From positions 1 through 49,006 of the forward strand of contig CAIVVS010000258.1 of the NCBI GenBank assembly GCA_903909415.1: a DNA stretch of 49,006 nucleotides, in the 5' to 3' direction. This document shows, one piece after another, positions 1-49,006 of the stretch. The notes beneath the pieces were generated by a model. It was given only the letters and a program-made list of their open reading frames with translations. It had not been told where the DNA came from and did no database searches. The DNA comes from an uncultured Pseudomonadota bacterium (GTDB lineage: Bacteria; Pseudomonadota; Gammaproteobacteria; Burkholderiales; SG8-39). Position 1 is the first letter of the stretch; each line of letters starts with the position of its first letter. The translations under genes were made by a program, and so were the position numbers.

Positions 1-788
1 GCGTGGTGGCGGACAACCGCGCCGGCGCCAGCGGCAACATCGGCGCGGAGATGGTCGCCAAGGCCGCGCCAGACGGCTACACGCTGATGATGACCGCCAC
101 GAGCCTGGCCACCAACGCGGCGATCAACCGCAACCTGCGCTACGACCCGGCGAAGAGCTTCGCGCCCATCAGCCTGGTGGCCACCGGCACCATGGCCTTC
201 ATCACCAGCACCAACACGCCGGCCAATTCGGTGCGGGAGTTCGTCGCGATGGCCAAGGCCGAACCGGCCAAGCTGAACTACGCCTCGTCCGGCAACGGCA
301 CGCCCCAGCACCTGTCGATGGAGCTGTTCAAGCTGGACACCGGCATCGACGTGACCCACATCCCCTACAAGGGCGCGGCCGGCGCGGTGACGGACGTGGT
401 CGGCGGGCGCGTGAACACGATCATCATGCCCATCCACACCGCCCACCCCTATGTGCAGGGCGGCAAGCTGAAGATGCTGGCGGTGATGGCGCCGGAGCGC
501 TCGCCCCTGTACCCGAACGTACCCACGCTGCGCGAAGCCGGCTACCCGAACGTGCAGGTGGACGTCTGGTACGGCCTGCTCGCGCCGGCCGGCACCCCGG
601 CGGAGATCGTCAACCGCTGGAACGCCGAGGTGAACACCATCCTCGCGCTGCCCGACGTGCGCGAGATCCTGTCCAAGCAGGGCCTGAACGCCGCGGGCGG
701 GCGCGCCGAGCTGCTCGCCGATATGATCCGCACCGAACTGGCCCGCTGGCCGCGCGTCGTCACCGCCGCCGGCATCAAGGCCGACTGA
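1..788 (+). CDS. Bug/TctC-family substrate-binding protein, 5' truncated by window edge
   Basis: This is the C-terminal 262 residues or so of a periplasmic solute-binding protein of the tripartite tricarboxylate transporter (TTT) family, which binds small carboxylates. The reading frame is open from the first base, so the start and signal peptide lie outside the window. Family landmarks are the DNRAGASGNIG stretch at the visible N-terminus, the PDGYTLM segment, and the THIPYKGAAGAV loop that contributes to carboxylate binding. The end, with AAGIKAD, is also typical. It ends 33 bases before a UbiD-type decarboxylase on the same strand, so its ligand may be the aromatic acid that enzyme acts on; this is inference. 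No TctA or TctB membrane partner is present in the window, which is common for Bug paralogues in Burkholderiales. Confidence 0.9.
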   Translation, partial: VVADNRAGASGNIGAEMVAKAAPDGYTLMMTATSLATNAAINRNLRYDPAKSFAPISLVATGTMAFITSTNTPANSVREFVAMAKAEPAKLNYASSGNGTPQHLSMELFKLDTGIDVTHIPYKGAAGAVTDVVGGRVNTIIMPIHTAHPYVQGGKLKMLAVMAPERSPLYPNVPTLREAGYPNVQVDVWYGLLAPAGTPAEIVNRWNAEVNTILALPDVREILSKQGLNAAGGRAELLADMIRTELARWPRVVTAAGIKAD

Positions 789-821
789 CCAAGCGCCCCC
801 GCGCAACAACCCGAGGTTCCC

Positions 822-2300
822 ATGCAAGACACCGTCCGCAACCACGCCTGGAATGCCTACGACGCCCCGCACCGCGACCTGCGCGAGCTGCTGGAGCGCG
901 TCGAGGCCGCGGGCGAACTCACCCGCATCGACGGCGCGGACTGGAACCTCGAGGTCGGCACGCTGGCCGAGATCGTCTACAACAAGATGCAGAACAACCC
1001 GCCGGCCATCCTGTTCGACAAGGTCGCGGGCTACCCGGCCGGCATGCGCCTGCTCTCGGGCATGACCACCTCGGCCAAGCGCCTGGCGCTGACCATGGGC
1101 TTCCCGGTGCCGTCGAGCTCCATGGACGTGGTGCGCGCCTACCGCGACCGCATGAAGACCCACAAGCCGATCCCGCCGGTGGTGCTGCCCACGGGCGACG
1201 TGTTCCAGAACGTGATGCGCGACGACGAGGTGGACATCCTCAAGCTGCCGGTGCCCTTCCTGCACGAGCGCGACGGCGGGCGCTACCTCGGCACCGACGA
1301 CCTGGTGATCATGCGCGACCCGGATGACGGCTGGGTGAACGGCGGCACCTACCGCGTGATGGTGCACGACAAGAACCGCCTGGGCCTGTGGATGTCCCCA
1401 GGCAAGCACGGCCGGCAGATCCGCGACAAGTACTTCAAGGCCGGCAAGCCCTGCCCGGTGCTGGTGTCCTGCGGCCACGACCCGCTGTTGTTCCTCGCCG
1501 GCGGCAACGAGCTGCGCTTCGGCCTGTCGGAGTACGACTATGCCGGCGGCCACCGCGGCAGGCCGATGGAAGTGGTCGAGTCCGAGCTCTACAAGCTGCC
1601 GATGCCGGCGCATGCCGAGGTGGTGGTCGAGGGCGAGATGCACCCGGGCGAGGTGATGCCCGAGGGCCCGTTCGGCGAGTTCACCGGCTACTACGCCGGC
1701 GGCAAGAGCGACCAGCCGGTGATCCGGGTCAAGCGCGTGTACTACCGCAACGACCCGATCATCACCATGGCCACGCCGATGAAGCCGCCCTCGGACTTCT
1801 CCTACTCCAAGTGCGTGATGAAGGCCGGCATGATCTGGGACGAGGTCGAGCGCGCCGGCCTGTCCGGCGTGCAGGGCGTGTGGTGCCACGAGGCGGGCGG
1901 CGCGCGCATGTTCAACGTGATCTCCATCAAGCAGGCCTTCGCCGGCCACGCGCGCCAGGCCGGGTTCCTGGCGGCCAGCTGCCAGTCGGGCTCCTACCTC
2001 GGGCGCTGGGTGGTGGTGGTGGACGAGGACGTGGACCCGACCAACCTGTTCGAGGTGGTGTGGGCGATGTGCACCCGCACCGAGCCGACCGAGGACATCG
2101 ACTTCATCCGCAAGGCCTGGAGCGGCCCGCTGGACCCGCGCATCCCCAAGGGCACGAGCACCAACTCGCGCGCCGTGGTGATGGCCTGCCGCCCATACGA
2201 GCGCATCGCCGACTTCCCGCCGGTGGCCGAGGCCAGCCCCGAGCTGCGCGCCAAGGTTGCCGCCAAGTTCCGCGACGTGCTGGCCGCCATTGGCAAATAG
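822..2300 (+). CDS. UbiD-family prenyl-FMN-dependent (de)carboxylase
   Basis: A 492-residue protein of the UbiD superfamily, which reversibly decarboxylates aromatic or unsaturated acids using prenylated FMN made by UbiX. The catalytic Arg-Glu-Glu set of characterised members can be matched: Arg178 in NGGTYRV, then Glu281 and Glu286 in EGPFGEFTGYY. The length fits the single-polypeptide class. The ATG at 822 follows the upstream Bug gene by 33 bases and the next frame begins close to its stop, so the three probably form one transcript. No ubiX or second subunit gene is in the window, so the cofactor must come from elsewhere. The pairing with a carboxylate-binding protein argues for a catabolic enzyme (benzoate-type substrates) and not for the ubiquinone-pathway UbiD, but the substrate cannot be read from sequence. 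Confidence 0.92.
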   Translation: MQDTVRNHAWNAYDAPHRDLRELLERVEAAGELTRIDGADWNLEVGTLAEIVYNKMQNNPPAILFDKVAGYPAGMRLLSGMTTSAKRLALTMGFPVPSSSMDVVRAYRDRMKTHKPIPPVVLPTGDVFQNVMRDDEVDILKLPVPFLHERDGGRYLGTDDLVIMRDPDDGWVNGGTYRVMVHDKNRLGLWMSPGKHGRQIRDKYFKAGKPCPVLVSCGHDPLLFLAGGNELRFGLSEYDYAGGHRGRPMEVVESELYKLPMPAHAEVVVEGEMHPGEVMPEGPFGEFTGYYAGGKSDQPVIRVKRVYYRNDPIITMATPMKPPSDFSYSKCVMKAGMIWDEVERAGLSGVQGVWCHEAGGARMFNVISIKQAFAGHARQAGFLAASCQSGSYLGRWVVVVDEDVDPTNLFEVVWAMCTRTEPTEDIDFIRKAWSGPLDPRIPKGTSTNSRAVVMACRPYERIADFPPVAEASPELRAKVAAKFRDVLAAIGK

Positions 2301-2340
2301 GCACGACAAGGCCCCGCCCGCCGCCGGGCTGCGCCTTCGG

Positions 2341-2919
2341 GTGCAGCGCGCGGACGGGGTCATTGGCAGCTACAGCCAGGCCGACCCGCGGCGCGCGCAG
2401 TTCCTGCTGCAGCGCTGCGATCCGCACACGATGTACCGGTCCGGTCCGATCGTGATCGGCGTGTTCAACCCGTTCACCGTGCTGAACGCGGACGAAGTCT
2501 GCTGGATTTCCGTGGAACCGGGCGCCGACTCGGGCCTGCAGCCGGCGCAGTTCCTCCCGGACGGGATCGAGCACGTTCGCGTGCTGCCGGGCCGCACCGA
2601 ATACGAGGCGATGCTCGCGCGCCAGTGGCCCAGGTGGCGCCAGATGAACGCCGCCTCGCCGGAGTCGACGCTGCTGGAAGCGCTGCTGGAGATCAATTTC
2701 CGTGGCGCCGACCCGCTCTACCTCCACGTGCTGGGGCGCGTGACCGGAACGTCGCTGGTGGACACGCTGTTCGCCGGGCCGGCGATCACCGCCACCTTCG
2801 GCCAGGGCGGCATGGTCTACGTCAACACCCGCTGCATGGTCCGGGCGCGCCTGTACCACAGCAAGGCCGAGGTCAGCTACCCGGACGGCATCTGGGTCGC
2901 GGAGGCCGACGAAATCTGA
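2341..2919 (+). CDS. Hypothetical protein downstream of ubiD-like gene
   Basis: I do not recognise this protein. The frame is open from TTG 2257, inside the ubiD-like gene. Its first 28 residues look like an out-of-frame shadow, so I place the start at GTG 2341, giving about 192 residues; no convincing ribosome site distinguishes the two. It has no signal peptide or membrane segment. Visible features are a hydrophobic stretch around SGPIVIGVFNPFTVLN, a helical WPRWRQMN segment, and a C-terminal half rich in aromatic and beta-branched residues (ATFGQGGMVYVN). Codon use is as GC-rich as its neighbours. Its position 40 bases after the decarboxylase stop suggests cotranscription and a role tied to the same substrate; that is inference only. 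Confidence 0.6.
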   Translation: MQRADGVIGSYSQADPRRAQFLLQRCDPHTMYRSGPIVIGVFNPFTVLNADEVCWISVEPGADSGLQPAQFLPDGIEHVRVLPGRTEYEAMLARQWPRWRQMNAASPESTLLEALLEINFRGADPLYLHVLGRVTGTSLVDTLFAGPAITATFGQGGMVYVNTRCMVRARLYHSKAEVSYPDGIWVAEADEI

Positions 2920-2990
2920 CCCGGCAGCACCGGCTGGCGCGGCGAGTAGACACGACGACGGGAACGCCTCCGAAAGGATGGCGCAGGCAC

Positions 2991-3449
2991 ATGCAGGGCT
3001 GGGAACTCGCACAACTCAACATCGCATCGATGAAGCAGGCGCTGGATTCGCCGGAGATGGCGGAATTCGTGGCCGCCATCGACCGCATCAACGCGGTGGC
3101 CGAGGCCTCCCCGGGCTTCGTCTGGCGCCTGCAGTCCGATGAGGGCGACGCGACCGCATACCGTCCGTTCGGCGAGCTGACGCTGGTGAACCTCTCCGTC
3201 TGGCGCGATGTGGCGTCGCTCTCGGCCTACGTCTACAAGTCCGCACATGCGCAGGTCATGCGCCGGCGCCACGAGTGGTTCGATCGCATGCAGGAAGCGT
3301 ACACGGTGCTGTGGTGGGTGCCGCAGGGCCACCGCCCAGGCCTGGAGGAAGCCAGCGACAGGCTGGCAACGCTGCGCAAGGACGGCGCGGGACCGTCGGC
3401 ATTCAGCTTCCGCCAGCCGTTTCCCGCGCCCTCGGCGCCGCAGGCCTGA
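2991..3449 (+). CDS. DUF3291 domain protein
   Basis: A 152-residue protein matching the DUF3291 family, a small alpha-beta fold related to dimeric ferredoxin-like monooxygenases; the biochemical role of the family is not established. Recognisable features are the opening WELAQLNIA, the LDSPEMAEFV and DRINAVAEASPGFVWRLQ segments, and the HEWFDRMQEAYTVLWWVP stretch with its conserved tryptophans. The ATG at 2991 is chosen because the family alignment starts there; the frame is open further upstream but that part is out-of-frame sequence of the preceding gene. It is the last gene of the plus-strand group starting with the Bug protein. No catalytic residues can be assigned. Confidence 0.85.
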   Translation: MQGWELAQLNIASMKQALDSPEMAEFVAAIDRINAVAEASPGFVWRLQSDEGDATAYRPFGELTLVNLSVWRDVASLSAYVYKSAHAQVMRRRHEWFDRMQEAYTVLWWVPQGHRPGLEEASDRLATLRKDGAGPSAFSFRQPFPAPSAPQA

Positions 3450-3474
3450 GCCGCGCGGCGCCGCGGCGCCCAGC

Positions 3475-4473
3475 TCACTCCGCCTTCGCGCCCGACAGCC
3501 TGACCGTGTTCGCCCGCGCCGCCAGTTCGCGGCGCATGTGCGCGGTGAACTCCTCCGGTCCCATGCCGGCCGGGGTGTAGCCGCGGCCGATGAGGTTCTT
3601 CTCGCGGAACTCGGGTTCCTCACCCAGCCTGAGCAGGTCGCGCGACACCCGCGTGACGACGTCCCGGGGCGTCTTCGCCGGCGCGAAGAATCCGTACCAG
3701 ACGTCCGCGTCGATGTCCGGATAGCCCGACTCCGCGAAGGTCGGCACGTCGGCGAACAGCGGATGGCGCTTCGCCCCCGCGATGGCCAGCGCGCGCAGCT
3801 TGCCGCCGCGCACCTGCGACAGCGCCGTGCCCGGGCCGATGAAGGTCAGTTGCACCTCGCCCTTGAGCACCGCGAACATCGCGTCCGGCAGCGACTTGTA
3901 GGGCACGTGCGTCATCTGGATGCCCGCCGTGCGCTTGAGCTGCTCGAAGGCCAGGTGCGGCTGGCTGCCGCTGCCGAAGGAGCCGTAGTTCAGCGCGGTG
4001 GGGGATTTTTTCGCCAGCGCCACCAGTTCGGCCACGTTGGGCGCGGCAAAGCCGGGTTGGGCCACCATCATCATGTAGAGGTAGGCCACCATCGCGACCG
4101 GCTCGAAGTCGCGTTGCGCGTCGTAGGGCAGCTTGGCGAACAGGTGCGGGTTGATGGTGAAGGTCGCGTCAGTGGAGAACAGCAGCGTGTGGCCGTCGGC
4201 CGGGGAGCGCGCCGCGGCTTCCGTCGCCGGGATGGTGCTGCCGCCGGGCCGGTTGTCGATGATCACCGGCTGGCCCCAGGCGGCGGCGAGCCGCTCGGTG
4301 TAGCCGCGCAGGAACACGTCGATCGGCCCGCCCGCCGGGTAGGCCACCAGCACGCGCACCGGACGCTGCGGCCAGGCCGCCGTCGCGGTCTGGGCCTGGG
4401 CGCCGGCCGGGCCCGCCATCCAGGCGATTGCCAGCAACAGGGGGGCGGCGATGCTGCGTGTCCAGTGGCGCAT
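3475..4473 (-). CDS. Bug/TctC-family substrate-binding protein
   Basis: A complete 332-residue periplasmic binding protein of the TTT transporter family. It begins with a signal peptide (MRHWTRS, a hydrophobic core, then a likely cut after AGAQAQ or close by). The mature part shows WPQRPVRVLVAYPAGGP, the IIDNRPGGS segment and the THVPYKS ligand loop. I chose ATG 4473 over the upstream in-frame start at 4506 because GGAGAG stands six bases before it and the signal peptide then has normal length. It is convergent with the DUF3291 gene, and its promoter region holds a good sigma-70-like pair and an inverted repeat. Where the standard family has glycine-rich PYKGAG the loop here reads PYKSLPD, so the ligand may differ from that of the other two Bug proteins. 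Confidence 0.92.
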   Translation of the reverse strand: MRHWTRSIAAPLLLAIAWMAGPAGAQAQTATAAWPQRPVRVLVAYPAGGPIDVFLRGYTERLAAAWGQPVIIDNRPGGSTIPATEAAARSPADGHTLLFSTDATFTINPHLFAKLPYDAQRDFEPVAMVAYLYMMMVAQPGFAAPNVAELVALAKKSPTALNYGSFGSGSQPHLAFEQLKRTAGIQMTHVPYKSLPDAMFAVLKGEVQLTFIGPGTALSQVRGGKLRALAIAGAKRHPLFADVPTFAESGYPDIDADVWYGFFAPAKTPRDVVTRVSRDLLRLGEEPEFREKNLIGRGYTPAGMGPEEFTAHMRRELAARANTVRLSGAKAE

Positions 4474-4537
4474 GGGTTGCTCTCCGTTCGGTCTCGGTTC
4501 GGACAATGCGCCGATGGCGCGTCGATTACGGCGTCCG

Positions 4538-4554
4538 TCCGGGACACACCCGGA
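4538..4554. promoter_or_regulatory. Inverted repeat, possible operator in the bug leader
   Basis: TCCGGG and CCCGGA form a perfect 6-bp inverted repeat separated by ACACA. It sits immediately downstream of the -10 element predicted for the minus-strand Bug gene, roughly +4 to +20 of the expected transcript. That placement suits a repressor site; the regulator is unknown and none is encoded nearby. Confidence 0.35.
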
Positions 4555-4564
4555 GGGATCACAT

Positions 4565-4594
4565 TTTATATATATAAATCAGCCACTTAGTTAA
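4565..4594 (-). promoter_or_regulatory. Predicted promoter of the bug gene (3475-4473)
   Basis: On the minus strand a -35-like TTAACT (4589-4594) and a -10-like TATAAA (4565-4570) are 18 bp apart, inside an AT-rich island (TATATATATAAA) that stands out from very GC-rich surroundings. The expected leader to the ATG at 4473 is about 85 bases. Confidence 0.5.
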
Positions 4595-4645
4595 TTTCAG
4601 CGCATTTTCCGAAGGCCTGCCGCCGCACGACTGCGCAAGGCCTCG

Positions 4646-4693
4646 TTTTCCGGCTCGGTTTCCAGCTAGGTTTCCGGCTAAGTTTCCGTCTAG
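4646..4693. repeat. Four tandem copies of a 12-bp unit
   Basis: Four consecutive imperfect copies of GTTTCCGGCTAG (with C/A, G/T and G/A variants) lie in the gap between the minus-strand bug promoter and the plus-strand DUF1801 gene, followed by a partial fifth copy. The unit length is constant at 12 bp. They may be a slippage-prone microsatellite or repeated protein-binding sites. Confidence 0.75.
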
Positions 4694-4749
4694 GTTTGCA
4701 CATTCCCGCATGCGCTGTCGAGGCTTGCGGCATGCACCGAGGACACACC

Positions 4750-5112
4750 ATGAAAGCGGCCCCCGCTTCCGTCGATGACTACATTGCCGCGCAGCCGGCG
4801 CAGGCGCGCGCGCAGCTCAAGCGCCTGCGCGCGGCGATCCGTGCCTGCGCGCCCGGCGCGACGCAGAAGATCAGCTACGGCATCCCGACTTTCCACCTGC
4901 AGGGCAACCTGGTCCACTTCGCCGCGTTCAGCAGCCACATCGGCTTCTATCCCGGTGCGTCCGCCATCACCCGCTTCCAGCGCGACCTGGCCAGGCACGA
5001 CACCGCCAAGGGCACGGTGCGCTTCGCCCTCGACGCCCCGCTGCCGCTTGCACTGGTCGCGCGCATGGTGCGCTTCCGGGTGCGCGAGAACCTGGCGGCG
5101 ACGCGGCCTTGA
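4750..5112 (+). CDS. DUF1801 family protein (YdhG/CyaY-like fold)
   Basis: A 120-residue protein of the DUF1801 family. Family hallmarks are VDDYIAAQPAQARAQLKRLRAAIR at the start, the AQKISYGIPTF-type core (here TQKISYGIPTFHLQGN), then FAAFSSHIGFYPG and the KGTVRF block. Some Gram-positive relatives act as frataxin-like iron chaperones, but for proteobacterial members this is unproven, so no function is claimed. ATG 4750 is preferred over an upstream in-frame ATG at 4696 because the family begins at KAAPASVDDY and GAGG lies about eight bases before it. Its TGA overlaps the TTG start of the next gene, so the two are probably translationally coupled. Confidence 0.85.
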   Translation: MKAAPASVDDYIAAQPAQARAQLKRLRAAIRACAPGATQKISYGIPTFHLQGNLVHFAAFSSHIGFYPGASAITRFQRDLARHDTAKGTVRFALDAPLPLALVARMVRFRVRENLAATRP

Positions 5113-5735
5113 ACAGGTCGCTGAACCGCGACAGCTACGACGCGATCGCCGCTTCGTGGGACGCCGCGCGTGCCGGCTTCTCCGGCCGCGAGCGGGCGCT
5201 GGTCGAGCTGCTGCTGGACGGACTGCCCGTGCCCTCGACCGTCCTGGACCTCGGCTGCGGCACCGGCCGCCCGATCGGCGAGCACGTCCTGGCGCGCGGC
5301 CACCGGCTCACCGGCGTGGACCAGTCCGCCGCCATGCTCAACATCGCCCGGGCGCGCCTGCCGCAGGCGACCTGGATCGAATCGGACATCGTCAGCTTCG
5401 GGAGCCCGGCACGGTACGGCGCCATCGCCTGCTGGGACGCGCTGTTCCATATCGAACGCGACCTGCACCCGCGCCTGCTGGCGACCATGGCCGGCCTGCT
5501 CGTGCCCGGCGGCCGGCTCGCGCTCACTGCCGGCGGCTCGGAGCACCCGGCCTTCACCGACACCATGTTCGACCGGACCTTCTTCTACGACTCCCATCCG
5601 CCGCACAGGCTGGTGGCGCTGCTGCAGGGCCTCGGGTTCCGCATCGACGCGGCGGAGTTCCTGAACCCGCCCACCGGCGGCCGCGACAAGGGGCGCTATG
5701 CGGTGGTGGCGTCGCTGCCGGTTTCCGCGCGATGA
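5109..5735 (+). CDS. Class I SAM-dependent methyltransferase
   Basis: A 208-residue methyltransferase with a Rossmann fold. Motif I is clear (VLDLGCGTGRPIGEHV, about residues 45-60), followed by motif II with the acidic residue GVDQSAAML and the ESDIVSF segment that lines the adenine pocket. The later LVPGGRLALT strand is also typical. The substrate cannot be inferred; small free-standing enzymes of this type act on many metabolites. The start is TTG 5109, overlapping the stop of the DUF1801 gene by four bases (TTGA); no better ATG or GTG exists before motif I. The strict overlap suggests coupled expression with the upstream gene. Confidence 0.88.
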   Translation: MNRSLNRDSYDAIAASWDAARAGFSGRERALVELLLDGLPVPSTVLDLGCGTGRPIGEHVLARGHRLTGVDQSAAMLNIARARLPQATWIESDIVSFGSPARYGAIACWDALFHIERDLHPRLLATMAGLLVPGGRLALTAGGSEHPAFTDTMFDRTFFYDSHPPHRLVALLQGLGFRIDAAEFLNPPTGGRDKGRYAVVASLPVSAR

Positions 5736-5766
5736 TCCGCGTTCCGACCCTGCGCCCCCCTTCGCC

Positions 5767-6396
5767 ATGAACGACGCCGCCGCCCTGTTCGCCATCCTCG
5801 CCGCGCTCGCGGTGGGCGTGGTCAGCCCCGGACCGAGCTTCGTGATGGTGGCGCGCACCGCGATCGCATCGGGCCGCGTCCAGGGCGTGGCCGCATCGCT
5901 GGGCATGGGCGCGGGAGGCGCGCTGTTCGCCATCGCCGCCCTGCTCGGCCTGCAGGCGGTGCTGCTCGCGGTGCCCGCGCTGTATGCCGGGCTCAGGCTG
6001 CTGGGCGGCCTCTACCTGGCCTGGCTGGGCTGGCGCATCTGGCGCGCGGCCCGCACGCCGCTTGCCTTCCCGCAGGCCGGGCGCCCGCCGGCGGCCGAGG
6101 CGCGGCGCGCGCTGCTGCTCGGATTCACCACCCAGGTCAGCAATCCCAAGACCGCCGTGGTCTACGCCAGCGTGTTTGCCGCCTTCCTGCCGGCCGTCCA
6201 TGCCACCGCGTTCAACCTGGTGCTGGTCTGCGCCGTGTTCGTGCTCGAGGCGGCCTGGTACGCGCTGGTCGCGCTGGCCTTGTCCTCGGCGCGCCCCAGG
6301 GAGGCGTACCTCGGATGCAAGGCCTGGCTGGACCGACTCGCGGGCGGCGTGATGCTGGCGCTCGGGCTGCGACTGGTCTGGTCGGCCCGGACCTGA
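5767..6396 (+). CDS. LysE/RhtB-family amino acid exporter
   Basis: A 209-residue inner-membrane protein of the LysE/RhtB translocator family, which exports amino acids or homoserine-lactone-like compounds. The N-terminal signature GVVSPGPSFVMVARTAIASGR is present, as is the later TQVSNPKTAVVYASVFAAFLP block. About six hydrophobic segments can be traced (residues 5-25, 38-65, 66-85, 115-140, 145-170, 185-205). The start is ATG 5767, since the frame continues upstream into out-of-frame sequence of the methyltransferase. It lies 31 bases after the methyltransferase stop and converges with thpR. Substrate unknown. Confidence 0.9.
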   Translation: MNDAAALFAILAALAVGVVSPGPSFVMVARTAIASGRVQGVAASLGMGAGGALFAIAALLGLQAVLLAVPALYAGLRLLGGLYLAWLGWRIWRAARTPLAFPQAGRPPAAEARRALLLGFTTQVSNPKTAVVYASVFAAFLPAVHATAFNLVLVCAVFVLEAAWYALVALALSSARPREAYLGCKAWLDRLAGGVMLALGLRLVWSART

Positions 6397-6433
6397 GGCC
6401 GGGAGCCTGCTGCGACCCGATGCAGCGAGCCAG

Positions 6434-7003
6434 TCAACCAATGGCGTCGTAACGCAATCCTGTCGCGTCGCGGTGCACCGCGAACAGCGAAAAGCCCCGT
6501 CCCCGCCAGGCCACGGGTTCCATGGCAAGCGGCGTCGCCGGTGCGCGGGCCGCGCGCAGCAGCGTGACATGCGGAACGAAGGGCTTGTCGTCGTAGCGCA
6601 CGCCCGCGTCCCGCAGCGCCTGCCGCAACGCCTCGCACATCCGCGCCACCGGCGCGGGCACGGCGGACGGTCCCAGCCAGAGGATGCGGTTGTGGCGCCA
6701 GTGGTGCGCCTGGTCGATCACCATTTCGTAGTCCAGCCGCGGCACGGCGGCGGCGGCCGCGATCACGTCCGGCACCGCAGCCACCGGCATGTGGCCCAGG
6801 AAGGCCAGGGTGAGGTGCAGGTTGCGCGCCTGCACCGCGCGGCCGCCGCAGGCCGCGCGCGCGACCGGCGCATGGGCGTCCATGGCCTTGCGTGCCGCGT
6901 CATCCGGCGCCAGCGCGAAGAACAGGCGCTCAGTTGTACCGACGGTTGTACCGACTGTTGCGCCGACCGTGGCGCCTTGCGCCACGCCCCCGGCGTTCAC
7001 CAC
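6434..7003 (-). CDS. thpR: RNA 2',3'-cyclic phosphodiesterase (2H family)
   Basis: A 189-residue protein of the 2H phosphoesterase family (LigT/ThpR), which hydrolyses 2',3'-cyclic phosphate RNA ends to 2'-phosphates. Both catalytic HxTx motifs are present: HLTL in ARNLHLTLAFLGH and HVTL in KPFVPHVTLLR. The core starts at RLFFALAPDD, but there is no start codon between it and GTG 7003 (or GTG 7000), so about 25 extra N-terminal residues must be translated. That extension contains a tandem [A/T]TVG repeat. It is the last gene of an ispD-ispF-thpR set, 15 bases after ispF. The role is well supported, the physiological substrate less so. Confidence 0.9.
   Translation of the reverse strand: MVNAGGVAQGATVGATVGTTVGTTERLFFALAPDDAARKAMDAHAPVARAACGGRAVQARNLHLTLAFLGHMPVAAVPDVIAAAAAVPRLDYEMVIDQAHHWRHNRILWLGPSAVPAPVARMCEALRQALRDAGVRYDDKPFVPHVTLLRAARAPATPLAMEPVAWRGRGFSLFAVHRDATGLRYDAIG
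6932..6976. repeat. 12-bp in-frame tandem repeat in thpR
   Basis: Three to four imperfect 12-bp units encode [A/T]TVG-[A/T]TVG-TTVG-TTE just before the enzyme core. The period keeps the reading frame, so copy changes would only lengthen or shorten the N-terminal tail. Confidence 0.7.
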
Positions 7004-7018
7004 CCTACCCCGTCCACG

Positions 7019-7486
7019 CTATTCCAGCAGCGCGATCGCCTCGGCGGCGATGCCCTCGCCGCGGCCGGTGAAGCCCAGGCGCTCGGTGGTCTTGGCCTTG
7101 ACGTTCACGCAGCCCGGCTCGATGCCGAGGTCGGCGGCGATGCGTTCCACCATCAGCGGGATGTGCGGCGCCATCTTCGGCGCCTGCGCAATGATGGTCG
7201 CGTCCACGTTGACGATCTTCCATCCGGCCTCGCGCACCTTGGAGGCCACCTCGAACAGCAGGGTGCGGCTGTCCGCGCCTTTCCACTTCGGGTCGGTGTC
7301 CGGGAAATGCCGTCCGATGTCGCCCAGGGCCGCCGCGCCCAGCAGCGCGTCGGTGATCGCATGCAGCAGCACGTCCGCGTCCGAGTGCCCGAGCAAGCCC
7401 CGCTCGTGGGGAATGTCCACGCCGCCGATGATCAGCTTGCGGCCCTCCACCAGCGCGTGCACGTCGAATCCCTGCCCTACCCGCAT
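7019..7486 (-). CDS. ispF: 2-C-methyl-D-erythritol 2,4-cyclodiphosphate synthase
   Basis: A 155-residue enzyme of the MEP isoprenoid pathway that cyclises CDP-methylerythritol 2-phosphate and releases CMP. It is a trimer. The divalent metal ligands are visible: Asp8 and His10 in GFDVHAL, and His42 in [11 protein letters not shown]. The LGHSDADVL stretch and the C-terminal [19 protein letters not shown] block, which carries the Thr-Glu pair contacting CDP, are intact. Length is normal. It starts one base after the ispD stop and is followed by thpR, so the three form a tight minus-strand operon. Confidence 0.97.
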
Positions 7487-7487
7487 C

Positions 7488-8246
7488 TCATTCTCCTTGC
7501 TTTGCCGCGGTCGCGGCCTGCAATATCAGCGCGGCCAGCTCCAGGTCCGCCGCGTAGGTGACCTTGAGGTTGCGCGCGCTGCCTTCGACCAGTTTCGGCG
7601 CAAGGCCGAGCAATTCGACCGCCGAGGCCTCGTCGGTGATGCCGGCCGCCACCTGCGGACCGCGCGCTTCGGCTTCCACCAGGGCGCGCAGCAAGAGGCC
7701 GTGGCGGAACATCTGCGGCGTCTGCGCCTGCCACAGCCCGTCGCGCGGCTCGGTCGCGCCGACCCGTTGCCGGTCCGCGCCCCCGGTGCCGGCACGCTTG
7801 AGCGTGTCCGCCACCGGCACCGCGAGCAGGCCGCCGACGTCGTCCGCGCGGACGGTGTCGATCAGCCGGCGCAGGTCCGGCAGCGCGAGGCAGGGCCGCG
7901 CCGCGTCGTGCACCAGCACCCAGTCGTCGCCATCGATGACGTCGCCGGCCGCGATCAGGCCGTTGCGCACGCTGTCGCGCCGCGTCACCCCGCCGCAGTA
8001 GAGCGGCGCGACGCGCTCGCCGAACGCGGACCAGTCCTCGGCGCGGAACTGTGCGTCGCCCGGGGACAGCACGACGAACACCAGTTCGATGTCCGGCACC
8101 GACAGCAGGCTGGCCACCGCGTGCCACAGCAGCGTGCGACCGGCCACCCGCTGGTATTGCTTGGGGCCCGCGGACGCGTCGGCCACGGGCGCAAAGCGGC
8201 TGCCGGAACCGGCGGCGGGCAGGAGCCCGAAGTTGCGGGAAGTCAC
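7488..8246 (-). CDS. ispD: 2-C-methyl-D-erythritol 4-phosphate cytidylyltransferase
   Basis: A 252-residue cytoplasmic enzyme that joins MEP to CTP, giving CDP-methylerythritol. The nucleotide-binding signature is at the N-terminus: [13 protein letters not shown] followed by [17 protein letters not shown]. The middle holds [11 protein letters not shown] and the later [21 protein letters not shown] block, all conserved. The start is GTG 8246, three residues before the conserved core begins. It is about 20 residues longer than the E. coli enzyme, mostly at the C-terminus ([17 protein letters not shown]). It leads the ispD-ispF-thpR operon and is divergent from mfd across a 167-base gap with overlapping -10 elements. 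Confidence 0.96.
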
Positions 8247-8280
8247 TGAGAAATCTCGGATTTTCGGGTGACCCGGAAGT

Positions 8281-8290
8281 TATAATTGTA
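8281..8290. promoter_or_regulatory. Overlapping -10 elements between ispD and mfd
   Basis: TATAATTGTA reads as a consensus -10 (TATAAT) on the plus strand towards mfd and as TACAAT on the minus strand towards ispD. No good -35 hexamer is present at standard spacing on either strand. The arrangement suggests a bidirectional promoter; start points are not determinable from sequence. Confidence 0.45.
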
Positions 8291-8413
8291 CCTGTCCCGC
8301 GTGGTGACCGGCCGCTCCAGGCAATGCATGGAGGGGGTACGGCGCCGAACGCGGGTTTTGCTATTTCCGCGCCGGATGCAACCGACTTGAACCAGCCCTC
8401 AGACAACGCCCTG

Positions 8414-11400
8414 ATGCACCGCAGCCCGGCCGCAAGCCCGACCGGGGGCATGCCCCAGCCCGCACCGGTGCGGATCCACGGCGACGCGCTGGCACTGGCG
8501 CGGCTGGGCGAGCGGCACAAGCCGCTGGTGGTGTTCTGCGCGCAGGCCACGGAAGCCCAGCGCCTGGCCGAGGAAGTCGCGTGGTTCGGCCCCGGCCTGC
8601 GCGTGCGCCTGCTGCCGGACTGGGAAACGCTGCCCTACGACAGCTTCTCGCCGCACCAGGACCTGATCTCCGACCGCCTCGCCGCGCTCTACCACCTGCA
8701 GCGCGGCGAGACCGACGTGCTGATCGTGCCGGCCACCACCGCCTTGCTGCGCATGGCGCCGGTGGCCTTCCTCGCCGGGCGCACCTTCTTCCTCAAGCAG
8801 GGCGACACGCTCGACCTCGACGCCCTCAAGCTGCAACTCGCGCACGGCGGCTACCAGCACGTCACCCAGGTGGTCGCCCCGGGCGAGTACTGCGTGCGCG
8901 GCGGCCTGGTGGACCTGTTCCCCATGGGCAGCGTGCTGCCCTACCGCATCGACCTGATGGACCGCGAAGTCGACACGCTGCGCACCTTCGACGTCGACAC
9001 CCAGCGCACCATCTATGCGGTCAAGGAGATCCGCCTGCTGCCGGCGCGCGAGTTCCCGATCGACGATGCCGGGCGCACGCTGTTCCGCCAGCGCTTCCGC
9101 GAGACCTTTGAGGGCGATCCCTCGCGCTGCCAGGTCTACAAGGACGTCTCCAACGGCATCGCGCCACCCGGTATCGAGTACTTCCTGCCGCTGTTCTTCG
9201 AGTCCACCGCCACGCTGTTCGACTACCTGCCCAAGGGCGCCTCGGTGTACATGCACCAGGACGTGCACGCCGCGCTGGACGAATTCTGGCGCGACGCGCA
9301 GGGACGCTACAAGGTGCTGGGCGGCGACCGCTCGCGTCCGGTGCTGCCGCCGGCCGAGCTGTTCCTGTCGGCCGAGCAGTTCTTCAGCGCGGCGGGCGCC
9401 TGGCCGCGCCAGTCGGCGCAGGACCTCGCGCCCGCGCGGGCCGCGCCGGAGGTCCCGGTCGAGCGCCGCGCCGCCGACCCGCTGCACCGGCTCAAGGCGC
9501 TGATCACGCAGGGCGGCCACCGCATCGCGCTGCTGGCCGAATCCGGCGGCCGGCGCGAGACCATGCAGCAGTTCCTCGCCGAGTACGGCCTCCGCCCCAA
9601 GCTGGCCGAGAGCTGGCCCGACATCGCATCGGCCACCGAGCCGCTCACCATCGCGGTATCCCCGCTGCACGGCGGTTTCACGCTCGACGGCGACGGCAGC
9701 GCCCTGCCGCTCGTGCTGCTCACCGAGAACGAGCTCTACGCCAGCACCGCGCGCAGCCGCTCGCCGCGCGACCGCGGCCGCACCAGCTCGGTGGAGGGCA
9801 TGCTGCGCGACATGTCCGAGCTGCGCCCCGGCGACCCGGTGGTGCACGTGCAGCACGGCATCGGCCGCTACACCGGCCTGGTCGAAATGGACTACGGCGA
9901 GGGCAACACCGAGTTCCTGCAGCTGGACTACGCCAACGGCTCCAAGCTGTACGTCCCGGTCGCGCAGCTGCACGTGATCAGCCGCTACTCCGGCGGCCCG
10001 CCGGAGGCCGCGCCGCTGCACACCCTGGGCGGCGAGGCCTGGGAGAAGGCCAAGGACCGCGCCGCGCGCAAGGTGCGCGACACCGCGGCCGAACTGCTGA
10101 ACCTGTACGCCCAGCGCGCCGCGCGCGAGGGCCATGCCTTCGAGGTCACCGGCCACGACCTGGACGCCTTCGCCGAGGGCTTCGGCTTCGAGACCACCGG
10201 CGACCAGCAGGGCGCGATCGAGTCGGTGGTCCAGGACATGCGCTCGGGCAAGCCCATGGACCGGCTGATCTGCGGCGACGTCGGCTTCGGCAAGACCGAG
10301 GTCGCGCTGCGCGCCGCCTTCGTCGCGGTCGCCGGCGGGCGGCAGGTCGCGGTGCTCACCCCGACCACGCTGCTGGCCGAGCAGCACTTCCACACCTTCA
10401 GCGACCGCTTCGCCGACTGGCCGGTCAAGATCGCGGAACTGTCGCGCTTCCGCACCGGCAAGGAACAGGCGAAGTCGCTCGAAGGCCTGGCCGCAGGGAC
10501 AATCGACATCGTCATCGGCACCCACAAGCTGCTGTCCCCGGACCTGAAATTCGCGCGCCTCGGGCTGGTGATCGTCGACGAGGAGCACCGCTTCGGCGTG
10601 CGCCACAAGGAGATGCTGAAGCGCCTGCGCGCCGAGGTCGACGTGCTGACGCTCACCGCCACGCCCATCCCGCGAACGCTCGCGATGTCCCTGGAGGGCC
10701 TGCGCGACCTGTCGGTGATCGCCACAGCGCCGCAGCGGCGCCTGGCGATCAAGACCTTCGTCACGCCCTACTCCATCGGCGTGATCCGCGAGGCCTGCCT
10801 GCGCGAGCTCAAGCGCGGCGGCCAGATCTACTTCCTCTACAACGAGGTCGAGACGATAGAGAACAAGCGCGAGGCGCTGGAGCAGCTCATTCCCGAGGCG
10901 CGCATCCTGGTGGCGCACGGGCAGATGCATGAGCGCGACCTGGAGCGGGTGATGCGCGAGTTCCTGCAGCAGCGCGCCAACCTGCTGCTGTGTTCGACCA
11001 TCATCGAGACCGGCATCGACATCCCGACCGCCAACACCATCATCATCGACCGCGCCGACCGCTTCGGCCTGGCGCAGCTGCACCAGCTGCGCGGCCGCGT
11101 CGGGCGCTCGCACCACCAGGCCTACGCCTACCTGCTCACGCCGGACGGCGAGTCGCTGGGCTCGGCGGCCAAGAAACGGCTGGAGGCGATCCAGATGATG
11201 GAGGAGCTGGGCAGCGGCTTCTACCTGGCGATGCACGACCTGGAGATCCGCGGCGCGGGCGAGGTGCTGGGCGAGTCGCAGTCCGGCGAGATGCAGGAAA
11301 TCGGCTTCAACCTGTACGCCGACATGCTCAACCACGCGGTGCGCTCGCTCAAGGCGGGCCGCGAGCCCGACCTCGACCAGCCCTTCGAGGCGACCACCGA

Positions 11401-11845
11401 GATCAACCTGCACATGCCGGCGCTGCTGCCGTCCAACTTCTGCAGCGACGTGCACGAGCGGCTGGTGATCTACAAGCGCTTGGCCAACTGCGAGACCCTG
11501 GACGAGGTGGACACCATGCAGGAGGAGCTGGTGGACCGCTTCGGCTCCTCGCCGGAGCCGGTGCTGGCGCTGCTGGAAACCCACCGGCTGCGGGTTCTCG
11601 GCCGCGCACTCGGTATCGCGCGCATGGACGCCGGCCCCGAGGTGATCCAGCTGCATTTCGTGCCCCATCCCCCGCTGGAAGGCCACGGCATCATCCGGCT
11701 GGTGCAGAAGAATCGCTCCTGGAAGCTTGCCGGCCCCACGCGCCTGCGCATCGAACGCGTCACGTCCAACCTCGCGGAGCGTGCCATCGCGGTCCGTGAC
11801 GTGTTCAAGCTGCTGGAAACCGCGAAGCCGAAGGTGGCGGCATGA
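8414..11845 (+). CDS. mfd: Transcription-repair coupling factor Mfd
   Basis: A 1143-residue DNA translocase that removes RNA polymerase stalled at lesions and recruits UvrA. The order is as in the family: UvrB-like domain (residues 30-340, with DWETLPYDSFSPHQD), the RNA-polymerase-interacting module around residue 475 (DPVVHVQHGIGRYTGL), then the RecG-like motor with Walker A GDVGFGKTE near residue 621, the DEEH box near 721 (IVDEEHRFGV), and the ETGIDIPTANTIIIDRADRFGLAQLHQLRGRVGRS block. The C-terminal TRCF domain follows. ATG 8414 gives the usual length; an in-frame ATG at 8324 would add 30 unconserved residues and cannot be excluded because neither has a good ribosome site. Its TGA overlaps the serB ATG. 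Confidence 0.97.
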   Translation: MHRSPAASPTGGMPQPAPVRIHGDALALARLGERHKPLVVFCAQATEAQRLAEEVAWFGPGLRVRLLPDWETLPYDSFSPHQDLISDRLAALYHLQRGETDVLIVPATTALLRMAPVAFLAGRTFFLKQGDTLDLDALKLQLAHGGYQHVTQVVAPGEYCVRGGLVDLFPMGSVLPYRIDLMDREVDTLRTFDVDTQRTIYAVKEIRLLPAREFPIDDAGRTLFRQRFRETFEGDPSRCQVYKDVSNGIAPPGIEYFLPLFFESTATLFDYLPKGASVYMHQDVHAALDEFWRDAQGRYKVLGGDRSRPVLPPAELFLSAEQFFSAAGAWPRQSAQDLAPARAAPEVPVERRAADPLHRLKALITQGGHRIALLAESGGRRETMQQFLAEYGLRPKLAESWPDIASATEPLTIAVSPLHGGFTLDGDGSALPLVLLTENELYASTARSRSPRDRGRTSSVEGMLRDMSELRPGDPVVHVQHGIGRYTGLVEMDYGEGNTEFLQLDYANGSKLYVPVAQLHVISRYSGGPPEAAPLHTLGGEAWEKAKDRAARKVRDTAAELLNLYAQRAAREGHAFEVTGHDLDAFAEGFGFETTGDQQGAIESVVQDMRSGKPMDRLICGDVGFGKTEVALRAAFVAVAGGRQVAVLTPTTLLAEQHFHTFSDRFADWPVKIAELSRFRTGKEQAKSLEGLAAGTIDIVIGTHKLLSPDLKFARLGLVIVDEEHRFGVRHKEMLKRLRAEVDVLTLTATPIPRTLAMSLEGLRDLSVIATAPQRRLAIKTFVTPYSIGVIREACLRELKRGGQIYFLYNEVETIENKREALEQLIPEARILVAHGQMHERDLERVMREFLQQRANLLLCSTIIETGIDIPTANTIIIDRADRFGLAQLHQLRGRVGRSHHQAYAYLLTPDGESLGSAAKKRLEAIQMMEELGSGFYLAMHDLEIRGAGEVLGESQSGEMQEIGFNLYADMLNHAVRSLKAGREPDLDQPFEATTEINLHMPALLPSNFCSDVHERLVIYKRLANCETLDEVDTMQEELVDRFGSSPEPVLALLETHRLRVLGRALGIARMDAGPEVIQLHFVPHPPLEGHGIIRLVQKNRSWKLAGPTRLRIERVTSNLAERAIAVRDVFKLLETAKPKVAA

Positions 11846-12636
11846 GTGGCATGCGCCTGGTGCTCCACGTGGCCACACCGGACGCCCAGACGGAAGCGCG
11901 GCTTCGCGGCCTGGGCGCAGCGGGCGACAGCCCGGCCCTTGCTGCGGCCTGCGCAGGTGCGAAGGTGGACTACGCCTGGATCCCGGACGGCCGCCGGCTC
12001 GCGGACTTCCGGCTGGTGGCGATGGACATGGACTCCACGCTGATCACCATCGAATGCATCGACGAGATCGCCGACTTCGCCGGGCGCAAGGCCGAGGTCT
12101 CCGCAATCACCGAAGCGGCGATGCGCGGAGAGCTGGATTTTCCGGAAAGCCTGCGGCGGCGCGTGCAGACACTGGCCGGATTGCCGGTGGCTGCGCTGGA
12201 GTCCGTGTACGCGGAGCGCCTGCGGCTGTCGCCGGGGGCGGAAACGATGCTGGCCGCCTTCCGCACACACGGCATCCGTACCCTGCTGGTGTCCGGCGGC
12301 TACAGCTTCTTCACCTCGCGCCTGAAGCAGCGCCTGGGCCTGGACTACACCCTGTCCAATGAACTGGAGATCGCCGACGGAAAGCTCACCGGCCGGGTGC
12401 TGGGGGGCATCGTCGACGGTGCCGCGAAGGCCGCCGCGCTGGTCACCCATCGCGACCAGTTGGGCCTTTCGGCAGCGCAGGTGGTGGCGATCGGCGACGG
12501 CGCGAACGACCTGCCGATGATGGGACAGGCCGGCGTATCCATCGCCTATCACGCCAAGCCGGCGGTACGAGCGCAGGCGACGCTGCGCATCGACCACGGC
12601 GGGCTGGACGCGGTGCCGGTCCTGCTGGGCGGCTAG
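11842..12636 (+). CDS. serB: Phosphoserine phosphatase
   Basis: A 264-residue HAD-superfamily enzyme for the last step of serine synthesis. The nucleophile motif is MDMDSTL with Asp62 and Asp64, followed by the ECIDEIADFAG segment typical of SerB. Motif II Ser lies in LLVSGGYSFF, and motif IV is GDGANDLPMM. The N-terminal regulatory region before the catalytic core is about 55 residues, shorter than the tandem-ACT type, and only weakly resembles an ACT domain. The ATG overlaps the mfd stop (ATGA), so translation is probably coupled. Serine made here feeds the CysE reaction encoded further along, though the two are not cotranscribed. Confidence 0.95.
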   Translation: MSGMRLVLHVATPDAQTEARLRGLGAAGDSPALAAACAGAKVDYAWIPDGRRLADFRLVAMDMDSTLITIECIDEIADFAGRKAEVSAITEAAMRGELDFPESLRRRVQTLAGLPVAALESVYAERLRLSPGAETMLAAFRTHGIRTLLVSGGYSFFTSRLKQRLGLDYTLSNELEIADGKLTGRVLGGIVDGAAKAAALVTHRDQLGLSAAQVVAIGDGANDLPMMGQAGVSIAYHAKPAVRAQATLRIDHGGLDAVPVLLGG

Positions 12637-12661
12637 GGCCGTTCCCGTTCCCTCTGGGGCG

Positions 12662-12856
12662 CTACTCCGCCTCGTCGATCCACGCCATCTGGATCGCCTC
12701 GAGGATCTTCTCCCCGGAGCGGCCCGGTTCGTCGTCGAACCCGGGCAGCGCGCACACCCAGGCGTGCAGGTCGGTGAAGCGGATCGCCTTGGGGTCCACC
12801 TCGGGATGAGCATCGACCAGCGCAATGGCGATGTCCAGCGTGTCGGTCCATTTCAT
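12662..12856 (-). CDS. iscX: Fe-S cluster assembly protein IscX
   Basis: A 64-residue acidic protein that binds IscS and ferrous iron and tunes the rate of cluster assembly. The family pattern is complete: MKWTDTLDIAIAL, then DPKAIRFTDLHAWVCALPGF and the acidic C-terminus LEAIQMAWIDEAE. It is the last gene of the isc operon, starting 37 bases after the fdx stop, and converges with serB. Confidence 0.95.
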   Translation of the reverse strand: MKWTDTLDIAIALVDAHPEVDPKAIRFTDLHAWVCALPGFDDEPGRSGEKILEAIQMAWIDEAE

Positions 12857-12893
12857 CGGGCTCTCCTTGCCAAGGCCGCGGCGCGCACGGTCG

Positions 12894-13238
12894 TCAACCG
12901 CGCTTGCCTTCGCTCACCATGTTGATCGTGTACCTGGGGATTTCCACCGTCAGGTCGTCCGCGCCCACCATGACCTGGCAGGACAGGCGCGAGTCCGGCT
13001 CCAGGCCCCAGGCCTTGTCCAGCATGTCGTCCTCGGTCTCGGTGGACGCCGCGAGCGTGTCGAAGCCCTCGCGAACGATCACGTGGCAGGTGGTGCAGGC
13101 GCAGGACTTCTCGCAGGCGTGCTCGATCTCGATGCCGGCGGCCAGCAGGGTGTCGCACAGCGACTTGCCGGGCGCGGCGTCGATCACCGAGCCGTCGGGA
13201 CAGAGTTGTTCATGGGGCAGGACGATGATGCGGGGCAA
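12894..13238 (-). CDS. fdx: Isc-type [2Fe-2S] ferredoxin
   Basis: A 114-residue adrenodoxin-type ferredoxin that supplies electrons during cluster assembly on IscU. The four cluster ligands are Cys42, Cys48, Cys51 (ACEKSCACTTCH) and Cys87 (RLSCQVMV); the extra Cys46 is also conserved in the Isc type. The C-terminal PRYTINMVSEG is diagnostic. It follows hscA by 38 bases and precedes iscX. Confidence 0.97.
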   Translation of the reverse strand: MPRIIVLPHEQLCPDGSVIDAAPGKSLCDTLLAAGIEIEHACEKSCACTTCHVIVREGFDTLAASTETEDDMLDKAWGLEPDSRLSCQVMVGADDLTVEIPRYTINMVSEGKRG

Positions 13239-13276
13239 AGCGCTACTCCGGTGGGATGCCGTATTTCAGATTCGGT

Positions 13277-15163
<1,887 letters not shown>

Positions 15164-15184
15164 TCAGGTGCGGGCTTCCATGGT

Positions 15185-15715
15185 TCAGGCCTCGGCCCGT
15201 TCGATCGCGTCGCCGGCCTGCTCGCGCAGCCGGTCGAGGAACATCACCCGCCGCAGCGTCCCGGCGGCGGCCTGGTGCTCGGCGCGGTCCAGTTCGCCCG
15301 CGATCTGCGTGTAGGCCGCGTCCAGTTCCCTGCGCGCCCTGCCCTCGAGGGCTTCGAGCCGCGCGACGTCGCCGCCCGCCGAGGCTTCCTCGAGCTCCTC
15401 GCGCAGTTCCATCTGGGCCATCAGGAAGGCGGCGGGCATGGCGGTGTTGGTCTCCACCTGCGGGTCCACGCCAGCCAGCGACAGCAGGTAGGCCGCGCGG
15501 CGCAGCGGCTGCCTGAGCGTCTGGTATCCCTCGTTCACCAGCGTCGCCCACTGCATGGACAGGCGCTTCTCCGACTCGGGGGCGGAAGCGTAGCGGTCGG
15601 GATGCACCGCCGCCTGCAACTCGCGGTAGGCGCGCTCCAGCGACGGTATGTCCAGCGCGAAACACGCCGGCAGGCCGAACAGCTCGAAATGACTGCGTCC
15701 GGGCTCGAAATTCAT
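15185..15715 (-). CDS. hscB: J-domain co-chaperone HscB
   Basis: A 176-residue co-chaperone that delivers IscU to HscA and stimulates its ATPase. The J-domain occupies residues 5-75, starting HFELFGLPACFALD and containing the HPDRYAS motif (the HPD tripeptide) before a helical C-terminal domain (ELREELEEASAGGDVARLEAL). Length and arrangement match the family. The ATG at 15715 lies 100 bases after the iscA stop, the largest gap within the isc genes after iscA, and that gap contains a strong intrinsic terminator. No clear ribosome site is seen in front of it. Confidence 0.95.
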   Translation of the reverse strand: MNFEPGRSHFELFGLPACFALDIPSLERAYRELQAAVHPDRYASAPESEKRLSMQWATLVNEGYQTLRQPLRRAAYLLSLAGVDPQVETNTAMPAAFLMAQMELREELEEASAGGDVARLEALEGRARRELDAAYTQIAGELDRAEHQAAAGTLRRVMFLDRLREQAGDAIERAEA

Positions 15716-15740
15716 GCTGAATCATACCGGCGGAGGTCGC

Positions 15741-15765
15741 AAAAAAGGGGGCTTGCGCCCCCTTT
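15741..15765 (-). terminator. Intrinsic terminator/attenuator between iscA and hscB
   Basis: Read on the minus strand, a 9-bp perfect stem (AAAGGGGGC with GCCCCCTTT) closes a GCAA tetraloop of the stable GNRA class and runs straight into a total of six T residues. It is oriented to act on transcripts coming from iscRSUA. Because hscB, hscA, fdx and iscX follow on the same strand, it probably works as a partial terminator that lowers their expression. Confidence 0.8.
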
Positions 15766-15815
15766 CCCGCACTGCCGGTGCTGCTCCTTTAAACCTTGTC
15801 GCCGTGCGTGCCGGC

Positions 15816-16139
15816 TCAGACGTTGAATGACTCGCCGCAGCCGCACTCGTCCTTGACGTTGGGATTGTTGAAGCGGAATCCCTCGTTCAGGCCCTCGCGG
15901 GTGAAGTCCAGTTCCGTGCCTTCGAGGTACGGCAGGCTCTTGGGGTCCACCACCACGCGCACACCGTGCGACTCGAAGGTGATGTCCTCGGGATTGAGTT
16001 CGTCCGCGTACTCCAGCTTGTAGGCCATGCCCGAGCAGCCGGAGGTACGCACGCCCAGGCGCAGGCCCACGCCCTTGCCGCGCTTGGCCATGAAGCCCGC
16101 CACGTGGGTGGCGGCGCGTTCGGTGAGCGTCACGGCCAT
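15816..16139 (-). CDS. iscA: A-type Fe-S carrier IscA
   Basis: A 107-residue carrier protein that binds iron or a cluster and passes it to apo-proteins. The three invariant cysteines are present: Cys35 in [10 protein letters not shown], and Cys99 and Cys101 in DECGCGESF. It begins two bases after the iscU stop and ends before the 100-base gap holding the terminator. Length is exactly that of typical IscA. Confidence 0.97.
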
Positions 16140-16141
16140 GG

Positions 16142-16558
16142 TCAGGCCGCTTTCTGCGAGCCCGCCACGGGCTGCGCGTCCGCGTGCTTGCTGCGGTAGT
16201 CGTCGATGGCCGCCTTGATCGCGTCCTCGGCCAGGATCGAGCAGTGGATCTTGACCGGCGGCAGCGCCAGTTCCTCGGCGATCTGCGTGTTGCGGATGGT
16301 GGCCGCCTCGTCAAGGGTCTTGCCCTTGACCCACTCGGTCACCAGCGACGAGGAGGCGATCGCCGAGCCGCAGCCGTAGGTCTTGAAGCGCGCATCCTCG
16401 ATGATGCCCTGCTCGTTGACCTTGATCTGCAGCTTCATGACGTCGCCGCAGGCGGGCGCGCCGACCATGCCGGTGCCGACGGCGTCGTCGCCCTTGTCGA
16501 AGGAACCGACGTTGCGGGGATTCTCGTAATGGTCGATGACCTTGTCGCTGTATGCCAT
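16142..16558 (-). CDS. iscU: Fe-S cluster scaffold IscU
   Basis: A 138-residue scaffold on which IscS-derived sulfur and iron are assembled. The cluster ligands are Cys37 (APACGD), Cys63 (TYGCGSA) and Cys106 (IHCS), with Asp39 also in place. The HscA recognition motif LPPVK lies at residues 99-103. The protein is about ten residues longer than E. coli IscU, the extra part being a C-terminal tail after DDYRSKHA. It follows iscS by 33 bases and is separated from iscA by two. Confidence 0.98.
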
Positions 16559-16591
16559 TGCCTTGCTCCGGTTGCTATGCCTGGTACTTGT

Positions 16592-17800
16592 TCAGTGAGC
16601 CGCCCACTGCACGGTGCTGAGGTCGACGCCGTCCTTGTGCATCTCCCAAAGCGGCGAGAGTTCGCGCAGCTTGCCGATCTTGCGCTTGAGCAGCTCGACC
16701 GCGAAGTCGATCTCCTCCTCGGTGGTGTACTTGCCCAGCGTGAAGCGGATCGAGCTGTGCGCGAGCTCGTCCGAGCGGCCCAGCGCGCGCAGCACGTAGG
16801 ACGGCTCCAGCGATGCCGAGGTGCAGGCGGATCCCGAGGACACCGCGATGTCCTTGATCGCCATGATCAGCGACTCGCCCTCGACGAAATTGAAGCTCAC
16901 GTTCAGGTTGCCGGGGATGCGGCGCTCCATGTCGCCGTTGACGTAGACCTCCTCCATCTCCGACAGGCCCTTCCACAGCCGGTCGCGCAGCATGCGGATG
17001 CGCTCGTTGTCGGTGGCCATCTCCAGCTTCGCCAGGCGCGCGGCCTCGCCCATGCCGACGATCTGGTGCGTGGGCAGGGTGCCCGAGCGCATGCCGCGCT
17101 CGTGGCCGCCGCCGTGGATCTGCGCCTCGATGCGCACGCGCGGCTTCCTGCGGATGTAGAGCGCGCCTATGCCCTTGGGGCCGTACATCTTGTGCGCGGT
17201 GATGGTGAGCAGGTCGACCTTGAAGGTCGCCATGTCGATCGGCAGCTTGCCCGCCGCCTGCACCGCGTCGCAATGGAAGATGATGCCCTTCGCGCGGCAG
17301 ATCTCGCCGATCTCGGCCACCGGCTGGATAACGCCGATCTCGTTGTTCACCATCATGATGGAGGCGACGATGGTGTCGGGGCGGATGGCCGCCTTGAACT
17401 TCTCGATGTCCACCAGCCCGTCGGGCTCCGGGTCGAGGTAGGTGCACTCGAATCCCTGGCGCTCGAGCTCGCGGCAGGTGTCCAGCGTCGCCTTGTGCTC
17501 GGTCTTCTGGGTGATCAGGTGCTTGCCCTTGGTCTTGTAGAACTGGGCCGCGCCCTTGATCGCGAGGTTGTTGCCCTCGGTGGCCCCGGAGGTCCACACG
17601 ATCTCCTTGGCGTCGGCGCCGATCAGCGCGGCGACGTGCTCGCGCGCCTCCTCCACGGCGGACTCGGACTCCCAGCCGTAGGCATGGGAGCGGCTCGCGG
17701 GGTTGCCGAACATCTCGGTCAGGTAGGGGATCATCTTCTGCGCCACGCGCGGGTCGACCGGTGTGGTGGCGGAATAGTCCAGGTAGATCGGGAATTTCAT
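16592..17800 (-). CDS. iscS: Cysteine desulfurase IscS
   Basis: A 402-residue PLP enzyme that removes sulfur from cysteine as a persulfide and donates it to IscU, tRNA thiolation and other acceptors. The PLP lysine is Lys204 in [12 protein letters not shown], and the persulfide-forming residue is Cys326 in [10 protein letters not shown] on the mobile loop. The N-terminal [15 protein letters not shown] and the SGATEGNN motif are also conserved. The C-terminus ends [10 protein letters not shown], the IscU-contacting tail. It lies 93 bases after iscR, a spacing that leaves room for post-transcriptional control, although no known small-RNA target can be asserted. Confidence 0.98.
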
Positions 17801-17893
17801 TGCGTGCTTCTCCGGCTTGCTGCGGTTGACTGGCTGGCCCGGTGCGTCCGTTCGAGCCCGGGGCTGGCGGCGCCGGGCTGGCTGGCTCGGGGT

Positions 17894-18370
17894 TCAGGCC
17901 AGCGCCGGCTCCTTGCCCGCCCGGCGGTCCTGGATCACGGCCACCTCGCCCTGGGCGGTGCTGGCCTTCTGCTTCTCGACCAGGTCGGCCAGGGTCACGC
18001 TCTCGAGGTATTCGAACATCTTCGTGTTGAGCGTGGACCAGAGGTCGTGCGTCATGCAGCGCTCGCCGTCTTCCTTGCAGTTCTCGCGCCCGCCGCACTG
18101 GGTGGCATCCATGGTCTCGTCCACCGCGGTGATGATGTGCGCCACCGTGACCAGCTTGAGTTCGCGCGCGATGGTGTAGCCGCCGCCCGGGCCGCGCACC
18201 GAGTCCACGAGTTGGTGCCGGCGCAGCTTGCCGAACAGTTGCTCCAGGTAGGACAGCGAGATGCTCTGCCGGCGGCTGACGCCGGCCAGCGTCACCGGGC
18301 CCTGCCCGTGGCGCATCGCCAGGTCCAGCATCGCGGTCACTGCAAACCTGCCCTTGGTCGTCAGCCTCAT
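17894..18370 (-). CDS. iscR: Fe-S-responsive regulator IscR
   Basis: A 158-residue Rrf2-family winged-helix regulator. When it carries a [2Fe-2S] cluster it represses the isc operon. The DNA-binding region is at the N-terminus (MRLTTKGRFAVTAMLDLAMR, with SISLSYLEQLFGKLRR as recognition helix). The cluster cysteines are Cys92, Cys98 and Cys105, followed by His108; the last two are one residue later than in the E. coli protein because the DGERC loop is longer by one. A ribosome site GAGG lies about eight bases before the ATG. It is the first gene of the operon, and a good match to its own binding site overlaps its promoter. Confidence 0.97.
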   Translation of the reverse strand: MRLTTKGRFAVTAMLDLAMRHGQGPVTLAGVSRRQSISLSYLEQLFGKLRRHQLVDSVRGPGGGYTIARELKLVTVAHIITAVDETMDATQCGGRENCKEDGERCMTHDLWSTLNTKMFEYLESVTLADLVEKQKASTAQGEVAVIQDRRAGKEPALA

Positions 18371-18383
18371 CGCGTCACCCTCA

Positions 18384-18408
18384 ATACCTTATTGGATTAG
18401 TCGAGTAT
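18384..18408 (-). promoter_or_regulatory. IscR type 1 binding site
   Basis: Over 25 bp, read on the minus strand from ATACTCGACT to AAGGTAT, the sequence fits the type 1 IscR consensus in all but a few positions, including both outer ATA/TAT ends. It overlaps the -10 element, as expected for autorepression by holo-IscR. Confidence 0.8.
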
Positions 18409-18432
18409 GCGGTACCCGGGTAAATCCGTCAA
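18404..18432 (-). promoter_or_regulatory. Promoter of the isc operon
   Basis: A -35 TTGACG (18427-18432) and a -10 CATACT (18404-18409) are 17 bp apart on the minus strand, about 35 bases before the iscR ATG. The -35 is near consensus; the weak -10 lies inside the IscR site. Confidence 0.75.
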
Positions 18433-18468
18433 CTATTGGATAGCGCCCGATCCACCGGTCCGGACGGG
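18415..18468. repeat. Promoter-module repeat, copy at iscR
   Basis: About 55 bp containing the iscR -35 region are related to 60 bp at 19289-19348 upstream of cysE. Shared blocks are CCCGnGTAAA, TCAACTATT, CCGATCC and CGGTCCGGAC, in the same order and orientation. Confidence 0.7.
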
Positions 18469-18478
18469 TGGCCCGCCC

Positions 18479-19219
18479 CTACTTGCCGGCGACCTGGCGC
18501 ACCTGTCGCGCACCCGCCGGACCGGCCGCTTCGTTCCCTGCCTTGATCGCCTGAATCTCTTTCAAAATCAGCGCAATACGCTCATCCACCTCGGTCGAAT
18601 GGTCGATCAGCCCCTCGATCGCCTTGGACACCGGATCATCCTCACGGGTCACGGCGTAGGCCGAGAACCCGAGCCTTGCGGCGGTCTCTTCCCGGGCCTG
18701 GTCGGCCTGGTCGAGGATCACCCGCGCGGGAATGCCGACCGCGGTTGCGCCCGCGGGGACCTCCTTCACCACCACCGCATTGGAACCGACGCGCGCGCCC
18801 TCGCCGACCAGGATCGGTCCCAGCACCTTCGCGCCAGCGCCGATCACCACGCCGTTGCCGAGCGTCGGATGGCGCTTGCCCTTGTTCCAGGATGTGCCGC
18901 CCAGGGTGACGCCGTGGTACAGCGTCACGTCATCGCCGATCTCGGCGGTTTCCCCTATGACGACGCCCATGCCGTGGTCGATGAAGAAGCGCCGTCCGAT
19001 GGTCGCGCCCGGGTGGATTTCGACGCCGGTGAGCCAGCGCGCGACATGCGACAGGAAACGGCCCGCCCACTTGAAGCCGCCATGCCAGAGCCGGTGCGCG
19101 ACCCGGTGCAGTACCAGGGCGTGGAAGCCCGGGTAGCAGGTCAGCACCTCCCAGGTGGTCCGCGCCGCGGGATCGCGGTCGAACACGCTGGCGATGTCTT
19201 CCTGGATATGCCGGAACAT
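18479..19219 (-). CDS. cysE: Serine O-acetyltransferase
   Basis: A 246-residue enzyme that acetylates serine from acetyl-CoA, giving the O-acetylserine used for cysteine synthesis. The N-terminal helical part ([19 protein letters not shown]) is the short form of the EpsC/CysE family. The left-handed hexapeptide-repeat domain follows: [28 protein letters not shown] with the catalytic histidine, and [17 protein letters not shown] chose ATG 19219 because the family begins there, rather than an in-frame start 13 codons upstream. It stands between trmJ and iscR on the same strand with its own promoter. The position makes sense because its product leads to cysteine, the sulfur source for IscS. Confidence 0.95.
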
Positions 19220-19267
19220 GGTCGGGGGCGGATCCGGCCTGACGCAGGCGCGGCCCAAGGTTCTGCT

Positions 19268-19291
19268 GGGAAAGGGATTTTACCCTTTCCC
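19268..19291. promoter_or_regulatory. Perfect inverted repeat around the cysE -10
   Basis: Arms GGGAAAGGG (19268-19276) and CCCTTTCCC (19283-19291) flank ATTTTA, which is exactly the -10 hexamer of the predicted cysE promoter on the minus strand. There is no T-run, so it is more like an operator than a terminator. Confidence 0.6.
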
Positions 19292-19306
19292 GAGTAAAGC
19301 AATCAA
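19277..19306 (-). promoter_or_regulatory. Promoter of cysE
   Basis: On the minus strand a -35 TTGATT (19301-19306) and a -10 TAAAAT (19277-19282) are separated by 18 bp. The ATG of cysE lies about 55 bases downstream. It shares its upstream sequence with the isc promoter. Confidence 0.65.
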
Positions 19307-19348
19307 CTATTCGCTACGACTCCCGGCTCCGATCCCGGTCCGGACCGG
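19289..19348. repeat. Promoter-module repeat, copy at cysE
   Basis: The partner of the repeat at 18415-18468. This copy runs into the last codons of trmJ, so the tail of TrmJ (GPDRDRSRES) is encoded by promoter-module sequence. Confidence 0.7.
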
Positions 19349-20114
19349 ATGCGACGTTCGACCCGGCTTCATCCCAGCTCTGCAGCATCCCGCGAAGGAT
19401 ATGGACCTCCTCCTTCTCCAGGCCCCCGCGCATGAACAGGCGGCGCAGTTTCTCCATCAGGCGCCGCGGATTGTCGGGGTGGAGGAAGCGGCTGCGCACC
19501 AGGCTGGATTCCAGCGCGGTGAAAAAGCGCTCGACGTCCTCCTGACGAGCGAGCTCGCGCGGCGCCACCGGCAGCGCCGGCGCCCCGGCGCCGAGCAGCG
19601 CGGCCTGGCGCATCTCGTAGCACAGCACCTGCACCGAGGCAGCCAGGTTCAGGGAGCTGTATTCCGGGTTCGCGGGAATGTGCACCAGCCGGTTGCAGGC
19701 CATCACGTCCTCGTTGGCCAGGCCGAAGGTCTCGTTGCCGAACACCAGCGCCACGTCGGCACCGGCCGCCGCCTGCGCCAAGGCCGCAACCGATTCCGCC
19801 GCCGCCTCGCGCGGCGTGCGCGGCGCGTGCGCCACCTCGCGCAGCCGCGCGCTGAGCGCGTACTGCAGGCCGGTATCGGCGATCGCCTCGGCCAGGGTCG
19901 CGCAGCGGCGCGCGCGGCGCAGCAGGTCGAGCGCGCCGGACGACAGCGCGCGCGCTTCCGACTGCTCGGCCGGATCGCCTTCGTAGCCGACCACCACCAG
20001 CTGCGACAGGCCCATGGTCTTCATCGCGCGCGCCGCCGAGCCGATGTTGCCCGGATGGCGCGGCGCCACCAGCACCACGCGGATGCGCGAGAGGATGCGC
20101 TGCTCGGCAGGCAT
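19314..20114 (-). CDS. trmJ: tRNA (cytidine/uridine-32-2'-O)-methyltransferase, TrmJ type
   Basis: A SPOUT-fold RNA methyltransferase of the TrmH/TrmJ family, here 266 residues, which methylates the 2'-hydroxyl of residue 32 in certain tRNAs. Motif 1 is RIRVVLVAPRHPGNIGSAARAMKTMGL, motif 2 is ALVFGNETFGLANED, and motif 3 is IPANPEYSSLNLAASVQVLCYE; together these form the trefoil knot that binds SAM. ATG 20114 is chosen because the only longer alternative is a TTG at 20216 that would add 34 low-complexity residues. It is divergent from suhB, the classical neighbour of trmJ, and cysE and iscR lie downstream in the same order as in Pseudomonas. Its stop overlaps the cysE promoter module. Confidence 0.92.
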   Translation of the reverse strand: MPAEQRILSRIRVVLVAPRHPGNIGSAARAMKTMGLSQLVVVGYEGDPAEQSEARALSSGALDLLRRARRCATLAEAIADTGLQYALSARLREVAHAPRTPREAAAESVAALAQAAAGADVALVFGNETFGLANEDVMACNRLVHIPANPEYSSLNLAASVQVLCYEMRQAALLGAGAPALPVAPRELARQEDVERFFTALESSLVRSRFLHPDNPRRLMEKLRRLFMRGGLEKEEVHILRGMLQSWDEAGSNVASGPDRDRSRES

Positions 20115-20230
20115 TTGTGCCCCGGTCCCTGCATGAACCGGGTTTGCATCGGGCGTCGGCGGTGCCGAGGCTGTAGAATCCGGGGCTTGCGTCACGTCTT
20201 GCACGCTCTTTGTCAACAGGATCCAGAAGT

Positions 20231-21154
20231 ATGCACCCGACGCTCAACATCGCGGTCAAGGCCGCCCGCAAAGCCGGTTCCATCATCAACCGCGCCGCGC
20301 GCGATCCCGGCTCGCTCACCGTGAGCAAGAAGCGCCACAACGACTTCGTCACCGACGTCGACAAGGCCGCCGAATCGATCATCATCGCCGAGCTCAAGCA
20401 CGCCTATCCCAGCCACGCCATCCTCGCCGAGGAATCCGGCTCGTCCGACCCGGAAGGCAGCACCGCCGAATACCTCTGGATCATCGACCCGCTGGACGGC
20501 ACGACCAACTTCATCCACGGCTTCCCGCAGTACGCGGTGTCCATCGCCCTGATGCACAAGGGCGTGCTGTCGCACGGCGTGATCTACGACCCGTCCAAGG
20601 ACGAGCTGTTCACCGCCTCGCGCGGCGCCGGGGCCTACCTGAATTCCAAGCGCATCCGCGTGACGCGCCAGCAGAAGATGTCCGAGTCGCTGATCGGCAC
20701 CGGCTTCCCCTACCGCGACCTCGCCGGCCTGGACAAGTACCTGGCGATGATGCGTGAGGTGGTCACGCATTCGGCCGGCATACGCCGCGCCGGCTCGGCC
20801 GCGCTCGACCTCGCCTATGTGGCCGCCGGCCGCCTGGACGGCTTCTGGGAAATGGGCCTCGCGCCCTGGGACATCGCGGCCGGCGTGCTGATGGTCCAGG
20901 AAGCCGGCGGCCTTGTGTCCGGCTTCGGCGGCGAAACCGACTACATGGAGTCCGGCGACATCGTCGGCGGCAACCCGCGCATCTTCGGCGAGTTGCTGGG
21001 CATCGTCGGCGGCGCCAAGGCGCAGCAGGTGGCCGGCACCACGATGCCCGGCGTGCGCACCAGGCTGACGGCAACCAAGCCGGCCTCGGAGCGGCCGACC
21101 GGCAGCCGTTCCGGCGCATCGAAACCCTCCTCCGGCAGGCCGCGCAGCGCCTGA
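20231..21154 (+). CDS. suhB: Inositol-1-monophosphatase family protein SuhB
   Basis: A 307-residue protein of the inositol monophosphatase family. In bacteria it also acts with Nus factors in rRNA antitermination. The metal site is clear: Glu in AILAEESG and the DPLDGTTNFIHGFPQYAVSIAL motif, then GLAPWDIAAGVLMVQEAGG. The catalytic domain ends near residue 265 as in typical SuhB. About 40 further residues form a low-complexity tail rich in Thr, Ser, Arg and Pro (ASERPTGSRSGASKPSSGRP), absent from the E. coli protein. ATG 20231 is preceded by AGGATC. It is divergent from trmJ; a TAGAAT at 20174-20179 may be its -10, but no fitting -35 is seen. Confidence 0.95.
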   Translation: MHPTLNIAVKAARKAGSIINRAARDPGSLTVSKKRHNDFVTDVDKAAESIIIAELKHAYPSHAILAEESGSSDPEGSTAEYLWIIDPLDGTTNFIHGFPQYAVSIALMHKGVLSHGVIYDPSKDELFTASRGAGAYLNSKRIRVTRQQKMSESLIGTGFPYRDLAGLDKYLAMMREVVTHSAGIRRAGSAALDLAYVAAGRLDGFWEMGLAPWDIAAGVLMVQEAGGLVSGFGGETDYMESGDIVGGNPRIFGELLGIVGGAKAQQVAGTTMPGVRTRLTATKPASERPTGSRSGASKPSSGRPRSA

Positions 21155-21186
21155 GGCGCGCGGCCGGACGGGCAAGGCACTCGGCC

Positions 21187-23262
21187 ATGGGCGTGCTCGA
21201 AAGCCTGCGCGGCATCACGCGGATCTTCCACCAGCGCGGCAACGCGGAAGCGATCGCCGCCGAACTGGACCGCGCGGTCGCGCTGCACGAAGCCGGCGAC
21301 CTGGACGGCGCGCAAGCCGTCTACCGTGCCATCCTCGGCGTGGTCCCGCGTCACGCGGAAGCCACGCACCTGCTGGGCCTCGTCGCCCACCAGGGCGGCG
21401 ATCATCCCCGGGCGGTCGAACTGATCGAGGCCGCGATACGCGCCGACGGCGCGCGCGGGGTGTTCCACTACAACCTCGGCAACGCGCGCGGCGCGATGGG
21501 CAACGCGATCGGCGCCTCGCAGGCCTACGCGGAGGCGGTGCGGCTCGCGCCCACCCACGCCGCCGCCTGGTTCAACCTCGGCCGCGCACGGCTGGAGATC
21601 GGCCAGGTGGACCTGGCGGAATGGGCCTTCCGGCGCGCGCACGAGAACGACCCGGCCATGTCCATCGCCGCGGTGCAGCTGGCCGCGACCCTGATCGGCC
21701 GCGCCGACGCGCGTTCCAGCGTCGCCCTGCCCGGCGCTTCGCAGGGCGTGGAAGCGCGCCTGGACGAGGCGATCCGCCTGCTCGAGCCGCACTGGCCGCA
21801 CGTGGAGGACCCGCGCTCGGCGCGCGCCAGCCTGGCCGGTGCGCTGGTGACGCGGGAGCGCTTCCCCGAGGCAGTCGGGCACCTCGATGCCCTGCTCGCG
21901 GACACGCCCGATGACGCGATGCTGCACGAGCTGCTGGCCAACTGCCACAACCAGCAGGGCGAGATGGACCTCGCGGTGCGCCACTACCGCGAGGCACTGC
22001 GCATCGAGCCGACGCGCGTGGCGGCCTGGACCAGCATCCTCGGCAGCCTGAACTACTCCGCCACCGCCACGCCGGACGAAGTGGCCGACGCGCACCGTGA
22101 ATGGGGCGTGCAGGCCTCGCGCGGCATCGCGCGCCTGCCGCGCGCGGTGCGCGATGCCAGCCCGGACCGGCCGCTGCGCGTGGCCTACATCTCACCCGAC
22201 TTCCGCCGCCACCCGGTGTCCTACATCTTGGCGCCGGTGCTGGAGCGCCACGATCCTTCGCAGGTGCTGAGCTACTGCTACCACGCGTTCAACGGCGAGG
22301 ACACCTACACCGCGCGGCTGCGCGGCAAGGCCAGCGCCTGGCGCGAGGTCGGCGGCATCGACGACACGGCGCTGGCCGACCTGCTGGTGCGGGACAGGAT
22401 CGACATCGCGGTGGACCTCGCCGGCCACACCACGCACAACCGCCTGCTCGCGCTGGCCCGGCGGCCCGCGCCGGTGCAGGCCTCGTGGCTGGGCTACTTC
22501 AATACCACCGGCCTGCCCGCGATCGACTACTTCATCACCGACCCGCACTGCTCCCCCGCGGACCAGGAACGCTGGTACGTGGAAAAGCTCGCACGCCTTC
22601 CCGCGACGCGCTTCGTCTACGAGCCCTCGGAGTACATGCCCGAACCGAACTCGCTGCCCGCCGGCGCGAACGGCCCCGTCACCTTCGGCTGCCTGAACAA
22701 TGCCGCCAAGCTCAATGACGCCGTGCTCGCCCTCTGGTCGCGCGTGCTCGCCGCGGTGCCGGCTTCGCGCCTGCTGCTGCAGGCCGGCGCGCTGTCCAGC
22801 GACGCCGGCCGCACGCGCATGACCGACCGCCTGCGCCACGCGGGCATCGACACCGCACGGGTCGAACTGCGCCGCTTCGCCACGATCGACCGCGCCGCCT
22901 TCACCTACCACGACGTGGACATCGCGCTGGACCCGTTCCCGTTCTGCGGCGGCATGACCAGCTTCGAGGCACTGTGGATGGGGGTGCCGGTGGTGACCCT
23001 GTCCGGCCCGACCGTCGTGTCGCGCCAGACCCACGCCATGCTGGCCAACCTCGGCATGGACGGGTGCTCCGCCGCCAGCGCCGACGCCTACGTGCAGGCC
23101 GCGGCATCGCTGGCAGCCGACCGGGACAAGCTGTCCACGCTGCGTGCCGGCCTGCGCGCGCGCTTTGCCGCGTCGCCGCTGGCCGACCACGCGGGCTTCA
23201 CCCGCGAACTCGAGGCCCTGTACCGGCGCTTCTGGCACGCGCACCTCGCCTCGCCGGCCTGA
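21187..23262 (+). CDS. TPR-containing GT41 glycosyltransferase (SPINDLY/OGT type), copy 1
   Basis: A 691-residue soluble protein. The N-terminal half (residues 15-290) is made of tetratricopeptide repeats such as ATHLLGLVAHQGGDHPRAVELIEAAI and AAWFNLGRARLEIGQVDLAEWAFRRA, a superhelix that holds protein substrates. The C-terminal half (about 325-685) is the GT41 catalytic region: RPLRVAYISPDFRRHPVSYI, DLAGHTTHNRLLALARRPAPVQ followed by SWLGYFNTTGLPAIDYFITD, then FGCLNNAAKLN and DIALDPFPFCGGMTSFEAL with the sugar-nucleotide-binding residues. Members add a single sugar to Ser/Thr of proteins; the target here is unknown. It is followed four bases later by a second, shorter paralogue. Confidence 0.9.
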   Translation: MGVLESLRGITRIFHQRGNAEAIAAELDRAVALHEAGDLDGAQAVYRAILGVVPRHAEATHLLGLVAHQGGDHPRAVELIEAAIRADGARGVFHYNLGNARGAMGNAIGASQAYAEAVRLAPTHAAAWFNLGRARLEIGQVDLAEWAFRRAHENDPAMSIAAVQLAATLIGRADARSSVALPGASQGVEARLDEAIRLLEPHWPHVEDPRSARASLAGALVTRERFPEAVGHLDALLADTPDDAMLHELLANCHNQQGEMDLAVRHYREALRIEPTRVAAWTSILGSLNYSATATPDEVADAHREWGVQASRGIARLPRAVRDASPDRPLRVAYISPDFRRHPVSYILAPVLERHDPSQVLSYCYHAFNGEDTYTARLRGKASAWREVGGIDDTALADLLVRDRIDIAVDLAGHTTHNRLLALARRPAPVQASWLGYFNTTGLPAIDYFITDPHCSPADQERWYVEKLARLPATRFVYEPSEYMPEPNSLPAGANGPVTFGCLNNAAKLNDAVLALWSRVLAAVPASRLLLQAGALSSDAGRTRMTDRLRHAGIDTARVELRRFATIDRAAFTYHDVDIALDPFPFCGGMTSFEALWMGVPVVTLSGPTVVSRQTHAMLANLGMDGCSAASADAYVQAAASLAADRDKLSTLRAGLRARFAASPLADHAGFTRELEALYRRFWHAHLASPA

Positions 23263-23266
23263 GGCC

Positions 23267-25012
23267 ATGCTGCGCAGGCTGCTGGCGCGACTGAAACCCG
23301 CAGGCCGGGCCGCCGCACGCACCGGGCCGCACGCGCCGGCCGCGGCGCAGGAAGCGATGGCGCTGATCGGGCAGGCACGCTGGCGCGACGCCATCAGCCT
23401 GCTCGAATCCGTGCCGCAGGACCAACCCGCCGTCGCCGCGAACCTCGGCCTGTGCCACGCAGCGCTGGGCGAGTGGGCGGCGGCCGAGCACGCCCTGCTG
23501 CGCAGCGTCGCGATGGAACCGGCATTCGCACCCGCGCACCTGAACCTGGGCAACGTGCTGCTCGCGCAGCAGCGCATGGAACAGGCGCTGCTGCACTACG
23601 AGGAAGCCGCCCGGCTGGCGCCGGGCAATCCCGGCCTGCACAACAACCGCGGCATGGTGCTTCGCTACCTGGGCCGCCCGTCGGAGGCCTGCGACGCGTT
23701 CCGCGAGGCGCTCGCCGCAACGGACGAGGCGACCAACCCGACGCTCGCCGATGCCCACTCCAACCTGCTCTACACCCTGCACCTCAGCCCCGGTGTGAGC
23801 ATGTCGGCGATCCACGACGAGGCGCGGCGCTACGCGAACCGGCATGAACCCGCCCCGCTGCCCGCGAGGCCCGCGGTACGCGATCCCGATCCGGCGCGGC
23901 GCCTGCGCGTGGGCTACGTCTCCCCGGACCTGCGACGCCACTCGGTCGCGCATTTCTTCGAGCCGCTCCTGCGCGCGCACGACACCGCCCGTTTCGAGGC
24001 GCATTGCTTCCAGACCAGCAGCGCGTCCGACGACATCACGCTGCACCTGCGCTCGCTCGCCGAAAGCACGGGGCACGCCTGGCACGAAGCCGCCGGCCTG
24101 GCGCCCGCGGCCCTCGCGCGGCGCATACGCGATGCCGGCATCGATGTGCTGGTGGACCTCTCGGGCCACACGCAGGGCCACAGCCTGCCCTGCTTCATGC
24201 TCCGGCCCGCGCCGGTGCAACTCACCTGGCTGGGCTTTCCCGGCACCACCGGCCTCGCCTGCATGGACGCGCGCATCACCGACGCCATCGCCGATCCCGG
24301 CGATGGCCGCGCCGGCGCCGATGCCTGGCACACCGAGCGCCTGCTGCGCACAGGCGGCGCGCAGTGGTGCTACTGGCCGGCCCCGGCGCGGCCCGGTCCG
24401 CCTCCTGCGCCCGCGCCGCGCGGCCCGGCCTTCCGCTTCGGCTGCTTCAGCAACTTCGCCAAGGTCAACGACGTGCTGCTGTCGGACTGGGCCCGCATCC
24501 TCGCCGCCGTGCCGCACGCCGCCATGACCCTCACCGGCGTCCCCGGCGAGCGCACGCGCGAGCGCGTGCAGCGCCGCTTCGCCGATGCCGGCGTGGACCC
24601 GGCGCGGCTGCGGCTGCTGGCCGCGCTGGACGAGGCCAGCCTGCTGCGCGAACGCGACGCGGTCGACGTGGTGCTGGACACCCATCCCTACAACGGCGTG
24701 ACCACCAGCTGCGAAGCCCTGTCCGCGGGCATCCCCATCGTGTCGCTCGCCGGGGACGGCGGCTCGCGCCGCTCCGGCGCCAGCCTGCTGGCGAGGCTGG
24801 ACCTGCCACGCCTTGCCGCCGCTTCGCGCGAGTCCTATGTAGGCGCGGCGGTGGAGCTCGCCAACGCGCCGCGCCCGCTGGCGGACCTGCGCGCCGAACT
24901 GCCTTCGCGCTTCGAATCCTCCTCCCTGCGCGATGCCGCCGGCTTCGCCCGGGAAATGGAATTGCTGTACCGTTCACTCTGGTCGGACGCGGTGTCCGCG
25001 CCTGAACGCTGA
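23267..25012 (+). CDS. TPR-containing GT41 glycosyltransferase (SPINDLY/OGT type), copy 2
   Basis: A 581-residue paralogue of the preceding gene. Its TPR region is shorter (about residues 25-190, for example PAHLNLGNVLLAQQRMEQALLHYEEAARL). The catalytic region begins at RRLRVGYVSPDLRRHSVAHF, with DLSGHTQGHSLPCFMLRPAPVQ followed by WLGFPGTTGLACMDARITDA, then FGCFSNFAKVND and VDVVLDTHPYNGVTTSCEALSAGIPIV. In one position the GGMTS of copy 1 is NGVTTS. Start ATG 23267 follows GAGG, which overlaps the stop region of copy 1, so the two are coupled. The two copies are clearly diverged, so they probably have distinct substrates. The peptide ABC importer starts 19 bases later. Confidence 0.9.
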   Translation: MLRRLLARLKPAGRAAARTGPHAPAAAQEAMALIGQARWRDAISLLESVPQDQPAVAANLGLCHAALGEWAAAEHALLRSVAMEPAFAPAHLNLGNVLLAQQRMEQALLHYEEAARLAPGNPGLHNNRGMVLRYLGRPSEACDAFREALAATDEATNPTLADAHSNLLYTLHLSPGVSMSAIHDEARRYANRHEPAPLPARPAVRDPDPARRLRVGYVSPDLRRHSVAHFFEPLLRAHDTARFEAHCFQTSSASDDITLHLRSLAESTGHAWHEAAGLAPAALARRIRDAGIDVLVDLSGHTQGHSLPCFMLRPAPVQLTWLGFPGTTGLACMDARITDAIADPGDGRAGADAWHTERLLRTGGAQWCYWPAPARPGPPPAPAPRGPAFRFGCFSNFAKVNDVLLSDWARILAAVPHAAMTLTGVPGERTRERVQRRFADAGVDPARLRLLAALDEASLLRERDAVDVVLDTHPYNGVTTSCEALSAGIPIVSLAGDGGSRRSGASLLARLDLPRLAAASRESYVGAAVELANAPRPLADLRAELPSRFESSSLRDAAGFAREMELLYRSLWSDAVSAPER

Positions 25013-25031
25013 GCAGCAGAAATACAGAGCC

Positions 25032-26585
25032 ATGAACCCATTGCGCCACCTACTCCCCGTCCTGACGTCGGCCTTGCTGGCCTGCTCCGCGGCGAATGCC
25101 GCGGACCTGCGCATCGGCATGGCGGCGGACATCACCGCCATCGACCCGCACGCGGCCAACATCACGCCCAACAACCAGGTCGGCTGGCATGTGTTCGAGG
25201 CGCTCACGCACGTGGACGAGAACGCGCGCCTGGTGCCGGGCCTGGCGCTGTCCTGGCGCGCGGTGGATCCGCTAACCTGGGAGTTCAAGCTGCGGCCCAA
25301 GGTGCGCTTCCACGACGGCTCGCCCTTCGAGGCGGCCGATGCGATCGCCTCGATCGAGCGCGCGCGCAAGCTGCCCGCCGGGCAGTTCGCCGGCTTCGTG
25401 CAGCGCATCGTGTCCACCCAGGCGGTGGACACGCTGACCCTGCGCGTGAAGACCGCCTCCGCGTACGCGATGGTTCCCTACGACCTGAACTCGATCTTCA
25501 TCATCCCGCGCAGGCTGGCCAGCGCGACCAGCGAGGAGTTCTCCGGCGGCGCGGCCATGGTCGGCACCGGCCCGTTCCGCTTCGCGCGCTTTGCCCGCGG
25601 CGACCGGGTGGAACTGGCGCGCAACGACGCATGGTGGGGCGGGAAGCCCGACTGGGACCGCGTGGTGCTGCGCATCCTGCCCAACGACCCGGCGCGCACC
25701 GCCGCGCTGCTGGCGGGCGACGTGGACCTGATCGAGCAGGTCCCCACCGCCGACCTCGGACGGCTGCGCGCCAGCAGCAAGCACGCCCTGCAGCAGAAGC
25801 CCTCCTGGCGCACGATCTTCCTGCACCTGGACCAGCGCGAGAAGTCTCCCTTCGTCACCGACAAGGCTGGCAAGCCGCTGGACCGAAACCCGCTGCGCGA
25901 CCTGCGCGTGCGCACCGCGCTGTCCATGGCGGTGAACCGCGCCGCCATGGTCGAGCGCGTGATGGAAGGCGCGGCGGTGCCTGCGTCCAACCTGGTGGCG
26001 CCCGGCGTGTTCGGCCACGAGCCCGCGCTCAAGCCCGCCGCGTTCGATGCCGACGGCGCGAAGAAACTGCTGGCCGAGGCCGGCTGGCCGGACGGCTTCG
26101 GCATCACCGTGCACGCGCCCAACAACCGCTACGTCAACGACGACCAGGTGGCGCAGGCGCTGGCGCAGATGTTCTCGCGCATCGGCGTGGCCACCCGCGT
26201 GGAGACCCTGCCCGCCAACGTGTACTTCACCCGCGCGCGCAACTTCGAGTTCTCGGTCGCGCTGCTGGGCTGGGGCTCGTTCTCCGGGGACCTCGCGCTG
26301 CGTTCGCTGGTGGCCACGCCCATCCCCGAGAAGGCCTTCGGCACCTGGAACTGGTCGAAGTACTCCAACCCGCGCGTGGACCAGTTGCTGGACCAGGGCT
26401 TCGCGATGACCGACGAGAAAAAGCGCGAAGCCGGCGCCCGCGAGGCGATGGCGCTGGCGATGCGCGACGTCGCGGTGCTGCCGCTGCACCACCAGGTCAC
26501 CACCTGGGCGATGACCTCCAACCTCGCGTACGCGGGCCGCACCGACGAGTTCACGCTCGCGCACAAGGTCGCGCCGCGCCGCTAG
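25032..26585 (+). CDS. ABC transporter substrate-binding protein, Dpp/Opp type (SBP family 5)
   Basis: A 517-residue extracytoplasmic binding protein for peptides or other larger solutes. A secretion signal is present (MNPLRHLLPVLTSALLACSA); LLAC at residues 16-19 could be a lipobox, or the cut may follow ANA at 24, so whether it is a lipoprotein is open. The mature part has the family pattern AADITAIDPHAAN, VFEALTHVDENARLVPGLALSW, FKLRPKVRFHDGSPFEAADAI and later NPLRDLRVRTALSMAVNRAAMVE. It is the first gene of a complete five-gene importer operon. The ligand cannot be read from sequence. Confidence 0.93.
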   Translation: MNPLRHLLPVLTSALLACSAANAADLRIGMAADITAIDPHAANITPNNQVGWHVFEALTHVDENARLVPGLALSWRAVDPLTWEFKLRPKVRFHDGSPFEAADAIASIERARKLPAGQFAGFVQRIVSTQAVDTLTLRVKTASAYAMVPYDLNSIFIIPRRLASATSEEFSGGAAMVGTGPFRFARFARGDRVELARNDAWWGGKPDWDRVVLRILPNDPARTAALLAGDVDLIEQVPTADLGRLRASSKHALQQKPSWRTIFLHLDQREKSPFVTDKAGKPLDRNPLRDLRVRTALSMAVNRAAMVERVMEGAAVPASNLVAPGVFGHEPALKPAAFDADGAKKLLAEAGWPDGFGITVHAPNNRYVNDDQVAQALAQMFSRIGVATRVETLPANVYFTRARNFEFSVALLGWGSFSGDLALRSLVATPIPEKAFGTWNWSKYSNPRVDQLLDQGFAMTDEKKREAGAREAMALAMRDVAVLPLHHQVTTWAMTSNLAYAGRTDEFTLAHKVAPRR

Positions 26586-26643
26586 GCCCGGCCGACGCGC
26601 GCGCCGCTGCTTCCCGCACAACCGCCTTTCCCGGAACGCTGCC

Positions 26644-27636
26644 GTGCCCGCCTTCCTGATCGCCCGCATCGCGCAGAGCGCGCTGGTGCTGCTCGCGATG
26701 TCGCTGCTGGTGTTCACCGGGATCTACGCGGTCGGCGACCCGATCGCCATCCTCGCCAGCCCCGACGCCACGCCCGAGGACCTGGCGCGCCTGCGCGCCG
26801 CGCTCGGCCTGGACGCGCCGCCCTGGACGCAGTACGCGGTGTTCCTGGAACGCGCGCTGCACGGCGACCTCGGCCGCTCCTTCATCCACCATGCACCGGC
26901 GCTGGCGGTGATCCTGGAGCGGCTGCCCGCGACCATGGAACTGGCGCTCGCCGCGCTGACCATCGCCCTCATCACGGGCATCCCGCTGGGCCTGTACGCC
27001 GGCCTGCGCCCCGATTCGCTCGGCGGTCGCGCCATCATGACCGGGTCGATTCTCGGCTTCTCGCTGCCGACCTTCTGGGTAGGGCTGATGCTGATCATGG
27101 TGTTCTCGGTCTGGCTGGGGTGGCTGCCCGCCAGCGGCCGCGGCCCCACCGTGGACATCGCCGGCATGCCGGTGTCCTTCACTTCGGCCGAGGGGCTGTC
27201 GCACCTGCTGCTGCCGGCGGTCAACCTCGCGCTGTTCAAGCTGTCGCTGGTGATCCGGCTGGTGCGCGCCGGCACGCGCGAGGCGCTGGCGCAGGACTAC
27301 GTGAAGTTCGCCCGCGCCAAGGGCCTGGCCATGCGACGCGTGGTCGGCGTGCACGTGCTGAAGAACATCCTGGTGCCGGTGGTCACGGTCACCGGCCTGG
27401 AGTTCGGTTCGCTGATCGCCTTCGCGGTGGTCACCGAGACCGTATTCGCCTGGCCGGGCATGGGCAAGCTGCTGATCGAGTCGATCGGCGCGCTGGACCG
27501 GCCGGTGGTGGTCGCCTACCTGTGCGTGGTGGTGGTGATGTTCGTCACGATCAACCTGCTGGTGGACATCGCCTGCGGCCTGATCGACCCGCGCATCCGC
27601 CAGGGCGGTGGCGCGGGCGGCGTGGGCGGCGCATGA
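26644..27636 (+). CDS. ABC transporter permease, DppB type
   Basis: A 330-residue inner-membrane permease starting with GTG 26644. It has the DppB layout: one N-terminal membrane helix (FLIARIAQSALVLLAMSLLVF), a periplasmic stretch with LGLDAPPWTQYAVFLERALHGDLGRS, then five further helices. The EAA loop that contacts the ATPase is REALAQDYVKFARAKGLAMRRVVGVHVLKN. The ATGA overlap with the next permease shows coupled translation. Confidence 0.94.
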   Translation: MPAFLIARIAQSALVLLAMSLLVFTGIYAVGDPIAILASPDATPEDLARLRAALGLDAPPWTQYAVFLERALHGDLGRSFIHHAPALAVILERLPATMELALAALTIALITGIPLGLYAGLRPDSLGGRAIMTGSILGFSLPTFWVGLMLIMVFSVWLGWLPASGRGPTVDIAGMPVSFTSAEGLSHLLLPAVNLALFKLSLVIRLVRAGTREALAQDYVKFARAKGLAMRRVVGVHVLKNILVPVVTVTGLEFGSLIAFAVVTETVFAWPGMGKLLIESIGALDRPVVVAYLCVVVVMFVTINLLVDIACGLIDPRIRQGGGAGGVGGA

Positions 27637-28496
27637 AGGCGGTCCTCGGCAACTTCATCGCCAGCCGGGTCGCGCTGGCCGCCGCCGTGCTGCTCCTGTT
27701 GCTGCTGGCCCTCGCGCTCGCCGCGCCGCTGGTCTCGCCGCAGGACCCGTACGACCTCGCCAAACTCGACCTGATGGATTCGCGCCAGGCCCCGCTGTCG
27801 CATGCCGCGGGGAACGGCATGACCTACCTGCTGGGCACCGACGACCAGGGCCGCGACATGCTGTCTGCCATCCTGCACGGCCTGCGCATCTCGCTGTTCG
27901 TCGGCGTCGCCGGCACCGGCATCGCGCTGCTGCTGGGCAGCGCGCTCGGGCTGCTCGCCGCCTGGACGCGCGGCTGGGTGGACGCCCTGGTGATGCGCAT
28001 CGCCGACATGCAACTGGCCTTCCCCGCCATCCTGATCGCGCTGGTGCTGCTGGCAGTGCTCGGCCCCGGCGTAGGCAAGATCATCGCGGCGCTGGCCGCC
28101 GTGCAATGGGCCTACTACGCGCGCACGGTGCGCTCGGCGGCGCTGGGCGAGACCTCGCGCGACTACATCGCGGCCGCGCGCTGCCTGGCCATCCCGCGCT
28201 GGCGGATCCTGTTCCTCCACCTCCTGCCCAACTGCATGGCGCCGCTGGTGGTGGTTGCGACCATGCAGGTGGCCTCGGCCATCGCGCTGGAGGCGACCCT
28301 GTCCTTCCTCGGCCTCGGCCTGCCGGTGACCGAACCGTCGCTGGGCCTGCTGATCGCCAACGGCTTCACCTACCTGCTCTCCGGCAAGTACTGGATCAGC
28401 CTGTTCCCGGGCATCGCGCTGCTGTTGCTCATCGTGTGCATCAACCTGGTCGGCGACCGGCTGCGCGAGGTGCTGAATCCTCGTTACGTGAAATGA
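27633..28496 (+). CDS. ABC transporter permease, DppC type
   Basis: A 287-residue second permease. The N-terminal helix (VALAAAVLLLLLLALALAAPLV) is followed by SPQDPYDLAKLDL and LLGTDDQGRDMLSAILHGLRISL, both typical of DppC. The EAA loop is TSRDYIAAARCLAIPRWRILFLHLLPN. It overlaps its neighbours on both sides by four bases, forming a heterodimeric channel with the preceding permease. Confidence 0.94.
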   Translation: MKAVLGNFIASRVALAAAVLLLLLLALALAAPLVSPQDPYDLAKLDLMDSRQAPLSHAAGNGMTYLLGTDDQGRDMLSAILHGLRISLFVGVAGTGIALLLGSALGLLAAWTRGWVDALVMRIADMQLAFPAILIALVLLAVLGPGVGKIIAALAAVQWAYYARTVRSAALGETSRDYIAAARCLAIPRWRILFLHLLPNCMAPLVVVATMQVASAIALEATLSFLGLGLPVTEPSLGLLIANGFTYLLSGKYWISLFPGIALLLLIVCINLVGDRLREVLNPRYVK

Positions 28497-29563
28497 GCGC
28501 GCCACCCTTGCACGACGCGCTGCTCGAGGTCCGCGGGCTGGAAGCCGGGTTCGACTCCCGCCACGGAAACGAGGCCGGGCACAAGCGCGTGCTGCACGAC
28601 GTGTCCTTCAGCATCGCGCCCGGCGAAGTGCTGGGCCTGGTGGGCGAGTCCGGCTCCGGCAAGAGCCTGACCGGGTTCTCGCTGCTCGGGCTGGTCGACC
28701 CGCCGGGGCGCATCACCGGCGGCAGCATCCAGTTCCGCGGCCGTGACGGCGTGGTGGCGGACCTGCGCGCCCTTGCTCCCGAGGCGCTGCGCCGGATCCG
28801 CGGCAACCGCATCGCCATGGTGTTCCAGGACCCGATGATGACCCTGAACCCGGTGCTGTCCATCGGCACCCAGGTCACCGAGGCGATCCTCGCGCACCGC
28901 GCCATGCCCATGCGCGAGGCCCGCGCGATCGCGGCGGCGGCGCTGGACAAGGTCGGCATCGCCAACGCGGCGGCGCGCCTGTCGGACTACCCGCACCAGT
29001 TCTCCGGCGGCATGCGCCAGCGCGTGGCCATCGCCATCGCGCTGGTGAACGACCCGGACCTGGTGGTTGCGGACGAGCCGACCACCGCGCTGGACGTCAC
29101 GGTGCAGGCGCAGATCCTCGAGCAGGTCCGCGCGCTGGCGCGCGAGCGCGGCACCGCCCTGCTCTGGATCACGCACGACCTGGCCGTGGTCGCGTCGCTG
29201 GCCGACCGCTTGTGCGTGATGCTGGCCGGGCGCATCGTCGAGTCCGGCCCGGCGCGCGAGGTCCTGTCCCGGCCGCTGCATCCCTACACGCAGGCGCTGC
29301 TCGACGCCCTGCCCTCGCGCGTGCGCCCCGGCGAACGCCTCGCGCAGATCGCGGGTGGCGGCGACACCCCGCCCACCGGCTGCGTATTCCGGGCCCGCTG
29401 CCCGCGTGCCCGGGAAGCCTGCGCGGTGGAGCCCGCGCTGGCCGACGCCTCCGGCGCGCGCGCGCAGATCGACGGCGCCCGCACGGAGATCGACGGCGCC
29501 CGCGCGAAGATCGACGGCGCCCGCGCCGTGCGCTGCCTGTTTCCGCTGGACGGCACACCATGA
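28493..29563 (+). CDS. ABC transporter ATP-binding protein, DppD type
   Basis: A 356-residue ATPase. Walker A is GESGSGKS (near residue 52), the signature is FSGGMRQRV, Walker B is [12 protein letters not shown] and the H-loop is WITHDLAVV. The C-terminal oligopeptide-ABC extension with its cysteines ([15 protein letters not shown] and VRCLFP) is present, but a seven-residue unit GAR[A/T]xID is repeated three times between them. Start and stop each overlap the neighbouring gene by four bases. It pairs with the DppF-type ATPase that follows. Confidence 0.94.
29453..29524. repeat. 21-bp in-frame tandem repeat in dppD-like gene
   Basis: Three consecutive 21-bp units, near-identical at the DNA level, encode [14 protein letters not shown] and GARAKID, followed by a partial GARA. 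They lie between the conserved cysteines of the C-terminal extension and preserve the frame. Confidence 0.85.
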
Positions 29564-30378
29564 GCCGCGCCGTGGACCACCCGCCCCTGCTGGAACTGCG
29601 CGGCATCTCGCGGCGCTTCCGCAGCGGCGGCGGGCTGCTCGCACGCCTGACCGATGGCCGCGCCCATGTGGTGCAGGCCGTCGACCACGTCAGCCTGTCC
29701 ATCCACCGCGGCGAGGTGCTGGGCCTCGCGGGCGAGTCCGGCAGCGGCAAGTCCACGCTGGGGCGCATCGCCGCCGGCCTGCTGGCCGCCGACCTGGGCA
29801 CGCGGCTGTGGGAAGGCCGCGACATGGCGGCGCTGGACAAGCCCGCCGCCCTGCGCGCCCGCCTGGCCATCCAGATGGTGTTCCAGGACCCGCTGTCCTC
29901 GCTGAATCCGCGCCTGCGCGTGGCCGAGGCCATCGCCGAGGCGCCCCGGGTGCATGGCCTGCTCGCAGGCGCCGCCGAGGGCGCGTTCGTCACGCGCACC
30001 CTCGACCAAGTCGGCCTTCCGGCGGAGATCGCCACGCGCTATCCGCACCAGCTCTCGGGCGGCCAGCGCGCCCGGGTGGGCATCGCCCGCGCACTCGCGG
30101 TGAACCCCGCGCTGGTGGTCTGCGACGAGGCGCTCGCGTCGCTGGACGTGCCGGTCCAGGCGCAGGTGATCAACCTGCTGATGGACCTGCGCGACCGGCT
30201 GGGGCTGGCGATGCTGTTCATCAGCCACGACCTGGGCGTTGTGCGCCACCTCGCCGACCGCGTCGCCATCATGCACGCAGGCCGCATCGTCGAGCTGGCC
30301 GACACCGCGACGCTGTTCGACTCGCCCGCCGATCCTTACACCCGCAGCCTGCTGGCCAGCATCCCGCGCATGGCCTGA
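29560..30378 (+). CDS. ABC transporter ATP-binding protein, DppF type
   Basis: A 272-residue ATPase, the last gene of the importer operon. Walker A is GESGSGKST, the signature is QLSGGQRARV, Walker B is LVVCDEALASLD and the switch is FISHDLGVV. The usual C-terminal cysteine region of DppF is absent; the protein ends soon after DPYTRSLLASIPRMA. The Walker B region uses ALAS instead of the more common PTSA, a variant seen in many DppF-type proteins. Coupled to the preceding ATPase by a four-base overlap. Confidence 0.93.
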   Translation: MSRAVDHPPLLELRGISRRFRSGGGLLARLTDGRAHVVQAVDHVSLSIHRGEVLGLAGESGSGKSTLGRIAAGLLAADLGTRLWEGRDMAALDKPAALRARLAIQMVFQDPLSSLNPRLRVAEAIAEAPRVHGLLAGAAEGAFVTRTLDQVGLPAEIATRYPHQLSGGQRARVGIARALAVNPALVVCDEALASLDVPVQAQVINLLMDLRDRLGLAMLFISHDLGVVRHLADRVAIMHAGRIVELADTATLFDSPADPYTRSLLASIPRMA

Positions 30379-30473
30379 GGCCGGTTCGCTCCGGCATCGC
30401 GGCGTTGCGCCATTGCGCGGCGTCCACGGGGGATAGAATCCTCCGGAAGGAAGAACAACGAGGGGAGTACCGC

Positions 30474-31667
30474 ATGAAACCGCACATCCTGGTCGCCGGC
30501 GGCGGCATAGGCGGCCTGACGGCCGCGCTCGCATTGCTGCGCCGCGGCTACACGGTGGACATCTACGAACAGGCCACCGAGCTGCGCGAGGTCGGCGCGG
30601 GCGTGCAGATCAGCGCCAACGGCACGCGCACGCTGCATGAACTGGGCGTGCTGCAGGACCTGCTGAAGCTGGCGGTGGAAACCCAGGGCAAGGAGATCCG
30701 CCTGTGGAGCACCGGCCAGACCTGGAAGCTGTTCGACCTGGGCGCGGAATCGATCAAGCGCTACGGATTTCCCTACATCACCGTGTACCGTCCCGACCTG
30801 CACACCGTGCTGGCGAACGCGGTGCGCGCGATCCGCCCGGACGCCATCCACCTCGGCTGCCGCGTGGCCGGCGTGGACCAGCAGGGCGGCAAGGTGACGC
30901 TGCAGATGGAGAACGGCACCTCGGCCACCGGCGACGCGCTGGTCGGTTCCGACGGCGTGCACTCGCGCATCCGCAAGCAGTTGTTCGGCGCGGACAACCC
31001 GCACTTCACCGGCGTGATGGCCTGGCGCATGACCATGCCCATGGACAAGCTGCCCAAGCACATGGTGCGCATGGTCGCGAGCAACTGGGTGGGCGCCGGC
31101 GGCCACGTGGTGCACTATCCCCTGCACCGCGGCGAGCTGATGAACTTCGTGGGCGCGATCGAGCGCGACGACTGGAAGGTCGAGTCATGGACCACGCTCG
31201 GCACCCTCGAGGAATGCCTGGGCGACTTCAAGGGCTGGCACGAGGACGTGCAGTCCATGATCAAGGCCTCGCCCGCCCACTACAAGTGGGCGCTGATGGT
31301 GCGCGACCCGATGGAGCGCTGGACCGAGGGCCATGTGACCCTGCTGGGCGACGCCTGCCATCCGATGCTGCCGATGCTGGCGCAAGGCGCGGTGATGGCC
31401 ATCGAGGACGGCTACATCCTGGGGCGCGCGTTCGACGCCTACGGCTCGGACATCCCCACCGCGCTGTCGAAGTACGAAGCTGCGCGCCGGGTGCGCGCCA
31501 ACAAGACCGTCACCGGCTCGGCGGAGAATGCCAAGCGCTTCCACAACCCGACGCTGGCGCACAAGGAAGGCGCGCAGGCCTACGTGGACCGCGAATGGAG
31601 CGAGGAGCGCATCGCGCAGCGCTACGAATGGCTGTTCACCTATGACGTGACCAAGGTCGAGGTCTGA
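30474..31667 (+). CDS. FAD-dependent aromatic hydroxylase, 3-hydroxybenzoate 6-hydroxylase-like
   Basis: A 397-residue class A flavoprotein monooxygenase. The dinucleotide fold is HILVAGGGIGGLTAALAL, with the acidic end of strand 2 at DIYEQ. The DG motif reads LVGSDGVHSRIRKQLFG and the GD motif LLGDACHPMLPMLAQGAVMAIEDG. The overall pattern is closest to 3-hydroxybenzoate 6-hydroxylases and salicylate hydroxylases, which use NAD(P)H and oxygen; 3HB 6-hydroxylation would give gentisate. GGGGAG lies eight bases before ATG 30474, and a TAGAAT at 30434-30439 may be its -10. It is followed by a Bug protein 20 bases later, probably binding the substrate or a related acid. Substrate assignment is inference. 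Confidence 0.88.
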   Translation: MKPHILVAGGGIGGLTAALALLRRGYTVDIYEQATELREVGAGVQISANGTRTLHELGVLQDLLKLAVETQGKEIRLWSTGQTWKLFDLGAESIKRYGFPYITVYRPDLHTVLANAVRAIRPDAIHLGCRVAGVDQQGGKVTLQMENGTSATGDALVGSDGVHSRIRKQLFGADNPHFTGVMAWRMTMPMDKLPKHMVRMVASNWVGAGGHVVHYPLHRGELMNFVGAIERDDWKVESWTTLGTLEECLGDFKGWHEDVQSMIKASPAHYKWALMVRDPMERWTEGHVTLLGDACHPMLPMLAQGAVMAIEDGYILGRAFDAYGSDIPTALSKYEAARRVRANKTVTGSAENAKRFHNPTLAHKEGAQAYVDREWSEERIAQRYEWLFTYDVTKVEV

Positions 31668-31687
31668 CCCCGGTGGAAAGGAGCGCC

Positions 31688-32662
31688 ATGGCCCGCCTCG
31701 CGCGCATCACCCGCATCGCCCGCATCGCCGCGGCCCTGGCGCTGGCCCCGGCCGGCAACGCCGCCGCGCAGCAGTTCCCCGACAAGCCGGTCCGGCTGGT
31801 GGTGCCGCAGGCGGCGGGCAGCGCGACCGATTCCGTGGCGCGCATCCTAGCGCCCGAGATGGCGCGGCCGCTCGGCCAGCAGGTGATCGTGGACAACCGC
31901 CCCGGCGGCGCGCTCACCATCGGGCTGGACCTCACCGCCAAGTCCGCGCCGGACGGCTACACCATCTGCATGGGGCCGGTGGGGGCGCTGGCGATCACGC
32001 GCCACATGGTGGGCAAGCTGCCCTACGACATCGAGCGCGACCTGCAACCGGTCGCGCTGGTGGCGCGCAGCCAGCTGCTGCTGGCGGTCGCGCCCAACCT
32101 GCCGGTGGCCAACGTGGTCCAGCTGATCGACTACGCGAGGAAGAACCCGGGCAAGCTCACCAATGCCTCCTCCAGCAACGGCTCGCCCGGGCACGTGAGC
32201 GGCGAGCTGTTCAAGCTGATGACCGGCACGCAGATCACGCACGTGCCCTACAAGGGCGGCGCGATGGCGATCAACGACCTGATAGCCGGCCACGTGCAAC
32301 TGATGTTCGAGAGCCTGAACTCCATCCTTACCCAGGCGAAGGCGGGCAAGGTCCGGCCGCTGGCGGTGGGCGGGGCAAAGCGCTCGCCCGACCTGCCCGA
32401 CGTGCCCACCTTGAACGAGGCCGGCGTACCCGGCTACGAGGCCAGTTCCTGGACCGGGGTGATTGCGCCGGCCGGCGTGCCGCGACCGGTGATCGAGCGC
32501 CTGAACGCGGCGGTGAACGTGGCGGTGGCCGGCAAAGTGTTCAGGTCGCGCTTCGGCGACGAGTCCGGCGGCGGCACGCCCGAGGAATTCGGCGAGTTGA
32601 TCCGGCGCGACTCCGCGCGCTGGGCCGACGTGATCCGACGCTCGGGCGCGAAGATCGACTAG
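31688..32662 (+). CDS. Bug/TctC-family substrate-binding protein
   Basis: A 324-residue periplasmic binding protein. The start is ATG 31688, preceded by GGAAAGGAG; a GTG at 31673 is less likely. The signal peptide opens with the repeated ARLARITRIARIA and is cut near AGNAAAQ. The mature part has PVRLVVPQAAGSATDS, VDNRPGGALTIG and THVPYKGGAMAI, all standard. It stands directly after the flavoprotein hydroxylase, so an aromatic acid ligand is likely. No membrane TTT components are near. Confidence 0.92.
   Translation: MARLARITRIARIAAALALAPAGNAAAQQFPDKPVRLVVPQAAGSATDSVARILAPEMARPLGQQVIVDNRPGGALTIGLDLTAKSAPDGYTICMGPVGALAITRHMVGKLPYDIERDLQPVALVARSQLLLAVAPNLPVANVVQLIDYARKNPGKLTNASSSNGSPGHVSGELFKLMTGTQITHVPYKGGAMAINDLIAGHVQLMFESLNSILTQAKAGKVRPLAVGGAKRSPDLPDVPTLNEAGVPGYEASSWTGVIAPAGVPRPVIERLNAAVNVAVAGKVFRSRFGDESGGGTPEEFGELIRRDSARWADVIRRSGAKID
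31691..31726. repeat. 9-bp tandem repeat in signal peptide of Bug protein
   Basis: Four 9-bp units encode ARL, ARI, TRI and ARI at the very start of the signal peptide, giving a repetitive, arginine-rich n-region. Confidence 0.6.
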
Positions 32663-32675
32663 CCGGGGCCGCCCA

Positions 32676-35600
32676 CTAGGCGGATTCGCCCGCGGCGTCC
32701 TTGCGCGGTATCCACGCGGCCAGCATCGCCTTGAGTTTCTCCGGGTCCACCGGCTTGCTCAGATAGTCGTCCATGCCGGCTGCGAGGCAGCGCTCGCGGT
32801 CCCCGTCCATGGCATGCGCGGTCAACGCGATCACCGGAATGCGCGCCGGACGGCCCCGCCCGCGAGGGCGGCCCTGCTCGCGCAGTCGCAACTGCTCGGT
32901 AGCCTCTATGCCCCCCATGACCGGCATTTGCACGTCCATCAGCACGAGGTCGAAGCTGTCCGTGGCCAGCGCATCCAGGGCCTCCTTGCCATTTTCGGCC
33001 GTTTTTACTATAAGTCGCTGTTTTTCCAATAGAATTTTCATAAGCCGCTGATTGACTGGATGGTCCTCCACCAGCAACACGCAGCCGCCGACCATCGGCG
33101 CCTCTGGCTGCGCGGCCGCCACTAGGGCTGTCGCGGGCGGCGCATCCTCGCCGCCGACGCGAGCGCCCTCCAGCAGCTTGCGCACGTCTTCCGGCAACAG
33201 CGGCTTACGCAGGACTACAGGCGATGCGCCGGCGATCCCGCTCGTCCAGGCACGCGCGTCGCTGCCCTCGCCCGTGGTCGGAAGCAATAGCGCACACTGC
33301 GCCAGCGGCAGGGCCTGGGCGAGGTCGGCGGCAAGCGTGGCGATTGGCGCCATACCGCTGTTCGCATGCATTGCTCCGCTAAGCAGGACAACGTCATAGC
33401 GCGCGTCCTTTTTGGCCATCAGTTCGCGCGCCCGCGACGGATCGGCCGCTCCATCGATGCGGGCACCCTGCGCGGCGAACAAGCTGCTGGCAAGCGCCAG
33501 TGCCGCAGGATGTGGCTCTATCACCAGCACGCGATGCCCGATGCGGCGCGAAACAGGCTGCATCGCATCGGGTGGCGCCGGCATACGCAGCGTAAACCCA
33601 AAGGTGGTACCCGCCCCCGGTTCGCTGGATACCACCAGTTGCCCGCCCATCATGTCCACTAGCCGCGCGGAAATCGCCAGGCCCAGTCCGGTGCCGCCGA
33701 AGCGCCGCGTGGTCGAGCTGTCGGCCTGCGCGAAGGCGCTGAAGATCAGCTGCTGCTTGTCCTGAGGCACGCCTGGACCCGTATCACGCACCAGGAAGCG
33801 CACCGCGGCCATGCCGCCGGCCAGCGCAAGCAAGTCCACTAGCAGTTCGACCTCGCCCTGCGAGGTGAACTTCACCGCATTGCCCATCAGGTTGATCATC
33901 ACCTGGCGCAGACGCGTCGGGTCGCCGCGCACCCTGGCCGGCACGTCCGGCGCGATGCGCACCAGCAGCTCCAGCCCCTTCTGGTGCGCCTGCAGCGCCA
34001 GCAGACGCACCACCCCGCCGATTTCCTCCAGCAGCGGGAACCCGATGTTCTCCAGTTCCAGCTTACCCGCCTCGATCTTCGAGAAGTCCAGGATGTCATC
34101 GATGATGTGCAGCAGCGCCCGGCCCGAGGAGTTCACCACCTCCAGGTAGTCGCGCTGTTCGCCGGTGAGCCGGGTCTCCAGCGCGAGGCGAGTCATGCCT
34201 AGGATGCCGTTCATCGGCGTGCGGATCTCGTGGCTCATGTTGGCGAGGAACTCGCTCTTGGAGCGGCTCGCATCCTCGGCGACGTCGCGCGCGACCCGGA
34301 TCTGGCGCTCCGCCTCCTTCAGCTCGGTCACGTCAACGAAGGAGACGACCACCCCGCCCACCGTCCCGTCGCCCCGGCGGAATGCAGACTTCTGGTAGAT
34401 CACCTCGCGCAGCGAGCCGTCGGTGCGGTGCACACGCATGTCGTAGCGCACCATCTGCCCGGTGCGCATTGCCTCGTTGTATTGGGCGATGTGACGGTCA
34501 GCATCCTCGCGGCTGTCGAGCATGCTCTGGTCGCGACCAACCACCTCGTCGCGCGCCAAACCGGTGAACTCCTCCCACGCGCGGTTAACCCCGAGGTAAA
34601 GGCCGCGCGGGTCCTTGTAGTACACCGGGATGGGAATAGCCTCTATCAGCTCGCGGTTGAAGCTAAGCTGGTCGGCCAGATCGCGTTGCGCCTCGCGCCG
34701 GGCCAGCGCGCCGCGGAAGGCCAGCATCGTAAACACCACGATGAACCCCTCAAGCAGCAGGCCCAGCAGGACCACGTTGCGGCTGTCGGCGATCCAGGAT
34801 GCGACCGCCTTGGCGCGCGACATGTGAACCATCAACACCAGCGGCATGGTCTTCGAGGTTCTGAATGCGGCGATTGACCCGCCCGGGCCGATGCCGCTGT
34901 CCAAGTAGCTGGCGAACTCGCGCTCGGGCAGGAAATGGCGGAACACCACGTTGTCGCGCAGCAGCGCGCCCGGCGCGATGTCGACGTTGCCGGTTGCGGC
35001 CAGCAGAGTGCCATCATAGGAGGACAGCACCACCGCGTCCTGCGGTTCGCCCAGCGCCAGTTCGTAATAGTTGGCGAAGTAGTCCGGATTCAGCGTCGCG
35101 ACCAGGTAGAGGCGCGTCGCATTGCGCAACTCGATGGTCCGGACCAGGGGGATGACGAACACCCCGGCACGCAGTTCGTCGTTCACGCCTGCTGCAGGCA
35201 GGTCGCGCCCGCGTATGGGTGCGGCGATGCGGGAAGCCCCGGGCAGCGGCAGGCTGCCGAAGGTGCGCTGCACGTCCAGCACCATCGTCATCAGCCCGAG
35301 GTTCGAACTGGCGACTACCGTACCCTGCGCGTCCAACACCGAGACACTGCGAAGGAAAGGCTCGCGGCGGACGACATCGGCCATCCAGCCGGCAAGTGCG
35401 GAATAGGCACGGTCAGGAGTGGGGCTGCTGGTGATCGCATCGGCGGAGATCTTGAGCAGCAGGTCTGCCGAGTTGAATGTGCCAGTTGCATGGTCCTCCA
35501 GCAGCCGTGCAAGCAGCACCGCGTTGCCCTGCTCCCGGTCGAAGGCTTCGTGCCGCTGGTAGTCCACGATGAACGACGTGAACACCGCAACCATCAGCGC

Positions 35601-35726
35601 GAACAGCGCGCCCATGGGCACCACCAAGCCTCCCCGACCAAACGGCCGGCCAAGGAGGCGAAGGCTACGGTCGATTAGGCCTTGAATCCGATCCATATAA
35701 CCGCGAGCGAACTGCAACGCATTCAC
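32676..35726 (-). CDS. Membrane hybrid histidine kinase (Cache-like, PAS, HisKA, HATPase, pseudo-REC, REC)
   Basis: A 1016-residue sensor. A membrane helix (about 33-55) and a second (about 316-338) bracket a roughly 260-residue periplasmic domain with a double-Cache-like look. A PAS domain follows (355-470), then HisKA with His499 in NMSHEIRTP, the ATPase domain (590-715, with NLMGNAVKF and [14 protein letters not shown]), a degenerate receiver (731-855) whose phosphoacceptor position is Ser783, and a complete receiver (881-1005) with Asp931 in LMDVQMP and Lys991. GTG/ATG choice is uncertain: ATG 35726 has GGGG just upstream; ATG 35696 is possible. Codon use is less GC-biased than in the flanking operons, with a sharply AT-rich patch near 33.0 kb. 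It is divergent from the next kinase. Confidence 0.92.
33000..33045. other. AT-rich codon patch inside the receiver domain
   Basis: About 45 bases coding for residues 895-909 ([15 protein letters not shown]) of the hybrid kinase use AAA, ATT, CTA, TTG, ATA and GTA codons and contain two runs of five A, in a gene otherwise dominated by G/C third positions. Confidence 0.75.
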
Positions 35727-35962
35727 CCCGAGCGCGCGCAGGGCTGCGTGACGGAGCCATCTGCCTGTACCGCGCCGCTGGGTACGAGGAAAAAAACCGA
35801 AATCCGGCGGAGAAGCAACTTGGGCATGCGAATCCAGTCATTGCGGCGCATCCCGGCAGCGGGCTTACGGGTGTGGCACGCGTTGGCGCGCCATCGGAGC
35901 GCGCATGCCCTATTGTCGCGCCAATCGCGCCAATCGCGCCAGAGCGAAATACCCTGCTGGAC
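35727..35962. promoter_or_regulatory. Intergenic region between divergent sensor kinases
   Basis: This gap carries a run of seven A near 35790, three tandem TCGCGCCAA units at 35916-35942, and no recognisable gene or strong -35 hexamer. It should hold the control regions of both kinases. Confidence 0.45.
35916..35942. repeat. Three tandem 9-bp units
   Basis: TCGCGCCAA occurs three times in a row (the last copy ends AG). It is about 20 bases upstream of the -10-like TACAAT that precedes the second kinase. Confidence 0.7.
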
Positions 35963-35968
35963 TACAAT
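35963..35968 (+). promoter_or_regulatory. -10-like element close to the kinase start
   Basis: TACAAT lies nine bases before ATG 35978. If it is used, the mRNA would be leaderless or nearly so, which agrees with the lack of any ribosome site before that ATG. No -35 consensus is present. Confidence 0.35.
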
Positions 35969-35977
35969 CGATGTTCC

Positions 35978-38900
35978 ATGGCCAAGATCATTCCTGAGTC
36001 CGACAGCAAAGCTGGAGCCGACCTTCTGCAGTTCGCCCTGGTTGCCGCGAACGTGGTGCCCTGGGAATGGGATTTCGACACGGATTCGCTGCGATGGGCG
36101 CACGACCCCTCGGCCCTGCTCGGGCCACCCGCCGACGGGAAGCCGTGCCACGCGGCCCTGCGCGACCTGGTCCATCTAAATGACCGCGAACAGTTCCTGG
36201 CGATCGGCAGGGCGGCCCGCCAGCGTCCGGGCGACTACCAGATCGAGTTCCGCATCGTTCGCCCAGACGGTCAGGTGCGCTGGCTCATGGCTCACGGAAA
36301 ATCACTCTTCCTGGAGGAATCAAGCCAGGCGACGCCGTCGCTCCGGCTTTTCGGCATCGCACTCGACATCCACGACCGGAAAACGGCGCAAATGGCGACG
36401 GAAGCGCTGCTGCTCCAGCGGGCTGCGCTGCTGGAGAACCTACCCGACGTCGCCTGGATGAAAGACGCGGACGGACGGCTCATCGCCGTCAACCCGGTCT
36501 TCTGCCGGCGCTTCGGCCTGGAATCCGGTCTGGCGGTGGGCCGGACCGACCTGGACATTTTTCCGCCGGACAAGGCGGCGGGCATCCGGGCGGAGGATGA
36601 GGACGTTATGGCCTCGGGTCACGCCCTGCGCTACGAGTCGTCGGGCGTGGTAGGCGGCGAGCGCCGGTGGGTCGAGGTGATCAAGACGCCGATTTTCGAC
36701 CCCGATGGCCGGCCAGTGGGAACGGTGGGGGCCTCGAGGGACATCACTGTTCGGAAGGCGGTTGAGCGGGGTCTGGTCGAATCTGAGCAGCGGTTCCACA
36801 TGCTGGCCGACCTATCATCGGACTGGTACTGGGAACAGGACTCCGACCTCCGGTTCACGCTGGTAACCTCGTCCGAAGGGGCACGCCGTCCGGTGGAGAC
36901 CGGCATCGCGATAGGGAAAACGCGCGAAGAAATGCACCTGGAGGGCCTGGACGAGGCCCAATGGGCTTCGCACCGCGCGAAACTGGCCGCGCGCCAGCCC
37001 TTCAGCGACCTCCAATACTGGATCTCGACCCAGTCGGGCCGCAGGCGGGTGTCGGTGAGCGGCCTGCCGCTGCACGACGAAAGCGGCAATTTCACCGGTT
37101 ATCGCGGCATAGGCCGCGATATCACGGACCAATGGCGTGCAGCCGAAGACCTCCGCCTCGCGCGCGAGCGCCTGACGCTGGCAATGGACGCGTCGCAGCT
37201 GGTGCTCTGGGACGTCGACCTCGACAGTGGACGGGTATGGCTGAGCGAGGCCTGGGCAGGGTTGATTGGCCTTCCTGCCGGTGAAACGCAGACCAACGTG
37301 ACCGACCTGGCGGGACTCGCGCATCCCGACGACCTTCCCGAACTGCTGCGCCTGCAGCGGGAAACCATCAGCGGGCTGCGGGACAGCTATGCCGCCGAGC
37401 ACCGCGTCCGCACCAAGGCCGGGGAATGGCGCTGGATACATTCCCGTGGGCAGGTCACCCAGCGGGACAACAAAGGGCGTGCCCTGCGCATGAGCGGCAC
37501 CAACAGCGACATCACCGTGCGCAAGGCCATGGACGCGGCGCGCTTGGTAATGGAACGCAACCTGCGGATAGCCCTGGCGGAAACCGAAGCGCTCCTGCAG
37601 ACCTCGCCGGTGGCATTGCTCGTGGTGAAAGACCGCGTGATCCTGCGCTGCAACCAGGCCATGGAACGGATGGCAGGCGCCGCCCCGGGCGGACTGGTGG
37701 GCAAGCCCACGCGCGTACTTTACGGCGATGACGAAACCTGGGAGCACCTCGGCAGGAACGCCTACGGATTGATGGCGGAAGGCAAGACTTATCGGGAGGA
37801 ACTGCAGCTGGCCAGGCCCGACGGCACGCGGTACTGGGCCGTAATCGCAGGTTGCCGGCTCTCGGAGGAATCCCAGGAGAGCGTGTTCTCCTTCACCGAC
37901 GTAACCGACCAGCGGGAGACGGCTCAGGCGCTGGCAGTGGCGCGCGACGCCGCCCACGAGGCGAGCAAGGCCAAGAGCGGCTTCCTCGCCACCATGAGCC
38001 ACGAAATCCGCACGCCGATGAACGGCGTGCTGGGCATGCTGGAACTGCTGGAACTCACCGAACTCTCGGGCGAGCAGCGTGACACGCTGACGCTGGCGCA
38101 TGAATCCGCGGTCGCCCTGCTACGCCTGATAGACGACATACTCGACTTCTCCAAGATCGAGGCCGGCCAGCTGGAAATCCGCCCTGAACCGCTCTCCCTG
38201 GCATCTCTGGCGAACCACTCGGCCACGATGTACCTTGAGTTGGCATCCCGCAAGGGCCTGATACTCGAGAGCAACGTTTCGCAGGCGGTGGGTCCGGCGC
38301 ATTTCGCCGACCCGCTCCGTGTTTCCCAGATCATCAACAACCTGCTGTCCAATGCAGTCAAGTTCACCGAGGCCGGCAGGGTGACGCTTACTGTAGACCA
38401 GTTGGATGCCGGGGGGACCGAAAACACCATCTGCATGCGCGTGGCCGACACCGGGATAGGCGTGAACTCGGAGCAACGTGCACGCCTGTTCCAGCCATTC
38501 GTCCAGGGTGACTCCAATACGACCCGCAAGTACGGGGGCACCGGACTGGGGCTGTCGATCTGCAAGCGTCTCGCGGAGATGATGGGAGGCTCCATCGACA
38601 TGGACAGCCAGCCCGGCCGCGGCACAACGATTACCGTGACCCTGCGGCTGCGGCCGGCGGCGGTCGAGGCACCTGCCTCGCGTGGAACGATGCGGGTCGA
38701 GCGCCTGGCCGCGCTGCGTGCGGCCGGCAGGACGAACAGGGAACCAACGGTTCGTGAAGCCGGTCCGCGCCTGCTGATCGTCGAGGACCACCCGGTGAAT
38801 CTCTCGCTGATCCGGCGGCAGGTCAGCCTGCTTGGCTACCAGGCGGACGTGGCGATGGACGGCAACGAAGCACTGGAAAAATGGCTGGAGGGCCGGCACG

Positions 38901-39550
38901 GGCTAGTGCTGACGGACTGCCACATGCCGGTCATGGACGGGTACGAATTGTCCCGCCGCATCCGAGCAGAAGAAGCGCGCCTGGGCGTGACCCGCCCCGT
39001 CCCGGTGATTGCCTGCACGGCAAACGCGATGGCGGGCGATGCGAAGTTGTGTTTCGACGCCGGAATGAGCGACTATCTCTCCAAGCCCGTCACCCTGCCT
39101 GCGCTCAAGGCGAAGCTGGAGCGCTGGGCCCAGGCAGCCCTGCCGCCAGACCAGCCTCCCGACCCCGCCACAAGTACCGGAAACACCGCCATGGAAGCCA
39201 ACGAGCACCAGCATCCCGTCATCGACATCGCCGCACTGGAACAATTCACCCGAGGGGACGAATCCCTTGCGCGTGAAATCTACGGCCAGTTCCTGTCGAC
39301 GACACGCACCGATGGCCGCAACCTCGCGAACGCGGTCGCATCAGGAGACATGGTCACGGTCCAGGCCACGGCCCACCGGATCAAGGGCGCCTGCAGGATG
39401 ATCGGCGCGAATCCGACCGCGGATGCTGCCGAAGCGCTTGAAAAGGCGGGCAAGGAAAACGGGCGCGAAGCGGCGGCGGCGTGCATGCTGCGGTTCGAAC
39501 TGGAGCTGGAACGGCTGTCGGCAGTGCTGGAGCGCCAGGCCCAAACCTGA
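35978..39550 (+). CDS. Cytosolic multi-PAS hybrid histidine kinase with REC and HPt
   Basis: A 1190-residue unorthodox kinase with no membrane segment. Five PAS-type domains are traceable (about 17-135, 145-262, 270-388, 395-516 and 530-650), each ending with a DIT/DVT-type motif such as GASRDIT, GIGRDIT and GTNSDIT. HisKA carries His675 in TMSHEIRTP; the ATPase domain (770-890) has NNLLSNAVKF, DTGIGV and GGTGLGLS. The receiver (930-1050) has Asp980 in LVLTDCHMP. The C-terminal HPt domain (1080-1180) has His1133 in TAHRIKGACRMIGA. A full His-Asp-His relay is therefore present; the final response regulator is not obvious. ATG 35978 is preferred; the frame opens upstream at GTG 35873 across a tandem repeat. 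Codon use is less GC-rich than that of the flanking metabolic genes. Confidence 0.93.
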   Translation: MAKIIPESDSKAGADLLQFALVAANVVPWEWDFDTDSLRWAHDPSALLGPPADGKPCHAALRDLVHLNDREQFLAIGRAARQRPGDYQIEFRIVRPDGQVRWLMAHGKSLFLEESSQATPSLRLFGIALDIHDRKTAQMATEALLLQRAALLENLPDVAWMKDADGRLIAVNPVFCRRFGLESGLAVGRTDLDIFPPDKAAGIRAEDEDVMASGHALRYESSGVVGGERRWVEVIKTPIFDPDGRPVGTVGASRDITVRKAVERGLVESEQRFHMLADLSSDWYWEQDSDLRFTLVTSSEGARRPVETGIAIGKTREEMHLEGLDEAQWASHRAKLAARQPFSDLQYWISTQSGRRRVSVSGLPLHDESGNFTGYRGIGRDITDQWRAAEDLRLARERLTLAMDASQLVLWDVDLDSGRVWLSEAWAGLIGLPAGETQTNVTDLAGLAHPDDLPELLRLQRETISGLRDSYAAEHRVRTKAGEWRWIHSRGQVTQRDNKGRALRMSGTNSDITVRKAMDAARLVMERNLRIALAETEALLQTSPVALLVVKDRVILRCNQAMERMAGAAPGGLVGKPTRVLYGDDETWEHLGRNAYGLMAEGKTYREELQLARPDGTRYWAVIAGCRLSEESQESVFSFTDVTDQRETAQALAVARDAAHEASKAKSGFLATMSHEIRTPMNGVLGMLELLELTELSGEQRDTLTLAHESAVALLRLIDDILDFSKIEAGQLEIRPEPLSLASLANHSATMYLELASRKGLILESNVSQAVGPAHFADPLRVSQIINNLLSNAVKFTEAGRVTLTVDQLDAGGTENTICMRVADTGIGVNSEQRARLFQPFVQGDSNTTRKYGGTGLGLSICKRLAEMMGGSIDMDSQPGRGTTITVTLRLRPAAVEAPASRGTMRVERLAALRAAGRTNREPTVREAGPRLLIVEDHPVNLSLIRRQVSLLGYQADVAMDGNEALEKWLEGRHGLVLTDCHMPVMDGYELSRRIRAEEARLGVTRPVPVIACTANAMAGDAKLCFDAGMSDYLSKPVTLPALKAKLERWAQAALPPDQPPDPATSTGNTAMEANEHQHPVIDIAALEQFTRGDESLAREIYGQFLSTTRTDGRNLANAVASGDMVTVQATAHRIKGACRMIGANPTADAAEALEKAGKENGREAAAACMLRFELELERLSAVLERQAQT

Positions 39551-39565
39551 CTTTGGCGGGCCTGG

Positions 39566-39587
39566 CCGTCGCGCGCGCCTGCGACGG
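39566..39587. terminator. Possible hairpin between convergent genes
   Basis: CCGTCGC and GCGACGG form a perfect 7-bp stem with an 8-base loop in the 85-base gap between the convergent kinase and the GGDEF-EAL gene. There is no T-run, so termination is uncertain. Confidence 0.3.
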
Positions 39588-39635
39588 ACACCGTCACGGC
39601 TTCGGTTCTGCACCGCGGCCAAGACCGGGCGGTTT

Positions 39636-41810
39636 TCAGGCGCGGGGCGCGCCCCCGGGTTCGATCCACTCCTCGCGCACGCCGCTGCCACTTGTGGCGC
39701 GCAGCAGTTCCTCAAACTTCTCCGCCGGCACCGGACGGCTGTAGTAGTAGCCCTGGTGCAGCAGCACGCCGGCGGTGCGCAGGTGCGCGCGCTGCTCGAC
39801 GGTCTCCACGCCCTCGGCAACCACCGACAGCGACAGCGACTTCGCCAGGCCGGAGATCGCCGAGACGATCGCCTCGTCGTCCGCGTCGTCGGCCACATCC
39901 TTGACGAAGGCGCGGTCGATCTTGAGCGTGGTGATGGGCAGGCGCTTGAGGTAGGACAGCGACGAGTACCCGGTGCCGAAGTCGTCGATCGCCACGCGCA
40001 CGCCCATGTCGCGCAGCGACTGCAACACGCGCATGGTCGATTCGGCGAAGTCCATGAGGCCGGTCTCGGTGATCTCCAGGGCCAGGTACTCGGGCTTCAG
40101 TCCCGAGGCGAGCAGCACCTTGCGCACCACCGACACCAGGTCGCGCTGCTGCACATGGTTGGAGGTGACGTTCACGCCGACGTAGAACGGGTCCAGGCCC
40201 GCGTCCTGCCAGGACTTGAGCTGCCGGCAGGCCATCTCCAGCGCCCACTCGCCCATCGGGATCACCAGGCCGGTCTGCTCTGCCAGCGGGATGAAGTCGC
40301 CCGGCGACACCAGCTTGTCGCCGCGCTGCCAGCGCATCAGCACCTCGGAACCGCCGATCTTGCCGGTGTCCACGTTGACGATGGGCTGCCAGTGCAGGAT
40401 CAGCTCGTCGCGCTCCAGCGCCTTGCGCAGGTCGGATTCGAGGCGCAGCTTTTCCACGCTCGGGCCGCCGCCGCTCTCGCTGTAGAAGCGGAACGCGTTG
40501 CGTCCGGCGGCCTTGGCCTCGTACATCGCGGCATCGGCGTGCGCCAGCAGCAGCTCGGCGTTCTCACCGTCACGCGGGAAGCAGGCCACGCCGATACTGC
40601 CCGTCACCCAGCATTCGTTGCCCTCGACCATCACCGGCTTGCCAAGCGATTCGAGGATGCGCTCGGACACCTTGGCGGCGTCCTCGGGCTGCGCGATGTC
40701 CTGCAGCATGATGATGAACTCGTCGCCGCCAAGGCGCGCGACCGAGGCGTTCTCGCCGTCGCGTCCGGCGCGGCCCGCGGTGCGGCCGATGGCGTCGCGG
40801 CTGCGCACCGAGCGGTTCAGGCGCGCGGCCACCTCGCGAAGCAGCGTGTCCCCGGCCGCGTGGCCCAGGGTGTCGTTGATGACCTTGAAGCGGTCGAGGT
40901 CGATGAAAAGCACCGCAAGCGTGGTGTCCTCCCGTCGCGCCTGCACGATGGCTTCCTCGAAACGACTGCGAAACAGGTTGCGGTTGGCAAGGCCAGTGAG
41001 GCTGTCGAAGTTCGCCAGCCGGCGCATGTGTTCCTCGGACTGGCGCCGCTCGGTGACGTCCTGCACCGTGCCGCTGACGGTGATGATGTGGTGGGCGCCC
41101 TCGCGCTCGGCCTCGACCTCGACCTCGATGAAGCGCACCTCCTCGCCCGAGCGCACCTCGCCCGCGACGCGGTGGCTGCGCCCGGTCTTGATGCCGGCGA
41201 GGATCTCGAAGCGGAAGGCGTCCACCCCGTTGGGGTAGAACACGGAAACGAACTGCTCCTCGGGCACGTCCTCCTGCCACTCGGGCAGGCCGAGGATGCG
41301 CAGGCACTCCTTGGAGGCGGACACCGAGCGCGCGGCCACGTCCCATTCCCAGCTGCCCAGGCGCGCGATGCGCTGCGCCTTGGCGAGCTTGGTGCGGCTG
41401 CGGACCAGTTCCTCGCGCATGCGCGAGGTGCGGAGCAGGTAGCGCACCCGCTCCGCCAGCAGGGTCATCTGGGGCGACTTGACAAAAAAGTCGGTGGCGC
41501 CGGACTCGTAGGCGCGGACGATGGACTCGTCGTCGTCCAGGCCGGTCAGCATCACCACCGGCACGTGCTCGCCCTCGGGGCGCGCGCGCAGCTCGCGGCA
41601 GGTCTGGAAGCCGTCCTTGTCCGGCATCATCGCGTCCAGCAAGACTATGTCCGGGCGCTGCTCGCCGAACTTGGCAAGCGCGGCATCGCCGCCGCCCGCG
41701 TCCACCACGTCGAAGCCGCGCTGTTTCAGCGCGGCCTTGACCAGGGTGCGCATGATCGGGTCGTCGTCAACCAGCAGCACCAGGTCCATGGGAGCAGTCG
41801 TCGGCATCAT
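39636..41810 (-). CDS. REC-PAS-GGDEF-EAL cyclic-di-GMP protein
   Basis: A 724-residue regulator of c-di-GMP. The receiver (8-125) has Asp59 in IVLLDAMMPDKDG and Lys111. A PAS domain follows (148-255, ending GTVQDVTERR). The GGDEF domain (264-445) has an intact RLGGDEF (361-365), but about 17 extra residues (AIGRTAGRAGRDGENAS) separate it from the RSRD at 336-339 that would be the product-inhibition site. The EAL domain (455-705) reads EVL at 489-491, with Glu489, the LEITET motif, IDDFGTGYSSL, LKID and AEGVET all intact, so hydrolysis is plausible. Start ATG 41810 is preferred over a TTG 12 codons earlier; ATG 41789 is also possible. It converges with the multi-PAS kinase and is adjacent to the flgL remnant. 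Confidence 0.93.
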   Translation of the reverse strand: MMPTTAPMDLVLLVDDDPIMRTLVKAALKQRGFDVVDAGGGDAALAKFGEQRPDIVLLDAMMPDKDGFQTCRELRARPEGEHVPVVMLTGLDDDESIVRAYESGATDFFVKSPQMTLLAERVRYLLRTSRMREELVRSRTKLAKAQRIARLGSWEWDVAARSVSASKECLRILGLPEWQEDVPEEQFVSVFYPNGVDAFRFEILAGIKTGRSHRVAGEVRSGEEVRFIEVEVEAEREGAHHIITVSGTVQDVTERRQSEEHMRRLANFDSLTGLANRNLFRSRFEEAIVQARREDTTLAVLFIDLDRFKVINDTLGHAAGDTLLREVAARLNRSVRSRDAIGRTAGRAGRDGENASVARLGGDEFIIMLQDIAQPEDAAKVSERILESLGKPVMVEGNECWVTGSIGVACFPRDGENAELLLAHADAAMYEAKAAGRNAFRFYSESGGGPSVEKLRLESDLRKALERDELILHWQPIVNVDTGKIGGSEVLMRWQRGDKLVSPGDFIPLAEQTGLVIPMGEWALEMACRQLKSWQDAGLDPFYVGVNVTSNHVQQRDLVSVVRKVLLASGLKPEYLALEITETGLMDFAESTMRVLQSLRDMGVRVAIDDFGTGYSSLSYLKRLPITTLKIDRAFVKDVADDADDEAIVSAISGLAKSLSLSVVAEGVETVEQRAHLRTAGVLLHQGYYYSRPVPAEKFEELLRATSGSGVREEWIEPGGAPRA

Positions 41811-41941
41811 CGAGAGGCCATTATGCCGTAACGGGGTTGTGCCCAATCGTCAAGGAAGCGGCAGCAAACCCCGCCATTTCAGGGCCTTGCAAGGTTCCAC
41901 GGGGGATCACCTCGAGTCCGGCCCGGATTTTCCTGCTTCGC

Positions 41942-42304
41942 TCAGATCAGGTCGAACAGCGAACGCGTGCCGAGGCTCTTGGCGTAGGCCGGCTGGGCCG
42001 CGGACAGCACCAGCTGGCGCTGCGCCAGGTCGGCGCTGGCCTTCGCGTAGTCCAGGTCGCGCAGGCTGGAGAGCTGTTCCTGGTACTGCACGTCGCGCGC
42101 CTGGTTGGCCCAGGTCAGCGCATCGAGTTCGTTCAGCGCCGAGCCCGCTGCGCCACGCGCGTTGATCGCGCGGTGGGCCGCCTGGCGGAGCTACGCCGTG
42201 ACGCTGGCCATGCCGGCCTGCAGCCGGGCGCGCGAGGCCGAGTCGCCGGCCGGCGTGCGAAGCAGCCCGACCGCTTGGTCCAGCGCCTCGAACACGGTGC
42301 ACGT
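41942..42304 (-). pseudogene. flgL: flgL remnant (flagellar hook-filament junction protein), 3' part
   Basis: Read on the minus strand, the sequence encodes the C-terminal part of the hook-associated protein FlgL: VFEALDQAVGLLRTPAGD, then ARLQAGMASVTA, an in-frame TAG at 42191-42193, then LRQAAHRAINARGAAGSAL, NELDAL, DLDYAKASADLAQRQLVLSA, AAQPAYAKSLGTRSLFDLI and a stop. This matches the C-terminal helices of FlgL, with the DLDYA and SLFDLI features. Homology stops abruptly near 42,300, where sequence of fliR on the other strand begins. About two thirds of the gene is missing and a nonsense codon has been gained, so it cannot make a functional protein. The identification rests on motif recognition. 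Confidence 0.82.
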
Positions 42305-42875
42305 GCGCGCTGTCATCGGCCTCGGCGATCATGGTCCTCGCCCAGCAGATGCTGGTCGGCTACGTGGTCGGCTTCACCGTGCGCCTGGCCTTCGCGGCGG
42401 TGGAACTGGCCGGCGACCTGATCGGCCTGCAGATGGGATTCTCCTTCGCCGGATTCATCGACCCCCAGCACTCGGGCCAGACGCCGCTGCTGGGCAGCTT
42501 CCTAGGCGTGCTCGCCACGCTGATGTTCCTGTCGGTGGGCGGGCTCCTGGCCCTGATCACCTCCATCACCGAAAGCTTCCGCACGGTGCCGGTGGGCACC
42601 GAGTTCATGTCCCTGCTGCGCTGGGAGAAGCTGGTCGTCATGGGCGCGGGCCTGTTCGCCAGCGGCCTGCACATCGCGCTGCAGATGGTCGCCACCCTGA
42701 TGGCGGTGAACCTCGCGCTGGGCGTGATCGCCCGCTCGGCGCCGCAGCTGAACCTGTTCCGGTCGGCTTCCCCATGACCCTGATGCTGGGCCTGATCCTG
42801 CTCGCGCTGCTGCTGCCGTCGCTGGCGATCCCGCTGCGCGCCGCGCTGGAAGCCAGCCTTTCCCAGTTTCCCTGA
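42305..42875 (+). pseudogene. fliR: fliR remnant (flagellar export gate protein), 3' part with frameshift
   Basis: The plus strand encodes the C-terminal two thirds of FliR, an inner-membrane protein of the flagellar type III export gate: MVLAQQMLVGYVVGFTVRLA, FAAVELAGDLIGLQMGFSFAGF, IDPQHSGQTPLLGSFLGVLA, GGLLALITSITESFRTVPVG and NLALGVIARSAPQLNLF. At about 42,760 the frame is lost: after NLF two bases stand where a codon is expected, and VGFPMTLMLGLILLALLLP continues in another frame to the stop at 42875. The N-terminal part is missing and the 5' end abuts the broken 5' end of flgL. No other flagellar gene is in the window. Confidence 0.88.
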
Positions 42876-42976
42876 CCCACATCAAGCCTGGCCGGCATCC
42901 CGCCGGCTCCGGGCGGCTATGATGAACACCGGTGCCACCCCGGCGCAACGGCGGCCCTACGAAGGAGGATGGCAAG

Positions 42977-44188
42977 GTGAAGATCGAGCAACGCACGTTC
43001 AAGGGCAGTCCGGACGCCGAGGCGCTGGCGCAGATGGCCGTGATCCGGCCGGGATTGGTGCTGGCGTTCGCCCCGGTGGACCGGATCGCCGATCCCGCGC
43101 TGCATGCGCGACTGCGCGCCGCCTTCGGCGGTGCGGCGCTGATGGGCTGCTCCACCGCAGGCGAGATTTCCGCGCATGGCGTGGATGACGACTCCGTGGT
43201 CGTGACGGCGCTGGCCTTCGATTCCCCGGGCTTTCGCGTCGTGTCCACCACCTTCGATGGCCTCGCGGATTCGCAGGCCGCGGGCGAGCGGCTCGGCCGC
43301 GCGCTGTCGGCGCCCCAGCATGGCGCGGGCGCCACGCCAGACGGCGGCGCGGACGCCGCGCCCGGCGCGCTGCGCGGCGTGCTGGTGTTCGGCCAGGGCG
43401 TGGACATCAACGGCAGCGCGCTGATCGCGGGCGTGATGGGCGCGGTGCCCCGCGGCGTCGCCCTGTCGGGCGGCCTGGCCGGGGACGGCGGCGCCTTCCG
43501 CCAGACCTTCATCCTGGACGACCAGGGCGCCTCCTCGGCACGGATCGTCGCCGCGGGCTTCTATGGCGAGCGCATCCGGCTGGGTCATGGCAGCTACGGC
43601 GGCTGGCGCGCCTTCGGCCCGGCGCGCAAGGTGACGCGCTCGCAGGCCAACATCCTGTACGAGCTCGACGGCAGCCCGGCGCTGGAGGTCTACCGCCGCT
43701 ACCTGGGCGACTACGCCAAGGACCTGCCCGCCTCCGGCCTGCTGTTCCCTTTCTCCATGCTCGACGACAACAAGGCCGAGGCCGGCCTGATCCGCACCAT
43801 CCTCGGCGTGAACGAAACCGACGGCAGCCTGGTGCTGGCCGGCGACGTGGTGCAGGACGGCTACCTGCAGCTGATGCACGCCAGCACCGATTCGCTGGTC
43901 GACGGCGCCTCGGTGGCGGCGGAAGCGGCGGCGGAATCCGCGCCTGCCCCCGGCGGCGACGCCAGCCCGTCGCTCGCGCTGCTGGTGTCCTGCGTCGGCC
44001 GCAAGCTGGTGATGGGCGCGCGCGCGGAGGAAGAGGTCGAAGCGGTGGCGGACGTGCTGGGACACGCGAGCGTGGTCACCGGCTTCTACTCGAACGGCGA
44101 GATCAGCCCGCAGCTGCACTCGGCCGCATGCCGCCTGTACAACCAGACCATGACGATCACGACGCTGCGCGAACTGCCGGCTGCCTGA
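42977..44188 (+). CDS. FIST-domain sensory protein
   Basis: A 403-residue protein with FIST_N (about 25-220) and FIST_C (about 225-375) domains, a sensory module found with kinases, methyl-accepting proteins and GGDEF/EAL proteins and thought to bind small ligands. Family features are the [15 protein letters not shown] segment, [36 protein letters not shown] and the C-terminal [10 protein letters not shown] followed by [13 protein letters not shown]. The start is GTG 42977, with GGAGG eight bases before it; TATGAT at 42918-42923 could be a -10. It is followed by a hybrid kinase 31 bases later, so sensor and kinase are probably cotranscribed and work together. Some FIST proteins affect chemotaxis and virulence regulators, but no ligand can be named here. 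Confidence 0.92.
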
Positions 44189-44219
44189 AGCCGGCGCCGG
44201 ACACAGCAGAGCCGCCGCC

Positions 44220-46676
44220 ATGCCGCGCTCCATGAACTCCAAGCTGCTGCAACGCCAGTTGAAGCGCGCGCTGGGCGTCAGCGGCGAGGGCGCGCTCGAG
44301 GCGCTGCTGTCGGCGCTGGACCGGGCGCTGCAGGAAACCGCAGAGCCGGCGCTGGCCGGCTTGCCCGGGCGCCTGCGGGCGCTGCTGGCGACCGTGGATG
44401 AAGCCTACCTGCAGGCCGACCGGGACCTGGACCTGCGCTCGCGCAGCCTGGAGTTGTCCTCGCTCGAGCTGCTGGAAGCCAATGAGCGCCTGCGCGGCGA
44501 GGCCGAGGTGCAGGCGCGCGCGCTGCGCGCGCTTCGCCAGGCCGCCGAGCAGTTGCTGGACACCCGCGGCACGGAAGGCGCGGCCGTGCCGCAGGCGGAC
44601 GCCCGCGATGCGATCAACACCACGCAGGGAGCGGGCATCGAGGACCTGTCCGGGCTGATGTCGCGGCTGGTGCGCGAGCGGGCCGAGGCGGCCGAGCGCG
44701 TGCGCGTCTCCGAACAGCGGCTGCTGCTGGCGCTGCGCAGCGCGAGTTCCGCGCTGTGGGACTGGGACCTCGAGCGGGACCAGGTCATGGTGGACGACGG
44801 CTGGCACGCGATCTTGGGCTTTCCCGCGGACAGCGCGCCGACCAACCGCGTGCAGTGGGAGGCGATGATCCATCCGGACGACCGCGCGCGCGCGCGCGCC
44901 GCGCTGCGCGAGCACCTGCCACCCGGCACGCCAGACCTCGCCACCGAGTACCGCATGCGCGCCGCCGGCGGGCAGTGGCGCTGGCTCGCCGCGAGCGGAC
45001 GCGTGGTGTCGCGCGGCGCGAACGGCCATGCCCTCCGCATGGTCGGCACGCTGCGCGACATCACGGGCCAGAAGGCGGCCGAAGTGGAACTGCTGCGCGC
45101 CAAGGACGCCGCCGAGGCCGCCAGCCGCAGCAAGGGCGACTTCCTCGCCAGCGTCAGCCACGAGATCCGCACGCCGATGAACGGCATCATCGGCGTCACC
45201 GCCCTGCTGCTGGAGACCGAGCTGCGCCCGGAACAGTCGCAGTATGTGGACATCATCCGCAGCTCGGCCGATTCGCTGCTCGCCATCCTGAACGACATCC
45301 TGGATTTCTCCAAGATCGAGGCCGGCAAGATGGCCTTCGAGAACATCGACTTCCCGCTGCGCGACCTGCTGGCCGACACGCTGCGCGCGCTCGCGCTGCG
45401 TGCCCACCAGAAGGGGCTGGAGCTGGCCTACAGCGTGCCCGAGGACCTGCCCGACGTGTGGCACGGCGACCCGAGCCGGCTGCGCCAGGTGCTGGTGAAC
45501 CTCGTGGGCAACGCGGTGAAGTTCACCGACACGGGCGACATCGAGGTCACGGTCGCCCGCGCATCCGAGCCCTCCGACCACGGCCTGCTGCGCTTCACCG
45601 TGCGCGACACCGGGCCGGGCCTGACCGACGCGCAGCGCGAGCACCTGTTCGAGGCCTTCGCGCAGGCCGACCAGACCATCGCGCGGCGCTTCGGCGGCAC
45701 CGGCCTCGGACTGGCGATATCGCGCCGGCTGGTGGAACTCATGGGCGGGCGCATCGACGTCGACAGCACGCCGGACGTCGGCTCCAGCTTCAGTTTCACC
45801 GCCGCGCTGCAGCCGGTGGGCCCGGGCGAGGCCGAGCCCGCCGCGCTCTACGGGATGCTGGACGGGATTTCCGTGGTCCTTGCCGACGACAACCCGATGT
45901 CACTGGGCCTGGCGACCGATGCGCTCGCGCACGCGGGCGTGGGGGTGCTGGCCGCCAGGGACCGCGCGCAGGTGCTGTCCCTGGCGCAGGCACGGCCCGC
46001 CGCCGCGGTGATCGACGTGCACTTCGGCGAGGAGGACGGCATCGCGCTCGCCGCGCTGCTGATGGAGCGCCATCCCGGCCTGCCGGTGATTGCGCTCACC
46101 AGCGCCGGCCAGCTGGCGCGCGACGTGCGCCGCGCGGACCGCGCTGGCTGCGCCGCCACCCTGGCCAAGCCGGTGTCGGCGCGAGACCTGCGCGCCGCGC
46201 TGGGCCAGGCGCTGTCCGGCACGGGCAAGCCGTCCGATCCGGGGCGTGCCTCCCAAGCGCGCGCCGCGGCGGCACGCGCCACAGACGGCCTGCGCGTGCT
46301 GCTGGCGGAGGACAACCCGGTCAACGTCCTGCTCGCGCGCAAGGTGCTGGTGAACAGCGGCCACAAGGTCATGGTCGCCGAGAACGGACGCGACGCGGTC
46401 GAGATGTGGGCCACCAACCCCGTCGACGTGATCCTGATGGACGTCCAGATGCCGGAGATGGACGGCCTGAGCGCGACCCGGGAGATCCGGTTGCGCGAAC
46501 GCGCGCTGGCCGACGCGCCGCACGTGCCCATCGTGGCCATCACCGCCAACGCGATGGAAGGCGACCGGGAGCGCTGCCTGGAGGCCGGCATGGACGACTA
46601 CTTGTCCAAGCCGTTCACGCCCACGGAACTGCGCGCGGTGCTCGAGCGCATCCGGCCTGCGGCGCACGGGACCTGA
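44220..46676 (+). CDS. Cytosolic hybrid histidine kinase (coiled coil, PAS, HisKA, HATPase, REC-REC)
   Basis: An 818-residue kinase without membrane segments. The N-terminal 165 residues are helical with coiled-coil character ([36 protein letters not shown]). A PAS domain spans about 166-285, HisKA has His314 in SVSHEIRTP, and the ATPase domain (405-530) has [14 protein letters not shown] and GGTGLGLAI. Two receivers follow: REC1 (550-665) with Asp599 in AAVIDVHFG and Lys650, and REC2 (690-812) with Asp741 in LMDVQMP and Lys797. No HPt is attached. It starts 31 bases after the FIST gene, so FIST is the probable input module. ATG 44220 is taken, but ATG 44232 is equally possible. Confidence 0.92.
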
Positions 46677-46715
46677 CGCATCCGCACAGCGGCGCCGCGC
46701 CCGCGGCGTCCCGAC

Positions 46716-48410
46716 TCACGCCGCGCCGCGCATCCTGTCCACCAGCACCGCGGCATTCTCCGGCGGAGACATCCCGCGCCACGCGACATGCCCGTCGGGC
46801 CGGACCAGCGCGAAGCGTGCCTCGTACAGTTCGGCGATCTCCGGCTGGTCGATCCGCTCCACCGCCAGCGGCATGCCGCGTCGGCGGGCTGCCGCCACCA
46901 GTCCGCCCGCCTGCGCCGCCGCGTGCGCGCCGAAGCACAGCAGCGTGAAGCCGCGCCCGAACAGGTCCAGCGTGGAGCGCCCGTCGGCCAGCAGCGCGTG
47001 CGGCGCGCGCGATCCGGGCCGCGCGGTCTGGACGTAGGTGCTGACGCTGTCCTCGGGCGCGGGCGTGCCGTCGGGTGCGACCAGCGGCGAGGAATCGTAG
47101 CGGTAGCCGAGCGCGATGCCCTCGGACAGGAACTGCTTGCGGCGCGTGGCGAGGATTTCCTCGCCCAGCTTCGCGCGCAGTGCCGCACCCTCGTCGGTGT
47201 CATCGGCGATGCCCGCCAGCGCCTCCGGGTCGAAGGAGCGCGACATGTTGTCGGTCGCCTCGCCGACGTTGCGCACCGCCACCGGCCGGCGCTCGGTCGG
47301 GTAGTGCTCCAGCAGCCCCTGCCCGCCCCAGCCCTTGACGCGCGCGGCCAGCTTCCAGCCCAGGTCAACCGCGTCGCCCAGGCCGGTGTTCATGCCGAAG
47401 CCGCCCTGCGGGCCATGCTGGTGGACCGCGTCACCCGCCAGCCACACCCGGCCCTCGCCCCACTTGTCCGCCACCAGGCTGCGGCAGGTCCAGGGCAGCG
47501 CCGAGACGATTTCATAGGGAACGTCCGGACCGATGCACTCGCGCACCAGCGCGTCCACGTCCACGCTTTCCGCGTCGATGCGCTCCTGCCCGTTGTTGAT
47601 GCTCAGGCGCCAAAGGTCGTTGCCGTTCAGCTCGATCAGGTTGGTGCGCATGCCGGCCGGCGTGATGAAGTAGTAGAACGCCGCCTTGCCCTTGTCATGG
47701 TGCTCCCACAGTGCCGGGATGCGCAGGAACACGTTCAGGTGGCAGGACAGCACCTGCGTGCCCTCCATGCGCGAGCCCAGCAACGCGGGCACCGGGCCGT
47801 GTCCGCCGCAGCAGGACACCAGGTACTCGCATTCCACCTCGAAGGCGTCGCCGCTCTCCAGGTCGGTCAGGCGCGCGACCACGTGGTCCGCGTGCTGCTC
47901 GCAGCCGTCCAGCCGCGTCTGGTAGCTGAGGGACACCGACGAAAAACCCGCCGCGCGCTCGCGCAGGATGGGATCGAACCAGAGCTGGTTGCAGCGCTGG
48001 CTGCGCTCCGGCGTGGTGGGCAGCGGCTCGGTGCCGCCGTGCAGCGGACGGGTGATGCGCGCGATCTCGTGGCCGCGCAGCCCGGTGACATAGACGATGT
48101 CGGAGGGAAAATCCGCCGGCGCGCCCGATTCGCGCACCCGCCCGGCGATGCCCCAGCGGCGGCAGAACTCCATGCTGCGCGAGTTGACGGTGTTGGCACG
48201 CGGGTGCACCACCGTGCCGTCATGCTGCTCCACTACCATGCAGCGCACGCCGCGCCATCCCAGGTCGGTCGCCAGCGCAAGGCCCACCGGGCCGGCGCCG
48301 ATGATGAGCAGCGGCACCTTCTCGTTCCTGCGCGGTTCGCGTTTCGCCCCTGCCTTGCCACTACGCTTGCTCCCGCTACGCTTGCCTTCCTTCGCCACCA
48401 ACTCAACCAC
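46716..48410 (-). CDS. FAD-dependent phenolic hydroxylase (MhpA/PheA-like)
   Basis: A 564-residue class A flavoprotein monooxygenase of the phenol/3-(3-hydroxyphenyl)propionate hydroxylase group. The dinucleotide motif is LLIIGAGPVGLALATDL, and the GD motif is WLAGDAVHQHGPQGGFGMNTGLGDAVDL followed by GWKLA. The C-terminal region (about 450-560) is the thioredoxin-like domain of this class. The first 30 residues are lysine/arginine rich and contain a near-repeat KRSGS/KRSGK, encoded by two similar 15-bp units. The GTG at 48410 overlaps the stop of the upstream gentisate-dioxygenase-like gene by eight bases; GTG 48317 would give a start at the conserved core. It probably hydroxylates an aromatic acid or phenol to feed ring cleavage. 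Confidence 0.87.
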   Translation of the reverse strand: MVELVAKEGKRSGSKRSGKAGAKREPRRNEKVPLLIIGAGPVGLALATDLGWRGVRCMVVEQHDGTVVHPRANTVNSRSMEFCRRWGIAGRVRESGAPADFPSDIVYVTGLRGHEIARITRPLHGGTEPLPTTPERSQRCNQLWFDPILRERAAGFSSVSLSYQTRLDGCEQHADHVVARLTDLESGDAFEVECEYLVSCCGGHGPVPALLGSRMEGTQVLSCHLNVFLRIPALWEHHDKGKAAFYYFITPAGMRTNLIELNGNDLWRLSINNGQERIDAESVDVDALVRECIGPDVPYEIVSALPWTCRSLVADKWGEGRVWLAGDAVHQHGPQGGFGMNTGLGDAVDLGWKLAARVKGWGGQGLLEHYPTERRPVAVRNVGEATDNMSRSFDPEALAGIADDTDEGAALRAKLGEEILATRRKQFLSEGIALGYRYDSSPLVAPDGTPAPEDSVSTYVQTARPGSRAPHALLADGRSTLDLFGRGFTLLCFGAHAAAQAGGLVAAARRRGMPLAVERIDQPEIAELYEARFALVRPDGHVAWRGMSPPENAAVLVDRMRGAA

Positions 48411-49006
48411 GGACTTCCTCCCTCAGCATTTCCATGCGGCTGAACAACTCGCGGTCGCTGATCTGGAACAGGCAGGCCCCGCCCGCCGACGCGCGATGCC
48501 GCGACCAGGACCCGTTGGGCAGGGTGAATATGTCGTTCGGCCCCCATTCGACTTCCTGCTCGCCGATGCGCGAGCTGCCCGTGCCCTCCACCACCACGCA
48601 CACGGCATTGGAGTTGCTGCGCCGCTCGACGGTGTCCCGGCCGGCTTCCAGGGCCAGCAGGTAACAGTCCAGCGTCGGCATCACCGGGCCGCCGTTGAGC
48701 GGGTTGGTGTAGCGCAGCAGGCGCGAGCCGTCGGCGTCCGGGCGCAGCGCGTCCAGCGCGGCTCGCGCCGTCGCCCACGGATAGCGGAACATCGGCGAAT
48801 GCGCGCCGGCCCCGGCCAGCGAATGGTGCGCCGGCGCGAGCCCGGCCGCGGCGAACGCGGCGTCATCGGGCAGCGGGTTGATGTCGTGCGAGGGCCCCGG
48901 CTCGAACTGCGCGTCGCGCAGGTAGCGCACCAGCGGCACGTCCAGCGCATCCACCCAGACGGCACGCCCCTGGCCGGCATGCACGTGCTCGTGCCAGGTC
49001 CACGCC
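48403..49006 (-). CDS. Gentisate 1,2-dioxygenase-like cupin, 5' part outside window
   Basis: The last 200 residues or so of a cupin dioxygenase. The frame is open up to the window edge and reads TWHEHVHAGQGRAVWVDALD followed by VPLVRYLRD, a segment characteristic of gentisate and 1-hydroxy-2-naphthoate dioxygenases, with the TWHEHVH histidines fitting the iron site of the N-terminal cupin. The second cupin is visible (SNAVCVVVEGTGSSRIGEQE, GPNDIFTLPNGSW). Gentisate dioxygenases open the ring of gentisate using Fe(II) and oxygen. The stop overlaps the start of the flavoprotein hydroxylase by eight bases, so the two are cotranscribed. The exact substrate is not determinable from this fragment. 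Confidence 0.85.
   Translation of the reverse strand, partial: AWTWHEHVHAGQGRAVWVDALDVPLVRYLRDAQFEPGPSHDINPLPDDAAFAAAGLAPAHHSLAGAGAHSPMFRYPWATARAALDALRPDADGSRLLRYTNPLNGGPVMPTLDCYLLALEAGRDTVERRSNSNAVCVVVEGTGSSRIGEQEVEWGPNDIFTLPNGSWSRHRASAGGACLFQISDRELFSRMEMLREEVRG

What the first reader, a model, noticed from the sequence alone, without database searches (positions are those of the whole stretch)
41942..42875. Head-to-head broken flgL and fliR: scar of a flagellar cluster deletion
The 3' portion of flgL (minus strand) meets the 3' portion of fliR (plus strand) near 42,300, both lacking their 5' parts. flgL and fliR are commonly the last genes of the flg and fli operons, and when the two operons are arranged back to back one deletion between them leaves precisely these two tails. 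Each tail also has an independent inactivating lesion (TAG at 42191; a one-base loss near 42,760), so both appear to be decaying. This suggests that the lineage lost its flagella in a single event while keeping signalling genes beside the scar.
Basis: partly seen in the sequence, partly recalled or inferred. Interest (0 to 1): 0.78.

Follow-up and report, generated by a model that had tools for sequence, protein, structure and literature searches.

The report
Deletion scar of a flagellar cluster
Two leftover gene ends, from the two outer edges of a flagellum gene cluster, sit joined back to back in a bacterial DNA fragment, most likely the mark of one large deletion of swimming genes; such losses are a known kind of event, but here the scar can be compared with intact relatives.

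Summary
At 41,942-42,298 (minus) lie the last ~118 codons of flgL, broken by an in-frame TAG; at 42,307-42,875 (plus) lie the last 189 codons of fliR, with a frame change near 42,760. Their lost 5' sides face each other across about 8 bases. An unnamed relative has an intact fliR (253 aa, 93%) on a 32,709-base contig; the best relative of the next gene, FIST (96%), is on a contig of the same length; an intact flgL (403 aa, 83%) is on an 85,229-base contig. The fliR fragment is listed on 5 contigs, which argues against a one-off misassembly. Of 35 FliR-positive genomes, 14 have both genes on one contig: 8 divergent, 40-47 kb apart, 6 convergent; in the nearest family 4 divergent, 6 convergent. 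In divergent G434 the interval holds most of the regulon (flhDC, motAB, cheZ, flhFAB, fliC, fliD, many flg and fli genes), and flgL is followed by the same receiver-GGDEF-EAL gene as in the window. One deletion between flgL and fliR explains this best. Loss of all flagella is untested: no genome is held.

The parts
39636..41846 (-). Intact receiver-GGDEF-EAL gene (ORF; true start probably a little inside), the gene that follows flgL; left border of the scar
   Evidence: Pfam Response_reg, GGDEF, EAL; full-length ortholog next to flgL in 6 of 16 flgL flanks examined: 3 in the window's orientation (G434, G405, G455) and 3 reversed (G180, G142, G102)
41942..42298 (-). flgL remnant: last ~118 codons, with an in-frame TAG at 42,193-42,191
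   Evidence: TIGR02550 2.6e-15 at the profile's C-terminal end; 83% identity to intact P0242; limits
42299..42306 (.). Deletion junction: about 8 bases assigned to neither gene
   Evidence: Protein-level limits of the two similarities; may be off by a few bases
42307..42875 (+). fliR remnant: residues 65-253 of the intact relative, with a frame change near 42,760
   Evidence: PF01311 7.2e-41, TIGR01400 4.7e-37; 93% to intact 253-aa P0122; limits
42977..44188 (+). Intact FIST-domain gene, right border of the scar
   Evidence: PF08495 and PF10442; P0001 96% identical, on a contig of 32,709 bases, the length of the contig with intact fliR P0122
44220..46676 (+). Hybrid histidine kinase (PAS, HisKA, HATPase, two receiver stretches) directly after FIST
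   Evidence: Pfam
35873..39550 (+). PAS hybrid histidine kinase with C-terminal Hpt (start uncertain), convergent with the EAL gene
   Evidence: Pfam; Hpt sequence related to its C-terminus lies near and convergent with the EAL ortholog in G433, G438 and G452
32676..35726 (-). Further PAS hybrid histidine kinase
   Evidence: Pfam

Best explanation
The lineage carried a flagellar cluster with the flg genes reading left and ending in flgL, followed by an EAL-type response regulator, and the fli genes reading right and ending in fliR, followed by FIST and a hybrid kinase. A deletion of about 40-47 kb (size inferred from relatives) with endpoints inside flgL (near codon 286) and inside fliR (near codon 65) removed everything between and joined the two surviving 3' tails 5' side to 5' side. 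With nothing left to assemble, both tails then picked up inactivating lesions. Shown: identity of the tails, their lesions, intact copies in relatives, the divergent layout and cluster content in relatives, and the shared neighbour beside flgL. Inferred: that a single event did it, its size in this lineage, and that the cell is now without flagella.
For: Tails are the C-terminal ends of FlgL and FliR. Intact 253-aa FliR at 93% and FIST at 96%, both on contigs of 32,709 bases; intact FlgL at 83%. Divergent flgL/fliR in 8 of 14 same-contig genomes: G434, G157, G428, G429, G185, G180, G074, G136; of the 10 in the nearest family G434 has the highest FliR score. In G434, 29 of 30 scanned frames in the interval (30 of 42 listed) are flgK, flgG, flgF, flgE, flgC, flgM, flhF, flhA, flhB, cheZ, a receiver, motB, motA, flhC, flhD, fliC, flaG, fliD, fliS, ycgR, fliF-fliI, fliL-fliP. 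flgL then EAL in the window's orientation in G434 (57% over 728 aa), G405 and G455 (54%). Of 29 other G434 proteins searched against the window only the receiver gives hits, to receiver domains of two kinase/EAL genes. Decay: 7 of 151 fliR codons differ from P0122; at 5 of 7 one residue of the pair is in 2% or fewer of ~118 homologs, against 121 of 611 differences in 39 control pairs, none of which reaches 5/7; 2 of 7 hit sites at least 95% conserved, against 5 of 611.
Against: No genome is held for the window, so total loss is untested. In the nearest family convergent layouts outnumber divergent ones, 6 to 4. FIST had no match at 1e-40 in 98 family genomes and none beside fliR in the loci searched, so the right border rests only on two equal contig lengths. 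Intact flgL is on a different contig from intact fliR and may be from another organism. Of the six family genomes with a full-length EAL ortholog at 54% or more, three have it beside flgL and three do not. Seven differing codons are few for a decay test, and their sites are no more conserved than average.
Confidence: 0.85

Rival explanations
1. Misassembly: two flagellar contig ends were wrongly joined in a metagenome assembly and the genome is in fact flagellated.
For: The window looks like a whole metagenome contig (a contig of 49,006 bases is listed for its own fragment) and no reads can be seen.
Against: The same 148-aa fliR fragment, with its out-of-frame end, is listed as one sequence on 5 contigs (they may come from related samples). 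Both genes carry further lesions, and fliR unusual changes at conserved sites, which a misjoin of intact genes would not give.
Confidence: 0.06
2. Stepwise loss: several smaller deletions, or inactivation first and deletion later, ended with the two outermost tails.
For: Relative G438 shows a smaller event at the same border: a 91-residue frame next to EAL that starts like FlgK and (by eye) ends like FlgL, with no FlgL found by TIGR02550. FliR has no match at 1e-10 in 73 of 98 family genomes (completeness not told).
Against: No leftover of 29 other cluster proteins is found in the window, receiver domains apart. Third-position GC in the tails is still 0.92-0.96 and identity to intact copies is 83-93%, which leaves little time.
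Confidence: 0.2
3. The fragments are leftovers of one of two flagellar systems and the cell still swims with the other.
For: G404, G428 and G429 carry a second FliR at 35-36% to P0122 and extra FlgL hits. G433 and G438 keep only a distant FliR (35-38%), with distant FlhB, FliN, FliO and FliP beside it.
Against: Nothing of a second set is in the window; the rest of the genome is unseen.
Confidence: 0.2

Closest known systems
Flagellar gene loss in Pseudomonadota (PMC13063649; passages seen)
   Same: Loss of flagellar genes in this phylum, with relaxed constraint on what remains
   Different: That survey ties loss mainly to genome erosion and drift and states that it uses no synteny and cannot tell complete systems from remnants; here the junction itself is seen
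Degenerative flagellar evolution in Actinobacteria (PMC10746217; passages seen)
   Same: Loss of whole flagellar sets; flagellar pseudogenes are scored
   Different: Other phylum; presence and absence of genes, not a deletion junction, in the passages seen
NosP-NosK-NosR nitric-oxide signalling (PMC12570481; passages seen)
   Same: A FIST-domain gene next to a histidine kinase, with a c-di-GMP response regulator nearby
   Different: Not tested here for heme or nitric oxide; here the regulator belongs to the flgL side and the FIST gene to the fliR side of the lost cluster

Membership tests
flgL pseudogene | Similarity to the FlgL C-terminus | tested here: met
   TIGR02550 2.6e-15 at 307-387/387, below the whole-protein cut-off; 83% to P0242; Pfam Flagellin_C only 0.012
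flgL pseudogene | Lacks the 5' part and is interrupted | tested here: met
   Similarity stops near 42,298; in-frame TAG at 42,193-42,191
fliR pseudogene | Similarity to FliR rather than the injectisome SctT | tested here: met
   TIGR01400 4.7e-37 against TIGR01401 1.4e-20, the first below its whole-protein cut-off
fliR pseudogene | Lacks the 5' part and is interrupted | tested here: met
   Starts at residue 65 of P0122; frame change near 42,760
Deletion scar of a divergent flg/fli cluster | Relatives carry the two genes divergently with the cluster between | tested here: met
   8 of 14 same-contig genomes, 4 of 10 in the nearest family; gene content checked in one, G434
Deletion scar of a divergent flg/fli cluster | Same flanking genes in an intact relative | tested here: inconclusive
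   Left: EAL beside flgL in 6 of 16 flanks, 3 in the same orientation. Right: fliR and FIST on contigs of equal length only
Deletion scar of a divergent flg/fli cluster | Reads span the junction | not testable with these tools
   No reads; the fragment's 5 contigs are a weak substitute
Non-flagellated lineage | No flagellar genes elsewhere in the genome | not testable with these tools
   No whole genome held
NosP-NosK pair | Heme-binding FIST protein that controls its kinase | not tested
   Only domains and adjacency seen

The most novel reading that the evidence does not exclude
In this family the flagellar cluster is lost again and again at the same border beside a conserved EAL regulator, and in this lineage the deletion also brought a FIST sensor and its hybrid kinase to within about 1.1 kb of that regulator, so a former motility switch may have been re-used as a sessile, surface-only c-di-GMP module.
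Probability: 0.1. Interest if true: 0.5.

Novelty: new member of a known kind. Interest (0 to 1): 0.33.

Why it matters
Loss of flagella is usually read from gene presence and absence. Here both endpoints, the flanks and intact relatives can be compared, so the steps of the loss (a large deletion, then decay of the tails) become visible, and the family seems to offer further losses at the same border to compare.

Tried and rejected
The flgL pieces given, and the two window rows of the alignment, were out of frame; what these say about flgL is discarded. The convergent layout (6 of 14) was considered as ancestor and rejected: a simple deletion there cannot join the two tails by their 5' sides. 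The genome-contig scan gave 5 loci, FliR at 39-45% only. FIST gave no match at 1e-40 in 98 family genomes and none in 5 others. Two second-set pairs on one contig (G428 C7, G429 C4; both genes on the same strand) were left out of the layout count of 14. The decay control counted the control proteins themselves; one search repeats it without them (20% in place of 14% rare changes), and the report uses. Short repeats at the junction could not be tested because the relative's DNA was not reached. Literature: four searches (listings of 15, 15, 10 and 5 papers seen) and passages of three papers showed no description of this scar; that is no proof of absence.

Full report
Observation. In the flgL frame (minus strand) the stretch from 42,190 to 41,942 gives 82 residues ending in ...SLFDLI and matches TIGR02550 at 2.6e-15, profile positions 307-387 of 387. 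Together with the part upstream of the in-frame TAG (42,193-42,191) it matches an intact 403-aa FlgL (P0242) at 83% identity. On the plus strand, 42,307-42,759 and, in a second frame, 42,762-42,875 match FliR; residues 65-253 of an intact 253-aa FliR (P0122) are covered. The lost 5' parts face each other over 42,299-42,306. My first uses of the flgL pieces were out of frame (two rows of 41) and are withdrawn.

Is it real DNA? The 148-aa fliR fragment is listed as one member sequence on 5 contigs, longest 49,006 bases, the window's length. That argues against a one-off misjoin, although the contigs may come from related samples. The tails keep coding-like third-position GC (0.92-0.96), so decay is young. 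Of 151 fliR codons compared with P0122, 7 differ. At 5 of the 7 one residue of the pair occurs in at most 2% of about 118 homologs, against 121 of 611 differences (20%) in 39 control pairs of 85-98% identity, and no control pair reaches that share; 2 of 7 fall at sites at least 95% conserved, against 5 of 611. The mean conservation of the 7 sites equals that of all sites (0.54 and 0.54), as expected without selection. With 7 sites this is suggestive only.

Intact relatives. The best FIST relative (P0001, 96%) and the best full-length FliR relative (P0122, 93%) are each listed on one contig of 32,709 bases; equal length to the base makes one and the same contig likely. The best FlgL relative is on a contig of 85,229 bases and may or may not be the same organism. 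If it is as it seems, the loss is younger than the split from that relative. No whole genome is held for the window. By DNA of the isc genes (named from recall) the nearest genome in a draw of 399 from the order of Ramlibacter alkalitolerans was G148, 83%; in G148's family of 98, 11 genomes match the whole 4.5-kb stretch at 74-77%. The family is not named by the tools.

Layout. FliR was located, FlgL in 35 FliR-positive genomes: all 25 of the nearest family, 6 of G157's family, 3 of G142's family, and G136. In 14 the primary genes share a contig: 8 divergent with outward 3' ends (G434 40.2 kb apart, G185 41.3, G074 42.5, G428 44.4, G429 45.4, G136 about 45.6, G157 46.2, G180 46.6) and 6 convergent with 0.5-2.8 kb between (G444, G420, G417, G333, G404, G421). 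In 15 the genes are on different contigs and in 6 FlgL was not found. Ten of the 14 are in the nearest family: 4 divergent (G434, G185, G428, G429) and 6 convergent; the one with the highest FliR score to P0122 is divergent G434. Only the divergent layout yields this scar by simple deletion.

What was lost. In G434 one search lists 42 frames between flgL and fliR, some of them surely false; I scanned 30. Assigned: flgK, flgG, flgF, flgE, flgC, flgM, flhF, flhA, flhB (9 of 10); cheZ, a receiver (cheY by place), motB, motA, flhC, flhD, fliC, flaG, fliD, fliS (10 of 10); ycgR, fliF, fliG, fliH, fliI (by place), fliL, fliM, fliN, fliO, fliP (10 of 10). FlgI and FlgJ sequence can be read there by eye. 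One deletion between the two genes would thus take the master regulator, export gate, motor and filament genes. With 31 G434 proteins as queries, the window gives flgL, fliR and two receiver-domain hits of cheY.

Borders. The window's receiver-GGDEF-EAL gene begins about 100 bases after flgL. A full-length ortholog lies next to flgL in 6 of 16 flgL flanks: co-directional as in the window in G434 (57%), G405 (54%) and G455 (54%, about 0.9 kb away), reversed in G180, G142 and G102 (48-49%); two of the 16 flanks (G488, G493) end within 0.8 kb of flgL. FIST was found beside fliR in none of the loci searched, many of which hold only 1.5 kb of flank.

Repeated loss. FliR matches at 1e-10 in 25 of 98 genomes of the nearest family and in 2 of the 11 nearest (G488, G420); the isc query rang in 98 of 98, but completeness is not told, so absence is weak evidence genome by genome. 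The EAL protein was then sought in the same 98: 48 match at 1e-120, most over the GGDEF-EAL part only. Six have it full length or nearly so at 54-70%: G434, G405, G455 beside flgL, and three not. In G433 (70%) it lies beside a caspase-like gene (below cut-off) with no FlgL detected; in G438 (58%) beside a 91-residue frame that begins like FlgK (TIGR02492 4.4e-18) and, by eye, ends like FlgL, an apparently independent deletion; in G452 (59%) at the end of what looks like a chemotaxis cluster. G433 and G438 keep a more distant FliR (35-38%, TIGR01400 above cut-off) with distant FlhB, FliN, FliO and FliP beside it, so they may own a second system, as G404, G428 and G429 seem to. That is why I do not claim that the window's lineage is non-motile.

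Signalling genes. FIST and the following hybrid kinase resemble NosP-NosK pairs, which are often encoded with a c-di-GMP response regulator (PMC12570481, passages). Heme binding was not tested. On the model, the EAL regulator and the FIST gene once stood at opposite ends of the cluster; now they are about 1.1 kb apart.

Verdict. It is a clean instance of a known kind of event.

Noticed in passing
L157:12759-13034 (genome G438): A 91-residue frame next to the EAL ortholog starts like FlgK and, by eye, ends like FlgL: an apparently independent deletion at the same border.
   Followed up: partly
L156:7514-8124 (G433), L157:7935-8249 (G438), L158:14292-14648 (G452): Hpt sequence (in G433 also receiver sequence) related to the C-terminus of the window's kinase at 35,873-39,550 lies near and convergent with the EAL ortholog in all three.
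   Followed up: partly
42977-46676: FIST gene and hybrid histidine kinase about 30 bases apart, resembling a nitric-oxide-sensing NosP-NosK pair.
   Followed up: partly
42299-42306: The bases at the junction read as the perfect palindrome GCACGTGC; may be chance.
   Followed up: no
genomes G404, G428, G429: A second, distant FliR in each, with extra FlgL hits, suggests a second flagellar system in some relatives.
   Followed up: no
21187-23262: TPR protein with a glycosyltransferase family 41 domain.
   Followed up: no
L158 (genome G452): The EAL ortholog sits at the end of what looks like a chemotaxis cluster (cheY/A/W/R/D/B-like frames, named by eye).
   Followed up: no
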